Made by a program: the position numbers and the translations under genes. Of a stretch of 64,000 bases of DNA, positions 1-64,000 are shown piece by piece; position 1 is the first letter of the stretch; the number at the start of each line of letters is the position of its first letter. This DNA is from Hamiltosporidium tvaerminnensis. Its lineage: Eukaryota; Microsporidia; Dubosqiidae. The stretch covers positions 558,001 through 622,000 of the forward strand of contig JAKIMF020000011.1 in assembly GCA_022605425.2 (NCBI GenBank), given 5' to 3'. Under the pieces are notes generated by a model. That model was not told the origin of the DNA. It did no database searches and was given only the letters and a program-made list of their open reading frames with translations.

Positions 1-1204
1 TATTAGATATGGCAGAGAATCGCTTCATATTGAGACATGGAGTTTCATTTGTCATTTTATTTTAAGCAAAAAAGGTTTTCGAGAGTTCGAAGCATTTGTG
101 AGGGAAATATTGTATGGATTTGCTTATTTTTTATGTAATTTTAATAATTCTAATTCCTATTCTTGGTTAAAAAACCGTGGCTCAATTTATAAAACATAAT
201 AACTTCTTAAACCAATCATTGATTATAACTTGAATAGCGAGAAATAAGAAAAGAAATTCAGCCTAAAATATTATAAAACTCCTTTACATTAATTTAAACT
301 ATTTAAATTAAATCAATCTCATGAATAGCTTGTTACTCCGTATTCACCTTTGTATATTTTATTCGATAGAAAATTTAAAATTTAATTATATTTAAACTAT
401 TCTTCTATTTATTTGACTAAGCTGATGTTAATCTTAAGTATGATTTATAAATTTAGATATAAACTTTTCAAATTTAATTTTTTTAGTATTAAAAATTTTA
501 TTTGAATCTTCACAATCAATTAAAAGACCTTTTTAATTCAAGATACGGTTTTAAAAGTTTATTTGAAATCAAATAATGTGACAATAAAACAGTGAATATT
601 TTATTTAATTCACACTAGCGATTTCAAAGAAAATTCCAATGAAAATATTTTAATTTAATGTAAATATTCAAAAAACGAATTATTTTTTTTAATAAAAGAT
701 TCTAAAATAGTAATATATCAATATTAAGATATATTTGATAAGTGTTTGAAAAAAAAACGTTTATCTATTATGAAACATTGTTTTAGATTTGATTTACAAT
801 GAAATTTAAAGATTTGAAATGTTTTTTTGATTGATATATTTGAAGAAAAAAAATTGAAAGGAAGGATATATAAGCTGAACCATCAATTAAACTTTTTTTA
901 AATTTTGAAAATTTAGATAGATTAAATTTATTATGAATTTATGCCTGTGCTTTTTATAGTATTTGAATTTGTTTATACATATTTACTAAAATAGTTGAAT
1001 TCAAGATTAAATTAATTATTTTTTAATATCAAAATTGACCTATATGTTTTCTTTTTATGGCATACAGAATCATCAAAAAAAATATTTTGATCTACAGTTG
1101 TAAAATTTATCAAAGGCATTATCTTAAAAATAAATTTAAAAACAGATTGTTTTATTATTGTTTTAGAAGAAATGTATAATTTATAAAGGCGAGAAAGAAG
1201 AAAT
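1..1204. other. AT-rich stretch with no supported gene
   Basis: This stretch is very AT-rich and full of short A and T runs. No reading frame with a recognisable protein, no CCC-ATG start signal and no copy of the repeat families A, B or C was found. A short minus-strand frame at 1012-1236 has a biased, low-complexity composition and overlaps the start of the lectin gene, so it was not accepted. The last 50 bases presumably hold the lectin promoter, but no motif stands out. Confidence 0.6.
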
Positions 1205-2257
1205 ATGGTGATATTAGAATTGAATCGACTAAACAATATGATGCAGTGTATACTATTTACAATATTTTTATTGAGATTTAGATATTTTGTTCGTGGTATT
1301 GAAGAAGAAGGATATTTGTACTCGATTGATGAGAAAAAGTTCTTAAGTTATGATAGGAAGAATAGTAATAACGACCAACGAATATATCTTGTAAATGATG
1401 AAATGCCAAATTTATTTTTAATGGAAGAACATTTTGGCGGAGGCGATTCTATTTTATATTTGGCAGCAACAGATAAAAAGAATCTAGTCTTAGATGACAG
1501 TAGATCTACGTATGAACTTATTTCATGGGAGAAACATGGTTCTGCCAATCAAAGATTTTCCTTGAAAATGGTTCCATATAATCGCATTAAATTAGAAGTA
1601 ATGGGAAAATGCATTTCGACAAATCATCATTCAGATTATCTTAAAGAGGAAATATGTGATAACTTTGAAAGCTCTAGAGGCCAATATTTTAGATGGATTC
1701 CAAAAAAATATCATCAGATAGTCGAAGAGACGATTGATAGAAAAAAATATTCATCTAGAGATCATCCACGTCGGCATGAAGATAGAGGAGGACAGCCTTA
1801 TCCAGATGAAGCATATCCAAGCCGACCGAACCATCCGATCAATTCATATCGCGATGAAAATTATTTTCCAAGCAGACACGACGAATACCCAAGGTATAAT
1901 TCTCATAAGCCGAAAAGACAGGAGTCTGATCAATATCATCCAGATAAAAACTACTATGAAGGATCTAATCATGCTCCTGTTAATTCATATCCAGAATATC
2001 AAAAAGAAAAATACCCAGAAAATGATCATTACAGAGATGGAAATTACGATAATTCATATCAAAATAATCGAAGGCACAAAATGGCTCCTCCATTACCGCC
2101 CATTGTACATAGAGATTTTGAATCAGATGAAAGCAGTTTTTATAAAAATATAAATAGTTCTCCTTCATTGAACAATGATTGTATATGTTTCGACGATGAA
2201 CTAGAACGTAAACTATGCGAATATACCAACATTCAACCACTTCCTTTTGTTTTGTAA
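1205..2257 (+). CDS. Secreted ricin-B-type lectin with Tyr/Pro/His-rich tail
   Basis: Predicted secreted carbohydrate-binding protein of 350 aa. Residues 12-30 form a hydrophobic segment after a Met-Met pair (codons at 1238 and 1241), which makes a better signal peptide if translation starts there than at 1205. Residues about 31-170 resemble one ricin-B (beta-trefoil) lectin unit: aromatic and Gly-rich strands, a QxW-like motif in 'SANQRFSL', and paired Cys in 'GKCIS' and 'EEICDN'. Residues about 180-310 are a charged, low-complexity tail rich in Tyr, Pro, His, Asp and Arg, with recurrent 'NSY' and 'YP' words, and the last 40 residues hold three Cys. Ricin-B-lectin-like proteins are a known secreted family in microsporidia, implicated in adhesion to host cells; the role here is inferred. 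No CCC start motif is visible. An AATAAA overlaps the stop codon. The domain assignment is by eye. Confidence 0.75.
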   Translation: MVILELNRLNNMMQCILFTIFLLRFRYFVRGIEEEGYLYSIDEKKFLSYDRKNSNNDQRIYLVNDEMPNLFLMEEHFGGGDSILYLAATDKKNLVLDDSRSTYELISWEKHGSANQRFSLKMVPYNRIKLEVMGKCISTNHHSDYLKEEICDNFESSRGQYFRWIPKKYHQIVEETIDRKKYSSRDHPRRHEDRGGQPYPDEAYPSRPNHPINSYRDENYFPSRHDEYPRYNSHKPKRQESDQYHPDKNYYEGSNHAPVNSYPEYQKEKYPENDHYRDGNYDNSYQNNRRHKMAPPLPPIVHRDFESDESSFYKNINSSPSLNNDCICFDDELERKLCEYTNIQPLPFVL

Positions 2258-2649
2258 ATAAATTCTACATTTTTATGAAAGATATTATTGTTCAAACTAG
2301 TATTCTAATTTAATATTTAAGCTTAATCTTGTAAACTATTCTCAAATATTCTGCTTTTATAATATGTTAGTAATATATAGGATCACTCATTGATTTTAAA
2401 TTTAACTTAGATCATTCTATGCTTCTTTAAGATTCTTTGATTAATAAATTTCAAAGGATGACACATCATACTATATCGATGATTAAACAAAATAAAAAAT
2501 TTCTACCTAAAATATTCAAAAAATTAATCTAAGTAGGTAAATAATTTATACTTTGGACTTAATTAAAATATAAATTCGTTTTTTCTGTGATATAAATAAA
2601 TTTATATTAAAAACAAGATATTATAATTTTAGGAATGGTTTTGAAATTA

Positions 2650-2876
2650 AGATGGAAGAAGAATTATCACTTTAGAAACCATCTAATTTACATTGAGTGT
2701 GAGAATTGTTCGAAAAATTTTATTGAACTTTCAGTTGGATATAAACCACACTGATCTATACAGAAATTTCTTATAATCTAGAGTTACATATATTAAAAGA
2801 AACAAACAGAAAACTTTAATTTGTTCATCCTCGACGCTGAGAAGGAAAAGAGGAATGAAATAAGTAAGTAAGTAAT
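2650..2876 (+). repeat. Family C interspersed repeat, SINE-like (copy C1)
   Basis: About 225 bp, shared with 27133-27358 (minus) and 36295-36517. Common blocks in order: a head with 'gagtgtg' following 'aaaccatc', a 'ataaaccacactg' block, 'gagttacat' followed by 'attaaaagaaac', then 'ttcatcctcgac' and a short-period AAGT tail ('aagtaagtaagtaa'). Simple-sequence tails of this kind are typical of SINEs and other retroposed sequences. The head block is also the start of family B. No open frame. Confidence 0.75.
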
Positions 2877-3750
2877 TTTCGCTTTAAAAGAATTTTCTTA
2901 TAAATATAAAACATCATATATTATGACAATAGAAATAATTTTTATACTATGTTTTGGTCTTAGATTTTGAATATTCTATGTTAAAAAAAATATTTTTGAA
3001 GTGGATTTTGTATAAAGCGCAAACATAAAAATTGTGGTTCTTCTAGATTATATAGAAAAAACTATAAATGAACAACCCAATGCCAATAAAAAAATATTTC
3101 ATAATAAATTTGAGTTATGAATATATTAATTCAAAAAAAAACATGAATATTCATTTGAATTATTTCGAAATTACTAACAAAAAGGTATATATTTCTAAAA
3201 AAATATCTTACTACAGTAAGATCTCAAAATTTTTTAAATGAAAATCACTTTTATATGTTTCATTTCGCAAATTATTCATATTATTTTAAGAAGCACATAG
3301 GAAAACTGATTTATAATTTTCTCAAAATATATAATTTATTTTGAATTTACACATTTATTGTTTTTAAGAATCAGTTTTATAAAAAAAGATGTTTAAAAAA
3401 TTATATAATAATTTTTAGTTTTGCTTTATTTTTAAGGACTGCTTTCACATTTATTTTTATATGATTGACACACAATATTAAATGTATTTCTCGGATCGAA
3501 ATTAAGACAAATAAAATATATTATATCTGATTTAATGTTTGCGCATTTAATAAAAACTTATGAAGGGATTATTGACTTTTTTGTGTAAAAATTGATTTTA
3601 TAATTTTTTTTTAATTCAAGGAGTTTTTGTAAAATATAACTACACCCATAATATTAGAATCTTATTTCTAGAAACCTATTTTGTTTAAACTAGTAAAATT
3701 TTTAAAAATATTTTAAAAATATCTCATAGATATTACAAAGAATAACTAGT

Positions 3751-4476
3751 AGAGGAAGGAAAACAACTTTAAAAACTTTTTGGTTGGTAATGAGTGTGTC
3801 AAATTGGTGTGAGGATCATTGTTTGGATTTTTAGTGGAAATGAAATTATACTATATCTTTAGTTGTTTCATGGGAGTTGTTATGAGGAGGATAGGTCTAA
3901 GAAATGGCGAAACTTTTTTTTACAAATTTAATTATAGTTTTTTATGTAACTAGACTGTAAACACTGTTAACATGTAAATAATTGCCATGTAAAAGCATGG
4001 AAACCTAGCCTTGCTCACTCGGGTTAGAAGACTTAGCGCCTGGGAGATACAAAACAAAAAACCATTTAAAGCCGGGAGAGCTAAGTAGCAGGTTATACCT
4101 GTTTGTATGACATTGCACTGTCTAGGTGGACCCCATGTAAATCTCTGAAATATATCTTAGCTAGAAGTTTATTGGGTTTAGAAAGTGTAGAGTAAGTCAA
4201 AATGCTGCATAGTCTTGGGGGGAGCCCAGGGGGGGCTTCGGCGTTCGATCACACTCCATGCAATGGACATTAACGAACTCCGGGCAACTGCCTCGCCTAT
4301 TAATTAGGTTCTACAAACCTGGTAGATGAAAAGCCTTGGTACTTAGGTATCGCAGGGTTACCGATGGAGTGTTGGGGTAGCAGTCATTTATGTTAAACCT
4401 AGAACTGGGTTAATCTCATGAAAACAAATATAACACTTGCCACTGTTTTAAAAAGGTGTCATACTTTTAAATAAAG
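3751..4476 (+). repeat. Family B interspersed repeat, about 710 bp (copy B1)
   Basis: Near full-length copy of a repeat also present inverted at about 24731-25442. The two align from the head ('actttaaaaac' and 'aatgagtgtg') to the end ('cacttgccactgtttt' and 'atacttttaaataaa'), with many long identical words such as 'ctcactcgggttagaagac', 'gacattgcactgtctaggtg' and 'cgcctattaattaggttc'. It is locally GC-rich against the AT-rich background. The corresponding frames in the two copies are disrupted differently, so it is probably non-coding. The first 120 bp match the head of family C. It could be a long terminal repeat, a SINE-like element or the untranslated end of a LINE. Confidence 0.8.
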
Positions 4477-5164
4477 TTTACAAAGAATACTCATTGTTTA
4501 TTTTATACTTTTATTAAAATATTATTGAAAATTTAAACATAGATTATTTCGTTCTAAATCTTAAATATATGTGAATGAATATAAAATTCTTATAAATTCC
4601 AATATACCAAGTCTTAGATTTGATTTTAGTAATAGATATCATTCGAATAAAATAGAATATAGATGTATAATATAACAAAAACTTGTTTCTTTTAACATTA
4701 TTTTGTTATCTAAACTGGTTATTGGATAATTTAATATTGTTCACTAATATTTATAGAAAAGGTACTTAGAATAAACAAAATTAACTTGATGGTTTAATTA
4801 AATTTGTATCTAAGTGAGAGCTATTTAATAAGTTTTTTGATTTTATTTTTAGGATATATATTATAATTTAGATTTTGGGATTTTATATTTGAAGTGAAAA
4901 TGGAAAAATTAATATATATTATTTAATCATATTCGGAATCCTGCACATATAATTTGCATTTAAAGAATTTGCAAAATTTTTTGTTGAAAATTTTTATACA
5001 AATTGATTTAACTGGTTTAAAAATTTATTAAATTTGTATAGAGTTGTGGAAATAAAAAAAACTACTAACATTATTTATTATGAAAATCTTATATCGAGTA
5101 AAACACAATATTTATCACTTTTGAGATTTTTGAATTTCTTAAATAATATTTTGACATTCCTGAT

Positions 5165-6531
5165 TTAATCCTGTTCTAATTCTTTTTTTAGAATTTTAAA
5201 TATTTTATTTTCCTCAAGTTTCTGAATATTCTGATAAATTCCTTGAAATAAATTTACAGTAGATATTGGGCTTTCCAAAAGTAAAGCAAAATTTTTGCAA
5301 AATTCCTCCACCATAATAAGAGTTCTATAATCTAAATCCATGACAGAAAACAGATTAGAATCATCTATACTGATAAAAAAGAATCTGTATTGAGATAAAA
5401 AGATATGCTTGTCTTTAAAAACCGACTTTAAAAATTTATGATCGTTTAAATATCCAAACAGTTTTTGGTCTATAGTATGTTGATTTGACGATGATTTGAT
5501 ACAATAGAGATAAATTCGTATCGAATTGAAACAAAATATTATTTTGTTTTTATCTTTTATAAAATACATAAACGATGAGAATATTAACTTTTCAATACTT
5601 TCGTTTTTTAGAATATCTAAAAAAGGATACATAATATCAAAAATGGAATTATATGAAAGACTTTTAGCCGAAGGTCGTTTCATGAAATCATTAGAGTGGC
5701 AAGCACTGATTATTTTGGTGATGTATTCAAGATCTACCTCGTAAAAATATGGTAATGGCAAATCAGATACGATATCTTTAATTAAGGAACCAAGACTCCA
5801 AATATCAGCTTTGGTTGTGTAAATTGTAGAATTTCTTACTTCGGGCGAAATATATATATATTTATTTATTTCTTTTGGGTTATAATCCTCGAAAATGAAA
5901 TATAGATTATTTTCAGTGCAAGATAATCCAAAATCGATTATTTTGATTTGTAAATCTTCTACAATAAAAATATTATTAGATTTCAAATCATTATGTATAA
6001 TTTTATTGTCGTTTAATAATCTTAATCCAAATAAAATATGCTTAATTATTACAATCATTTCCAAATTTGTCGCTAAATTTTTTTTACAATAATCATATAA
6101 AGTACAATCAAAATACTCTAGAATTAAAACTTTATACTTTTCTTGATATCTGGCGGTTCCAGGAATTTTCGGAACATATTCCGACTTTAATAATTTGTAA
6201 ATTTCTCCTAATTTTCAAATCCATTTTTGTCGTCTTTAGGATACAGTTTTAGCGCAAATGTTTCATTTTTTTGAAAATTTTTTCCTTTATAAACATTAGC
6301 ACTAGATCCTTCATCTATATAATGTATTCTATATGTATCAAGTTCACCGCCATCAGTTTCAAGCGTTATAATATCTGGCATTGTATCAGCCTTTTCATTT
6401 TCTGTTTCACAAAAATTTCCAATATTTATAGCATCCGAGACAGCTGTGGTATTATTATTTTTTTCTAGAAAACAACTAGGCCAAACGTTTGAAAATTTAT
6501 AGATTAAAATAATAAATGAAATATTTTTCAT
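5165..6531 (-). pseudogene. Signal-peptide protein kinase with one frameshift
   Basis: A eukaryotic-type Ser/Thr protein kinase split over two frames. The N-terminal part (6531 down to a stop at 6208-6210) starts with a hydrophobic segment resembling a signal peptide. It has a glycine-loop-like 'IDEGSSANVYKG' and the ATP lysine in 'FALKLY'. The second part runs from about 6215 to 5165 in the -1 frame. It carries the catalytic loop 'HNDLKSNN' (Asp, Lys and Asn kept, HRD Arg changed to Asn), 'DFG', a 'SPEV' activation-segment end and 'DIWSLG'. The two frames join without loss of kinase sequence at a run of four A on the coding strand (6212-6215 on plus); one base is missing there. All key catalytic residues survive, so this may be a sequencing error or a recent lesion. 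A CCCC lies 14 nt before the ATG. If secreted, it could act in the host cell, but that is inference. Confidence 0.75.
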
Positions 6532-9500
6532 ATCTTTGTCAGAAGGGGATATGATACAATTTATAATTCATCATAATTTATTCAAAATATTTTTTTTAGA
6601 ACAATATTTCCTTTTTCGGTAATCACAAAAAAAAATATTTAATTTATCCGATTTTATATTTTTTTCCTTTAGAAATATTAACTAATTTGGTAGTTCATAT
6701 GTTTAATTTATCATATAAAATTTAATTTATGTATCTAAAGAAAATAAGAAATTTTTCTTTTTTCTTTTATTTACGAACTAGTTATATAAAAAAAACACTG
6801 TTTATGTAAATAATACATTACTGTTCGAAAAAATATTCTTTAAAATTAAGTACAAAGAAATATTTAATCTAATTCGCTGAAAAAACTACGTAAAATATTA
6901 AGAAATAATTTAAATATAAAATCACTCCAAAATACTATTTGAACATCACAACAAACCAAAACTACTAAAAATAATAATCAATTTGTATTTATATATTTTA
7001 ATATATATTTAAAGCATAGTTTTTTGTCTTTGCGTTTTTTATATACCCTACTATCTCTTTCCCATAATTTTCTTTCTTTCTTTCTATATTAATAGAGTCA
7101 ATGCTTTGATTTCAAATATTTTGTTTAGATATTAGAGGTGGATAATTTTGGTTTTGTTTGTAAATAACATTTAGGGTTAGGGTTAGTGTTAAAGTATTCC
7201 CGAGTAGTATATCGTTAATGCATTGAAGCGTAATGTATTAATTATTTTAACCAATTTTTATAACAAATTACAGCCATAGACTTTGAATAGTATTTTTTCC
7301 CTGTTTAAATGAGAATTCTCGATTAAATTTTTGCGCGCAGATAATATATATTTTCTATACATTAATGTATAAAATAAGTTCGTAGCAAAGCATTTATGGT
7401 ATTTTTCATAATATTGTTTCGATTTACCTCATTTAGATTTTTGCATATAACATCTATACATAAAATCCAGATGATTTTTGTACGATCATATTTCAAAAAT
7501 CATTTTTTTTAAACAGTTTATGGCGATTTTAATGGTTTGATTCAATTTAAATTACCATTCATAATCAATTTCATAGTTGAACAAAAGTAAATGATAATGT
7601 TTATGAAATCTACATTGATCGTTTATAATACTCTTTTTCTCGCTTTTGCATAGTTGTTTTGATAAATTACTTGAAGCGTGTGACCAATAACCCTTATACT
7701 GACGCACATCCATAGATATTAAGTAAGCGAAAATATGAAAAACGAATTACATTATCCTTTATGATAAGATTTTTTTCAAAAAATTTTATCTCGAGGAGCT
7801 AAATAATCTACGATATAACCACTGATTGCAATAATGATAATTTTTTAAGTTCCCGCAATACATGCATGCTCTAGCATATAACAGAAAAATCTTCATCTTT
7901 TATTTTAATTTTGTTTCCTTGCCATACCAAATGGCTATGTACTAATATTTGAGCTTATTTAGTAATATATCCTTGCATGATATTTTTTTGGATTAAATTT
8001 CTTTTTATTATCGGCTAGTCAATGGATTTCTAAGGTTTGGCATTGAATTTATTTCAGTCAATATTCTAAATACAAAATTGTTTGTACACATTAGGTTTTA
8101 TAATCATTTTAACTTTGAATTGTGGCTATTCAAGTTTAATTTTATACCCTTTTTAGACAAATTATGAGCAGCAAAATCATTATTTCGCTTTAACTAAACA
8201 CAATATAGACTTAAAATAATTTCTGTTTCCGTAAAATAACTACAATAGAGATCTTAGCATGAGACATACTATAATTCTTAGCATAGTTGCTCGTAAAACA
8301 TCTTCGAAATCAAATGAATCAGTCAGAATAAGTCGAAGTAATTGAAATGATATTTAATTTATAATATCATATATAACTTGATTGCTGAAATCAAATTATA
8401 TACCCTAAATCATTTAGGTCTAATTAAATTATAAAATTAATGTTGTTTTCTTTCTACCTCTTAAAATGAGCTACGACTTGAACTACTTTTCCATCTTTCA
8501 TTATTTTTAAATATTTATAATTTCTACCAACTTCTAAAAGATTTTCAGCATATTCACACGTGGTACCATATCTGATTCTTCACATTTTCAACCTTACCAC
8601 TCTAAAATCGCTATGTAATAATTTTATCTTACCTTTCATCTATTCTATGTTTAATTTTATACAAGAAGATATTAAGATAATACATAAATAATAGATGCTC
8701 GGTAGTGGGAAAACTCCGTATGTATAAACTGTCAGTTTTGTGTATTATAAATTGAGTTTTCTGCTCATTGGATCCAGACCAAACCTCAACCACAGAAAAC
8801 GCATAGATTTGCTATTATAACCTTTTTAATCTTTGTGTTAATGTTTCTTTAGGTTCTACTCATAAACCATGTTTTGCTTTTGATATAATTACCATAATAA
8901 ATTTCAGAAAAAAATCTGTGAGATATTTTTTAAATGAATTCAGTCAAATAGAGACGCTCTATCAAATAATTGGTATTTTCTAGATAAATTTTTGTTGCAT
9001 TAGAATTTTTTTATTTTAAAATCTTTAGCAACGTTAAAGAGTATTTATTTTTAGGTCTTTAGTCACTTTTTATAAATCCTAGCTGTATTATAAAGAGTAG
9101 CCACTCATAAGTATTAGATTCTAGCTAAAAGAATTGCCTAATTCTTATAGTTAACGTGGACAACTCTGGCATGCAAATAATTGCTCTGTAGTCAGAACCT
9201 CTAAGAGGAATATCTTTAAAAATCAGATATCTAAGAAAGAACATAATTCGGCAATCTGAAACCTTTTTTTTCTGAAATAAAAATCTATTAATGACGTAAA
9301 ACCATCCATATCAGCCACGGGGTTCTTTGATGTAGAAATTATAAATAACATTATTCCAAAGACTTTAGAGGCAAACCCCAATAAATTATACTAATAAATC
9401 AATTGTGTAAACAACCCATGAGAAAAGGTGTTAGAATACAGTTATGTTAATGCACCGCACAAATATTATTTGTCTCCCTTTTTAAATTGAAAACTTAATA

Positions 9501-11103
9501 TTCATCTCGCTCATCCATATTCTCGGATTTTTTAGGCTTTGAAAGCCGAAAATACAATAACTTTAGAATGACTCAAAAATACATTTACAATTCCGAATAA
9601 ATTCTAATCTTTTAATCAATAGCTCATTTTACCAGGCATTAAATGACTATTCATCTGATCTAGATATCCAAGAAAATCATTTATATCGCTTAAGTTTGAA
9701 CCGAGAACTTCCATGATGTTCGGTTTCTAAACCAAAAAGTTTTTCATACTTAGACTTTCTCGAGAAAGTTATCAAAAATCATCAACCTATCAACTTATTT
9801 TCTTTGCTCCGTATTCAACCAAATCTAAGTTCATTTGTATTTTACATCAAGATTCATACTGCTTGAATAATACGTGCTGTACAGGCATCGTCATCTATAT
9901 GTGAGACTCAGAATATTCTCCGAATAAAGACCAATTATATCTGACGGGAATATATCAAACAATTTTCTAATAGCTCTACTTTCATTTCAATACATTTACA
10001 ATATTATTATCCGAGATTTCTAGTATCTTACCAACATGTCTATATTTCGGGGTTTATAAGTAGAAATTTTGTCCTAAACATGGCTCAGCCAAACGAGTAA
10101 AGATATTAGATACGCAGTCCGTATATAATAAATCTAATTTATTTAGCTAAAATAAAAAGTGTTTAGTTCTGCAATAAAACCATAGTATATACATACCTGG
10201 TGGTTCTTAAATATCCTAGCGTTTTAGATCAGCTTTTTCTGGATATTTCTCACATTTTTGTATTTCTAGAACCACATACCAGCCAATTTCTGCTTTCAGA
10301 TGTAATATAGTCTAGTTTAAGCCCAATATGATGATTGATTGTCGTCTTATATAAAAGATGTATTAGAATTTAGAATACCATCAGCTAATCTAAACACAGA
10401 ATAACAAGGTAAGAGAAATAAGGTGGCCTGTAAAAAGCAGACAGGATTAGTCTAGGAGCGATTTATTGATAAAAGATGGTATCATCAGCAATAATCAAGT
10501 AAATTGAATCCCTCGAAGTCCTTACTGCATCAGAAACATCAAATTCTTATTTTTTAATCCCTTTTCAAGTACTTAACAGCTTTTCCTCATTTTTTTATAA
10601 ATTTTCGCGTCCATCTTTTTTCTTTCGACTCTTCTTTAAGAATTAAATTCAAAATTAAAAAAAAAATATTAAAATAGAATACTAAAGGTTAAATATAAAA
10701 AAATAGATAAAAGAAATTAAATTAATTAAATTTTTTATATTAAAAGAGATAAGAAATTATAAATAGAAATATTTAAGATAATTTTTAAGGTTTAAATTTA
10801 ATATCATAAAAACACCTAAAACATAAAATACCGAACAATAATACCAAATAAAATATATTTTTCGAAAATATAGGATTCTAAGCTATAAAAAAATTAACTT
10901 AAATTTTGTTTTCAATAACAGCTCAGACATCATAGATGTTAATAGATACATTGACATAGATCATTACATAATATTACAACTAGATATCAATAGAAATATA
11001 AATATTACTAATCAGTAATACTCGTCAACTTTACATACATCAGTACCAATATTAAATATTAATTGCCAATATAGATAGTAAATGATAGAAACAAACAAAA
11101 TGT
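6532..11103. other. Long gene-poor region
   Basis: No supported gene in about 4.6 kb. It contains a CCCC start signal for the kinase (6545-6548 on plus, read on minus) and a short telomere-like run at 7171-7191. From about 7.6 to 10.5 kb the base composition is a little less AT-rich and short open stretches recur on the minus strand. This suggests old, unrecognisable mobile-element sequence. From about 10.6 to 11.1 kb it becomes low-complexity A-rich. Confidence 0.5.
7171..7191 (+). repeat. Short interstitial telomere-like repeat
   Basis: Two perfect TTAGGG units followed by degenerate TTAGTG/TTA. At 21 bp it could be chance or a scar of a telomere-related event. No subtelomeric gene context is visible nearby. 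Confidence 0.4.
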
Positions 11104-13467
11104 TTACATATCAATACTTTCACTGACAGCTCTTAGATCAAACACACCTTTCTTAAACAAAACACCTCTTCTCAAATCACTTACTGCCCCCTCATAAACC
11201 ATGCGTTTATCCACAAACCATTTCAACAGCCATTCCCAGTGTTTACAACCAGATAAAGTAAATGGATTACCAATAATAACCAATCCATGTTTAGCTCTGG
11301 TCAATCCTACATTCATTCTTCTTTTATCTCCAACAAAACCAACAGTATTTGTATCGTTGGATCTCACACATGAAAACACGATGTAATCTTTTTCTCTTCC
11401 TTGGTACGCATCTACATTTGCAACTTCTACTTTAGAAAATTCTTCTCCTTCGTTACAAAACATTTTACTTATCAATACTCTTTGTCCTTCATACATAGTA
11501 ATTACGCCTATTTCTTGTCCTTGTACACCACACTGTAATAATTTTCTTACAATTCCACCGACACGTACACTTTCTTCTCTGTTTAAATAACTTAATCCAC
11601 TTTCACTTACTTCTTCTTTTCCGTATACGCATAGGAAAAAACATGGCAGTGGTAATATTGAAATTATTTTTCCTCCACCGCTGTAACAGTTGAAAAGCAT
11701 ACCATTGTAAAAATATGAACTGACACTGCCACACATGATAGGATGCATTCTGTATTGAATAGCAAGTAATTCTGGAATTAAATTTAATTTAATTAATCTT
11801 TCAAATAAACTTATTCTTAATCCTAATTTACTGGCCTCGATATCTAAAATGGTGGGACCGAGTTGTTTGTGGTCTCCAACTAATACAAGTTTTTGGCATC
11901 CCATCGTGCATCCAATAAGAGTGAGTGGTTCAGTGGCTTGAACAGCCTCATCTACAATTACAGTTGTAAATTTAAGAAATGAAAGTGGTTTTCTTCCTGC
12001 GGTGACACATGTGCAGGTGACTACATCAGCCATTTTCAGTAATTTAATTTCTAAATCCATCATTTTTTTACGATCGTGACTATTTTGATGATCGTTTTGT
12101 AACTCAACTGTGTGATTCGAGGAATTCGGGTTTTTGTTTTGTGTGATTCTTTTGATTTGCTCATGGAGTGTGAGACACTCCTTGTCTTCTACGACGCCTT
12201 CCATGCTTTTACTTACAACTCTGACAACCTTTAAACCAGTTTTTGAAATTTTCTCAGTGAGATTTTCTACTGCTGTATTGCTAGGAGCTACGACCAAAAT
12301 TCGACCTTTATCGCGTTTAATAAGATTATACGTGATTACAGCCGTCGTAATAGTTTTCCCTGTGCCAGGTGGTCCTTGGATAAGTGTCAGTGGCGATGAA
12401 AGTGCTTTAGCTACTGCATTTAATTGTGTTTGGTTTAAAGCTGGAAAATTTGGCGGTGTCAATACTTCTTCATTCTTATTCATGCATTTATCAACTTTTG
12501 CTATATCTTGAATATTATTAACGAAATTGTTAATGCATTTTTCATTAATTTTTTTATTCGTAATTTCTTCAATATTATTTCCCATAATAATATCAACAAT
12601 TTCCTTAGAACACTTACTAAATATCTTTTTAATAGCATTCGTCATTCTGTCATACCCAACATTTTTAACAATAAATTCGACTGAAAATTTTTCAAAAGAC
12701 ACAACTTTTTGACTAAACACCTCCACAATAATTTCTTCAGAATATTTCGACAGCGAATGAACAAACGCCCTCGATGAAACTCGCTCACCACTCTTGCCAC
12801 TATCAACTTCAGATACAATATACAATTCATCTCCAACAGAAACTCTAGAATCTCTCTGTGGTATAACAAAAGTACCAAATAGTCGTTCATTTTCTTTTTT
12901 AAATTCTATTTTAATACCATTTTGTTTCAAACTTTCTTTAAGAATTTTTTCTTGCTGATGCTCTAATTGAACCAATTTAGTAAAAAACGAAATATATTCT
13001 TCCTCAGTAAATTTCAATTGCATTTCTTTCTTTTTATATCCTCCTTCACTTAATTTACCATTCGAATATACATTTTTATTACCATTCAAATTCTCATCAC
13101 CCACTTCCTTACCCACATTCGATCTACTACCTGTAATACCCTGTTTAAGCACATTTTCCATACATGCTCCTCCCTCTTCTTTACCCACATTCAATCTATT
13201 ATCAAAAACCACCTGCTTATACCCATCTTCTCCATCCACACACCCATCACACAATATATATAATATATCACTATTTTTAACATACAATCTAAATATATCG
13301 TTACTTTGACATTTATGACATTTCACCATCTCTATATTCAAATGTTTTGTACTTACAATATGATGGTATATATGTGTTATAGGAGAACACGGATTGTTAC
13401 AAAAACACTTTTTACACGTTCCACATTTATACATGTAATCAGTCTGCGAACAATACAAACATTTCAT
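11104..13467 (-). CDS. UPF1: UPF1/NAM7 RNA helicase (nonsense-mediated decay)
   Basis: ATP-dependent superfamily 1 RNA helicase of the UPF1 type, 787 aa, acting on cytoplasmic mRNPs in nonsense-mediated decay. Residues 1-77 form the Cys/His-rich zinc domain typical of UPF1, which contacts UPF2 and the decapping machinery. A low-complexity linker at about 85-145 contains two 'NVGKE' words. Helicase motifs: Walker A 'QGPPGTGKT' at about 364-373, Walker B 'DEAVQATEP' at about 506-514, 'GDHKQLGPT', 'YRMHP' at about 572, 'VDAYQGREKD' at about 685 and 'VGLTRAKHG' at about 720. The start is the ATG at 13467, directly preceded by CCCCC. An in-frame GTG three codons upstream lies in front of that motif and is less likely. 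The protein is shorter than fungal or animal UPF1 and lacks the SQ-rich tail. It lies downstream of RPN10 on the same strand. Confidence 0.93.
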   Translation of the reverse strand: MKCLYCSQTDYMYKCGTCKKCFCNNPCSPITHIYHHIVSTKHLNIEMVKCHKCQSNDIFRLYVKNSDILYILCDGCVDGEDGYKQVVFDNRLNVGKEEGGACMENVLKQGITGSRSNVGKEVGDENLNGNKNVYSNGKLSEGGYKKKEMQLKFTEEEYISFFTKLVQLEHQQEKILKESLKQNGIKIEFKKENERLFGTFVIPQRDSRVSVGDELYIVSEVDSGKSGERVSSRAFVHSLSKYSEEIIVEVFSQKVVSFEKFSVEFIVKNVGYDRMTNAIKKIFSKCSKEIVDIIMGNNIEEITNKKINEKCINNFVNNIQDIAKVDKCMNKNEEVLTPPNFPALNQTQLNAVAKALSSPLTLIQGPPGTGKTITTAVITYNLIKRDKGRILVVAPSNTAVENLTEKISKTGLKVVRVVSKSMEGVVEDKECLTLHEQIKRITQNKNPNSSNHTVELQNDHQNSHDRKKMMDLEIKLLKMADVVTCTCVTAGRKPLSFLKFTTVIVDEAVQATEPLTLIGCTMGCQKLVLVGDHKQLGPTILDIEASKLGLRISLFERLIKLNLIPELLAIQYRMHPIMCGSVSSYFYNGMLFNCYSGGGKIISILPLPCFFLCVYGKEEVSESGLSYLNREESVRVGGIVRKLLQCGVQGQEIGVITMYEGQRVLISKMFCNEGEEFSKVEVANVDAYQGREKDYIVFSCVRSNDTNTVGFVGDKRRMNVGLTRAKHGLVIIGNPFTLSGCKHWEWLLKWFVDKRMVYEGAVSDLRRGVLFKKGVFDLRAVSESIDM

Positions 13468-13472
13468 GGGGG
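13468..13472 (-). promoter_or_regulatory. CCCCC start signal of UPF1
   Basis: Five C residues on the coding strand abut the ATG at 13467. CCC- or GGG-type motifs next to start codons are a described microsporidian expression signal. Similar motifs precede RPN10, both large paralogues, the primase ORF and, at 8-14 nt distance, the 25896-26588 gene and the kinase. Confidence 0.6.
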
Positions 13473-13599
13473 ACACTTTTTTGTTTCTTTTTTAATATTT
13501 TTTACATTTTTTTTTATTTCGAAGTGACAAAAGACACAAAAATATTTTAATTTTAATTTGATTCATAAATTTTTTTTTTAAAATAATTTGTCAATAAAC

Positions 13600-13925
13600 A
13601 AGATAAATAGATAAGGGAAGGGGAGATAAGATGAAACTGACAGGGATAAAGAATAAAGACAAGAGACAAGGGCTAAAATACGAAGAGACAGTGAAACAAC
13701 TACGAAGAGACAAGGGCTAAACAAAAAAGAGACAATAAAAGACGAAGAGATAAAGAATAAAGACAAGAGACAAGGGCTAAAATACGAAGAGACAATAGAA
13801 GACGAGGAGACAATACAAGACGAAGGAACAATACAAGACGAAGAGACAATAGAAGACGAAAAGACAATAGAAGACGAAAAGACAATAGAAGACAAGAGAC
13901 AATAAAAGACAAGATACCAAGAATA
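13600..13925. repeat. Purine-rich minisatellite between UPF1 and RPN10
   Basis: The plus strand is almost pure A/G/C with hardly any T. A unit of about 18 bp ('agacaatagaagacgaaa' type) is repeated imperfectly at about 13790-13915. A longer block starting 'gataaagaataaagacaag' occurs twice, at about 13644 and 13748, giving a higher-order period near 100 bp. Minus-strand Ser-rich frames through it are products of the repeat and not genes. It lies downstream of the RPN10 stop and upstream of the UPF1 start. Confidence 0.8.
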
Positions 13926-13981
13926 AAGACAAAAATAATAAAAAACTTTAAAATATAAAACTATAAATACAACATAAATGT

Positions 13982-14614
13982 TTACTTGTTAGCTTCTTCT
14001 AATGATAGTTTAATAGCCAATGCAAGTTCAGGATCATCTTCAAATTCCTCACTCTTACACCCCGTCAAACTACACACTGCATCATAAAAAGACTCTTTTT
14101 CTTTAACAACAACAGATTTAAATCCATTACTTTCTATTTCTTCATTAACCCATTCACTATATTTAATACCATCAGCAAAGAATACAACACTGACTGTAAT
14201 TCCTAACTCAAGTGCAACACAAATAGAATCGATAAAACTTTTTACCATTTCATCTTCTAACTTAGTTGGTATTTCTGTACCAAGAAATACCAAAATACTT
14301 TTTTCTTCCAATTGTCGGTAATTCAGTGCCAAATACGCAAGTTTAAAAGATTTTGAAATATCAAAATCTTCGTGTAAAGGAAGTTTGTGTAAAAATTGAT
14401 TTAAATTGAATCTTTCATTGGTTGGAGTTATCATTATGTTAGGTACATATTGACAGGTAGGTATTATTCCTACAGCAGAATCTACACTATCGTTTAGTGT
14501 TGTTGATATGTAGGTGTTTAAACACTCTTTTTGTGTCATAAATCTACTTGGTAAGTAATCTTGGTTTTGCATATACATAGAATTATCTATTACAACCATA
14601 ACAGCAATAGGCAT
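13982..14614 (-). CDS. RPN10: 26S proteasome ubiquitin receptor Rpn10
   Basis: Subunit of the proteasome 19S regulatory particle that binds polyubiquitin chains, 210 aa. Residues 1-185 form a von Willebrand A domain beginning with the family signature 'VVIDNSMYM' and 'DYLPSRF', which docks the protein at the base/lid junction. Residues about 192-208 ('EDDPELALAIKLSLEEA') are a ubiquitin-interacting motif: an acidic start, then L-A-L-A-I, Ser and acidic residues. It has one such motif and ends right after it, as in compact fungal forms, whereas animals have two. The start is the ATG at 14614, with CCC at 14618-14620 on the coding strand. UPF1 follows about 500 bp downstream on the same strand, with a minisatellite between. 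Confidence 0.93.
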   Translation of the reverse strand: MPIAVMVVIDNSMYMQNQDYLPSRFMTQKECLNTYISTTLNDSVDSAVGIIPTCQYVPNIMITPTNERFNLNQFLHKLPLHEDFDISKSFKLAYLALNYRQLEEKSILVFLGTEIPTKLEDEMVKSFIDSICVALELGITVSVVFFADGIKYSEWVNEEIESNGFKSVVVKEKESFYDAVCSLTGCKSEEFEDDPELALAIKLSLEEANK

Positions 14615-14617
14615 AGA

Positions 14618-14620
14618 GGG
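14618..14620 (-). promoter_or_regulatory. CCC start signal of RPN10
   Basis: A CCC triplet lies three bases upstream of the ATG on the coding strand, matching the start-site motif seen at UPF1 and other genes in this window. Confidence 0.5.
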
Positions 14621-14639
14621 CTATTGAAAATAGAATTTA

Positions 14640-15010
14640 TAGTGATTGTTAGTAGTAAAAATATAAAAATATTAAAGGATTAAGGAATTATAAGGAAAAT
14701 ACAAAAGAATAAAAGAATTAATAAGAAATATTAAAAAAATATAAGATGGTAAAAGAAATATAAGAAAATTAAGGAATTATAAGGGAAATACAAAAGAATA
14801 AAAGAAAATATTAAAGAAATATAAGAATAAGGGAAATGTAAAAGAATAAGAGAAGTGTAAAATTATTTTAAAAGAATTATTATGGATTGCAAAAGAAAAA
14901 GAAGAGGACCTAGAAAGAAAAATATAAAGAGAAATATAAAGAGGAATTTAAAGGGATATATTAAAGGGAATTTTAAAGGGATATATTAAAGAAAATATAA
15001 ACAGAGATAT
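14640..15010. repeat. Low-complexity purine-rich tract upstream of RPN10
   Basis: Imperfect repetition of A/G words such as 'aaatataag', 'aaaagaata' and 'aaggaattataagg' on the plus strand, ending in 'ttaaaggg' words. It lies immediately upstream of RPN10, with the same purine-rich plus-strand asymmetry as the minisatellite on the other side of that gene. No gene is visible in it. Confidence 0.6.
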
Positions 15011-17076
15011 TAAAGGGGTTTCTTTTTGTTTGGTAAATATTTTATAAAATAAAATTTGGGGTAAAAAAAATACTGGATTTATAATGAAAAAGCTTATTAA
15101 TTTAATAATGTTTTAAGAGTTGGAAAACTTTGTCACCCCAAAATATACGAAAGGAATGATCTTCATGAGATTTATTAAGTTTAATATTTGATATTGACTA
15201 TCATATAAGAGTACTTCGACTTGAACTGGCTGATTTATCTAAGTTAGATGAAATGATTCCTGGGATGTGGGAAGAAAAAAAGTAAATAAAGAGTTAGGAT
15301 GAAAATATCGAACTATTTGATATATCGGAATATTTACTAAGACAGGGTAAATATAGATTGTAGTTGGAACAGATTTATTTACAGACCTTAGAATCACGGG
15401 AATAAATAAAAAGAGCAAATTAAAGAGAAAATCAATAATAAAGCTCAGGTTTTCATTATCAAAAGCTTATTTTAAATTTATATATTGCAGTGACACAGCT
15501 ATTTCATAAAAAATTGATATTATTCATGAAAAAAATTCAAAAAAAAATATTCAAAGTTATATAAAACTAGAAATAATGAGATATTTTGCGTATATAAATT
15601 CATTTATTTCTTAGGAAAAGAAATATATGTCAATACGGAACTGATATTTTTACGTATTAAAGAAAAAAAATGTATTCTGGAGTGCAGAAAAATGTGATTA
15701 TCTTAAAAATATGAAATATGTAAAGGAAAGTGTGAAATGAAGCAAAAACTGATCAAAATTAAACAAAGGTAATCCAGGAAATGCACTAATACACTCAAAT
15801 AATTATAAATTTAAGTTTTTAAGCAAATTCGAAGTCTGTTTGTTCTAGTCTTGAAATCTAATTTTAAAATAGAAGTAGTCATCATAATTGAAACTGATGT
15901 CGAAATTCGGAATAATAAACAAATATTTTTATTAAAGATATAATATATATGCGTTAAACACTTTAATATCGATTTTACTTTGCATAATTTGCTTTTCATA
16001 GCTTAAACCGAAATAATAGGGCAACAAGGTTGGTTAGGTATGATATAAGTCATATTTATAGATTTCATTTGGCTTGTTCCTTACCTTACAAATGAAAGAC
16101 AAGACATATACGAATCGAAGCTTTGCTGACTTACAGGCGTTTCCTAGACTTTTTTCTTTTGATTGTTATGGTTGTCAGCTAAATGAAAACCTTCCATGCT
16201 CGAAGAATAAAGAGTGTACCTAGCAGCGAACTCGTTTGTTAAAAATTAAATTCTGATATCTTTACCACTAGACTATTTGAACTGACCATATATACATTAT
16301 GTATACGATTCTCTAGTAATAATATACAATACTATGTTCACAGAAAACAACGTATGTACATAAAATTAAACAAATATTAACAGCAATATATCTTTTTGTC
16401 GAAGAACTTAAAATGATAATTGAAACCATTTCTTTTGGTTAAAAAAATTTTTGTCAGACAAAATGCTTATAAGAGCTGAATGTGCTCATATGGAAATTTA
16501 ATACACTAAGCACAAATTTAGTCGATTTATTATACTCGCTATAATACAGTAAACGAACAAGGAATGAAACGGACAAGCAAAGATTAAAATGATTGATTCT
16601 GAAATTTTAATAGTAATGAATAAATTCAAAAAATTGCTTTCAAATAGAAGAGATCCTAGCAAAAAGAACTGAGCAAATACCAAAAAAAGCGAAAATATAA
16701 ATCAAAAATAAAGAGATAATATATAAAGTGGTACAAATGAATTTTATACTGAAGAGTTATTATGTATTGTTTAAGAGTTATATTTTTATCCTTTGATATG
16801 TATTAAATATATAAAAAAACTTCATATTTTTACGATTTTGGTTTTTTTAACTTTGAAATTATTTATTTCTTCACTGGAAATACTTAACAATGCTTTACTT
16901 AAGTGTTTTATAAGTTCGATTACGTTTAAAGATTTTTTCAATGTCATAACATATTAACCAAACAATTTATCTATTTAGAATATAAAAATATCTTTAAAAA
17001 AACGTTCTGGATTTCTTGAATTATAATTTGTCCAAATCGAGTATATTTTGGTATATAAGAATAAATGAATTAGAAA
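15011..17076. other. Gene-poor region upstream of the first paralogue
   Basis: No supported gene. A coding-like but stop-ridden stretch around 15.2-15.4 kb may be an old element remnant. A tRNA-like pair of boxes on the minus strand at about 16221-16288 does not fold as a tRNA and is noted under rejections. The last 100 bases (from about 16985) are alignable with the region upstream of the second paralogue at about 54085. Confidence 0.5.
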
Positions 17077-17080
17077 CCCC
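17077..17080 (+). promoter_or_regulatory. CCCC start signal of the first paralogue
   Basis: CCCC directly abuts the ATG at 17081. The second paralogue has the same CCCC at 54168-54171 before its original ATG, so the signal was kept through the duplication. Confidence 0.6.
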
Positions 17081-18772
17081 ATGGTAGTTTTAAGTTTCAT
17101 TCGGTATATCATATTGCTGACATGTATTTATCGTACATTTGGTAGCATATCCGATACTACGCAAGTTACAGAGAAAAGTCAAGATATAAATCAACCTGGT
17201 GATAGAGTTTGTAAAAAGATTGATATCAAAAAAGTTACCGAAAGTAACCCAAAAAATACAGATATTAATCAGGCATATGAAGAAAATGATCGATATGTAG
17301 AGGATAACAAGAAGAATCAAGTTTTAGAATTAAAAGACCTTATTTGTATGCCGAACGATGAAACTAATAACCCTAAAAATAATATAACAAGAAATATATA
17401 CAATCATTTCCGTGCTACTCCTGCTCGAAATGCTCATTATTTTGAAAGAAAATATGAACATCCGACGGAATTCTATAATGAACAATTTTATCAAAACCAA
17501 CAAGCCCGATCATTTAATATGTACACAGTACACTCAAATCAAGTTTCTCATTTAACATCAAATGTATATACTTGGCATATTTATTATCCATCCTTTCAAT
17601 CCTCTTCAAATATTAGATTTGCCGAAGGACCTAAGGCTTTTGTTCCATGTATTCAGACAGATAGACTATTATCGGACAATGAAATAGTTAATTTTCTGTT
17701 CCACAGATTGAATTCTTTGAATTATTTCAGAAATTTCAGAGACTTTTTACCTCTCATCGAATATCATTATACGTTTAAAAACATCAAAAATGCCTCTGCA
17801 GTAATATTCCATTCAAGAATACTTGATAATATAAGAATCAATGAAATTCAAATAAAGGGATTTGCTAAAACAACGGATGAAGAAAGACTAAGAATTTGGT
17901 CACTTTTTAGTAAAAAATATTCAAAAATAAAAATAATAGATTTTGATTCTCCATTGATATCATTTTTTCCTGGAATTATAATGTTAAAAGATTTTATTTA
18001 CAAACTGCTCACAGAAAAACGGTTAAAAGAGAGGAATATATTTAATATTTTTGTTGGAATGAAAATTATAGAAAGCTTACTCTTTTCAAGCAAAGAAATG
18101 ATTGCTGGTTTATCTAAAGAAAACAGCTTAGACATATTTAGTTATGGGCACGGTGCTACAAATATAATTATCGCTCACAAAAGAATATTTTTTACAATAT
18201 TGAAAAAAATATTGTTTAAAAATTTTAATTTGTCAAAAAAATTTATAATAAGTTTACGAATAACTGAAATGGGATGTGTTTATCTTAGTAACGATAAATT
18301 ATATTTAAACAAAGCGAATAAATATCATTTCTTGCGTGCTTTAATAGATTCAATATATTTTTTGGATGATATGTTGATGAATACTGTTTCTAACATCTAT
18401 GAAAAAAGTATTATAGATGTAGATTTACAAACCGGATATGTGGCTCATATATTCTTTGATTTTTCAGAGCTAGAAAATTTTGAAATAGATCCAGACCTTT
18501 CTCTAAAGTTTATTAAATATTATTTGATTTTGTTGCAAAACGAGGAATTTATAAGTTCCGGAAATATCAATAAAATTGTTTTTAAGAATGTAATTGAAAA
18601 TTTAGCCATCGAAGTAGATAATGTTGAGAAAGAATTGACAAACTCGTGTTCTATCCAACCAAAAGAGCATATAAATTTGCTTTTCAAATGCTTGAGCATT
18701 TTTAATTTCATTATTAAATGTGAATACAATATAAATCTACATAATAGTCTATATTTAGAGCGAATATCATAA
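17081..18772 (+). CDS. Large secreted protein, member of a duplicated family (copy 1)
   Basis: Unrecognised 563-aa protein. Residues about 1-24 form a hydrophobic signal peptide ending in small residues ('FGSIS'). Residues 25-190 are polar, Asn/Gln/Tyr-rich and probably unstructured. Residues about 190-555 are a long folded-looking segment with many Phe, Ile and Leu residues and conserved Cys at the start ('VPCIQTDRLLS') and end. The start is the ATG abutting CCCC. A paralogue at 54172-55879 is about 70% identical by eye, with flanks also alignable for about 90 bp on each side, so the unit duplicated is about 1.9-2.1 kb. The conserved core and variable N-terminus suggest a host-exposed protein. 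No domain could be named. Confidence 0.85.
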   Translation: MVVLSFIRYIILLTCIYRTFGSISDTTQVTEKSQDINQPGDRVCKKIDIKKVTESNPKNTDINQAYEENDRYVEDNKKNQVLELKDLICMPNDETNNPKNNITRNIYNHFRATPARNAHYFERKYEHPTEFYNEQFYQNQQARSFNMYTVHSNQVSHLTSNVYTWHIYYPSFQSSSNIRFAEGPKAFVPCIQTDRLLSDNEIVNFLFHRLNSLNYFRNFRDFLPLIEYHYTFKNIKNASAVIFHSRILDNIRINEIQIKGFAKTTDEERLRIWSLFSKKYSKIKIIDFDSPLISFFPGIIMLKDFIYKLLTEKRLKERNIFNIFVGMKIIESLLFSSKEMIAGLSKENSLDIFSYGHGATNIIIAHKRIFFTILKKILFKNFNLSKKFIISLRITEMGCVYLSNDKLYLNKANKYHFLRALIDSIYFLDDMLMNTVSNIYEKSIIDVDLQTGYVAHIFFDFSELENFEIDPDLSLKFIKYYLILLQNEEFISSGNINKIVFKNVIENLAIEVDNVEKELTNSCSIQPKEHINLLFKCLSIFNFIIKCEYNINLHNSLYLERIS

Positions 18773-19385
18773 ATATCAATTCTATGATTTATCTACATTA
18801 AAAGTTCTTTCTGGATTTTCTTCCATTCTTTTTTTTCTAATTTATATATTCTTTGATCATTTGTCATTATTCATTTTATATATATTTTTCTAAATAAATG
18901 AATTAGATAGTACTATAAAAGTAAATAAGGAGATGTAAAATATAAAAAATACGCTTGATACTCTCCAACAAGCTTTAGATATTCTATTATAGATAGAAGC
19001 TTAATGATTTTTATACCTAACTAATATACAGTCCATTTTCTCACTTAAAAAAATGCATCGCGTTGTAGTAAGTCTATAAACACGCATTTCACACTAAATT
19101 CGTGACCTTTTTTAAGGAAAAAGCATTTGTATCGGTGATACCTTTATACTTTCATTTCGTTTATACAATCTATTTGTAAAAATCCTGAATTGCTAAACCA
19201 AGTAATTTTTTATTATTTCAAAATTTATCACTGATCGACTTTTTTTTATATTTTTTGAACAAGAACGCTGTAAAAAAATTTCAAATTTTGAGGTTAAAGT
19301 GGGCCGATGTTTACTACGATGAATTAGATTCATGTTAAAATAGCAGCAAATTAAGTTTGCCAAGTATGATTTCTAATTTTACCAC

Positions 19386-19612
19386 AATTACGAGTGCAAA
19401 ATCGGCCTGGAGTATTCTATGCTTATCGTAAGAAGCGATTAAAAGGAATGGTTCTCCTGTTCGGGATTAGGCGTAGGGCCAACAACCCACAATTTAAAAC
19501 CACTTTGTTACGAAACCCGAAAAAGTAAACAAACCCACTGGAAAAGGATCATTAGGCGTTATTACGTAGAGCGGCCAAGATTTGTGCGGGGCTATAGTGC
19601 CGATGATGATTT
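19386..19612 (+). repeat. Family A interspersed repeat (copy A1)
   Basis: About 225 bp, also present at 30789-31008 (plus) and 47401-47632 (minus). Shared landmarks: 'ggagtattctatgcttatcg', 'taagaagcgattaaaagg', 'aggcgtagggccaacaac', 'gttacgaaacccgaaaaagt', 'agcggccaag', 'tagtgccgatgatga'. Markedly GC-richer than its surroundings and non-coding. The tail ends in short GATGA-type repeats, as in retroposed elements. The 'atcg...cgat' stem pairs. Confidence 0.8.
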
Positions 19613-22513
19613 CCGATTATAAATAAATATTTTTTTACTTAAGATTACGAAATTGTTTTGAAAGCTTCAAGATTGTTGCTTAAATTCTTTATTGTTTTTA
19701 TTATCAAGAAAAAACGTATTTCGTTCTCTTAAAACTCTTATTTTTTAATTTATTTTTCCTAATTACAATAAAATATTTTTGATTTTACAATTATCATGCT
19801 GCATTTTTCGCCTATGTATATCATATAGTTTGTTTCAAATTTCTTATATTACCAGGTATAGGTTCAAAACAACAAATACTCATAAAAATAGTCTAAATAA
19901 TTTACTGAAAAACAATGTGCTATTTTTTTCTTTAATAAGCAAATTCAGCCCAAATTGTTATAATTGAGCGCTTATAAAATAAGTTATTTGTTCTATCAGA
20001 TACATTTTTTAGTTCATATACAATAATTTACATAGCCTATTGCGTCATCAAGAGCAAAAAATGGCTGTTGTGTATTGTTTTTTTGCTAAATATTTTCTAT
20101 ATTCGTGTTTTTAGCTGCTTTGATTGTTCTTAAGACCCGCAAGAGATGTATCGATGCAAACAAAATTTTCTAATTAAAGTTTTTAAGAAAACCTAGTGTT
20201 TTCCGTCTCATTTTAAATTTTAAACAAATATTCTATCATTTTCCAACCATTAAAACATATTGGCTTCTAGCATCTACAACACGTCTTGGGGATTCATACT
20301 GTGAAAACTTCTTCCTTAAACATTTGAGAAAGTCTCACTGAGTTATCCAGGGCATAGTTTTAGACTTTTTGTGAAATATATTCTTTCGATCTGTGAAAAA
20401 TTCATTGCCACGAATTCTGTCGTAAGCTTTTAAAGCCCCCCTTTTAGTATTTTTTTATAATGATCGTGATGTTCCCAAGACATATAAACTAACGCATGTT
20501 CTTCTTAAACACCTCTTTTGTTAAATTTTTATATATTGTATGTCATTGGCGAGATGCCAAAATATTTCTTATGTATATAGGCTCAACAAAAGCTAACAAA
20601 CTTTATCGTAAGATTTAATCTGCAAAGCAGTATTATAAATTATAAAAGATGTTGTTCTTAAAAGAAATTCAAGCAATTGGTTATACATGCCCAGTAGCGT
20701 TCTATATAAGAAGTTATTTTAAATATACTTCCTTAGCCATCAAGATATTATTGTAATTCAGATAAATTTAACTTCAAATCAAATTTAATTGTATATTGAT
20801 TGTAGATTTGTTTCAGTTCTGTGCATTTACTGCTTAGGAACACGTTCTTACATTTTTCCTTAGTGATCTAAAGTTCTGGTCTTTTTATATAACCATTATG
20901 AAAAAAAAGAACAAGGATTTCTTAAATAATTTTGACATGAGAAATCTTACAGAGCTATCTACCGAATACATAATTTAATATTAAAAACTAGAATTTCTTG
21001 AAGTACTTTTTTTCAAGAACCGTTTTGTTTCTTCTTTAGGGAACCTTTGTCTAAAGCAATCGAGCCCTGGAAAAGCTTCAGAAAACATTCGTACATGAAG
21101 TGCTTAGCCAAATGTTGGCTATCGATGGCAGATTACAGCTAAACAAAAATACGCTTTAGACAATATCTCTTTCAAAAACCCCTTCAACAAACTCTTTCGA
21201 TCTAAATTATACGCATGTTTTGTAATAATATCTTTTTGTTGTTTGTATGGGTAAAAACGCTGATAGAGCCGCCTTGATTCTTTTTGGATTTATATAGACT
21301 TTACCAAATATTTATTCCAAGATTTTTGGTTAAATTCAAACGGCCATATCTGACGATTTTCTTGCATAAATTTACTGAATTATACATACACGAAATTCTT
21401 AATGCCAAAGTGGATGTATCTAGTACAGGAAGAATGAAATCTTTACGGATTGTGCAAACAGAAGACTCATTTGAGTAGAAATGACACGAAATCCGCGAGA
21501 AATTCTTGTATGGAGCTTTTTTCATTGATTAACGTTTTAGGAGAAATAAATATATTTCTTGCGAGCTAAATTTTGTCAGTTTTAAAAAAAAAATGTTTAT
21601 AACTGAAATAGAGTTACAAAAAACATCTTAGGGATCGAAACTTATTAAAAGCTAAAACGTTTTTATATTTAGCGAAGCAAAACAAAATTGTGTATTAGAA
21701 AAAATTGAGTGAGGCAAAAAATTTATATAGTGATTCTATGTTATGCGTGTTACAAAAAAAAGACCGCAGAAAAGCAAATCAGTGAAATTTGAGACCATAA
21801 TGACGAATTAAATTATTTTCCATATAAAAATAAATATCTTTTAGTTTTAATATATCTAACAACATAGGTAATACAGAAGAAGAAAGCAACGTGAATCAAA
21901 AAAAGTGCGACTTTAAAAATCGAAAGATTTTATTGTCTTCTTTATCTTGGATGTTACTTCCAAAAATACGAACGAAAAAATGTGACTAAAACTAAACAAT
22001 ACATCAAATTAAGAAAGACTATTTTTGGGGAATAATATTATGAAATTATGTTTTTGCTGCACAACTATGTTTTATCTTTACTAAGATTACGCCAAATGTT
22101 TAGAAAACTTTAATACCTTTAATTAGTTTCTATAATACTTTCAGAAAACAAATAAATAAGAGTGATATGTAAATGTTGACAATAAATGTACCGCCTACAT
22201 CTTTAATCCTAAAAAAATCAAAATAAAAGAGTATTTCTGAAATTAGGAACATGTAGAACCTAGGTATTCTGATAATCCCCCTAAGAATAAATTCATTTTC
22301 GGTAGAAAAAATGTAATTTTAAGATAGGAATAATTTAAATTACTGCTAATTACTGTTAACTCAATAAAAAAACGATTATATAGTTTTATTATAAAAACAA
22401 ATATCCTATTTAATTTAAGAACACATTTTATATGATTAACTACTAGCTTTGAGATTCTTAGAAATTTAATTCTAATGGTTGTAGTATTCTAGTGCAATAT
22501 ATTGAGTAGATAA

Positions 22514-22717
22514 ATTTTCATAAAATATAAATTTATAATTTATTTACTTCCAAGAGATAGAGGAACAGAAGAAATGAATCAATACTACGAGTCATATTTA
22601 TCCACTATTTTGAAATTCGAGTCTTTGTTTACAAGAGCTACCAGACCTGGTGCTTTTAAAGATAGAGCCAGCATCTATCAGAGATACCTTTTATCTGGGT
22701 GCCGCAGGAGAAGTTAG
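22514..22717 (+). pseudogene. Short coding-like island, possible element fragment
   Basis: An open frame from 22514 to a TAG at 22715-22717, with an ATG at 22574 (47 aa from there). The peptide from about 22550 on has normal protein-like composition ('RGTEEMNQYYESYL', 'FKDRASIYQRYLLSGC'), unlike the AT-biased junk frames around it, and local G+C is higher. No family was recognised. A gag-like fragment of a retroelement is one guess. It has no start motif and its AT-rich flanks show no continuation. Confidence 0.35.
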
Positions 22718-23548
22718 TAAATCGATATAAATTCAAGTTTATTTGTTGAGATACTTTAAATCATCAACAAAGAAAAAACCATCAATTAATCCAAATCGTG
22801 AAATTCGAGAAATATACTTTAATTAAATATTTAAGCTATTTATAAAGTCAAGTTCTAATTATATCCGGATTAAGGCTAAATTTTAAATTTGGTAATGTAC
22901 ATTTGATTTGTATAATGATGCCAATATAAAATATTTGCCGAATATTTAGATTTTAGTACTTTTTTATATGCAATCTAATAAAAACTTACAATAATTTATT
23001 TAATATATAATGAATACGCTTATAAATACTTTTATAAATTATATCTTAACCTTTTTAAAATTTAGCTTAGAATAATATATAAAATTTTTTTGTGAGGAAT
23101 TTCTCGGTATATCATTAATTTTATATTCTGTTGTAAATCTTATAATAGCATAGACCTTTTTATATGAATAACGCATAGTTTTTAAGAAGAAATTATTTGA
23201 AACATAAGTTCATAAGAAATTTAGTCATTCGACATGAAAAATATTTTTATTGGGTAAATTACTTTTAATTTTTGTTTGAAAAACCTAAGTTCATAAAAAA
23301 CAGAACTTTCGAAAAAAACCCTTCCAATAGTATGATTAGGATCATATATTATATTTAAAGTATCAATTTCGGTAATATATACAAATTTGTTGTGTTACAA
23401 ATTCTATATATTTTGTAAGACTTCGAAGTTTTAAATTGAAAAGAAAAATCACTTATTATCGTTCACTATTTCATTTTTACACTTTAATAAGAACTTACCG
23501 TCATATTTCTGATATGAAGATTCAAAATTCTTTCCTTTCCAGTTATTA

Positions 23549-23580
23549 AATAAAATATAATAAAATAAAATAAAATAAAA
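23549..23580. repeat. TAAAA microsatellite
   Basis: About six imperfect units of TAAAA/TAAAAT. A simple-sequence tract with no gene nearby. Confidence 0.7.
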
Positions 23581-24030
23581 ACAAATCAAAGACTTAGAAT
23601 TATCATCACTTCTAGAAAGTCGATCTTTAACCTGATTTTAAAATCTCGTGGCCGTATAAGAATATTGATTCCTGATATTTATTATGTGAAAAATATCAAT
23701 GTATTGATTAATAATTTTAAATCCACACGTGGGCTTGAAACATCTTTATATTTTTTTATATTAGTTAGGAAAAATATAATATTACAATTGAGCATAATTT
23801 TACTTTATTAGAAGCTACCTTTATTTTATTCAATCCGGCAGCTTTTAAATATTTTAATATGACATTTAAATTAATCCATATGTAAACTTTAAAATTTTAA
23901 TATATTGATATCACATAACCGAATACATTATGGTACATATTCTCAAAGCTTAATCTAATATAAAATTCAAAACGAGTACTTGTTCTGGGTATTTTTTGTT
24001 GCTTTTATATTCGCGAGTATTTCCGTTAGT

Positions 24031-24170
24031 GAAGGAATAATAACCACTTTAAAAACTATCCGCTTAGTAATCAGTGCGTAATCTTAATGTAAATTCGACT
24101 ATTTGATTTTTATTCTGATAAAAAAAGCACTTTAATTTTGGTTGATCTATAGAAATTTGTAGAAAAAAGA
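24031..24170 (+). repeat. Fragment of the family B/C head
   Basis: The words 'ataaccactttaaaaac', 'gcttagtaatcagtgcgtaa' and 'ttgatttttattc' align with the first 120 bp shared by families B and C. Neither the B body nor the C tail follows, so this is a truncated or diverged copy. Confidence 0.5.
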
Positions 24171-24730
24171 GAGAATCTGCCCAATAGGAAACCTTTTCGG
24201 ATATTTTTTAAGGTTTAAGTAAGCTATATTGAGCGAATGAGCGGATTGGTGGTTGACACTGTGCAAAAGCTTGGAGAACTTGTATTACTCACTCAGATTA
24301 AAATAAACTTGCTTGGAATACAAAAAAATATACACTTCGAAAAGCCAAGAAACTTATTGGAAACTTCTATTGTTGAAAACTCAAAGTTTATATAAATTTC
24401 ATAGTAGTCACAAATATATTTATTTTCCGGTGAAATAATTAGTTCAAAAGTATAGAATAAGTGGAATATGACTGGTCTAGGCGAGTCTAAACCTAATTTC
24501 GAACTCAAATTGCTTCTCACTCATCAAAATTACGAAAAATCGGCAAACACTAATCCATAGCATTCATTCAGCACATCTTTTAAATGACATCTTTGTTTTA
24601 TAGGCATACTTGAGATATTGATTCTCCTAGGACGAAATTTTCCTCTTTTAACCTAGAAATGTATTAATTTTATGAAAAAATTGTAACCTATGCTACTGTC
24701 TTAAAATCCTGTGATGACTAGTTAAATAAT

Positions 24731-25442
24731 TTATTTAAAAGTATCACATCTTTTTTAAAACAGTGGCAAGTGTTATATTTGTTTTTATGACATTAACGCA
24801 GTTCTGGGTTTAGCATAAATAACTACTAACCCACCCCTCCATCAGTACTCCAAGCGATACCTACGTCCCAAAGCCCTTTATTACCAAGTGTGTTGAACCT
24901 AATTAATAGGCGAGAAGGTTGCCCAGAGTTCGTCAATGTCTGTTGCATGGAGTGTGATCGAAGGCCGAAGCCCACCTGGCTCCTCCAAGACTTTGCAGCA
25001 TTCCCACTCACTCTACACTTTCTGAACACAATAATCTTCTAGCTAAGCTATATTTTGGAGATTTAGATGAGGTCCACCTAGACAGTGCAATGTCATACCA
25101 ACAGGTATAACCTGCTACTTAGCTCACAGCTTTTAATGGTTTTTTGTTTTATATCTACCAGGCGCTAAGTCTTCTAACCCGAGTGAGCAAAGCTAGGTTT
25201 CCTGCTTTTACATGGCAATTATCTACAAGTTAGCTGCCGTCTGCAATCTGGTTACATAAAAAACTACAAATAAATTTGTAGAAAAGGTTTCTATATTTTT
25301 TAATCCTCTCCTACTCATAACAACTCACATGAAACAACCGAAGATGTAGTGTGGTTTTATTCCCATCAAAAATCCAAACAATGATCTCACACCACTTTCC
25401 CACACTCATTGCCAAGCAGAAAGTTTTTTATGTAATTATCCA
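24731..25442 (-). repeat. Family B interspersed repeat (copy B2, inverted)
   Basis: Inverted relative to B1 at 3751-4476 and alignable over its entire length, with small indels. The two copies differ by many substitutions, so the insertions are not recent. A minus-strand frame at 24826-25029 inside it is not conserved in B1 and is not taken as a gene. Confidence 0.8.
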
Positions 25443-25544
25443 TATTCTACACTTGATTGAATAATATTATTGTAACCTCAGATATTTTCTTTAAATTTTT
25501 ATAAATCAAAAATATTGACAAAAAAAGCAGCTTAAAATTAAACC

Positions 25545-25808
25545 ATGAGTTGTATTTATAAAAAATTACTTGAAGTTAACCATAGTAGTGAATATAATGC
25601 AAATGTGCAAGAAGCTCCCAACCATTTAGTTTATATTCAAATGAAGCACATAAATACTAAAATTAAAAAAAACCATATTTACTTTCAAATAGATACTATA
25701 AAAATAATATATCTCAAAGCCCAATTATCAAAAATAGCTTATAAATATCATGGTAAAATCATCAAAATTAATTTGATAATGAGAAATAGAATACACTTTA
25801 TAAATTAG
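25545..25808 (+). CDS. Small hypothetical protein (87 aa), doubtful
   Basis: Open frame from an ATG at 25545 (preceded by only CC) to TAG at 25806. It is Lys/Ile/His-rich with no signal peptide, motif or recognised family. It lies directly after family B copy B2 and is followed by the convergent gene at 25896-26588. The N-terminal third has a balanced composition ('EVNHSSEYNANVQEAPNH'), which is the main reason for listing it. It may be a gene remnant. Confidence 0.3.
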   Translation: MSCIYKKLLEVNHSSEYNANVQEAPNHLVYIQMKHINTKIKKNHIYFQIDTIKIIYLKAQLSKIAYKYHGKIIKINLIMRNRIHFIN

Positions 25809-25895
25809 TCAAGGTAAATCTTACGTATAAAATAAAACTGTTTAAAATATTAAATTAAATATAGTGATTAAAAAGCGAGATATTTATTTTATTTC

Positions 25896-26588
25896 TCAAA
25901 ATTTATCCAAAATCATTTTCAAATTATCATTAAGCATACCTATAGTACTTTCAAAGTCTTGACAATGGTTGTCAGCGAATTTCAATACTAAAGTAAATAG
26001 TTTTTGACTTGCTCCGCATGCTTTCAATATATTTTCTATCTGAACAATAAAGATATGAAAAGAATTAATACTAGATTCACTAAAAGAACCTACTGCTTCA
26101 AATGAATGAATTATAAAATCAAAAATAGCAAAATTCAAATTTTTTTGCTGTATCTTGTTTGATAAATCTCTCATAGTTTTATTAAATAAATCAATCTCAA
26201 TTCTGATTCTGCTTATTCTATGATGGATTAGAAATAATGGAGAATTAGCATCAATAAATTTAAACCCTAGTCCTGGAATAAAAAAACCACCACATTTGTT
26301 TTTCCCAAAAAATTCTTTAGTATTTTCAATATTATTCAACACATTTACGAAATTTTCTTCATTCAATGTAGATGTGAATGATGTTGTATCAGAATCAATC
26401 ATTTCGAAAGTCGCCACGTCTTTAATATCTATAGTATCTCTATCCTTCGTAAAATCTTGATTATCATCAATGGCTTCATTAATCATTCTTTGTAGTGATT
26501 CATTCCTTAGACATTCTGAATTAGCTTTATTTGTTCCTTTAGTAATTTTTAAAATAAAAAATAATGTGACACGTAATAATTTTGACAT
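25896..26588 (-). CDS. Secreted hypothetical protein (230 aa)
   Basis: Unrecognised. The start is taken at the ATG at 26588; the longer frame begins with a TTG and lacks a signal. Residues 1-23 ('MSKLLRVTLFFILKITKG') resemble a signal peptide. Residues 25-80 are acidic and Ser/Thr-rich. Then 'KCGGFFIPGLGFKF' and a mainly helical C-terminal half with three further Cys follow. A CCC lies 8-10 nt upstream of the ATG (26597-26599 on plus), weaker in position than at UPF1. The architecture (signal peptide, polar linker, helical core) recalls the large paralogue pair, but no sequence similarity could be seen. Probably a lineage-specific secreted protein. Confidence 0.65.
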   Translation of the reverse strand: MSKLLRVTLFFILKITKGTNKANSECLRNESLQRMINEAIDDNQDFTKDRDTIDIKDVATFEMIDSDTTSFTSTLNEENFVNVLNNIENTKEFFGKNKCGGFFIPGLGFKFIDANSPLFLIHHRISRIRIEIDLFNKTMRDLSNKIQQKNLNFAIFDFIIHSFEAVGSFSESSINSFHIFIVQIENILKACGASQKLFTLVLKFADNHCQDFESTIGMLNDNLKMILDKF

Positions 26589-27132
26589 TTCTACGAGGGT
26601 ATGCTTCAATTTTATATTATATACTTTTAGAATTTTAAATTTTCCTTTTTTGGAAATTTTTATCGATATTGAATCTTGATATGACGATTAACTTTTTTCA
26701 AATTTTAAACATTTAGATTATATTGTTAGAAAAATTAATATTTTAAAAAATTAAATGCTAATTTTCTTTTGAAATAAGTTAATAAAATAATTTTAAGGAA
26801 TAAATCAAGCTATAGAAGTATAATCGGTTTATTGTTTCACAAAAAAACTTAAAGTTTTATCATCAAAGTTTCATAATATACTCTCTTTTATCGACAGGAC
26901 GATTACACTAAAATAACTTATTAGATGCTAAAATCACAAATTAATCAAACAAAACTCACAATAAAAAATTTAAGCTTTTTTTTAAGCTTCAAAACTTCTT
27001 TTATAATGAAAATGTGTTATACGAATGATTTAAGAAAAAAATGCATATACGGGCTCTATATTCCGTATGATTGCAATGTATTCTTTTTTGAACATTTCTT
27101 TCGGCGATTATATTTGGAATATAAATCAGTTA

Positions 27133-27358
27133 ATTGACTTACTTACTTATTTTATTCCTCTTTTACCATTCAGTGTCGAAGGTGAAAAAACAAAAGTTTC
27201 GATTCGTTTCTTTTAATCTATGTAACTCAAGATTATGAGAAATTGACTATAGAACCAGTGTATATATTCATCCACAAAGACAGCAATGAATTTCACACGA
27301 TTTGTACATATTCATTGCCAAGCAGAAATTTTTTAATGTGGTTATCTTTCTTCCACCT
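27133..27358 (-). repeat. Family C interspersed repeat (copy C2, inverted)
   Basis: The reverse complement shares with C1 and C3 the head 'tctgcttggcaatga', the words 'cttgagttacatagatt' and 'aaaagaaac', the 'cgacactga' block and the 'aaataagtaagtaagt' tail. Its tail therefore points towards lower coordinates. Confidence 0.75.
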
Positions 27359-27419
27359 ATAAATCAGTATGGTCATTATAAACGTATAAAAACTTTCATA
27401 AGTCAGATATATCCGAACC

Positions 27420-27640
27420 TTGACACACCGATATAAGAAATCACTCGAACATGACTATACCAGGCGTAAATATATATTGGTTAGATTCCCAAACTTAATT
27501 CTTCGATGCAGATGTATGTTTAAGTTTACAATACGCGATAGTAGACACTCGTTCCAAGAAATTTTTGAACGGTATGCGATGATAGAAGTGAATACAGGAA
27601 TAAAAACCGATGTCAATATATAGAAAAATAGACACAATAA
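27420..27640 (+). pseudogene. Retroelement-like fragment, paralogous to 51740-51830
   Basis: An open stretch whose end reads 'FQEIFERYAMIEVNTG' before a stop. The DNA from about 27548 to 27613 aligns at roughly 65% by eye with about 51749-51815 ('tttttgaa', 'tatgc', 'ataaaaactga' words in register). Two diverged copies of a coding-like sequence suggest a mobile element. The peptide recalls the segment just upstream of reverse transcriptase in Ty3-like elements, but this is a weak resemblance. Confidence 0.35.
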
Positions 27641-30600
27641 TTTTTTTTTAGATACGAGTGAAAATAAGTGAAAATGCTTTGAATCGATAACTATTTTCAG
27701 TACTCCTTTCAAATAGTCAAAACTGCCAAAAATTCAAAACTATGGCCTATTAACTGATGTAGACCCTGTTATAAATGTAGTATTGGGATAATTTCTTAAG
27801 TGATATCCGAGACGGTATTATGCCAAAATACAAGAAAGCATGCCCGAAAAGAGCAAATACCCAAGGATGTAGAAGCATACATTTGGTTTATAGTACTTGG
27901 GACGAGAGTTAAAACAATTTCTTTTGATTGCAACAGGACTTCGGTTGTGACCGAATTCCAAAGCTAATTGAGAGTATTGGTCAATGGGTATTTTTGAAAA
28001 GGCTAAAGAACATCATCCCACACCCTTTTATAATACAACGGTAATGAATAAGATGGTTAGTGCCAAGCATAAACAAAAATAGAAAAGCATCTCTTATTCT
28101 AACAGAAGAACTGCATTAGAAAGCTCAAATTAAATATAAACGAATTTTTAGATTTTGAAGTAGAAATTGATAGTTGGTGAAGTAGAAGGAATGCATAAAA
28201 GTGTAGAAATAATTTTAACAAGAATTTTATAAAATTGATTTACTATTTTAATATATCAAATAAGCTTCAACCAATTTACAATCAAGTCATAAACCACAAG
28301 ATTCTTTGCCCAAATTTTTTTTCCGTTGTAGGTGCATTTGAAACTCGTGTATTTTTTTAATATTTTTTCCTTACCTTTGCTTAAATATTTATTTTATTGT
28401 ATTTAAGTACTTTTTTATTGTATACTGATTGTATAAAACCCAATTCTTTTCGTTCTAATTCTTTAATTCAAATTTTTAACTCAAAATTGTAAATTGAATT
28501 CTTATTATTTATAATGAAATATTTTTGAAAATGGAACTTTATTATAAGATATAGCGATGAAGAATCTTACAACCAGCAGTCATCCTATTTATATCTGGTC
28601 CGGTTTATAGTGCCAAATTTCGTTTTATCCAAAATAATTTATAAAAACCCATTTTCGCATATTATAAATCCAAATTTACTTATTATACTGATATTAGAAT
28701 TTTATATTTACTTGATTGATTGTTTAACACCTGCGTTTTCAGTAGAGTGCCATATAGTGATAATTTAGGTTATTTGTAAATCGAATCTTCTTGTATTAAA
28801 TGCTTAGATGCGGTAACTTCACAATCTATTCAGTCTCGAATTTGATTCATATCCTCGACACACATAAATCTTATATATTTTAAACAATCAATTGCTTAAA
28901 CTTTTTTGAATTATATGAAGATCTAGCTACACATTATAGTATTCTAGATATAATACCTATAACGCAGAACAATTATTCTATAAATTATTTACTTATGATG
29001 AATTTTCAGATAACTAAGCTAATAATTCATAATTTATTGGTTTAGAAAATAGCAATTAAATCAAAAATTTAACTAAGATTCATTATGTTCTAGTTCAATC
29101 TCTAACCCAAAACAAAACTATGATTTATTTCATAAAGTTGTTATTTGAATCTTTTAACGAAACCTAATTTCTAACTATAAATTTTGGGTATTTCAAATAT
29201 AGGTTAATGTCTATTTTTCAAGCATACTTGAATCAATTAAGGTCGAGAGAAGCAAAATGAGTACCATCATCAAACCATTTAACCTGAAAAATAAGTATAA
29301 AGCATATGTGAATTATTTCCAATTAATTTCCGAATTTTCCAACATTCTTTATAATATAAAAAACCATGAGATATTTCAGACTTAGACCAAATCTCATATA
29401 TAATCTATATTAAAATCCTTTTTACGCGCTCTGGTCGTTCATTGTCTCTATGAATAAAAAAGTGCAACAAGTTTAAGACGATAAATTGACCTGATACAGC
29501 TTTCTACTGATTTTTTGCTTTGTTAAAAAAATTTATAATGATTTCTTGTTCTAATTTTTAAGTGACCAATTTTTATCTTAAAAACTCTGCTTGAATAAAT
29601 GTTGTAGTACTATAGAGCAAGATTTTACTATTTCTAAAATTTTGCTTGCCTGTTTTTCGGGTTAATATTACCTTCTTTTTCTTAGATGGTCTAAGAATTC
29701 CAGAGGTATATGTTACGCCAAAGACCCTCTTGGTGGCTTAAAAAATGTTCAATATATATGAATAATCACTCTCTAGATGTTGGTATACACGTATGTTGTT
29801 TGGTAAAGAAGGAATACCCTGGTCTTCGCGCAAACTAATTGAACCATCTAGATAAATACCTTTATCTAAACTACCATCGAAACTAGTTGATCCGAATTTT
29901 TATTATTTAAACTTTCTTGGTTATTAAATTTTCTGAAGAATTTTCTGTTTTTTAAAGAATCTATTCTTGTTACCGCATTTCAATATAATACAATGACGCA
30001 TTTTATACTAATTTTTTGTTTATCTTCAGTGTTTTCAATCTTTCACATTTAAAGAGCCCAGTTATCTTTAAAGAGTATAATTTATAATACTTTTTACAAA
30101 ATTATTTGTTATTATTTGCAAGATTCTTTAATTTTTGATTACAAAGAAATCTAATCTTCTTTCTGAAGCAAGCAGCTGGATATAATCTATAATAGAAAAA
30201 AAAATTCTGCAGCACAACTTAGGTGTTTCTAGAGTATTTTCCTTTTATATTTTTTTCGATTGAGCTTAAGCTAAACAAATCAACTGTTAACACAAAGGAA
30301 AAATTTGCTCTATGCAATTTTTTTTCGAAGTGTTCGTGGATCTATTTTCTGTTTGTCTTTAAAAATCGAATCCTATTTATATGCTGACTTGTGACTTATT
30401 TTCAATTTCATAAAATATACATGAGCTTATATTCTACTTTCAATTTTTAGGCGATCTATTTTTAAGGAGTTTTAGCTGAACTATGATTGAAGAATATCAA
30501 AGCTTGCTTTAAGTATTTTCAGAAGCACTATTTTTGAGCTGTTTTCTCGGTTTTTTTTACTAGTAATCTTTACTTTCCTCTTTAAGTTGCTCGTCTTTTG

Positions 30601-30788
30601 GCACTGATTCGTTAATTTGCTTATACTTTACAAAAAAAAATCGATGAACTTAATTCGAATTTCGTTTTATTATCATATGAAAAAGATCATTGTGAGATTT
30701 TAACTTATCGGCTCGTATTCCTTTGCATACATAATATCTTGAAAATTTCATGAATATTTTCATATAGTATTGTAAGCTTCTTTTCCTA

Positions 30789-31008
30789 CCATGCCGGATG
30801 CAGAATTAGTTTGGATTATTCTCTGCTTATCGTAAAAGGAGACTATTAGAGACTGGCTCTTCGGGTTGGATTGGGCGTAGATCTAACAACTCACACTTTA
30901 AAACCCCCTTGTTATGAAACCCGAAAATGTAAATAGACCCACCGGAAAAAGACCGTGGTCTTTTACAGAGAGCGGCCAAGGCTCTTGCAGGGCTGTAGTG
31001 CTGATGTT
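30789..31008 (+). repeat. Family A interspersed repeat (copy A2)
   Basis: Begins 'catgccggatgcagaatt', then 'gcttatcgtaaaaggag', 'gggcgtagatctaacaac', 'aaacccgaaaatgtaaa', 'agcggccaaggct' and 'ggctgtagtgctgatg'. Diverged from A1 and A3. The hairpin seen in the other copies is partly broken here. Confidence 0.75.
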
Positions 31009-32677
31009 AAGTGTAGGCTTCATGATAATAGAGTCAAAATATTATTAATTATTGATGTTTATGTTTAAAATAAGGGCTCATGTTGCTTCTCTCCATGTAT
31101 GAGCGCCTCTCTTTCGTTATTTCTAATCCGGGTATTGATTTTAATTGTACCTTTTATTTTTACATATTCACCTTATTAACATGCCTTTATGTTCTATTTA
31201 CTCCTGTTAGTCCTATACAACACCCGATTTCACACACTTTTACCTTATTTGAATAACCAATAAAATCTTGATTCTATCAGTCTTTTAAATTAATCAGAAC
31301 GTGTTAAATATTAGTGTGATTCAATAAAATTTGTTAATGTTCATTATGTATATTTATTTTGTCACTTTGTGATTTTGCTGTGGAAAACTTTTTAAATCAA
31401 AAGCATATCGAAAGCTTTTAGATACTTACACTGCTCTCCGTACCCAAAGTATAGAGGTATTTATATCTTTAAATTCTGCTTTTTTTGCTCCTTTTTATGA
31501 ATTTTCATTTCGTATACATATTTCGAAATAAAATTACTCAAATCTCGAAGAAAATAACATATAAAGCAGAAAAAAATATATTTAGAATATTTGTACAATA
31601 CTAGACATAAATTGCAGATATATACCCATTAAAATGAAATATTAAGTTATTATCAATGTGATTGACGCTTAAACAAACATCGGGATTTGTTTAGATTAGC
31701 AAAAAGACTTTACAGTCAGTTAAAGACTCTTTTAAATTTCCGTTTGATAACATCGAGTTTAGGAGTAATATAATATGCCACGACTTATGTTTTAAAGACA
31801 TACTTCTCGAAACCTCTTGACTTGAATAACCCTAAAGATTACATATAATACTATATCATACAGAAAAAGCAAATATAATTTTAACGTTAAATCAAATTCA
31901 AAGTATAGCTGTTAAAAAAATGCAAAGACTTTGAAAAAGATGATTTGAGTAACCAATACGGTCTTCGTGTATATATCAGCGCGTACACAATGTAAAAATG
32001 AAATCAAAATAAAGTTTTTTTTCTTAGAGCCAGGTTTTTATAAATACTCGCCCGAAGCATGAGTACAGAGAAACTAACTATATCACGTTTTATTGTAGTA
32101 GATGTCTGATTTATTTTAGTAAAAATGCAAAGCATTAATTACAGAGTCCGTGATTGCCTTTAAAACACATGTCTATTATTTGAGTTGGAAACAACCTAAC
32201 TATTATAATAGCCAATAATATCCGATACCGTGAAAATTTTCTGCTGGGGTACTCTAAATCTTAAATTCAGGAAGCAAATTATGACAAACAAAATTCGAAT
32301 TCCATATCGAGTTATAATCTCATAGAGCCATAGTCTTAATTTAAAAAAGCTTTCGAACAAAAAAAAATGAAAGAGCTCATTTAATAGTTTAAATTAATTG
32401 AATTTCTATCCCTAAGTTATTTTGATGTTTACTAAGTTTAGGTAATAAAAATATGGAAGTTGCATTATATAGTTTTCAATTAAATAGTAAAGCACACTTA
32501 TATTTATTTTTTTACGAATTGAATTTATATGAATTATATTATGTGAAATACAGTATATAATTTTTCAAAAAAATAGGAAGGAAAATAAATGATTTAACTA
32601 TCTAAAAAAAATTGAAAAATCTCTTCTAAATTTAGAAAAAAAGAATAGTTTATTTGTTCAAACCAAAGTTTTTTTTT

Positions 32678-32776
32678 AAGGTTTAGTATTGGAAATAAAG
32701 GGAGATTGTAAAAAAATAGTATAAATGACAAGATATATAATTAAATTAAAAACAAAGAAGGTTAGTATTGGAAATA
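32678..32776 (+). repeat. Short direct repeat beside the primase-helicase element
   Basis: A word of about 19 bp, 'aaggttagtattggaaataa' (the first copy has one extra t), occurs at 32678-32697 and again at 32758-32776. The second copy ends about 70 bp outside the left terminal repeat. It could be a local tandem duplication or part of the element's landing site. Confidence 0.6.
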
Positions 32777-32844
32777 ATGAGTGGATTTACGAACATAGGG
32801 GGAAGCCTTTGATCGCTATATAAGAATATGAGGGATTATCTGTA

Positions 32845-32901
32845 TAAAAACAGATCTCCCTCGAAAAAAAAGGATCCCTTTAAACAAAAATTAACTAAAA
32901 A
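32845..32901 (+). repeat. Left terminal inverted repeat
   Basis: Contains in order 'taaaaac', a gatct/ccctcga core, an A8 run, 'ggatcccttta', and 'aaaattaactaaaaa'. The reverse complement of 35907-35964 matches with a few substitutions and one-base indels, including A8 versus A9. Outside it the flanks no longer match, apart from a possible 'g' and 'taaaaac' edge. Confidence 0.85.
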
Positions 32902-32929
32902 TCAAAAATAAAAGAACTTCAAACACCTT

Positions 32930-34360
32930 TTAATTGAATTCGTTTAAGTTATCAGAAACGATTTTTAGATTCTTAAAGACTCTTATGGACTTTCTGTCAG
33001 CTGAACGCGTATGAGATTCATCGAGATTGAACTTGGCTTTAACATAGCTTTTGAATTCAGTAAACTTTGTACTATATTCTGGTTTTCTACAAACATCCTT
33101 TGAAGTATGTTCAGTGTCAAGTTCGTGATACATACAATAAACTTCAAAGAACGTGATGTAGCCATCTGTAGCTTCTTGTATAACATTTTCAAGAAACTTC
33201 ACAAAAGCCTTAAGTTCTCCGAATGCATAGGATAAATATCTCAAAAAAGTAGTTGGAATCTGCAGTTCTTTATTTATTGGCTCTTTTAAAATTAGTTGTA
33301 ATAGGCCTAGTCCTATTGCATGTCTTACAGATTCATTGGATAATTCAAGATGGTTTTTTATATTTTCTTTTATCGACAGATTCTTAGCAAAGTAAATGTA
33401 CTTCATTCTTCTTTCTAAAGCATAATCTACCACTGCCGAAAATTTAGGTAGGTTTTTACCAACGAATAACAGTCTAGTTTTGAAAGGGAAAGTAACTGGG
33501 TTAGCATATAGTGATCCTACCGTGATTCTTTCATACTTAGCAGGCCTTTTAATAATATCGACCCGAAGTATTTGAGAATCGTATTCCGCAACAACACCAA
33601 TCCTACAATTCCTGAGGTTTACAAAAAAGCGATTCATCGCTGAAGTTTTTGATTTTGACAGAGCTTTGACTGGTAAGTCACCAACTAAATTCTTTAAGGC
33701 TATTCTAAGCATGTTTATAAAAGTTTTTTTTCCGTTGGCACCTTCACCTATTAAGAAATACACTTTATCATTCGAATCATCAAATAATATTATTCTTAGT
33801 TCATTCAATACATATTCAATTTCACATTCATTTTTGAAGATGTTGTCAAGGAATAAATACGCTACTTTTTTATGATCTGAAAATAAAAGATCTTGTTCAG
33901 TAAAAGGTAGTGTGATGCTTATATAGTCGTCCAATTGGGTTTCTCTTATTCTTCTTAGTTCTGAGTCGAAAACACCTTTTTTTAGAGGGAGTAACTTAAA
34001 CTTAGTATTGAATTCCAAACCTTTTTCTTCGTCCCTGATATAAGGAAATAAAACAGACATAGTTGATTTGAGGAATCTGGGTGATTGAAGGCGTAAGCGC
34101 ATGGTACGATACTTAGTAAAGAGTCTATCTTGACAATCCTTAGCTGCATGCTGAGCTTTCAATAACTTCCGCGAACCATCCAATCCTTTAAGAAATTGTT
34201 CAGACAGATATGCTAAGATTCCAAGAGTTGCTTCCTTGTTGTACTCTTTGTATATGTTGTTAATATTTGCAACATATAAATTATCTCCAACCACAATAGC
34301 TCTTCCGTTAAATACCACCTTTAAGAACCTAGCAAACAACACAGGTGTAGGTGAATCCAT
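32930..34360 (-). CDS. D5-type superfamily 3 helicase (second ORF of the element)
   Basis: Predicted hexameric 3'-5' DNA helicase that unwinds the template ahead of the primase, 476 aa from the ATG at 34360. A D5_N-like helical region lies at about 120-200. Walker A 'GEGANGKKTF' is at 205-214, a Walker B-type 'GVVAEYDS' at 255-262, motif C 'LLFVGKNLPKF' with its Asn at about 297-307, and an arginine-finger-like 'ERRMKYIYF' at 316-324, all in the usual spacing. The frame overlaps the primase ORF by 40 nt in the -1 register and is open for only about 20 nt before its ATG. It may be made by -1 frameshifting, by re-initiation, or may be one gene split by a one-base indel. In relatives the two domains are normally one polypeptide. 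The stop lies 28 nt from the left terminal repeat. Confidence 0.85.
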   Translation of the reverse strand: MDSPTPVLFARFLKVVFNGRAIVVGDNLYVANINNIYKEYNKEATLGILAYLSEQFLKGLDGSRKLLKAQHAAKDCQDRLFTKYRTMRLRLQSPRFLKSTMSVLFPYIRDEEKGLEFNTKFKLLPLKKGVFDSELRRIRETQLDDYISITLPFTEQDLLFSDHKKVAYLFLDNIFKNECEIEYVLNELRIILFDDSNDKVYFLIGEGANGKKTFINMLRIALKNLVGDLPVKALSKSKTSAMNRFFVNLRNCRIGVVAEYDSQILRVDIIKRPAKYERITVGSLYANPVTFPFKTRLLFVGKNLPKFSAVVDYALERRMKYIYFAKNLSIKENIKNHLELSNESVRHAIGLGLLQLILKEPINKELQIPTTFLRYLSYAFGELKAFVKFLENVIQEATDGYITFFEVYCMYHELDTEHTSKDVCRKPEYSTKFTEFKSYVKAKFNLDESHTRSADRKSIRVFKNLKIVSDNLNEFN

Positions 34361-35892
34361 AAAAATCGTAAGAAGGAATCTTCACGGTCAAGGTCAGTTT
34401 CTAGTTTTGACTTCAAAAAATAACCCTCATCGTAGACTAATTCCATGTAGTTTGGCTTATTCGACATCTCATCCAAAGCCTCCATACAATTCCTATTCTT
34501 GTCAACTAGAAACGTGTTTATTGTCGTATTGAAAGTTATACTTTGATAGATGTTTACTTTTAGAAAATTTTTTGTGAAGCGTTTCAATTCTTTTTGACAT
34601 GCCGTTATATGCTTTTCTTTTGGGAATAGATGCTCAATACTTTTATCTTGTGATATCACAGAATATGAACAATCAGACAGATTGTTATATGTGTCCATGT
34701 TAATACTTTCAATTCCTAAAAATTCCTTTACCTGTTCGGGTGAACCAACCTTTGAATGTACGCTCCTTTCTGAACGATTATATACTGGCAAGCCAGCCTC
34801 AGGATCCTTCGATAAAAATAGGTTATGGGTATTACTTAATAGTTGTTTCTGTAATACATTACCCCTAAACAGTGCGAATATTTCATCCTTACTTAAGACA
34901 TCCTTAAGCACCACTTCAACAATTTTATTTTTTGACGTAAGTCTACAACCATGACACTTTAAGCTTGCAGAAACAACAGTTATTCTAAGATACGTCTTAT
35001 TTGATTTATGCATTACGTTAAAGGGGCACACATCCAAGGGTTCGATGTCAACATAGATAACCATCAAACCATCCTTGATTTCGCTCTCTCTCGCTCCGTA
35101 TATCTTCTTGTACTTAAAACCAAACTTTGCCAGCAACTTGACAAAAATAGTATCTCTTGGATCTGCATTCCCACTTTCGCTTTCGATACTTCCGTTATTT
35201 GAAGTTAAACTAGATCCCTCTTCAAATGCAATGAGATTTTTGCTGGCAAGAAATGTTCTGATACAAAGGCCTAGTTCACCGGGCCACTGAACGAAATGCT
35301 CGATAAGGTCAAGTTCTTTTCTAGGTCCGGTGTGTTTAGCATCAAATACTAATTTACCGTCAACCTTTTCTTTAGATGCCCCGAACGCCCTTAAGAGACA
35401 ACCACCGGGTTTATACACGTTCAAATCAACGCCTGGCAAATTTAAATGTTCGCGGACAAACGACAAAACCTCTGAAACGTTCATAAATACATACTCCTTT
35501 CCTTCTTTAAATAGTCTGACGATCATATGTTTCGAAAACTTTTCCTTACCAGTAGCATCTGAGACGATAAACTGAATATCAAACCCTGAAAAATAACCCT
35601 TTACAAATCTTTTGATGTCATCTACAAGGCTATCGAGTTGAAATTCTTTGCTGTGTAAATCAAAAAACAGAACCACTTTAGCATTCGCTCTTATAAATTC
35701 ATTAAAGTAGCCTTTAGGTATTTCTTGTTTGTAGAGTTCAAGAAAGTTGTCTTTGCCAGATATTGTCATTCTTTTTCCAAAAATTGACGTGGTGTAGCCA
35801 AAAACCAAATTTTCTTCGTGCCACTCATCTATAACTGTTTCAAGTTCAAATTCGCTCCCGGGTTCCTCATTCGTCTTTTTTATGGTTTTCAT
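34321..35892 (-). CDS. Archaeo-eukaryotic-type primase (first ORF of the element)
   Basis: Predicted DNA primase/primase-polymerase of 523 aa, related to the N-terminal half of viral D5-like primase-helicases. The hydrophobic strand 'VVLFFDLH' (73-80) fits catalytic motif I, although the second acidic residue is His. 'FSKHMIVRLF' (119-128) fits the sxH motif. 'GVDLNVYKPGGCLLRAFGASK' (154-174) fits motif III and the following Arg/Lys segment. A zinc knuckle of the kind found after such primases is formed by Cys289, His295, Cys313 and Cys316. Residues 330-520 link to the helicase. The ATG at 35892 directly follows CCC (35893-35895 on plus), the same start signal as the host genes. It ends at a TAA (34321-34323), 40 nt into the helicase frame. 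Confidence 0.8.
   Translation of the reverse strand: MKTIKKTNEEPGSEFELETVIDEWHEENLVFGYTTSIFGKRMTISGKDNFLELYKQEIPKGYFNEFIRANAKVVLFFDLHSKEFQLDSLVDDIKRFVKGYFSGFDIQFIVSDATGKEKFSKHMIVRLFKEGKEYVFMNVSEVLSFVREHLNLPGVDLNVYKPGGCLLRAFGASKEKVDGKLVFDAKHTGPRKELDLIEHFVQWPGELGLCIRTFLASKNLIAFEEGSSLTSNNGSIESESGNADPRDTIFVKLLAKFGFKYKKIYGARESEIKDGLMVIYVDIEPLDVCPFNVMHKSNKTYLRITVVSASLKCHGCRLTSKNKIVEVVLKDVLSKDEIFALFRGNVLQKQLLSNTHNLFLSKDPEAGLPVYNRSERSVHSKVGSPEQVKEFLGIESINMDTYNNLSDCSYSVISQDKSIEHLFPKEKHITACQKELKRFTKNFLKVNIYQSITFNTTINTFLVDKNRNCMEALDEMSNKPNYMELVYDEGYFLKSKLETDLDREDSFLRFLWIHLHLCCLLGS
34361..34365 (-). other. Five-T run at the junction of the primase and helicase frames
   Basis: On the coding strand the junction reads 'CGATTTTTATGG': in the primase frame the codons are TTT TTA, and the helicase ATG starts on the last A of TTA. 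A -1 slip on A-TTT-TTA would fuse the two ORFs without loss. Six Ts instead of five would make the reading frame continuous by itself. The heptamer resembles but does not equal the canonical T-TTT-TTA slippery site. Confidence 0.5.
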
Positions 35893-35895
35893 GGG
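35893..35895 (-). promoter_or_regulatory. CCC start signal of the primase ORF
   Basis: CCC abuts the ATG on the coding strand, as at UPF1 and the large paralogues. It falls in the 14-nt gap between the right terminal repeat and the start codon, so any core promoter must lie within or beyond the repeat. Confidence 0.55.
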
Positions 35896-35906
35896 TTAGA
35901 AATACC

Positions 35907-35964
35907 TTTTTTAGTTATTTCTGTGTAAAGGGATCCTTTTTTTTTCGAGGGGGATCCGTTTTTA
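35907..35964 (-). repeat. Right terminal inverted repeat
   Basis: Reads, as reverse complement, 'taaaaacggatccccctcg', A9, 'ggatccctttacacagaaat' and 'aactaaaaa'. It contains two GGATCC words flanking the ctcgA9 core; the left copy keeps only the inner one. Its inner end lies 14 nt from the primase start codon. Confidence 0.85.
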
Positions 35965-37909
35965 GTCGGCTTGTTAACACATCTTAATTATTAGCAGGAT
36001 TTTCGAGTTTCCAGAATTGAAGTTAGTCTGGCTAAAGGCGCGAGAAAAAAATACAGTCAAAAAAAGCAAGGTATATTGGAGATAACAGGTGTCTTGTTGT
36101 ATACAAGAAGCATTATGGAACATCTAGTTCTGAAAATAAAAAATTTGGAAGAAAAAAAGAATAATTAGAAGCGAAATTGAAATCTTAAGAAATGAATCAG
36201 AGCAATGAAGGCATTCTGATATGTAAAATTGATTGAATTAATTTTTAGAGATAATATGCGGATATATTTTTTGCTAATTATGAAATGTATTATAGGTGAA
36301 AAGAAGAGAACCACAATAAAAACCATCTGCTTCGTAACGAGTATGTAAAATTCGTGTGAATATGATTGCTTTTTGGTAAATATAAACCACATCGGATCTA
36401 TAGGCCGATCCTTCTATAATCCGAGTTACAATAGATTAAAAGAAACAAATGAATGTTTTTCATTTGTTCATCCTCGACATTGAGAAATAAAACAGGAATG
36501 GAATAAATAAGTAAAAAGGAATATATTCTAAATTAACAAACGATTCATGTTTTGAAAGTTTTGAAAAGCATAGTCTTTTTTACTGCTTAATTCATTCTCT
36601 TTATTATATTCTAATTTTTTAATAATTAATATAAAATTTATGAACGGCGAATAACAAAAATTCTACACCAGTGTAGTGTTTAATGTATTTTCATGTAGCC
36701 TATAAAACACGGTAAGCGTAAAAATGTATTCTTGAAACCATTTCTGTATGGAAAATAATATATTCATTTCTAAAAACAAAGTTAGACCGCTAGAAAATGT
36801 TTTGAATTGGTTTTAGCAGATAAATAAAGATTTTATAACAGAAAAATGCTAATTAGATTGTGTAAATAATTTATTTGTGAATTGTTTATGATACAAAGAT
36901 AAAACATGGAATTCAATTTAAAAACTTTGATAATTTGATAGCTTATGCTTTAAAGTTTTAGTAAAAAAAAGTGTTAGAAATTCTTTGATGTAATATATTT
37001 TGTTTACTAGGAGTTTTTTACGCACTTAGGTAGTTTTGTCAAGTAACTGAAGTTATGAATACGACAGAATTTAAGAATACCTAGAGATCTGAGTAAAAAG
37101 AAATAAATAGTCATTTGATACATGAATAGCATGACTCAAAATCAATTACGTTTTTTTATAAATGTTTAGACTTTATATTAGTTTAAAATGTATAATAAAC
37201 GAAAGCGAATATACTGCGAACTTTTTATCAATTTAATCATTAATAACTCAGATTGATTTGATATAGAGACTTCTTAACACTGTTTTAAGGTGTTTACAAC
37301 CAACTAGGATATAATAAATTCATTTACTCAATTAAAATTCTTATTTATTTAAAATACCTGTATTTTTTTAGATGAAAATTTTTTTGCTTTTAGAAAAGTT
37401 ACTAAGTTGCCCTAATATTCTTAGAAAAACCCAATTTAATTGCTGTCATAGGTTATGATTACATTTATTAAAATTTAGTTAAAACAATATACAAATCTAA
37501 TCTGATAAATACGGTTGAAAATCAATTTAAATGTACTATATATTATATTATTATGAGCATTTAGGCTCGAAATCAATTCATACCCAGGAACTCAATTCAA
37601 TATTACAAATAGTTGCCTAACCTCGACCAAATCATTTTTTTTATCATTAAAACTCCCATAATTTTTTTTTCCGAAAAATAGAAGTCAAGAATCGAGTATT
37701 ACACAATTGAAAAACCTGCTGTAATTGAATAAATAAATTCCACTAGAATAATATTTAAAAGAATTAATGTTTCATTGTTTAAAGTATAAAAGAGTAGATC
37801 ATAAACAAAAAAATTATTATTATGTTCTATTTTGTTTTTATAAACATTCTAATTTGTTATTTCGATAAGAAATTTTGAAACAAGTTTTAAAAAATTATTA
37901 TATAAGCGA
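35965..37909. other. Gene-poor region after the element
   Basis: No supported gene. A family C copy (C3) lies at about 36295-36517. The remainder is AT-rich. No sequence similar to the left flank of the element was found immediately outside the right repeat. Confidence 0.55.
36295..36517 (+). repeat. Family C interspersed repeat (copy C3)
   Basis: Shares 'aaaaaccatctgcttcgtaa', 'tataaaccacatcgg', 'gagttacaatagattaaaag', 'ttgttcatcctcgac', 'attgagaaataaaacagga' and an 'aataaataagtaa' tail with C1 and C2. It lies 330 bp outside the right end of the primase-helicase element, in the same orientation as C1. Confidence 0.75.
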
Positions 37910-38272
37910 ATGTTATCTTTTTTTGTTATGAAAACATTCACAACATTATTCATTCAATTATTCTTGCATATTCTTCTTAGCAAATATAACACCTCATTTA
38001 TGAATATTATTTTAGAAAAAACCTCATCACATCTTCTGATATATGATTCTATTAGTCCAATAAGCCTTTTTAAGATAATATTAATATTAAATATATTAAA
38101 TAATTTTTCAAAAAGAATAATCCGAAATAGAAGAAATATCTTACTAAATTTCTTTGATAAATATTTAAATTATGGCAAAAATGTACATATTTGTATATTT
38201 AAATATCCAGAAAAATATTTTAATGAAAAAAATATATTACTGAAGTATAAAAATGACTGGTTCAATATATAA
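37910..38272 (+). CDS. Small hypothetical secreted or membrane protein (120 aa)
   Basis: Open frame from an ATG at 37910. Residues 8-24 are hydrophobic ('TFTTLFIQLFLHILL') and could be a signal peptide, with a second Met at residue 7. A second hydrophobic patch lies at about 49-63. The C-terminal half is basic and Asn/Tyr-rich. There is no CCC motif and no recognised family. Its length and amphipathic composition exceed most random frames here, but the AT-rich codon use would also allow a chance ORF. Confidence 0.35.
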   Translation: MLSFFVMKTFTTLFIQLFLHILLSKYNTSFMNIILEKTSSHLLIYDSISPISLFKIILILNILNNFSKRIIRNRRNILLNFFDKYLNYGKNVHICIFKYPEKYFNEKNILLKYKNDWFNI

Positions 38273-41200
38273 TTTTTGGGGCTGGATACCCCCTTAAAAC
38301 TGTCCCTTTTAATACAAAAAAATCTTTTAAAGAATTACTGCATATAAAGATGATTGAGGTGAGTGAAGAGGATTGAATAAAAAATTTAAAAAAAATATTT
38401 AATGATTTATTTTTGTTCATTTTCAAAATTGGAATTTTTTTTTAAAAACATATGTATTAGTATATAATTTTCTAAATTTTAGGGTTTATAGCTTAAGCAT
38501 TAATATGAGTCAAATTAATAAACGATACAATTTTTTTAAGTTTCTAATGATATTGCATGCTACGTTTGGTTTCATAAAAAAACGCGTTTTCTGAAATTAC
38601 TTTATATTTTCATATTTAACGATGATTTGAAACCTTAATAACAATATCAAATCAGATTTTCTGTATTATTTGCCAAAACTACTTTAATATACTTTAAAAT
38701 AGAAGTCATATAACAATATCTATTTCAATGTTAAAGATTTTTTAAATCAAAAAAAAATATCCATGTATATACCTGTTGGAAATTGTTTATAAAACAAAAA
38801 GAATAAAGAAAAACGCTCTTAAAATGTAAAAAAAATTAAAAAAGCAGAAATTATCTTTGCAGAAAACGATTTGAATATATAGTCTGAATCAAGTTTTGCT
38901 TTAAAAAAAATATAATAACGAATACGATTACTTCTTATAAAGAAATTCGGTAATTAGGAGTTGACATTTGAAAATGTTTTGGTAGAGTAAAATAACTTTA
39001 TATTCCGCTTGTGAATTAAGCATATTCACTAAAATCAATAAATTAGAAAAAATAAATGTATTTTAGTGAATTTAAGAACTTAATTTAGTTACAATTCATT
39101 ATAGAATTTTTTTTGATCCGAAAATATAGTTTAAGATTCAAGGCTATAGACTTTTTTATAGTAAATTTTGTTATAAAGTATTGAGGTTATATTGAGACAG
39201 AGCTTTTGAAGCGTAGATAATACATTTTAATCAGAGTAAATCCAATATATGGAATAAGGAGTGAGTTATATTAAATGATTAAATAAAAAATATTACAATC
39301 CAAAAATTTTTTCAGTAAAAATAATATATATATTTTACCTTAATTAGTTCAAAACCATACAAAATACATTGAAAGTATCAAAATGATAGGATTGAAACAA
39401 ATTTATAATAAGATTCCTTCTTATAACCCAAATATTTTTTACATATATTCAGGTAAATTGGTTCATAATAGATTATTTTTCGCCAAAAAATATAATTTAT
39501 AATTTGGAAAAAAAAATCGGTATTTGAAATATTTTGAAATTCATTACATATATAATAATGCAGAGTTTAATATGTGACAAAAGAATCGGAAAATCACCTT
39601 GATAAATTCATCTAATCTCATTAAATTAAGCAAATATTATAAAAACAATTCAAAACTTAATGGTCAATTGTTGCATTCATAGTTTTTTTCGTACAGGAAT
39701 ACCTTAAGAAATTTTGATTAGACTTGAAACAAAATTTATAATCAAACAATAATGCCACAAGTAATAGCATGCGATTATAATCTACAAAAAAATTTATTTT
39801 CATTAAAAAATTACAAATAGAACAAAATTAAACATAAATAATGGGAAATCATATTAAATATGACTATTCAAAATAATATTCTTAGAAGTAAAAATATTTC
39901 TTGAATCAAAAATGTATTTATTAGATATACCTTACAGTGAATATATGAAAACAATCGCTAGTGAAATGTAATAGAAGTAAAAAAAATTATAATGACGCCT
40001 AAATATAGTTCAAAGTTAACGAATCCATCACCTCTATCGTCACATAACTGAAAATTTCCTCATTATGCTTCTCACACACAATAACTTTATACCCGGAAGC
40101 TTACTCCCCCTTGTCTAATACACAGTCTCTCTTTGCCGTATAAACTTCATGCACGAGCCATCACATAAAATATTAACCGTCTATAATTTGGTATTCACGA
40201 AGAAAATCGAAAGGCAAAATTTCAAAAATTACGTGCTTCTTATCAAATGTCTTCATGAATAGTCGCAATGTGTTAATTTTCGATGCAAAAAAACTTTAAG
40301 GCACACCGAAAATGCTGATCGTAACTTTACATGTATTAATAAAAGAGATTGTTTTGAAGACTCTTGACTTTTTAAAAATTTTAGCTTTGAATTAAAAAAA
40401 TTGGCTAGAATATAATTCCAAACAACATGAAATCTCACCTTGTTTCGTTTTTTTTATATGTTCGTTTGATAACATCTTAAAATGTTCCTATGATATGACT
40501 ACATGTTAAATTAAACCAATATTAGAGAAGAAAACTTAAGATGTGATTGTAGGAACACAATTTTTTTTAAATATTCTCAAGGGTATATTTAGCATCATAA
40601 ATGCAATCGAATAGGAAGTTGAACAAGATTTACGCGAGTCACCTACTGACATATAGTAGATTACAAGGTATACATATATTTTTGACAGTAAATCTATCTA
40701 ATGTTTTATATCCGCTTGAAAGCAAAATTGAATATGAATTTTTAAGCTAGTACCTTCGAAAGAAATCAAGAAGAAGCTTTATAGACAATGTCATTTAATA
40801 TTTATAGAGACATAATCTTAGTGAAAATAAGGTACCGTCTAATATGAAATTTAGTACTGTTGATCATGAAGAATAAATCTTTCAAACAACGAATAGAAGC
40901 CATTTTTTATAATTTAAGGCAGTTCATTTATGATAAACCTATGTTTTGGCTATTCTGAAGTATTTTCATAGATAAATAATTAATTAGCTGTGAATATGAT
41001 CAATCGGGTTCAAATAGTAAGTTCTAAGCTATGAATTTGAACAATATTACTGAACATACTCTTTTTATATTTATCCGACATTATTTGTACAGAATAAATC
41101 CCAAGTACCGTTTTATAAACTTGATGCGTTTATATATTTTATAAATGGGCTTTCATGGTGTATATCTTCACAGATCGATACTATTGCTACTTTTTTCCTT

Positions 41201-44200
41201 AATAAAATTATAATATCAACAAATAAATTTATGATATTCTAAAAGTTATATGTTTAAAATGAAAGCTTCGGGCTGAATAGTGTACACGGTTTTACTTATT
41301 TATTTCGTAAAAGCATGCAAAGAACAGTTTCTAGTACTGGTTTATCGTCTCTATCCCAATCTTCTATATGTATATATAAACTATATTATAGCCGTTGAGT
41401 ATAAGTATTGAAAATATTTGCTAGCTCAAAATGAAGAAATATTAGTATCGAGTATTTAAAATGCTAAAAAGCTGGCTCCAAAGAATTTCGTAAAAAATCA
41501 AGAGTATAGAAAGAATCATTAAGCCATTTTAGTGTTCATAAAAAACAATCAAGGCGTAAGAGTTATTATATTCAATGCTTTTACTACCTTAATTTCCATG
41601 ATTGTATTTGAGATTTTTTAAAATATTTGTATTAAGCTAGAGAAATCATATTTCGATAAGATAAGAAAAGGCTTTGGAAAAGTGGTCAAAAATATTTTAT
41701 GAAACAAAAGTAATTTAACTCTCGTGTTCACATTTAGGTAAAGATTCAATACGTCGATTATAAATCGTAATTAGTCAAAGTTAAAAATATATTCCAATAT
41801 TGCATCAACAGAACCGATGATGCTTTTTTATTGATGATCTTGTGATTCTTGTTATTTCTATGCCTATTTTGTATTTAAAGACAGATAAAGAACAATATTT
41901 CCTATAATACAAGTTTGGAAATCAACAAGAAAAAAATATCACAGAGTATCCGGTTAAAAAATAACTCCTCGAAAAGCTGATCTTAGCAATACATGCGAAT
42001 ATAAAAAAATTAAAAAAATTGCATGTTTATCTTATATAAAGGAGTAAAATAAATGTTTAAAATCCAAACTTAAGACTTCTGCACACCAAATCAAACAAAA
42101 AATGATTCTTTGATTTAATTTTCAAATTCTATCGGGAAATTTACTTTTATGGAGAGGAAATTTACTGCAATCAGCCGAATCTTCCAATTCAGATAGTCAA
42201 TGCATGTAGGTTTAGTATTAAACAGGTCAATTGGGATCAAGGTGCGCAGATAATCCGTAAATATTCAAAGCATAGCACTTAATACGCCAAACAGCTATAC
42301 ATTACGAATTAAAATAGCTTTTGCACAACTTTTGGATATTTTGAAAAGAAACAAAGAAATATTGACTGTGTGAATAAGAATCTAATATAAAATAAAAAAA
42401 TATCCTCATACCGACATAGAAGGCCTTTCAATGAAAGATATGGGATGTGGAATAATGTGTCAAATAAAATTTGTAAAGATTATACACACATGACTTATAT
42501 TTTGGACAATTTTAGTCATTGGCTATTAATTATAACTCGTGGAAGATAGTAAAATTATAATTTCTCAAACAATATACATATTATCCAGGTATTATGAATA
42601 ATCATGTAAATTAATGAGCTAGTTATTTAAAATTATACTGCTATCGATTGCACAATTCAAAGATGTATGTCGAAGCAAAGATTCATATCATTTAACCTTG
42701 GACCTGCATTTTATTTTTAGAACAATAATTGACATTCAAAAAAAATAAAAATGAATCTATGAAGAAAAAACCCACGATAAAAATGAACTGGAACCGACCT
42801 AAGTCCTGGAAACTCGAGATTAAAAACGCCAAGTCAATAATGATTGCTAATTAGCTGGAGTGAATGGCAAAATGCACACATGCTAAATCGCTGCAATTAA
42901 CCACAATGACAAACAAGCTTAGCGATATTAATTATGGCAAAAAAAAATAATTTTTATTAAGTCTAAAATTCCTAAATAACTTAATATTATCGATAATTAC
43001 TCAGTGTGCCAAATATGTAAATTGACAGTAATTGATACACATGTAGGGCCCACACGGCAAAATTTAATTTTTTTATATTCTTAAGGACTGTAAGTTGATA
43101 ATAATTTTATTGAACAGCAAAGTTTGGGGTATTAAAAATAGGTAAAATCCGAATTTTCTTTTTCATATACGCATCTTTTTAGACTAGAGGTAGAAAGAAC
43201 GAAAAAGATAACCAAGAAGTGTATTTTGTAGGCAATACTGCTTCGTATTATATATATTTTTCTGTAACATTGATTGTCTGCATTATGACAATTTATTCTG
43301 GTTATAAAATTAAAATTTAAGTTAAAGGCCTTTAGAATTCTAAAATTCTATTAACGAAATTCCGAAGCTCGTAGATATCAAAGCATTAATACTATAACAC
43401 TTTAAAAAACATAAAAAATTTTATAATATGATCAAAGTGGTCTAATTAGGTAAATCTTTTTGAAATTTTCTTTAATCGATAATGTAAAAATTATTTCGGA
43501 AAAGGTTAATGATCTTATCAAATAATATGCCCATGGAAATCCAAGAAATACAAAGCGTAGGTGTATCAAAATAACCAAGCAAAAATTTCTTTAAAAAACT
43601 GGTTTTCTTTCTAGATTAAGGGTTGTAAACCTTTGCTTATACTAAGACATAAAATGATAGGATTTTAAATAGCTAAAATATGAAGCATGGGGTTTAACAT
43701 TAACTTCAAAGATCAAATTTAGCTAATAGTGTCATGTACGAATAATAGAAGTGATTTGTGCGAGATAATATGCCATTTTCTTGTTAATATATAAACATTA
43801 AAGTAAATTGGCACAAAAAATTGCAGAGGGTGCATCATTGTATAGATCCCAATATTGTGTAGTTAGGTTAGAGAGTGCTGCGAAGAATTAACTATAATAT
43901 AGAAGGATATGCTCGAACTTTATTTGTAAGCTGTTGGATATATTTAAGAATATCAATCAAGATTTAAACATAACATATCAACAATATTATACTAGCCACG
44001 TAGCACAAAGCCCAATGGATTTTGATAGAAATGTGATTGAAGCACAAAAAGAGCAGTTCAACCCCCAAATTTTAATTAAATGCAAAAAATACCGTTTTAA
44101 ATCCAAAAATTAATTAAATAATCTGGCAATAAAGGACAAAATTAATTTGATAGAAAAATTCAAGTATATTTGGAAAAATTTGGAACTATACAGTCAGAAA

Positions 44201-44431
44201 TATTTAAAATAGTATGTCTAAGTACATTAAAGATCTATGAAAACCAAAAAAAACAGTCATAATTAAAAAAATCTTAGCCTTTTATCGGCCATACATTTTT
44301 TTTCAAAAAAGCCGTAATTATATCCGAATTCAACACAATATTGCAATTATATTGTATGTCAAAAATACCAAACAAATCGCTACATATAATTTTCCTGATA
44401 CCCGATAAATTCAAATTTAAAGAAAGAAAAT

Positions 44432-44656
44432 TCAATTTGGAACTTGTTCACCTTTTTTGCTTTCAGTGTATATTCGAGCTATGAGATTGTTTCTCATTTG
44501 CATAATTAAACGATTTGAGCATAATCGTACAAGTAAAACTATAAGTATAGCATTGAAGCCGATAGAAAATCTTCTGTTATGGTTTTCAACGTTTTTTATT
44601 TCCAAAAAAGAAGTACAGATTATAAAAATACAAAAGCTTATCGAAATTTTTTTCAT
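44432..44656 (-). CDS. Small hypothetical secreted or membrane protein (74 aa), doubtful
   Basis: Taken from the only well-placed ATG (44656); the longer frame starts with TTG. Residues 1-18 ('MKKISISFCIFIICTSFL') look like a signal peptide. A second hydrophobic stretch lies at about 32-45, and the C-terminus is charged ('TESKKGEQVPN'). The opposite strand is also open here, which weakens the case. No family recognised and no CCC signal. Confidence 0.25.
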   Translation of the reverse strand: MKKISISFCIFIICTSFLEIKNVENHNRRFSIGFNAILIVLLVRLCSNRLIMQMRNNLIARIYTESKKGEQVPN

Positions 44657-47400
44657 TCGAAAAATCTTAGATAATAAGAGATAACCAAGATAATTTTCAG
44701 TTTGATAAGTTGTGGCAGTTAATTGATTGTCCAATATCTACAGTTTCAGTAGAAAAAAAGAAGGGTAAATACAAGACGGTTTACAGAGTTGTGATGATGT
44801 ATATTAAGTTTGTATTTTCTTTCATTCAATCGTTTTACTTCTAAATTATAAAAACATATTATCTTTGATAAAATTTTTATTTGTTTTAAGGCGAAATTTA
44901 ATTAGATATTTTTGAGAAAAATATAAACTTAACAGCTAATTAATACATAATTCATTGTATGTGATTAAAAACTACCCCTCTTTCGTTTTAGATATCTTCA
45001 AACAGAATATAGGAAGAAAATAAAACACCATTAGATTGCACGATCTTGAAATCGACGAATTCTTTAAATCAAAGAATAAAATCTTAGTTATATTTAACAT
45101 GAAGAGATTGTTTTATAATGTGAGATTTATTGTCTGAATAGCACAAATAAATTCGAATTTTTCTAATTTTCATATAGATAGTGTATTTATCTTATAAATA
45201 TTTCATAATTAATATAATTTAATACAACTGTGAAGGAAACCGAAGTTTTATTTCACAGTATTTATTGATAATGGGTTTATAAAAATAAATACAAAACCAT
45301 GGAGACATTATCTGTAAATATAAGAATATTTTTACTAAATACAAGATTTTCAAGTCTGTATTTGCAGAATAAACATTATTAAGCGAATTAAAACCGACAT
45401 TTAAATATTTCCGTACTATATTTTATAGTTATGATGCCGATTAGGTAATCAGAGAAAAACTAAATAAAATTGTTTAATAGAATGCTAGCATATAGTTGAG
45501 TGCTATACTTAAGTTTAAGCTTTATTTACGTTATATTATAGAGATTTACCATCATGTGCTAAATATAGCTAAATATGTTGTTCATGTTATATATCCTGTA
45601 AATATACGTTAAAAAAAAGTAAAACCTTAGGAGGCAGGATAAGAAGACGCCTAAACCAAAGCAAAAATTTGTTTTTAGAACCTTTTCAGGTGATATAAAA
45701 TGTAGATTCAGATGGGAAAGTATAACATTTCGCTAACTTGGGGATTAAAATTTTAGTTTTGATTCAAAATATAGGCTAAAATGTTTTGTTTTTTTAAGTG
45801 TAAGTAAAATGCCTTCATGTCTCAAACATCCATATTTCTAAAATATCGATTTTTGAGAGTATGTACAATTCTGTTTCGAACTTCGTATAATATTCACAAT
45901 TTGATTTATTTTTGTGCTGAAAATCTATGCTGAAACGTATCAAGCATTCATTTAAATTATAAGCATATCTATGTTGTTATCCGATGCCTGAAAAGGCGAT
46001 CTAAAAAAAAGTTTTTATAAATATGTAATACATAAGAGGATAAATATTAAAAGAAGATGGCCAACTTACGATGTTCTATTGTTTAAACAAGCTCTTCGTA
46101 TTTTAAAGTCTGTTCAAATATCTATAATTTCTATATCAGGAAAGTAACAAACCTAAATAATCGTTTTTATGATTTGTAAGTTTTTTTTAGAAAAATAATT
46201 TTAGGAATAAGTTTTATCAATTTAAATAGCACATTCGAAATTTGGACTATAAATGTGTCGATAATCACAAATCAGATATATTTTCTTATAACGAAAATTT
46301 TCATATTTCAAAATAAACTAATGAGCAGAGTGAAAAAGCGAGGTATCTGAGTGTAAATAAAATGTTTACAACTAAATTTATAATTTTCGAAAAAAAAATC
46401 ATAAATAATGCCTGTCCAATAGAGTCGTTTAAAGCCAAAAATAAAAATATCATATCGATAATATGAAAACTCTCAAATAGTATATTTCTATGGCCAAATA
46501 AATAACTGCAAAGAAAAACTGATTAATAACTGATTTGATTATAGTATTCATACAAGAATTATATGGTCACAAATTAACTAAAGACTGCAATATTATTAGC
46601 GAGAAGGGGCATGTTCAGACAAATAAAACCGATAAGTTGCTCGCTAATATCTCTATTTTCAAATTTATCACTTAGTTTAATAATAGATGAATGAATATAA
46701 TGATATCTTAGATAGCAGCTGAAATTTCAAATTATCTTATAAATTTCTAGAATACACTGCTTGAAAAAAATTACAACAATAATACAAGAAAAAAATGTCT
46801 TATTGTCTTTCCTTGGTGTAAGCGGTATGTAAATGCAAATAAACCCTAAAGTAATAATAAGGATTAAATATCTCAATATGACAATTTTTTGTTTTCTTAT
46901 ACAATCTATTAAAATTCTAAAAAAAAACACTTATGTAGTTTATTTTAAGAAAAACAAGTATTAAATCTAACCTTCTAGAACTTTCTTCTTTTTTACCGCC
47001 TTAAATATGGTTTTTACAAGAAAACATTAGTTCATTTTACTTCACAAATTAAAAACTGATTCCTATAAGTTAAATAGTTTAAATAATCTTAGTATAAAAA
47101 AACGATGTATAATACTAAATAGCATGTAAAGTAGGATATACGCATAGTTAGAAGTAAAAAACTTTGACATCAAATACATAGTAACTAAATGCAGTTATAG
47201 CTATTGGACAGTCATAATGAGAATATAAAATTCCGAAAAAACTTACAGCTATAAAATAAAATAATTATCGGCAAATTAGTTATTAAAATTTGCGAAAAAA
47301 AGAAAATTTGCAAGTATTTTTACTAATTTGCCTAAAACGTAATATAAGAAAAAAACATATTTTAGAATGTATTAAAAATACAAAAAATGCTAATGCGTAT

Positions 47401-47632
47401 ATTCATTCATCCTCGGCACTACAGCCCCGTGCGAGCCTTGGCTTCACTCAGTAATGCCCGCACCGGTATTTTTTCAGTGGATTTGCTTGCTTTTTCGGGT
47501 TTCGTAACAAGCTGAGTTTAAAGGGTGCGTTGTTAGCCCTACGCCCAACAACAATATGAAGGACAGTTCCCTTTTAGTCGCCTCTTACGACAAGCAGAGA
47601 ATACTCCAAACCAATTCTGCTCCCGGCATGGT
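47401..47632 (-). repeat. Family A interspersed repeat (copy A3, inverted)
   Basis: Reverse complement begins 'catgccgggagcagaattgg' and continues 'ggagtattctctgcttgtcg', 'taagaggcgactaaaaggg', 'gggcgtagggctaacaac', 'gttacgaaacccgaaaaagc', 'ggctgtagtgccgaggatga', 'atgaat'. This is the best preserved copy. Its stem gtcg/cgac replaces the atcg/cgat of A1. Confidence 0.8.
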
Positions 47633-50600
47633 GGGAATAATGCTTATATTATAGTTCAAAATCGCACTTAATATAAATTTAAAACCTAGAAAAGCGCGTA
47701 AATTTTAAAAAGATTTTAAGTATACCGAAGCAAAGAACACTAATCATATTGCGTAAAATACAGTTTTTTCAGATACTTAAATGAATAAAGTAGTCAGCAT
47801 TCTGATAAATTTATACCCGAATATAGATTAAAAGCGAAAAAAATTATATCATTCTATTTTCATACAATATATCTTGTCGAAACACGAACCTGGATTATAT
47901 CCGATAAAAGAATATAAGTTTGAAACATAAACCTTGAAGGAAATCTATAAAGTAGGTATTTTACCAGATAAAATAGGTCCTTTGATTCTATTTTTAAATA
48001 AAATAGCAAAGGAATAATCCCTGAAGCTATTAATAAAAAACGTGAAGTAATTTTATTTTTATTTTTATAGTATTTGATATAGAATAGTAACGGGTATTTA
48101 GATAATAAATTCTTGATAATCGTGTTATTAGAAAAAAAATATTTGAGAAGTCAACATATCTAGGAATGTAAAATAATGTGGTCTTAATAGTTTAAAAAAG
48201 TATTCCAGGTCGTAAAAACTTATTAGACAAAATGAATTTCCATTTTCTCTTCGCATGTTTTAATTTTTTTTTGAACATATAAAAGTTCTTGAATGCGCAA
48301 TATTATAGTAATAATAATAAAAAAAACATTAGAAATTATAGAAAAACTGATGCATATCATAGAACAAATCAAATACCAGCTAAGAATACAATATGAGTTT
48401 AAAAATATAATCTACACAAAAATTTGTATTTAAAGTAAAAGGTAAAGCCAAAAATAGAATAATATTGTAAATTATAAAAATTAAAATAGGGTAATAGCAT
48501 AAAACCATACTACTTCTTTACAATTGAATATAAATTTAATTTCAAAATTAATATAACCAAATTAGAATGGTTTGCCTTTTATATATAATTTTATCATCAA
48601 AACCACAATTTTATGAGTTAAATTGGTTTTTTTATTTAAATTTTTTTTTCTAAAACACCTTACAGCAAAATTTCCATCTGTCACTTCTGTCGGTGGACGG
48701 AGATTTTGAATCTAAAAGATATTTATTTTATTTTTAGAACAGGTATGCGCAATAATTTATAAAACTTTTATTATTGAACATTATTTTATTGGATTCAAAA
48801 TTTTAAATAAATTAATTCTAAACACTTTAACGAATATTTTATTAAAAATTCGAGAAAATTAATATTTTTTAACTTTTCAAATTTATGTATTTACAAAATA
48901 TTTATTGAATACAATTATGTATCATGATATATTCTGTAATATATACAAAGATTTTTGAAGTATAATCGATTAAACAGTTTTAACAATTTTTTTTATCTAA
49001 ACAGTAATATACCTATGATTTTTTTACATTTAAATGAGAAAAGAATAGAATAATGACAGATAGAATATAATTTGTATTTATCTAAAAAAAGAAAACTATA
49101 TATGAATATTGATTAAAAATAATTGCTAAATAATCAGTATAAGAATTTTGAATTAATGTGTAAATCGGATCTAGTGGTACTTAAACACACAGATAAACCA
49201 TACATGTACCAAATGCCGTATTTTGTATTAGTTATTTTACATGCATTTAGCTCTTTTTATTCGCAATCTATTCCTCTTTAAATTCAGATATATTTAAAAA
49301 ACAAATTGATGTTAAAATATAATAAGTCTGGATTATACAAAAACCAATTGTTTTATTTCGAAACAAAGAAAAGGAGTTAGAATTACTAACAGAAAAGAAT
49401 ACTGGCACCATCATATCAACATTCGACAGAAAAATAGCAATTTTGTTTTCCAAATAAGATATTACAACAGATAAGCTCTCGTATATAGTTCTTGTATTGC
49501 AGTTAATGTTTCGTTTCTAAATTATGTTCTTGTTACAATAGAAACCACAATAAGATCAAAAAAATGTTTATTTGTCCAGATCTGTTATTTTTTGCATTAT
49601 TTAAGTCGGAGTGTTTTATTAAGAAATTGTCTTTCTGGTTATAACACTCTCTTGGGACCATTTAATATCTTGTCACCACGATTCTTCCAATTTTAATTTT
49701 AAATAGTATCGGTAACTATAAGAGAAACTTTCTATGCGCTATAATGCTATATATGGTGTTTAGATTCGAAAATTACAAGCTTATAGATTCATCTAGCAAG
49801 CCAGAAGTAACAATAAAAAATTCTGTATTCTTACTCTCGTTTCATCTTTAATAACAATAGAAGACCATCTTGAAATATAAAGGCGCATTAATCCGTTTTT
49901 TAGGCTATTTTGCTTTCGAAATGGTAATTCAAAATTTTAGTTTTCCTTTGAAGTTATAGATAGAGTTCATTTTGTTTTAATATGGTTCTTAATGGTATAT
50001 GCTGAACAAATTTTTGAGTAGATCTATTCTGTAAAGTAATATTTATATAATTTTTTGATAAAAATATTCATAATGTCTCTTTTAGGAGTAGATCTATCTC
50101 GCGCTATCTTTTGCGTGGTTATTTTGATTATAAGGTGAGAGAAAAGCCATTATAGAATATTCAGGAATTGTTAAGAAATATCGGTTTCTCGTCGTATTTT
50201 GTGCTAGAGAATTCTAAAATTTTTAGGTGTAATTCTATGCGTACTTTTCTTTTTATTTTGGGTTGTAATTTGATTGAGTTCAATGTCTATTTTAGACCGT
50301 GAAATTGTGTCTAGAAGCAAAATGTATTAAAATTTTTGCTTCGGTATCTTCAGAGATATAACAATTCATCATAATGGATTGTGGTTTTTGATATGAACTT
50401 AATACTTCAGTTATATTTGTTTGAATCAATTAAATGTTCTTGTGCTAATGAAGCCAATATTAAAATCATATATTTTTAGGTAATTTAAATTATTAGTTTG
50501 GTATAAACCGATATTTTATTTACTAAAATATGTTAACTGCGAGATGATTTTTAATTGTATTTTTTATTAGATTGCTTTTGAACCCAAAAGTCTCATCATT

Positions 50601-51739
50601 TGATTTAACATATAATAAAGAAAATTACATTTCCAACTTAGTTAAACTCCCAAATAAACCAAAGTTATACTTTTTTTACTTGATTTAATTCTCTCGGTTT
50701 TCAGATATTTTAATTTTATTTCTGCAATTAGTCTCTAAATTCATTTTACTTTTAATCGATTATACATTTAAATATCTAAAATATGAAGTTTGAATGATTT
50801 TATAAATAAAATTGAAGGTTTTTTTTGATTTATACTTTAGTCTATGATGCTTGTTTAAATATCAAGTGCTGAAAATAAAATTGCTTTCGGAACATTTCCA
50901 ATTTCAAAGAATACAAAACTTTAAAACAAGAACTTAAGATATAAAAAATATTTTTTAATAGATATTATGCTCGAATATTAAACGTACTAATTTTTGATAC
51001 AAAAAAGTCAGAGAGGCAATATACAGAACATAATGGGAGATTCTGAGTTAAAAAGGATTAAAAGAACCAAAAGACGCAAGAACAAAGAGAAAGAGTTAAA
51101 ATAAATATTGATAAGAATTAGAAGTAATTAACAGACTAACTGAAGATCTATCGTAGTTTTTATGAATTATATTCTCGATGTATTTAGTACCTTGTAACTT
51201 TGATAATGTACGTTTTGATGATTAATATTTTTTATTATCTTAATATGAAATTTATATAAAATGATTTTTATTGAATTAGCATCGTTTAAATGTCATATGA
51301 CCAATAAAAAAACATAATTTCTCTAAAGTATAAATTTACAGACCTATTTTACAAAAATTCTATAATTTACAACCGCGAAAAACTATTCATATCTAAACAC
51401 AGTGAATGCTACATATAGGTTGGATGAAGAAGTCAATAAAAATAACTTGAAGAGCTTCGATTTACGGAAATAAATAAAGAAATAGAAAAACAATGTTCTC
51501 AAATAAAGTTATATTCCAAGAAAAAAGCTGTTTTCTGCTTTATCTAAGATAAAAATGTATTCCGAGGAGCAGAATATTCTGCCAACACCGTAATAAATAG
51601 GATAAGACATTTGAGCATTTGGTGACTCGATAGCAGAAAATTCATCGATTTGACTAGATTAGACGACACAAATAAGCGGTTGAATGCTTTACCTAGTTCA
51701 TTTGACTCGATACAAATATAACTTCTCTAAATGAAACAT

Positions 51740-52310
51740 GGTCCACATTTTAAGACATTTTTTGAAAAACTATATGCCGAAATGAAAGTTACACTAGAAT
51801 AAAAACTGATATTATATTAAGAAAAATGTTCAAATTATTTGTGCTGGATAAAAATAAAGATATATTTGCACGGATTGAAATAGAAATTACTACCAATGAG
51901 CGAATTTAAATACTCCAAATCGAAAAACCAAAAATTATAACCTATTAGTCAATAAGATTGATCTTCATTATAAGCCTATATCTATATTAGCTATTATGTA
52001 AAGTCTGGGATAATTTTTGACAAAAAATCTTACAATTTATGCCTGTAATACTCAATGCGAGAGACGAAAAATCCACATGATCAACTAAAAGCACTTTAGT
52101 TGAATAAAAGGCCAAAAGGAATTAGAAAAAGGCTGAAATGGTGTTGGTAAAAGCATCGAGTCTATCAGAAACTAAAACGTATTTGAAAACAAGCCGGTAT
52201 CAAGGAAGAGTGTTTAGAAATTCAAAAACAAAAAATTACACCCTAGTTTTCAAATAAATGAACTACACTTAGGAACCGACAATAAATATAAAAGAAGAGT
52301 CTGACTTAGC
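51740..52310 (+). pseudogene. Retroelement-like debris
   Basis: Two segments resemble sequences elsewhere in the window. About 51749-51815 aligns with 27548-27613. About 52270-52310 ('ggaaccgacaataaatataa' onward) aligns with the end of a 59-codon frame at 60927-61106, both reading 'EPTI' then 'IKEE' and Asp. Everything between is stop-ridden. The original element cannot be named with confidence. Confidence 0.35.
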
Positions 52311-54167
52311 ATAGTGGGGTTTTGTAGTTAAAGAGATAGAAGAAAATGTTTAAAGGCTTAAAAACATTTTAATTCGGATTTTTTTCAAATTAAGTGAATT
52401 TTTCTTAGATCAAGTTATGAGCCAAACTCTTTTTTATTGCACCAATTTTTATACATAACCTTTTTATTCATCTTTTTTTATTTTGCGTATATTTTTTATT
52501 ATGAGAAACAAAATAACCTGAAAAATGAAAGGAACAAACATTATAATTTAAGAAGGAAACATTGAAAATACCACCTTCTGCAATAAAAACAATCCGAGTT
52601 GAGATTTCGCCCTAAAGAATTTATTTTATTGCCATGACGATATACTACAATATGATGATACTTCTATCGCAATTGACAATAAATTTTCGTTTTCTGTCAC
52701 TTTTCAGTACTATTTAAGCCGCTAATATAATTAGTTTTCAATTTTTATTCATAAAAGCTAATAATATGCTTCGTTAATTCGTTTGTTTGTTTTTGGAATC
52801 TTCTTTAGTAGACTTCCATCATTAGCATTGAATTTAACAGCAATTAACTTTATATTTGCCTCAACTTTATAGAAGATACTAAGAATTGTCATTATTTTAA
52901 TTAGAAAGTTGCATTAATATCGATTTTTAGCATACAATATCTTTATATTTACTTGATCTTCATTAATTCGAACTTTATTATTTCTTCTTCGTTTTCAAAT
53001 TATTCCACCAATTAGGATCCTGAAGAAAATTCATTATGTGAAGCATCATTCTGGTAAAAAACAGAATTTCTGCCCATACAGCGCCTTAATCTTCCATCGA
53101 GATTTTTTCCATTATGCTCTTTAGGTTTTATTGCAGCTAAGCGATTTTAAAATATACATAGATCCTTCTCATTTACCGAAATAATCATAATTATGCCTGT
53201 TTTCATAAAATTGTATGTTTGTATCATATAATTTGTTTTTTATTTTGTGGTGCCTTATTTTTCCGGTAATATGAGAAACGCCATAATAGGTATGTAATTT
53301 TGACAAACTCTTTTTAATTCTCTTTTCGTAAAATATTGGGGGCATCTTCGAAAAAAATGAGCTTATAAAGCACTTTTGCAACATCAGCTGCTAAGTTTGC
53401 TTGCAATGAAAAATCAAATAAAAAATTTGTGGTACGTTCAGAAAGCATAAGATTTATCCAAAACTGTGGTTATCCGTTGTGCAATTTCGCATATCAAAAA
53501 GACATATTTCAATTTGTATGAATCCGATGCGCATTATTGTTTAGATTTGTCGATTAATACTTGGAAATTGATATGATATTGAATCGTGATACGTAGTTAC
53601 AAATTTTTCTGTTCGTTCTGGCTCAAAGTCTCAACGTTTTTGGTTGATTTCTTGAGATATTTTCTCTATTTATATGCAACCAGGAAAACTATAGAAGCCT
53701 AATCTAAGCCGCATATCTTAATGTTTTTTATTACTTTTTTAACGATGGATTCAACATTTGCGTATATTACTCACTATTTTAGATTTTATATCGACTGCTC
53801 GTTTTAAAAAATTCTTTACTGTTTGTCATTTATGCCGGAAAGTAAAATTCCTTGAATTTGAAAAGCATTTTAGCCTTTAATTCCATATTTTTTCCCAATA
53901 AATGCATTTTGCATAGAACTTTTATTAATGAAAATATAGTATATTTTCTACTCTTAAATGAATATAAATTTAAAAAAATTGCTTCTTATTATAAAAAAGT
54001 TTTGGTTTGAAAATATATTTAATTATAAAAATCATTATTCTATATTTAATATTGCTATGGAATAGATTTTACATAAATTAATTCAAAAAAAATGTTCTGG
54101 ATTTCTTTAATTGATAATTTATTCAAATATAGTATATACTGGCATATAAAATAAATTAAATTGAAAA

Positions 54168-54171
54168 CCCC
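54168..54171 (+). promoter_or_regulatory. CCCC start signal of the second paralogue
   Basis: CCCC abuts the ATG at 54172, exactly as in copy 1. This marks 54172, not a downstream GTG at 54239, as the ancestral start. Confidence 0.55.
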
Positions 54172-55879
54172 ATGATAGTTTTGTGTTTTATCAGAAGTAT
54201 TTTTTTTACTGAGATATATAAATCTTCAGTTTGCTGCCGTGTCTCATAACATCCAGGTTCAAGATAAATGTCAGAATATAAATGAATCTGATGATCGAGA
54301 ATACAGAAAGGATGATATTGAAAAAAGCCAAGAAAAAAATTCGGAAAAAAGAAATTTAGACCAGGGATACAAAATTAGGGAGACATGCGTCGAAGAAAAC
54401 AAACCCAATCAGGTTTTGAGATTAAAAGCCATTAGTAATATCCCGACTGATGAGGGTAATATTGGAAAAAACGATTTAACAATGAATACTTATAATAATT
54501 GCGAGGCTATTCCTGCTCGAAATACCTATTTATTTCAAAATAATTATGAAAATCCGGCAGCATACTATAATCAACAAATTTATCAAAGCCAAAAAGCCCG
54601 ATCATTTAATATGTACGAAACATCCCCAAATAGATTTTCTCATTCAACTTCGACTGTATATCCTTGGTTTACTAATTATGCGCCCTCTCAATCTTCTTCA
54701 AATATTAGTTACGCCTACGGACTCAAGGCTTTTGTTTCTTGCATTCAAACAGATAGACTATTATCGGAGACCGAATTAGTTAATTATGTTTTCACCTCAT
54801 TAAATTCTTTGAATTATTTCACAAATTTTAGAGATCTTTTACCTCTCATCGAATATCATTATACGTTTAAAAACATCAAAAATGCCTCTGCAGTAATATT
54901 ACATTCAAGAATACTTGATAATATAAGAATCAATGAAATGCGAATTAAAAAAATTACAAAAACAGCGGATGAAGACATGCAAAGAAACTGGTCTCTTTTT
55001 ACTGAAAAATTTTCAAAAATAAAAATAATAGATTATGATTCTCCGTTGGTATCATTTTTTCCTGGAATTATAATGTTGAAAGATTTTATTTACAAATTGC
55101 TTTTAGGAAAGGTGTTACAAGACAGAAATATATTCAATATTTTTGTTGGAATGAAAATGATAGAAAGCTTACTCTTTTCAAGCAAAGAAATGATTTCTAG
55201 TTTTTGTAACGAAAACAGCTTAGACATATTTAGTTATGGGCACGGTGCTAAAAACATAATAAACGTTCACAAGAAAATGTTTTTTACAATATTGAAAAAA
55301 ATATTATGTAAAAACTTTAATTTGTCAAGAAATTTTTTTATTACCCTAAGAATTACCGAAATAGGATGCGATTATCTTAGTGACGATAAATTATACCTAA
55401 ACAAAGCGTATAAATGCCATTTTTTGCGTACTTTTATAGATTCAATATTTTTTTTAGATGATGTGTTGATGAATACTGTTTCTAACATCTATGAAAAAAG
55501 TATTATAGATGTAGATTTACAAACCGGATTTGTAGTTCATACATTCTTTGATTTTTCAATACTAGAAAAAATTGAAATAGTTCCGGGCCTTTCTCTAAAG
55601 TTTATTAAATATTATTTAATTTTGTTGCAAAAAGAGGAATTTATAAGTTCTGGAAATATCAATCAAATAGTTTTTAAGGATGTAATTGAAAATTTAACCA
55701 TCGAAGTAGATAATTTTGAGAAAGAATTGACAAAACCGTGTTCTAGCCAGCCAAAAGAGCCTATAAATTTGCTTTTCAAATGCTTGTGCATTTTTAATTT
55801 CATTATTAAATGTGGGTTCAATAGAAATATACATAATAGTCTATATTTAGAGCGGATATCAGAAATATCAATTTTATGA
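54172..55879 (+). pseudogene. Large secreted protein family, copy 2, with a T-run frameshift
   Basis: Paralogue of 17081-18772. The ATG at 54172 opens a signal peptide matching copy 1 for about 10 codons, then an 8-T run (54200-54207) shifts the frame and a stop follows. With 7 Ts the frame would run through to 55879. The long open frame after the run (readable from 54239) encodes 546 aa with the same layout: polar N-terminal part, then a conserved core with 'SCIQTDRLLS', 'LPLIEYHYTF' and 'DIFSYGHGAKN'. The remaining 540 codons are free of stops, which argues against an old pseudogene. A sequencing indel, a recent mutation or tolerated slippage at the T run are all possible. Upstream and downstream flanks align with copy 1. 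No function recognised. Confidence 0.75.
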
Positions 55880-57999
55880 TTTATCTACATTAAAAGTTCT
55901 TCTTAGATTTTCTTCCGTTATTTCTTCTAAGTTATATATCTTTGATCATTTGTCATTATTCATTTTATATATTTTTTTGCATAAATTGATTAGGATGTGT
56001 TACAAAATCAGCATAAAGCTAAGAAAATGTAACAAATACGCTTGAGTGATTCACTAAGATGTCTGATATAGACCATAATAAAAGCCTTTGTATTTTATCT
56101 ACTTCTATACCAAAATAAAGTTTATTTTATGTTTAAATAGAGAGAACTTTTTGTGTATGGAGTCAATTCTTGTCGTATTTTAAAGCTATCCTCCATTTTT
56201 TCTGGCCCCATCTATTTTATATAATGGCCAGAGCGAAAATAACTAGAAAATTATTGAATTCAGCCAAGCAATTGTAAAGATATAAAGAATATAAATAACT
56301 AGAAGATTATTGAATTCAGCCATGCGATGTAAACATATAAAGAATATAAATAACACGAATACGTTTTCATTTTTCCGTGTACCTTTGTTTTTTAGAAGTA
56401 CTTATATAACTTTTTCGCCGTGTTCAAATATATTACATAATCTGTTTTGTTACGATTTCCTGAAAGTCTGGATCTGCAAAACAGTTTGAATATATAGAAA
56501 AATAAAAAATTTGTATTAAAGTCATAAGTATTTTTATATTACACTTTTCTTGCTTAATTATGCATAACCTTTTAAAACATTCCAATGCAGAAATATAATT
56601 TTATAGGATTTTATAATAAATTTTATTTTATTTCAAACTTAGAATCATATCTTAATCAACATGCAAAGAACAAAAATGCACATTTGAAAGAGCATAATCT
56701 TTTGTATTTTGCAAATGACAAAATTTCTACATTAAACCTGAATAAAAAAAATATCGAGAATAATTTTATACATTATATAAAAAGTCAATAAAATCATTTT
56801 TGCAGGATAAATTGTAATAGCTGCATTAGAATCGTAAAGAAAATGATCTAATATACAAAAAACATTGTAGGATAAGACAATATATCTCAAATATTTATAA
56901 TTTCCATGTTTAGTGTAAAATTCGTCTTTCTAAAATAGTTAAATGTATATTTTATGATATATATTATCATAATATTCGGAACTTATTAATAAAATGATTT
57001 TAACAGCAATTCTAAAAATTGGCATAATCCTTTTACACTCTTTTTCTGATGATGAAACATTAATTTAAATAATAATCCTACATAATAATATATTAATAGT
57101 CAAAAAATGAAGCAGGTGAAACAAAAAACATATTCAAAAGAAAGTTAAAAAGAATAGAATTTATAAATTTTGTTCGAGCCTTTTCTACTTAAATTCATAT
57201 TTCTATAATTTTTATTTTTTGATATTTTTTCTTTAAGTTTCTAATTAGTTGCTCGCCAAATTTCTTAAAATACTCTTTGCTGCTAAAAAAAGCATAATAG
57301 ATTTTTTTTCAAATTACCCTATCCTAGTAAGCACGATGAAATTTCTACTGTGTTTTACCAATGTCTATGGGAATACAAATTAAAGAAGAAAACAAGGGAG
57401 ACAAGATGTTTAAATAGAATAATAAATGCGGTGCCATTCCACACCAACAAAAAAATATTTCACAAAAAGCCCCTGGAAAACTATTCTATATTGATTTAAC
57501 AACAACAAATCCATCATTTTAATTCAATTTTTTTTAAGAAAATTAATATTCGTTTAATATTTTTCTTATCTTCTACAAATGGCTAGGAAAAAAAAGTTCA
57601 CAGCAAAAAAGTGAAATAATAAAGGCAATGAAAACCCGAGAGCCAGTTTTAAAGAGATAAAATTGTGGGATCTTGATGTCGTAAACAATATTCGATTAGC
57701 TTCCGTCACAAAATACTATCCATACAAGTAGCCACTTACCCTCAAAAAAACTTGTTGAGCTGCCCTAATCTATTCGCTAAGGCCATACCCTCTTACTCAT
57801 GTCCCGATTCGAATGATTTTAGACTAGCAATACCATGAAAAGCCTCAATACAGCTATATTGCAGAATAAAACCAACCGATCGTATTACATTAAATACCTG
57901 AATCAGTCACAGCCGTAGAGAAAGACTGGCCTATATCTCCTATTCTAGCGAGGCAAAATATATTCAAGAGAATGCCCAGAAATGGCTAGTCTGCGATCC
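55880..57999. other. Gene-poor region
   Basis: The first 100 bases align with the 3' flank of copy 1. A direct repeat of about 35 bp ('aactagaa' and 'ttattgaattcagcca' words) occurs at about 56240-56275 and 56297-56330. A 68-aa frame at 56585-56791 is listed separately. The rest holds nothing recognised until LINE-like sequence begins near 58 kb. Confidence 0.5.
56585..56791 (+). CDS. Small hypothetical protein (68 aa), doubtful
   Basis: ATG at 56585 to TAA at 56789. The residues 'SNLESYLNQHAKNKNAHLKEHN' have a normal mix for a helical peptide, unlike most chance frames here. There is no signal peptide, no start motif and no family. It could be the end of a decayed gene. Confidence 0.25.
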   Translation: MQKYNFIGFYNKFYFISNLESYLNQHAKNKNAHLKEHNLLYFANDKISTLNLNKKNIENNFIHYIKSQ

Positions 58000-60950
58000 T
58001 CGGCTATTATAATTGGAAATCTGGCCGTAATGTTTATATCAATGTGTTAAGAAATTAACACAAAATGAAGCAGTAAAGTTTTAAGCCAAAAAAATGTAAT
58101 TCGCCGTATAATCGACACGTGGCTCGCCGAGTCATCTTTCTTAGCTGACAATACACTATATATTAATATGAGAGAAGTTTTTGTGCAAAATCAAGGAATT
58201 CTGCGAGAAGGAAATCGGAGATTTCGTGGTTTGAACTAGAAAACATCCAATGAATTCGTTGATAGTAAAGTTCTGGATCTCATTAATCGAGTAGTCGGAG
58301 AATATACCAAAGCTTATGTACCTCAGTCAATTACTGATGCCGCGTATATTATGCAGGCTGCACAAGTATGCTATGACGAAGCAACACATAAAGAGAAGCC
58401 TGGATCCGCGTCGAAAGAAAACATAGAAAATAAAATTTCTAAGGTATTACTTTCAAAAAATCTTCTCGAGAAGGCTTGTATACAGAAAAAGCTCTCTACT
58501 TAAAAACCAAAAAGCTCTAAGAGAATCATGTGAGAGTTTAAATTAAACCAAAGCAGCTTAACTGATTTTTCTATGGCTTGAAAAAAGAAGAATGAGTCTT
58601 TGAATGTCTACAAAAAGAAGATGTAAAGAATAGGAATCAAGTCTGAGAAGAGAATCATATGTTTGAGTTTTTCTGAAGTCGATTCTATTGTGAGATTTTC
58701 GAGCGAGTTTGTTCCGGCTTGTGCTAAATCGTTCAATCTCAGAATTTTGACCAAGATGTAGAAAAAAATAATGCAGTAGTTATTTTTGACGACAATTTCA
58801 CTTCTTTCTTCTCATAAACTCATCCATCTTGTTTCATTCACACGAAAAGATTATAAATGTTATAAATTGGCTGCTCAAATTGCAAGCCGCCGGATTTGAT
58901 GGTATCCTTAACTTTTAAATTCAAAAAATTACGAGTCTTTATAAATGTAATTTTAATACATTAGGCCATATGTTCAGAAGAAATATTTCAAGCGGACTGG
59001 TATGATTGTAAAATTTATCATCTGCTAACTAATGGTACAGCCAAGACTGGTTCTGATTATAAACAATCTGCTGTGTTTCGCCCTAATAAAATGTACTGAA
59101 ACAATCTTAAAGAAATGTGGGTTGATTTCGAAAATTTTTCTGTTCAAAAGAAATGATCTTTTTTGAAAAATAGAGCAAAAACTTAAATTACAAAATTGGA
59201 TCCTGAAATTATTGTGGCAAAAATATCAAAATAAAAAATTGATATTTCAGTAGGGCCGAAAAGACCCTGAACAAGTAGATTAATAAAGAATTTTCAAGAG
59301 CTAGACTTTGACCATTGGTGTTGGTGTTATGGATGGTTTCATTAAACCGAAAGCTTAATGAGAAATACAAAAAAAAGTGTCAATAAAAACGAAGGAAGTA
59401 CTAATTTTAATAAGGATCACCTTTTGATTAAGGAAAGCGCTTATTAGGCAGGATAGAAAAACAATGGAATATATAACGGGGGAAGTGCAACGGTCAATAT
59501 CTACAAACAATAATTAAAAACAACAAAGAGAAGGGTCAAGGATCAAAGTATGTGAACATACAGCTATTCATTTTAAGTAATAGACGTCTATGATATCTTA
59601 GAATAATAGAGTATATCAGAAAAATCCCAATACCTAAGTCATTTCAGGAATCAAAAATTTAATTTATAGTCTGAGTAGAGAGTTTTTACAGCAGGAGACT
59701 AAATTAAAAATGCTTATTGCAAATCATCGAGCAACATAAAAGATTTTCCCTAAAATTACATGGGTCTATTTTGACTTGAGCCGGTCGAATTCTCTAAGTT
59801 AGATTGTGCAATGCGTTCGAGATATTAAACAATAAGATAAAACTCAAATAATGGGTAAATAGCGTCAAATCTTTTCCTTTAAAGAACTTGTAAGGGGTTT
59901 ACAGTGTTGAGATCCAACTCAAACATACTCTTTTGCATATCTTCAGATTTATGAAAAAATTATAAGATACTTCAACCAGAATAGCAGAAGTTACAAAGTC
60001 GAGGAGGATATCAAAACTCAACTTGCTCTAATAGAAAAATTTTAAAAAATAAAATACAGCCCGAAAGAGGATGTCACAAGTAAGAAATTAAAAGAACCTC
60101 AACTAGCTGACTCATATAACAAAATAAAATACTAAGTAAAAGTTATACAATGCTGCAAATACCGAATTGGTAAGTGTAAATCACTCCTTAAGATGGCTAA
60201 AAAATTCAGCGTAATAACATTTGATGAAGATGTGATCTGCTATACACAGAATAGAAATGTATTATAGGGAGCACAAAATGGGACATTTCAATTCAAAATA
60301 TCTAAAAACAGTAGCCCATTATGCAACAAGATGTTAAAAATTTCTTGATTATGACTATACAGACGGCACAGGGAAGAGGCACGATGGATTCATTCGATCA
60401 AACAAAAATATACTGATTTATGTATTTAAAACGAATTAAGAGCCACTTGGTTCAGAAAATGCTGAATAAAATTCTGCAGAGATAATAGTAGAAATAAGAA
60501 TAAAAACCGATCTCGTATTCGAAATATAGATAGGATATATTCACTTATGACAAAAGCAGAATCTGATAACCCTTGTTCTAAGATGGATCACTTCCCAAGA
60601 ATCATTTCAAATCATGGAAACAGAGAATTTTGGGAAGTATGACGTTTAGAAAATTGTATATGCTTTATTTATAACTTTTAGTGTAGATATAATTCCTTAT
60701 GTGATGACCTGGGTCGATATTGGACTAAATATCATAAGACTTAAGTCAAAAGACCAAAAATATCCATAAATACTGTGATATATATGCAGTTGATAGTATG
60801 TAGAAGGCAGTCAAATATTTACTTTCTATCGTGGGATAGTCCCCGTGTCTAGACCAAATCCCGAAGATTTCTGTGAGAGTGTTATTGAAAAGGCTGTTAG
60901 GCATACACTACCAATACCTCGTTTAAAAGCAGGTAGACTTTGATAAAAAT
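58000..60950 (+). pseudogene. Degenerate LINE (non-LTR) retrotransposon
   Basis: Stop- and frameshift-ridden remnant of a reverse transcriptase ORF, readable in pieces. From 58252 there is a helical N-terminal part ('EFVDSKVLDLINRVVGEYTK'). Near 58890, 'QAAGFDGI' resembles the LINE 'PGYDGI' motif. Near 59010-59080, a piece resembles 'LLPK..dYRPItC'. Near 59770, 'WVYFDLSRSNSLS' matches motif A (Asp followed by a degenerate 'AFDS'). Near 60373, 'GKRHDGFIR', then 'EIIVEIRI' and 'IIPYVMTW' (about 60689) recall the C-terminal nuclease-like region of R2/R4-type LINEs. Such elements are common in large microsporidian genomes. It is inactive. Confidence 0.6.
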
Positions 60951-61106
60951 GGTGTTCAAATAGAAAATACAAAATATATCTTACCTTTTATTTTAGATGG
61001 CGTAATCACAATAAAGGAACCAACAATAAAAATAAAAGAAGAAGCGGATATAGAAGAAGAAAATATTATGGCGCAAATGGTGGAAAGTTATAATTACAAG
61101 AGATAA
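60927..61106 (+). pseudogene. Open C-terminal fragment (59 codons)
   Basis: An uninterrupted frame with normal protein composition ('ILPFILDGVITIKEPTIKI', then acidic residues and 'MAQMVESY'), ending at TAA 61104-61106, with no start codon until near the end. Its second half resembles the decayed sequence at 52270-52310. It may be the 3' end of a mobile-element ORF inserted next to the LINE remnant. Confidence 0.35.
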
Positions 61107-61879
61107 AATTTTTTCGCCCAGAAACTTTATTAAATAAATTAAAACACCATTATATATTATTTTAAGATATCGATTGAGTAAAACAAAAAAAGTGTCATCA
61201 AGAAGTTAAAAATAACATAGAAAATATTACCCTAAAAGGATTAATTGGCATTTCTGAAAATCTAGTTAAATTTCTATTTTTTATAGAGCTGTGATAATTA
61301 ATCACAGTCATACTTCTAAATACGATTTTTTCTAATGATCTTCTGTTTTACGTAGCATTCTATTAAAGAGTTATCCTTACCGGTTTTCGCAACAAAATTC
61401 CAAAGCTTTTTTCATAGAAGCCAACCATTTTGCTATTTTGATTCTTCGGTTGTTATCGAAATATCTCTCAAGTAGCACCATATCCTTAGGGTTAAATTTT
61501 AAGCCAAAGAAGTGTACATCTGCATCATTTTCCATACCAGCTATATATTGTTCTCGATACTTAAACGAGAATATTGTAAAAATTTCAATTTTATTGATTA
61601 ATTATCATCAATATCTACTTGATTTTCATCAAATCATATTTCGATATTTTGATCTGTATTTTTCGGGTATTCCATTAAATTAAAGCATGAAGAATGTTCT
61701 TGCACAATTGATTCTTCTTCATATTATGCAGCACATTTGTCTTTGCGATCTCTAAAGCCCCGATTGTTATACTTATTGCTTTACTCCTAGTTTGATTGTA
61801 ACAAGTACAATTTTCTTAAATAAATCGATCCAAATAATTTTGCAAGTTATTCCTAGATTCATAGTATACTCGCGCATAA
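61107..61879. other. No recognised feature
   Basis: Between the 59-codon fragment and the integrase remnant. A plus-strand frame at 61438-61683 is probably the shadow of decayed minus-strand element sequence downstream of the integrase core. Confidence 0.4.
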
Positions 61880-62290
61880 TTAACTAATATAATCTTTTAG
61901 CTTGTTCCTGACCTTCTGAATGCATTTCTCTTACACTAATAAAAGAATTGTTGAAGTCAATACATATTTGTTTTGTTCGTTCGTTTACAAACATTTCCCA
62001 TTAGATTTTGTTGAATAATATGCGCACCTTAAAGAAAATATGATTTCCGAGCGCAGTTGCAACACCGGCTGCTGACATTGTTTACAACGGTAACCAAACA
62101 AAAATTTGGTGTGTAAATCTAGAATGTGTAAGACAAATCCGTAGCCGTTATTATTTGATGAGTTTTTCCACGTCTCAACAAGATTAATCTTAATTATTTT
62201 AAATGAATAATATGCAGTTATTGTCTGAATTGCATCATTTCGCTTCGATTGTTGATAGTGCTGGCAATATTTACATATTTTAACGAATTT
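61880..62290 (-). pseudogene. Degenerate retroviral-type integrase
   Basis: Read on minus from 62290 downward, with frame changes. A Cys-x2-Cys end of a zinc-binding domain ('VKICKYCQHYQQSKRND', about 62284-62229) leads to 'ETWKNSSNNNGYGFVLHILD' (about 62180-62120), with the first catalytic Asp followed by 'HTKFLFGY'. After a gap comes 'VREMHSEGQEQAKRL' (about 61940-61893), recalling the 'HPQSQGQVER' segment around the third catalytic residue. The order and spacing fit an rve integrase of a Ty3-like or Maverick-type element. Stops and missing residues show that it is dead. It lies head-on to the LINE remnant. Confidence 0.55.
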
Positions 62291-64000
62291 TATGTTCTCT
62301 ATCGCATAGCTCTACACTATTTTCATATCTCTTCTTGGGCATTGGTTTATGCCAATATGTTCAGGAAGATAATAGCAGCTAAAAAATTGTATTGTGGTTC
62401 TTTATCATCTGCTACAACTCCTCTAATATTGTTATTAACATCTGTCGAAATACATTACTATTTTCGATATATATCGCCTATTAGTTTTAAAAACCATCGT
62501 TTCGAATTCAAATTCATAATGGATGGTAAATTTCCCGAAAAGTTTTAAGGTTTTAAAGTCTTCTAACTCTATATTTGTCAGAATGCATTTCTTTTGATAA
62601 ACTTTTAACCTGTTTAAAACACAATATTTTTTGTTGAGTCACCACATGATTATATACAAAAACACCCAACCCTTCATTGAAAGAAAGTTGCAAAAAAAAC
62701 AGCTTTACTTAAAAGTATCTTGAATCCATTTAAATTTGGATTTGGAATAGGTTCGACAATAAATAAGCATTCTATTTGACCATTTCAGATTTTTTTAAAC
62801 CTAAGATTTCGCATTAGAAAAAACGAAAAACTATAAAATTAATGTATGAAATCTATATCGAAAATACAAAAGCAAAAAAAACATATATTTTGTATTTCAT
62901 TCCCTCTGATTGGCTTTTAAGTATATGTCTCAGACAAAAAATGATATATAAGAATTTCTCAAATATTTATTCATATTTTAGTTCATTACAAAAAATGAAC
63001 AAGATAGACAAACTAATCAGCAGACATATAAAATAAAAAAGAGTGACTTCTAAAAAAAGAACTACTATCATATTTTCTTAATTCATTATTTTTTACAAAC
63101 GAATGTGTTGAAGTAGAAGTTTTGAGGAAAAATAAAGTATTAAATTGAAAATTTCTACTCCATAAAAAATGTTTACCAACAGCCAAACAAAATAAAAATA
63201 CCGTCTAAAACAAAACAGAACCGAGAAAGACGCTGATATTTAAGTAAAATTCATAATTGCCATTCTCTATATTTTTGTTTTCAATACAAGGTAAAGGTTC
63301 TTATTTTAGGTTCTCGGCTGCAAGAAAAACCAATCGATTAAAGCACATAAATCATACCTAAGTAAGAAAATATGATATTTTTTATAAAAAGAAATTGCAA
63401 TGGTTTTTCTTGACAAAATTTTAAAAAATCTGAAGAAACCAAAACGGTTGAACTCTAAAATACTCTATTTTTTGTATAAATTTTTAAAAATAAAGAACGA
63501 AGCAGAAAATCGTTTGGAAAAATCGAATATGAATGCTTTAATATGAGGAAATATCTTATTAGATACTACGCACAGCCTCATATTTCTTAACAGAGACATC
63601 TTCAAACTAATGTATCTCAATCAATCCTACACACTAACCTTATTTCTATTCTCAAGCAAGTATTTATAAACCATAATAACTCAGAGGTTTGCGAATTAAA
63701 ATTCTTGCTTGTTCGTATAAAATTATAAAAACTAATCGTCCTTGTTTGAACTATGAAAACAGGGAAATTACTTGGAGAATTGAGAATATAAATTAATATT
63801 CAACAATTCAAATACAGATTGAATTTACTCGATTTATAGTTTCGGAAAATATAACTTAAATTGTCTTTCGTTTTACAATTTAAAATCGTTGAAGCGGCAT
63901 TGGTTTTAACTGATTCGAAACTACAAATTGAAAAAATAGTGTCATATAGATTATATAAGCAAATATATGTCAATATTCTAATTATGTGCAGATGAGCAGA
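62291..64000. other. AT-rich end of the window, no supported gene
   Basis: A plus-strand frame at 62249-62548 lies antisense to the integrase remnant. A 64-aa frame at 62842-63036 from an ATG has a Lys-rich start and a hydrophobic patch but no motif or start signal, and was not accepted as a gene. Nothing else stands out. Confidence 0.5.

Follow-up and report, generated by a model that had tools for sequence, protein, structure and literature searches.

A 3.1-kb element in the genome of Hamiltosporidium tvaerminnensis, a microsporidian that parasitises Daphnia (water fleas), carries one gene between terminal inverted repeats of 57 nt. The gene appears to encode a primase fused to a D5/P4-type superfamily 3 (SF3) helicase. 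We consider that the element is best explained as a decayed insertion of a small Hamiltosporidium mobile replicon with this single fused gene, a reading to which we assign a probability of about 0.45. The element (positions 32845-35964) lies in the window, i.e., the 64,000-nt stretch of DNA analyzed here, which corresponds to positions 558001-622000 of contig C16 in a genome of 21,638,905 bases and 17 contigs. The G+C content is 34.6% inside the element as compared with 27.9 and 23.6% in the 3 kb on either side, and a search for RNA families across the window found none. The features of the element are listed in Table 1.

Table 1. Features of the H. tvaerminnensis element (positions within the window).
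Feature	Position	Strand	Basis
Left arm of terminal inverted repeat, 57 nt; outer end TAAAAAC	32845..32901	+	sequence alignment
3′ part of split primase-helicase gene, 476 aa; D5/P4-type SF3 helicase (DUF5906 above cut-off)	32930..34360	-	ORF, profiles
5′ part of split primase-helicase gene, 523 aa; AEP-like primase domain (PPL4, below Pfam cut-off), C-H-C-C pattern	34321..35892	-	ORF, profile, motifs
Right arm of terminal inverted repeat, 57 nt; gapped identity to left arm, 90%	35908..35964	-	sequence alignment

The inverted repeat is far above chance expectation. When the two arms are aligned, 52 of 58 columns are identical, with two gaps and four substitutions (90% identity gapped, 77% ungapped), and a genome-wide DNA search with the whole element detects the similarity of the arms with an E value of 1.9e-11. 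The end regions give a Smith-Waterman score of 82, whereas 1000 dinucleotide shuffles reach at most 38, and 875 control pairs taken from the window at about equal spacing reach at most 31. The original prediction of ~57-bp inverted repeats at both ends is thus confirmed. Moreover, among the eight inverted pairs in the window that are at least 40 nt long and at most 8 kb apart, the pair bounding the element is the longest and the most complementary. The similarity begins at the sequence TAAAAAC on both sides and ends abruptly inward. Hairpin folding of the arms is weak; 29 and 30 of 200 shuffles folded equally well.

Throughout the genome, a 22-nt outer pattern with up to three mismatches finds both arms and no other site, and a 24-nt left-arm pattern with the same tolerance finds only the left arm. 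The right arm escaped the latter pattern owing to an additional base, as would similar indel variants elsewhere. A DNA search of the genome with the whole element revealed its ends at no second locus. A profile of the arms has strong matches in the window at the two arms only; two weak matches fall inside the element (E values of 0.03 and 0.8). As to the target site, the flanks share no direct repeat except TA, which is ambiguous as a duplication because TA is its own reverse complement.

The interior of the element is filled by two ORFs that approach the arms to within 15 and 28 nt and overlap each other by 40 nt in different frames. This layout agrees with what had been predicted; the view that the ORFs encode two proteins does not stand. 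The two ORFs represent one split primase-helicase gene, since two database proteins, P0007 (H. magnivora, 987 aa) and P0006 (another H. tvaerminnensis record, 887 aa), span both in a single frame, which rules out two separate genes. The first and second ORFs are 80 and 93% identical to P0007, respectively. The frame split may be a true lesion or an assembly error; a frameshift site is less likely. Immediately 5′ of the ATG of the upstream ORF (34321-35892) is a CCC, which is found in the same place in two of eight other ORFs in the window and within 10 nt in a third. Apart from the split gene, the only ORFs of at least 80 aa between the repeats are two short ones of 92 and 85 aa in antisense orientation, which probably are due to chance. 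No gene for an integrase, recombinase, nuclease, capsid, transposase, polymerase B, or ATPase, and no other viral gene, was recognized between the repeats, in keeping with the earlier statement that the element has no integrase.

Several profiles assign the C-terminal half of the protein to the D5/P4-type SF3 helicases. The Pfam family PF19263 (DUF5906) scores 30.4 bits with the window ORF, above the cut-off of 27.6; P0006 and P0001 score 39.3 and 41.4 bits, respectively, and P0003, which has a partial domain, scores 24.8 bits and is below the cut-off. The P4-family model TIGR01613 matches P0007 (E = 1.3e-16) and P0006 (E = 4.6e-20), both under the curated cut-off of the model. In addition, this half matches PHROG primases and helicases (P0006 versus PHROG primases with E values down to 2.1e-23), and a profile of the family matches solved chains of poxvirus D5 (E = 1.5e-4), the sole kind of solved structure matched. 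The D5-type SF3 helicase of the original prediction is therefore confirmed by several profiles.

For the helicase motifs, we presume the names and limits of Walker A, Walker B, B′, and motif C in the family alignment. Walker A, B′, and motif C are altered both in the window copy and in P0007. Their family forms are kept in P0001, P0002, and P0006, and P0003, which ends short of Walker A, likewise keeps B′ and motif C. The changes are thus common to the window copy and P0007 and absent from the other lineages, so they probably predate the parting of this pair. Such common changes affect 8 of 33 columns in the SF3 motifs versus 17 of 161 otherwise invariant columns, a weak enrichment (p = 0.045) for which the motif limits were set after the alignment was viewed and P0003, comprising the helicase end only, was left out of the motif and invariance counts.

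The N-terminal half is a probable archaeo-eukaryotic-type primase domain, as judged from one Pfam match below the cut-off and a pattern of motifs. The match, to the prim-pol family PPL4, is the only profile match in this half and amounts to 21.2-22.8 bits for the window pieces, 17.0 bits for P0006, and 20.3 bits for P0007, relative to a cut-off of 25. The conserved pattern comprises DxD, SxH, and VDxxVY with a following Arg, and then C-H-C-C, which we take to fit PrimPol/UL52-like primases. A search of solved structures with the primase part gave no primase and nothing meaningful. The primase that had been predicted is retained in a weaker form than the helicase. Primase motif I is altered in the window copy and intact in P0006 and P0007; this change probably came later than those in the helicase motifs.

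Genome searches with P0006 and with DUF5906 detect the gene at two loci only, in the window (C16) and on contig C5 (~124945-127333). The C5 copy is truncated at both ends, and its helicase is 61% identical to that of the window copy. Its helicase frame is open (554 aa; P0001), and there are stops in its primase part. Terminal repeats were sought in 9.9 kb around the C5 copy, also with the profile of the arms, and none were found. The expectation of further copies at other loci therefore holds for the protein, which has a diverged and decayed relative on C5 and other lineages in Hamiltosporidium records, and fails for the repeats.

Searches of ~5.8 billion protein clusters, each scoring the ~8000 candidates that shared most words, identified relatives from Hamiltosporidium together with one distant protein, P0004 (E = 1e-5), which was left out of the family counts; the deepest of these searches, with an alignment as query, gave relatives in Hamiltosporidium only. 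P0001 and P0002 form one lineage present in two species, while P0003, P0006, and the pair of the window copy and P0007 constitute other lineages. The lineages are mutually 56-69% identical across the helicase, and records of different isolates and species carry different lineages. In P0003, from H. magnivora, the end of the helicase is joined to another gene. The counterpart of that gene here is located 2.3 kb downstream of the C5 copy and has no such helicase sequence beside it; the junction in P0003 could also have arisen during assembly of the H. magnivora record. No relative was confirmed in IMG/VR (three scans with two to six short peptide patterns each) or in prokaryote genomes (a few short patterns). 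Among phages, a tblastn search with P0006 gave matches to the helicase only, with 22-24% identity over 32-36% of P0006 in the best 20 of 209 records.

Comparison of the C16 and C5 copies, the only two used in the selection tests, gives a pS of 0.775 and a pN of 0.241 over 387 aligned helicase codons. The pN/pS ratio is thus ~0.31 (0.26-0.36 in 300 bootstraps), and third positions differ at 59% and second positions at 19%. In the primase blocks (184 codons, two stops dropped), pS and pN are 0.827 and 0.241, respectively. The combination of saturated pS and low pN indicates that purifying selection acted on the protein through most of its past and that both copies died late. The window copy looks dead, to judge from its split frame and altered primase motif I, Walker A, B′, and motif C; the idea of an intact minimal replicon does not hold for this degenerate copy.

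The window copy and P0007 differ at 126 of 985 columns, and the differences are clustered. In six successive blocks, 204 of 208, 86 of 142, 124 of 159, 351 of 369, 46 of 59, and 45 of 45 residues are identical (98, 61, 78, 95, 78, and 100%, respectively), a degree of clustering that was reached by none of 2000 shuffles, with block limits chosen after the alignment was viewed and shuffles that ignore uneven constraint. The simplest cause suggested by this pattern is that copies already diverged recombined with each other. Uneven constraint may account for some of the clustering, since the block 209-350 is poorly conserved between other lineages too.

How would such an element have worked? In the model that we favor, the primase-helicase would have recognized and opened the repeat ends, primed the synthesis of a short form, linear or excised, and driven it together with a host DNA polymerase. 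Copies would have entered chromosomes at a TA target, or without target duplication, and the chromosomal copies would be dead ends that insertion left behind. We infer the extrachromosomal form, the action of the repeats as origins, the route of insertion, and mobility by way of the repeats; the mechanism is favored because of the family to which the gene belongs and the fit of the repeats to the gene. The tight and nonrandom repeats that enclose one gene, and the existence of full-length relatives in a single frame, argue for the replicon. The same applies to the H. magnivora copy P0003, which adjoins a gene that has no such copy at the matching place here. Further points in favor are the profile matches, the purifying selection on the protein, the several diverged lineages, the clustered differences between the window copy and P0007, and a G+C content above that of the flanks. 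Against the replicon, the repeats were found at one locus only, the C5 copy is without them in the 9.9 kb examined, and both copies in the genome are degenerate. Moreover, the window copy and P0007 have alterations in three SF3 motifs, TA is the only, and ambiguous, candidate for a target duplication, and no recombinase, nuclease, or capsid gene is recognized inside. The lower PPL4 scores of P0006 and P0007 also count against the primase part of this reading.

We consider three alternatives less probable, the first of which, although unlikely, is the strongest. The element might descend from a larger DNA virus or polinton-like virus, either as a remnant or through internal deletion, with the repeats and the replication gene kept and the capsid, polymerase, and integrase genes lost or never integrated. 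Large DNA viruses and polinton-like viruses use primase-SF3 fusions as replication modules. Poxvirus D5 is the one kind of solved structure matched, and the gene family is old, patchy, and rich in lineages, as viral genes are. As in the D5/NCLDV-type primase-helicases, a primase-like domain precedes a D5-type SF3 helicase that aligns to D5 in one polypeptide. However, the match is distant (E ~1e-4, helicase only), and the element is one gene between 57-nt repeats with no virus genome recognized around it: Pfam recognizes no viral gene in eight of the nine other window ORFs of at least 120 aa (the ninth, which overlaps another, was left out), and IMG/VR yielded no relative in the scans mentioned above. 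In addition, repeats that enclose one gene this closely seem too neat for a random deletion. Genome searches for the protein-primed polymerase B (PF03175) and the NCLDV capsid (PF04451) gave one match below the cut-off and none, respectively; these searches are weak evidence because none of 14 control genomes matched in either. The P4-family primases of phages and plasmids (TIGR01613, PHROG 1156/6088) share the SF3 helicase domain and give the best profile scores, but the relatives of the element fall under the curated TIGR01613 cut-off, the primase part is unmatched, and the host is a eukaryote. Polintons/Mavericks, polinton-like viruses, and virophages are comparable with respect to their ends; this group has terminal inverted repeats, and polinton-like viruses carry primase-SF3 replication genes. 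The element differs from them in its size of 3.1 kb and its single gene, with no polymerase B, integrase, ATPase, or capsid recognized and no 5-6 bp target duplication.

Less probable still is that the gene belongs to a host family that was acquired from a virus or phage and retained for a function in the cell, and that the inverted repeat surrounds one copy by chance. Purifying selection would be expected of such a gene, and the CCC directly before the ATG recurs in two of eight other window ORFs. The altered SF3 motifs are common to P0007 from a second species, with an annotated frame open for 987 codons, and could mean a changed, non-helicase function. Nevertheless, with both genome copies broken the protein seems to be dispensable here, the lineage present varies among the records of different isolates and species, and the repeat is far above chance expectation. 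Slightly behind comes a cut-and-paste transposon frame, TA-targeting (Tc1/mariner-like) or other, that captured the primase-helicase, its movement being due to a transposase encoded elsewhere in the genome and acting in trans. Class II DNA transposons usually consist of one gene flanked by short terminal repeats, the outermost bases permit a TA target duplication, and DNA transposons make up ~7% of the H. tvaerminnensis genome according to the genome paper (PMC10542269), but the gene is of the replication type, no transposase is recognized in the element, and its ends are found at no other locus with up to three mismatches (indel variants would escape).

Returning to the small replicon, we regard it as doubtful, yet worth considering, that the element stands for an undescribed class: single-gene primase-helicase replicons with short inverted ends, existing as small nuclear linear DNAs, integrating without a transposase of their own and now decaying in Hamiltosporidium. 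Eukaryotic primase-helicase genes of the D5 kind are known mainly within large viral or virus-like genomes. Searches of the literature (preprints outside the scope) on transposable elements, viruses, and primases of microsporidia and Hamiltosporidium gave no report of such an element among the matches listed, nor did those on primase-SF3 elements with terminal inverted repeats, linear plasmids, Polinton/Maverick elements, and fungal AEP elements, in agreement with the earlier remark that no described microsporidian element of this design is known. If such a class exists, a unit that consists of one gene and its own ends would reveal how little DNA suffices for self-copying in eukaryotes, and DNA viruses, linear plasmids, and transposons would be connected by a further link. 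A long coexistence of a microsporidian lineage with such elements would be implied as well.

The gene at C5:129617-130468, on another contig of the same genome, has as its Hamiltosporidium magnivora counterpart a protein (P0003) in which this gene is fused with the helicase end of a primase-helicase. The C5 gene is interrupted by a stretch carrying two in-frame stops that is absent from P0003 and is either a lesion or an intron. A weaker relative (27%) is present on contig C17.

Each terminal repeat arm of the element contains the 6-nt palindrome NGATCN, and two of the four inter-arm substitutions preserve it in both arms, which may be due to chance. For microsporidian genes, PMC4589312 names a CCC-like motif, to which the CCC immediately preceding the start codon of the primase ORF is similar; CCC also lies directly before the start of two of eight other ORFs in the window, and ≤10 nt away in a third.

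The right flank of the element carries an old interspersed repeat with at least 40 further genomic matches at 71-82% identity (40 scored out of 345 candidates).

Elsewhere in the window, two ORFs without a Pfam match are, as judged by eye, alike across most of their length and constitute a local gene family.

Coordinates of the features discussed
Feature	Position	Remark
ORF, 563 aa	window 17081-18772	related to 54482-55879
ORF, 465 aa	window 54482-55879	related to 17081-18772
Gene with P0003 as counterpart	C5:129617-130468	2418-3269 of C5 stretch L040
NGATCN	window 32852-32857, 35952-35957	
CCC	window 35893-35895	
Interspersed repeat	window 36275-36534
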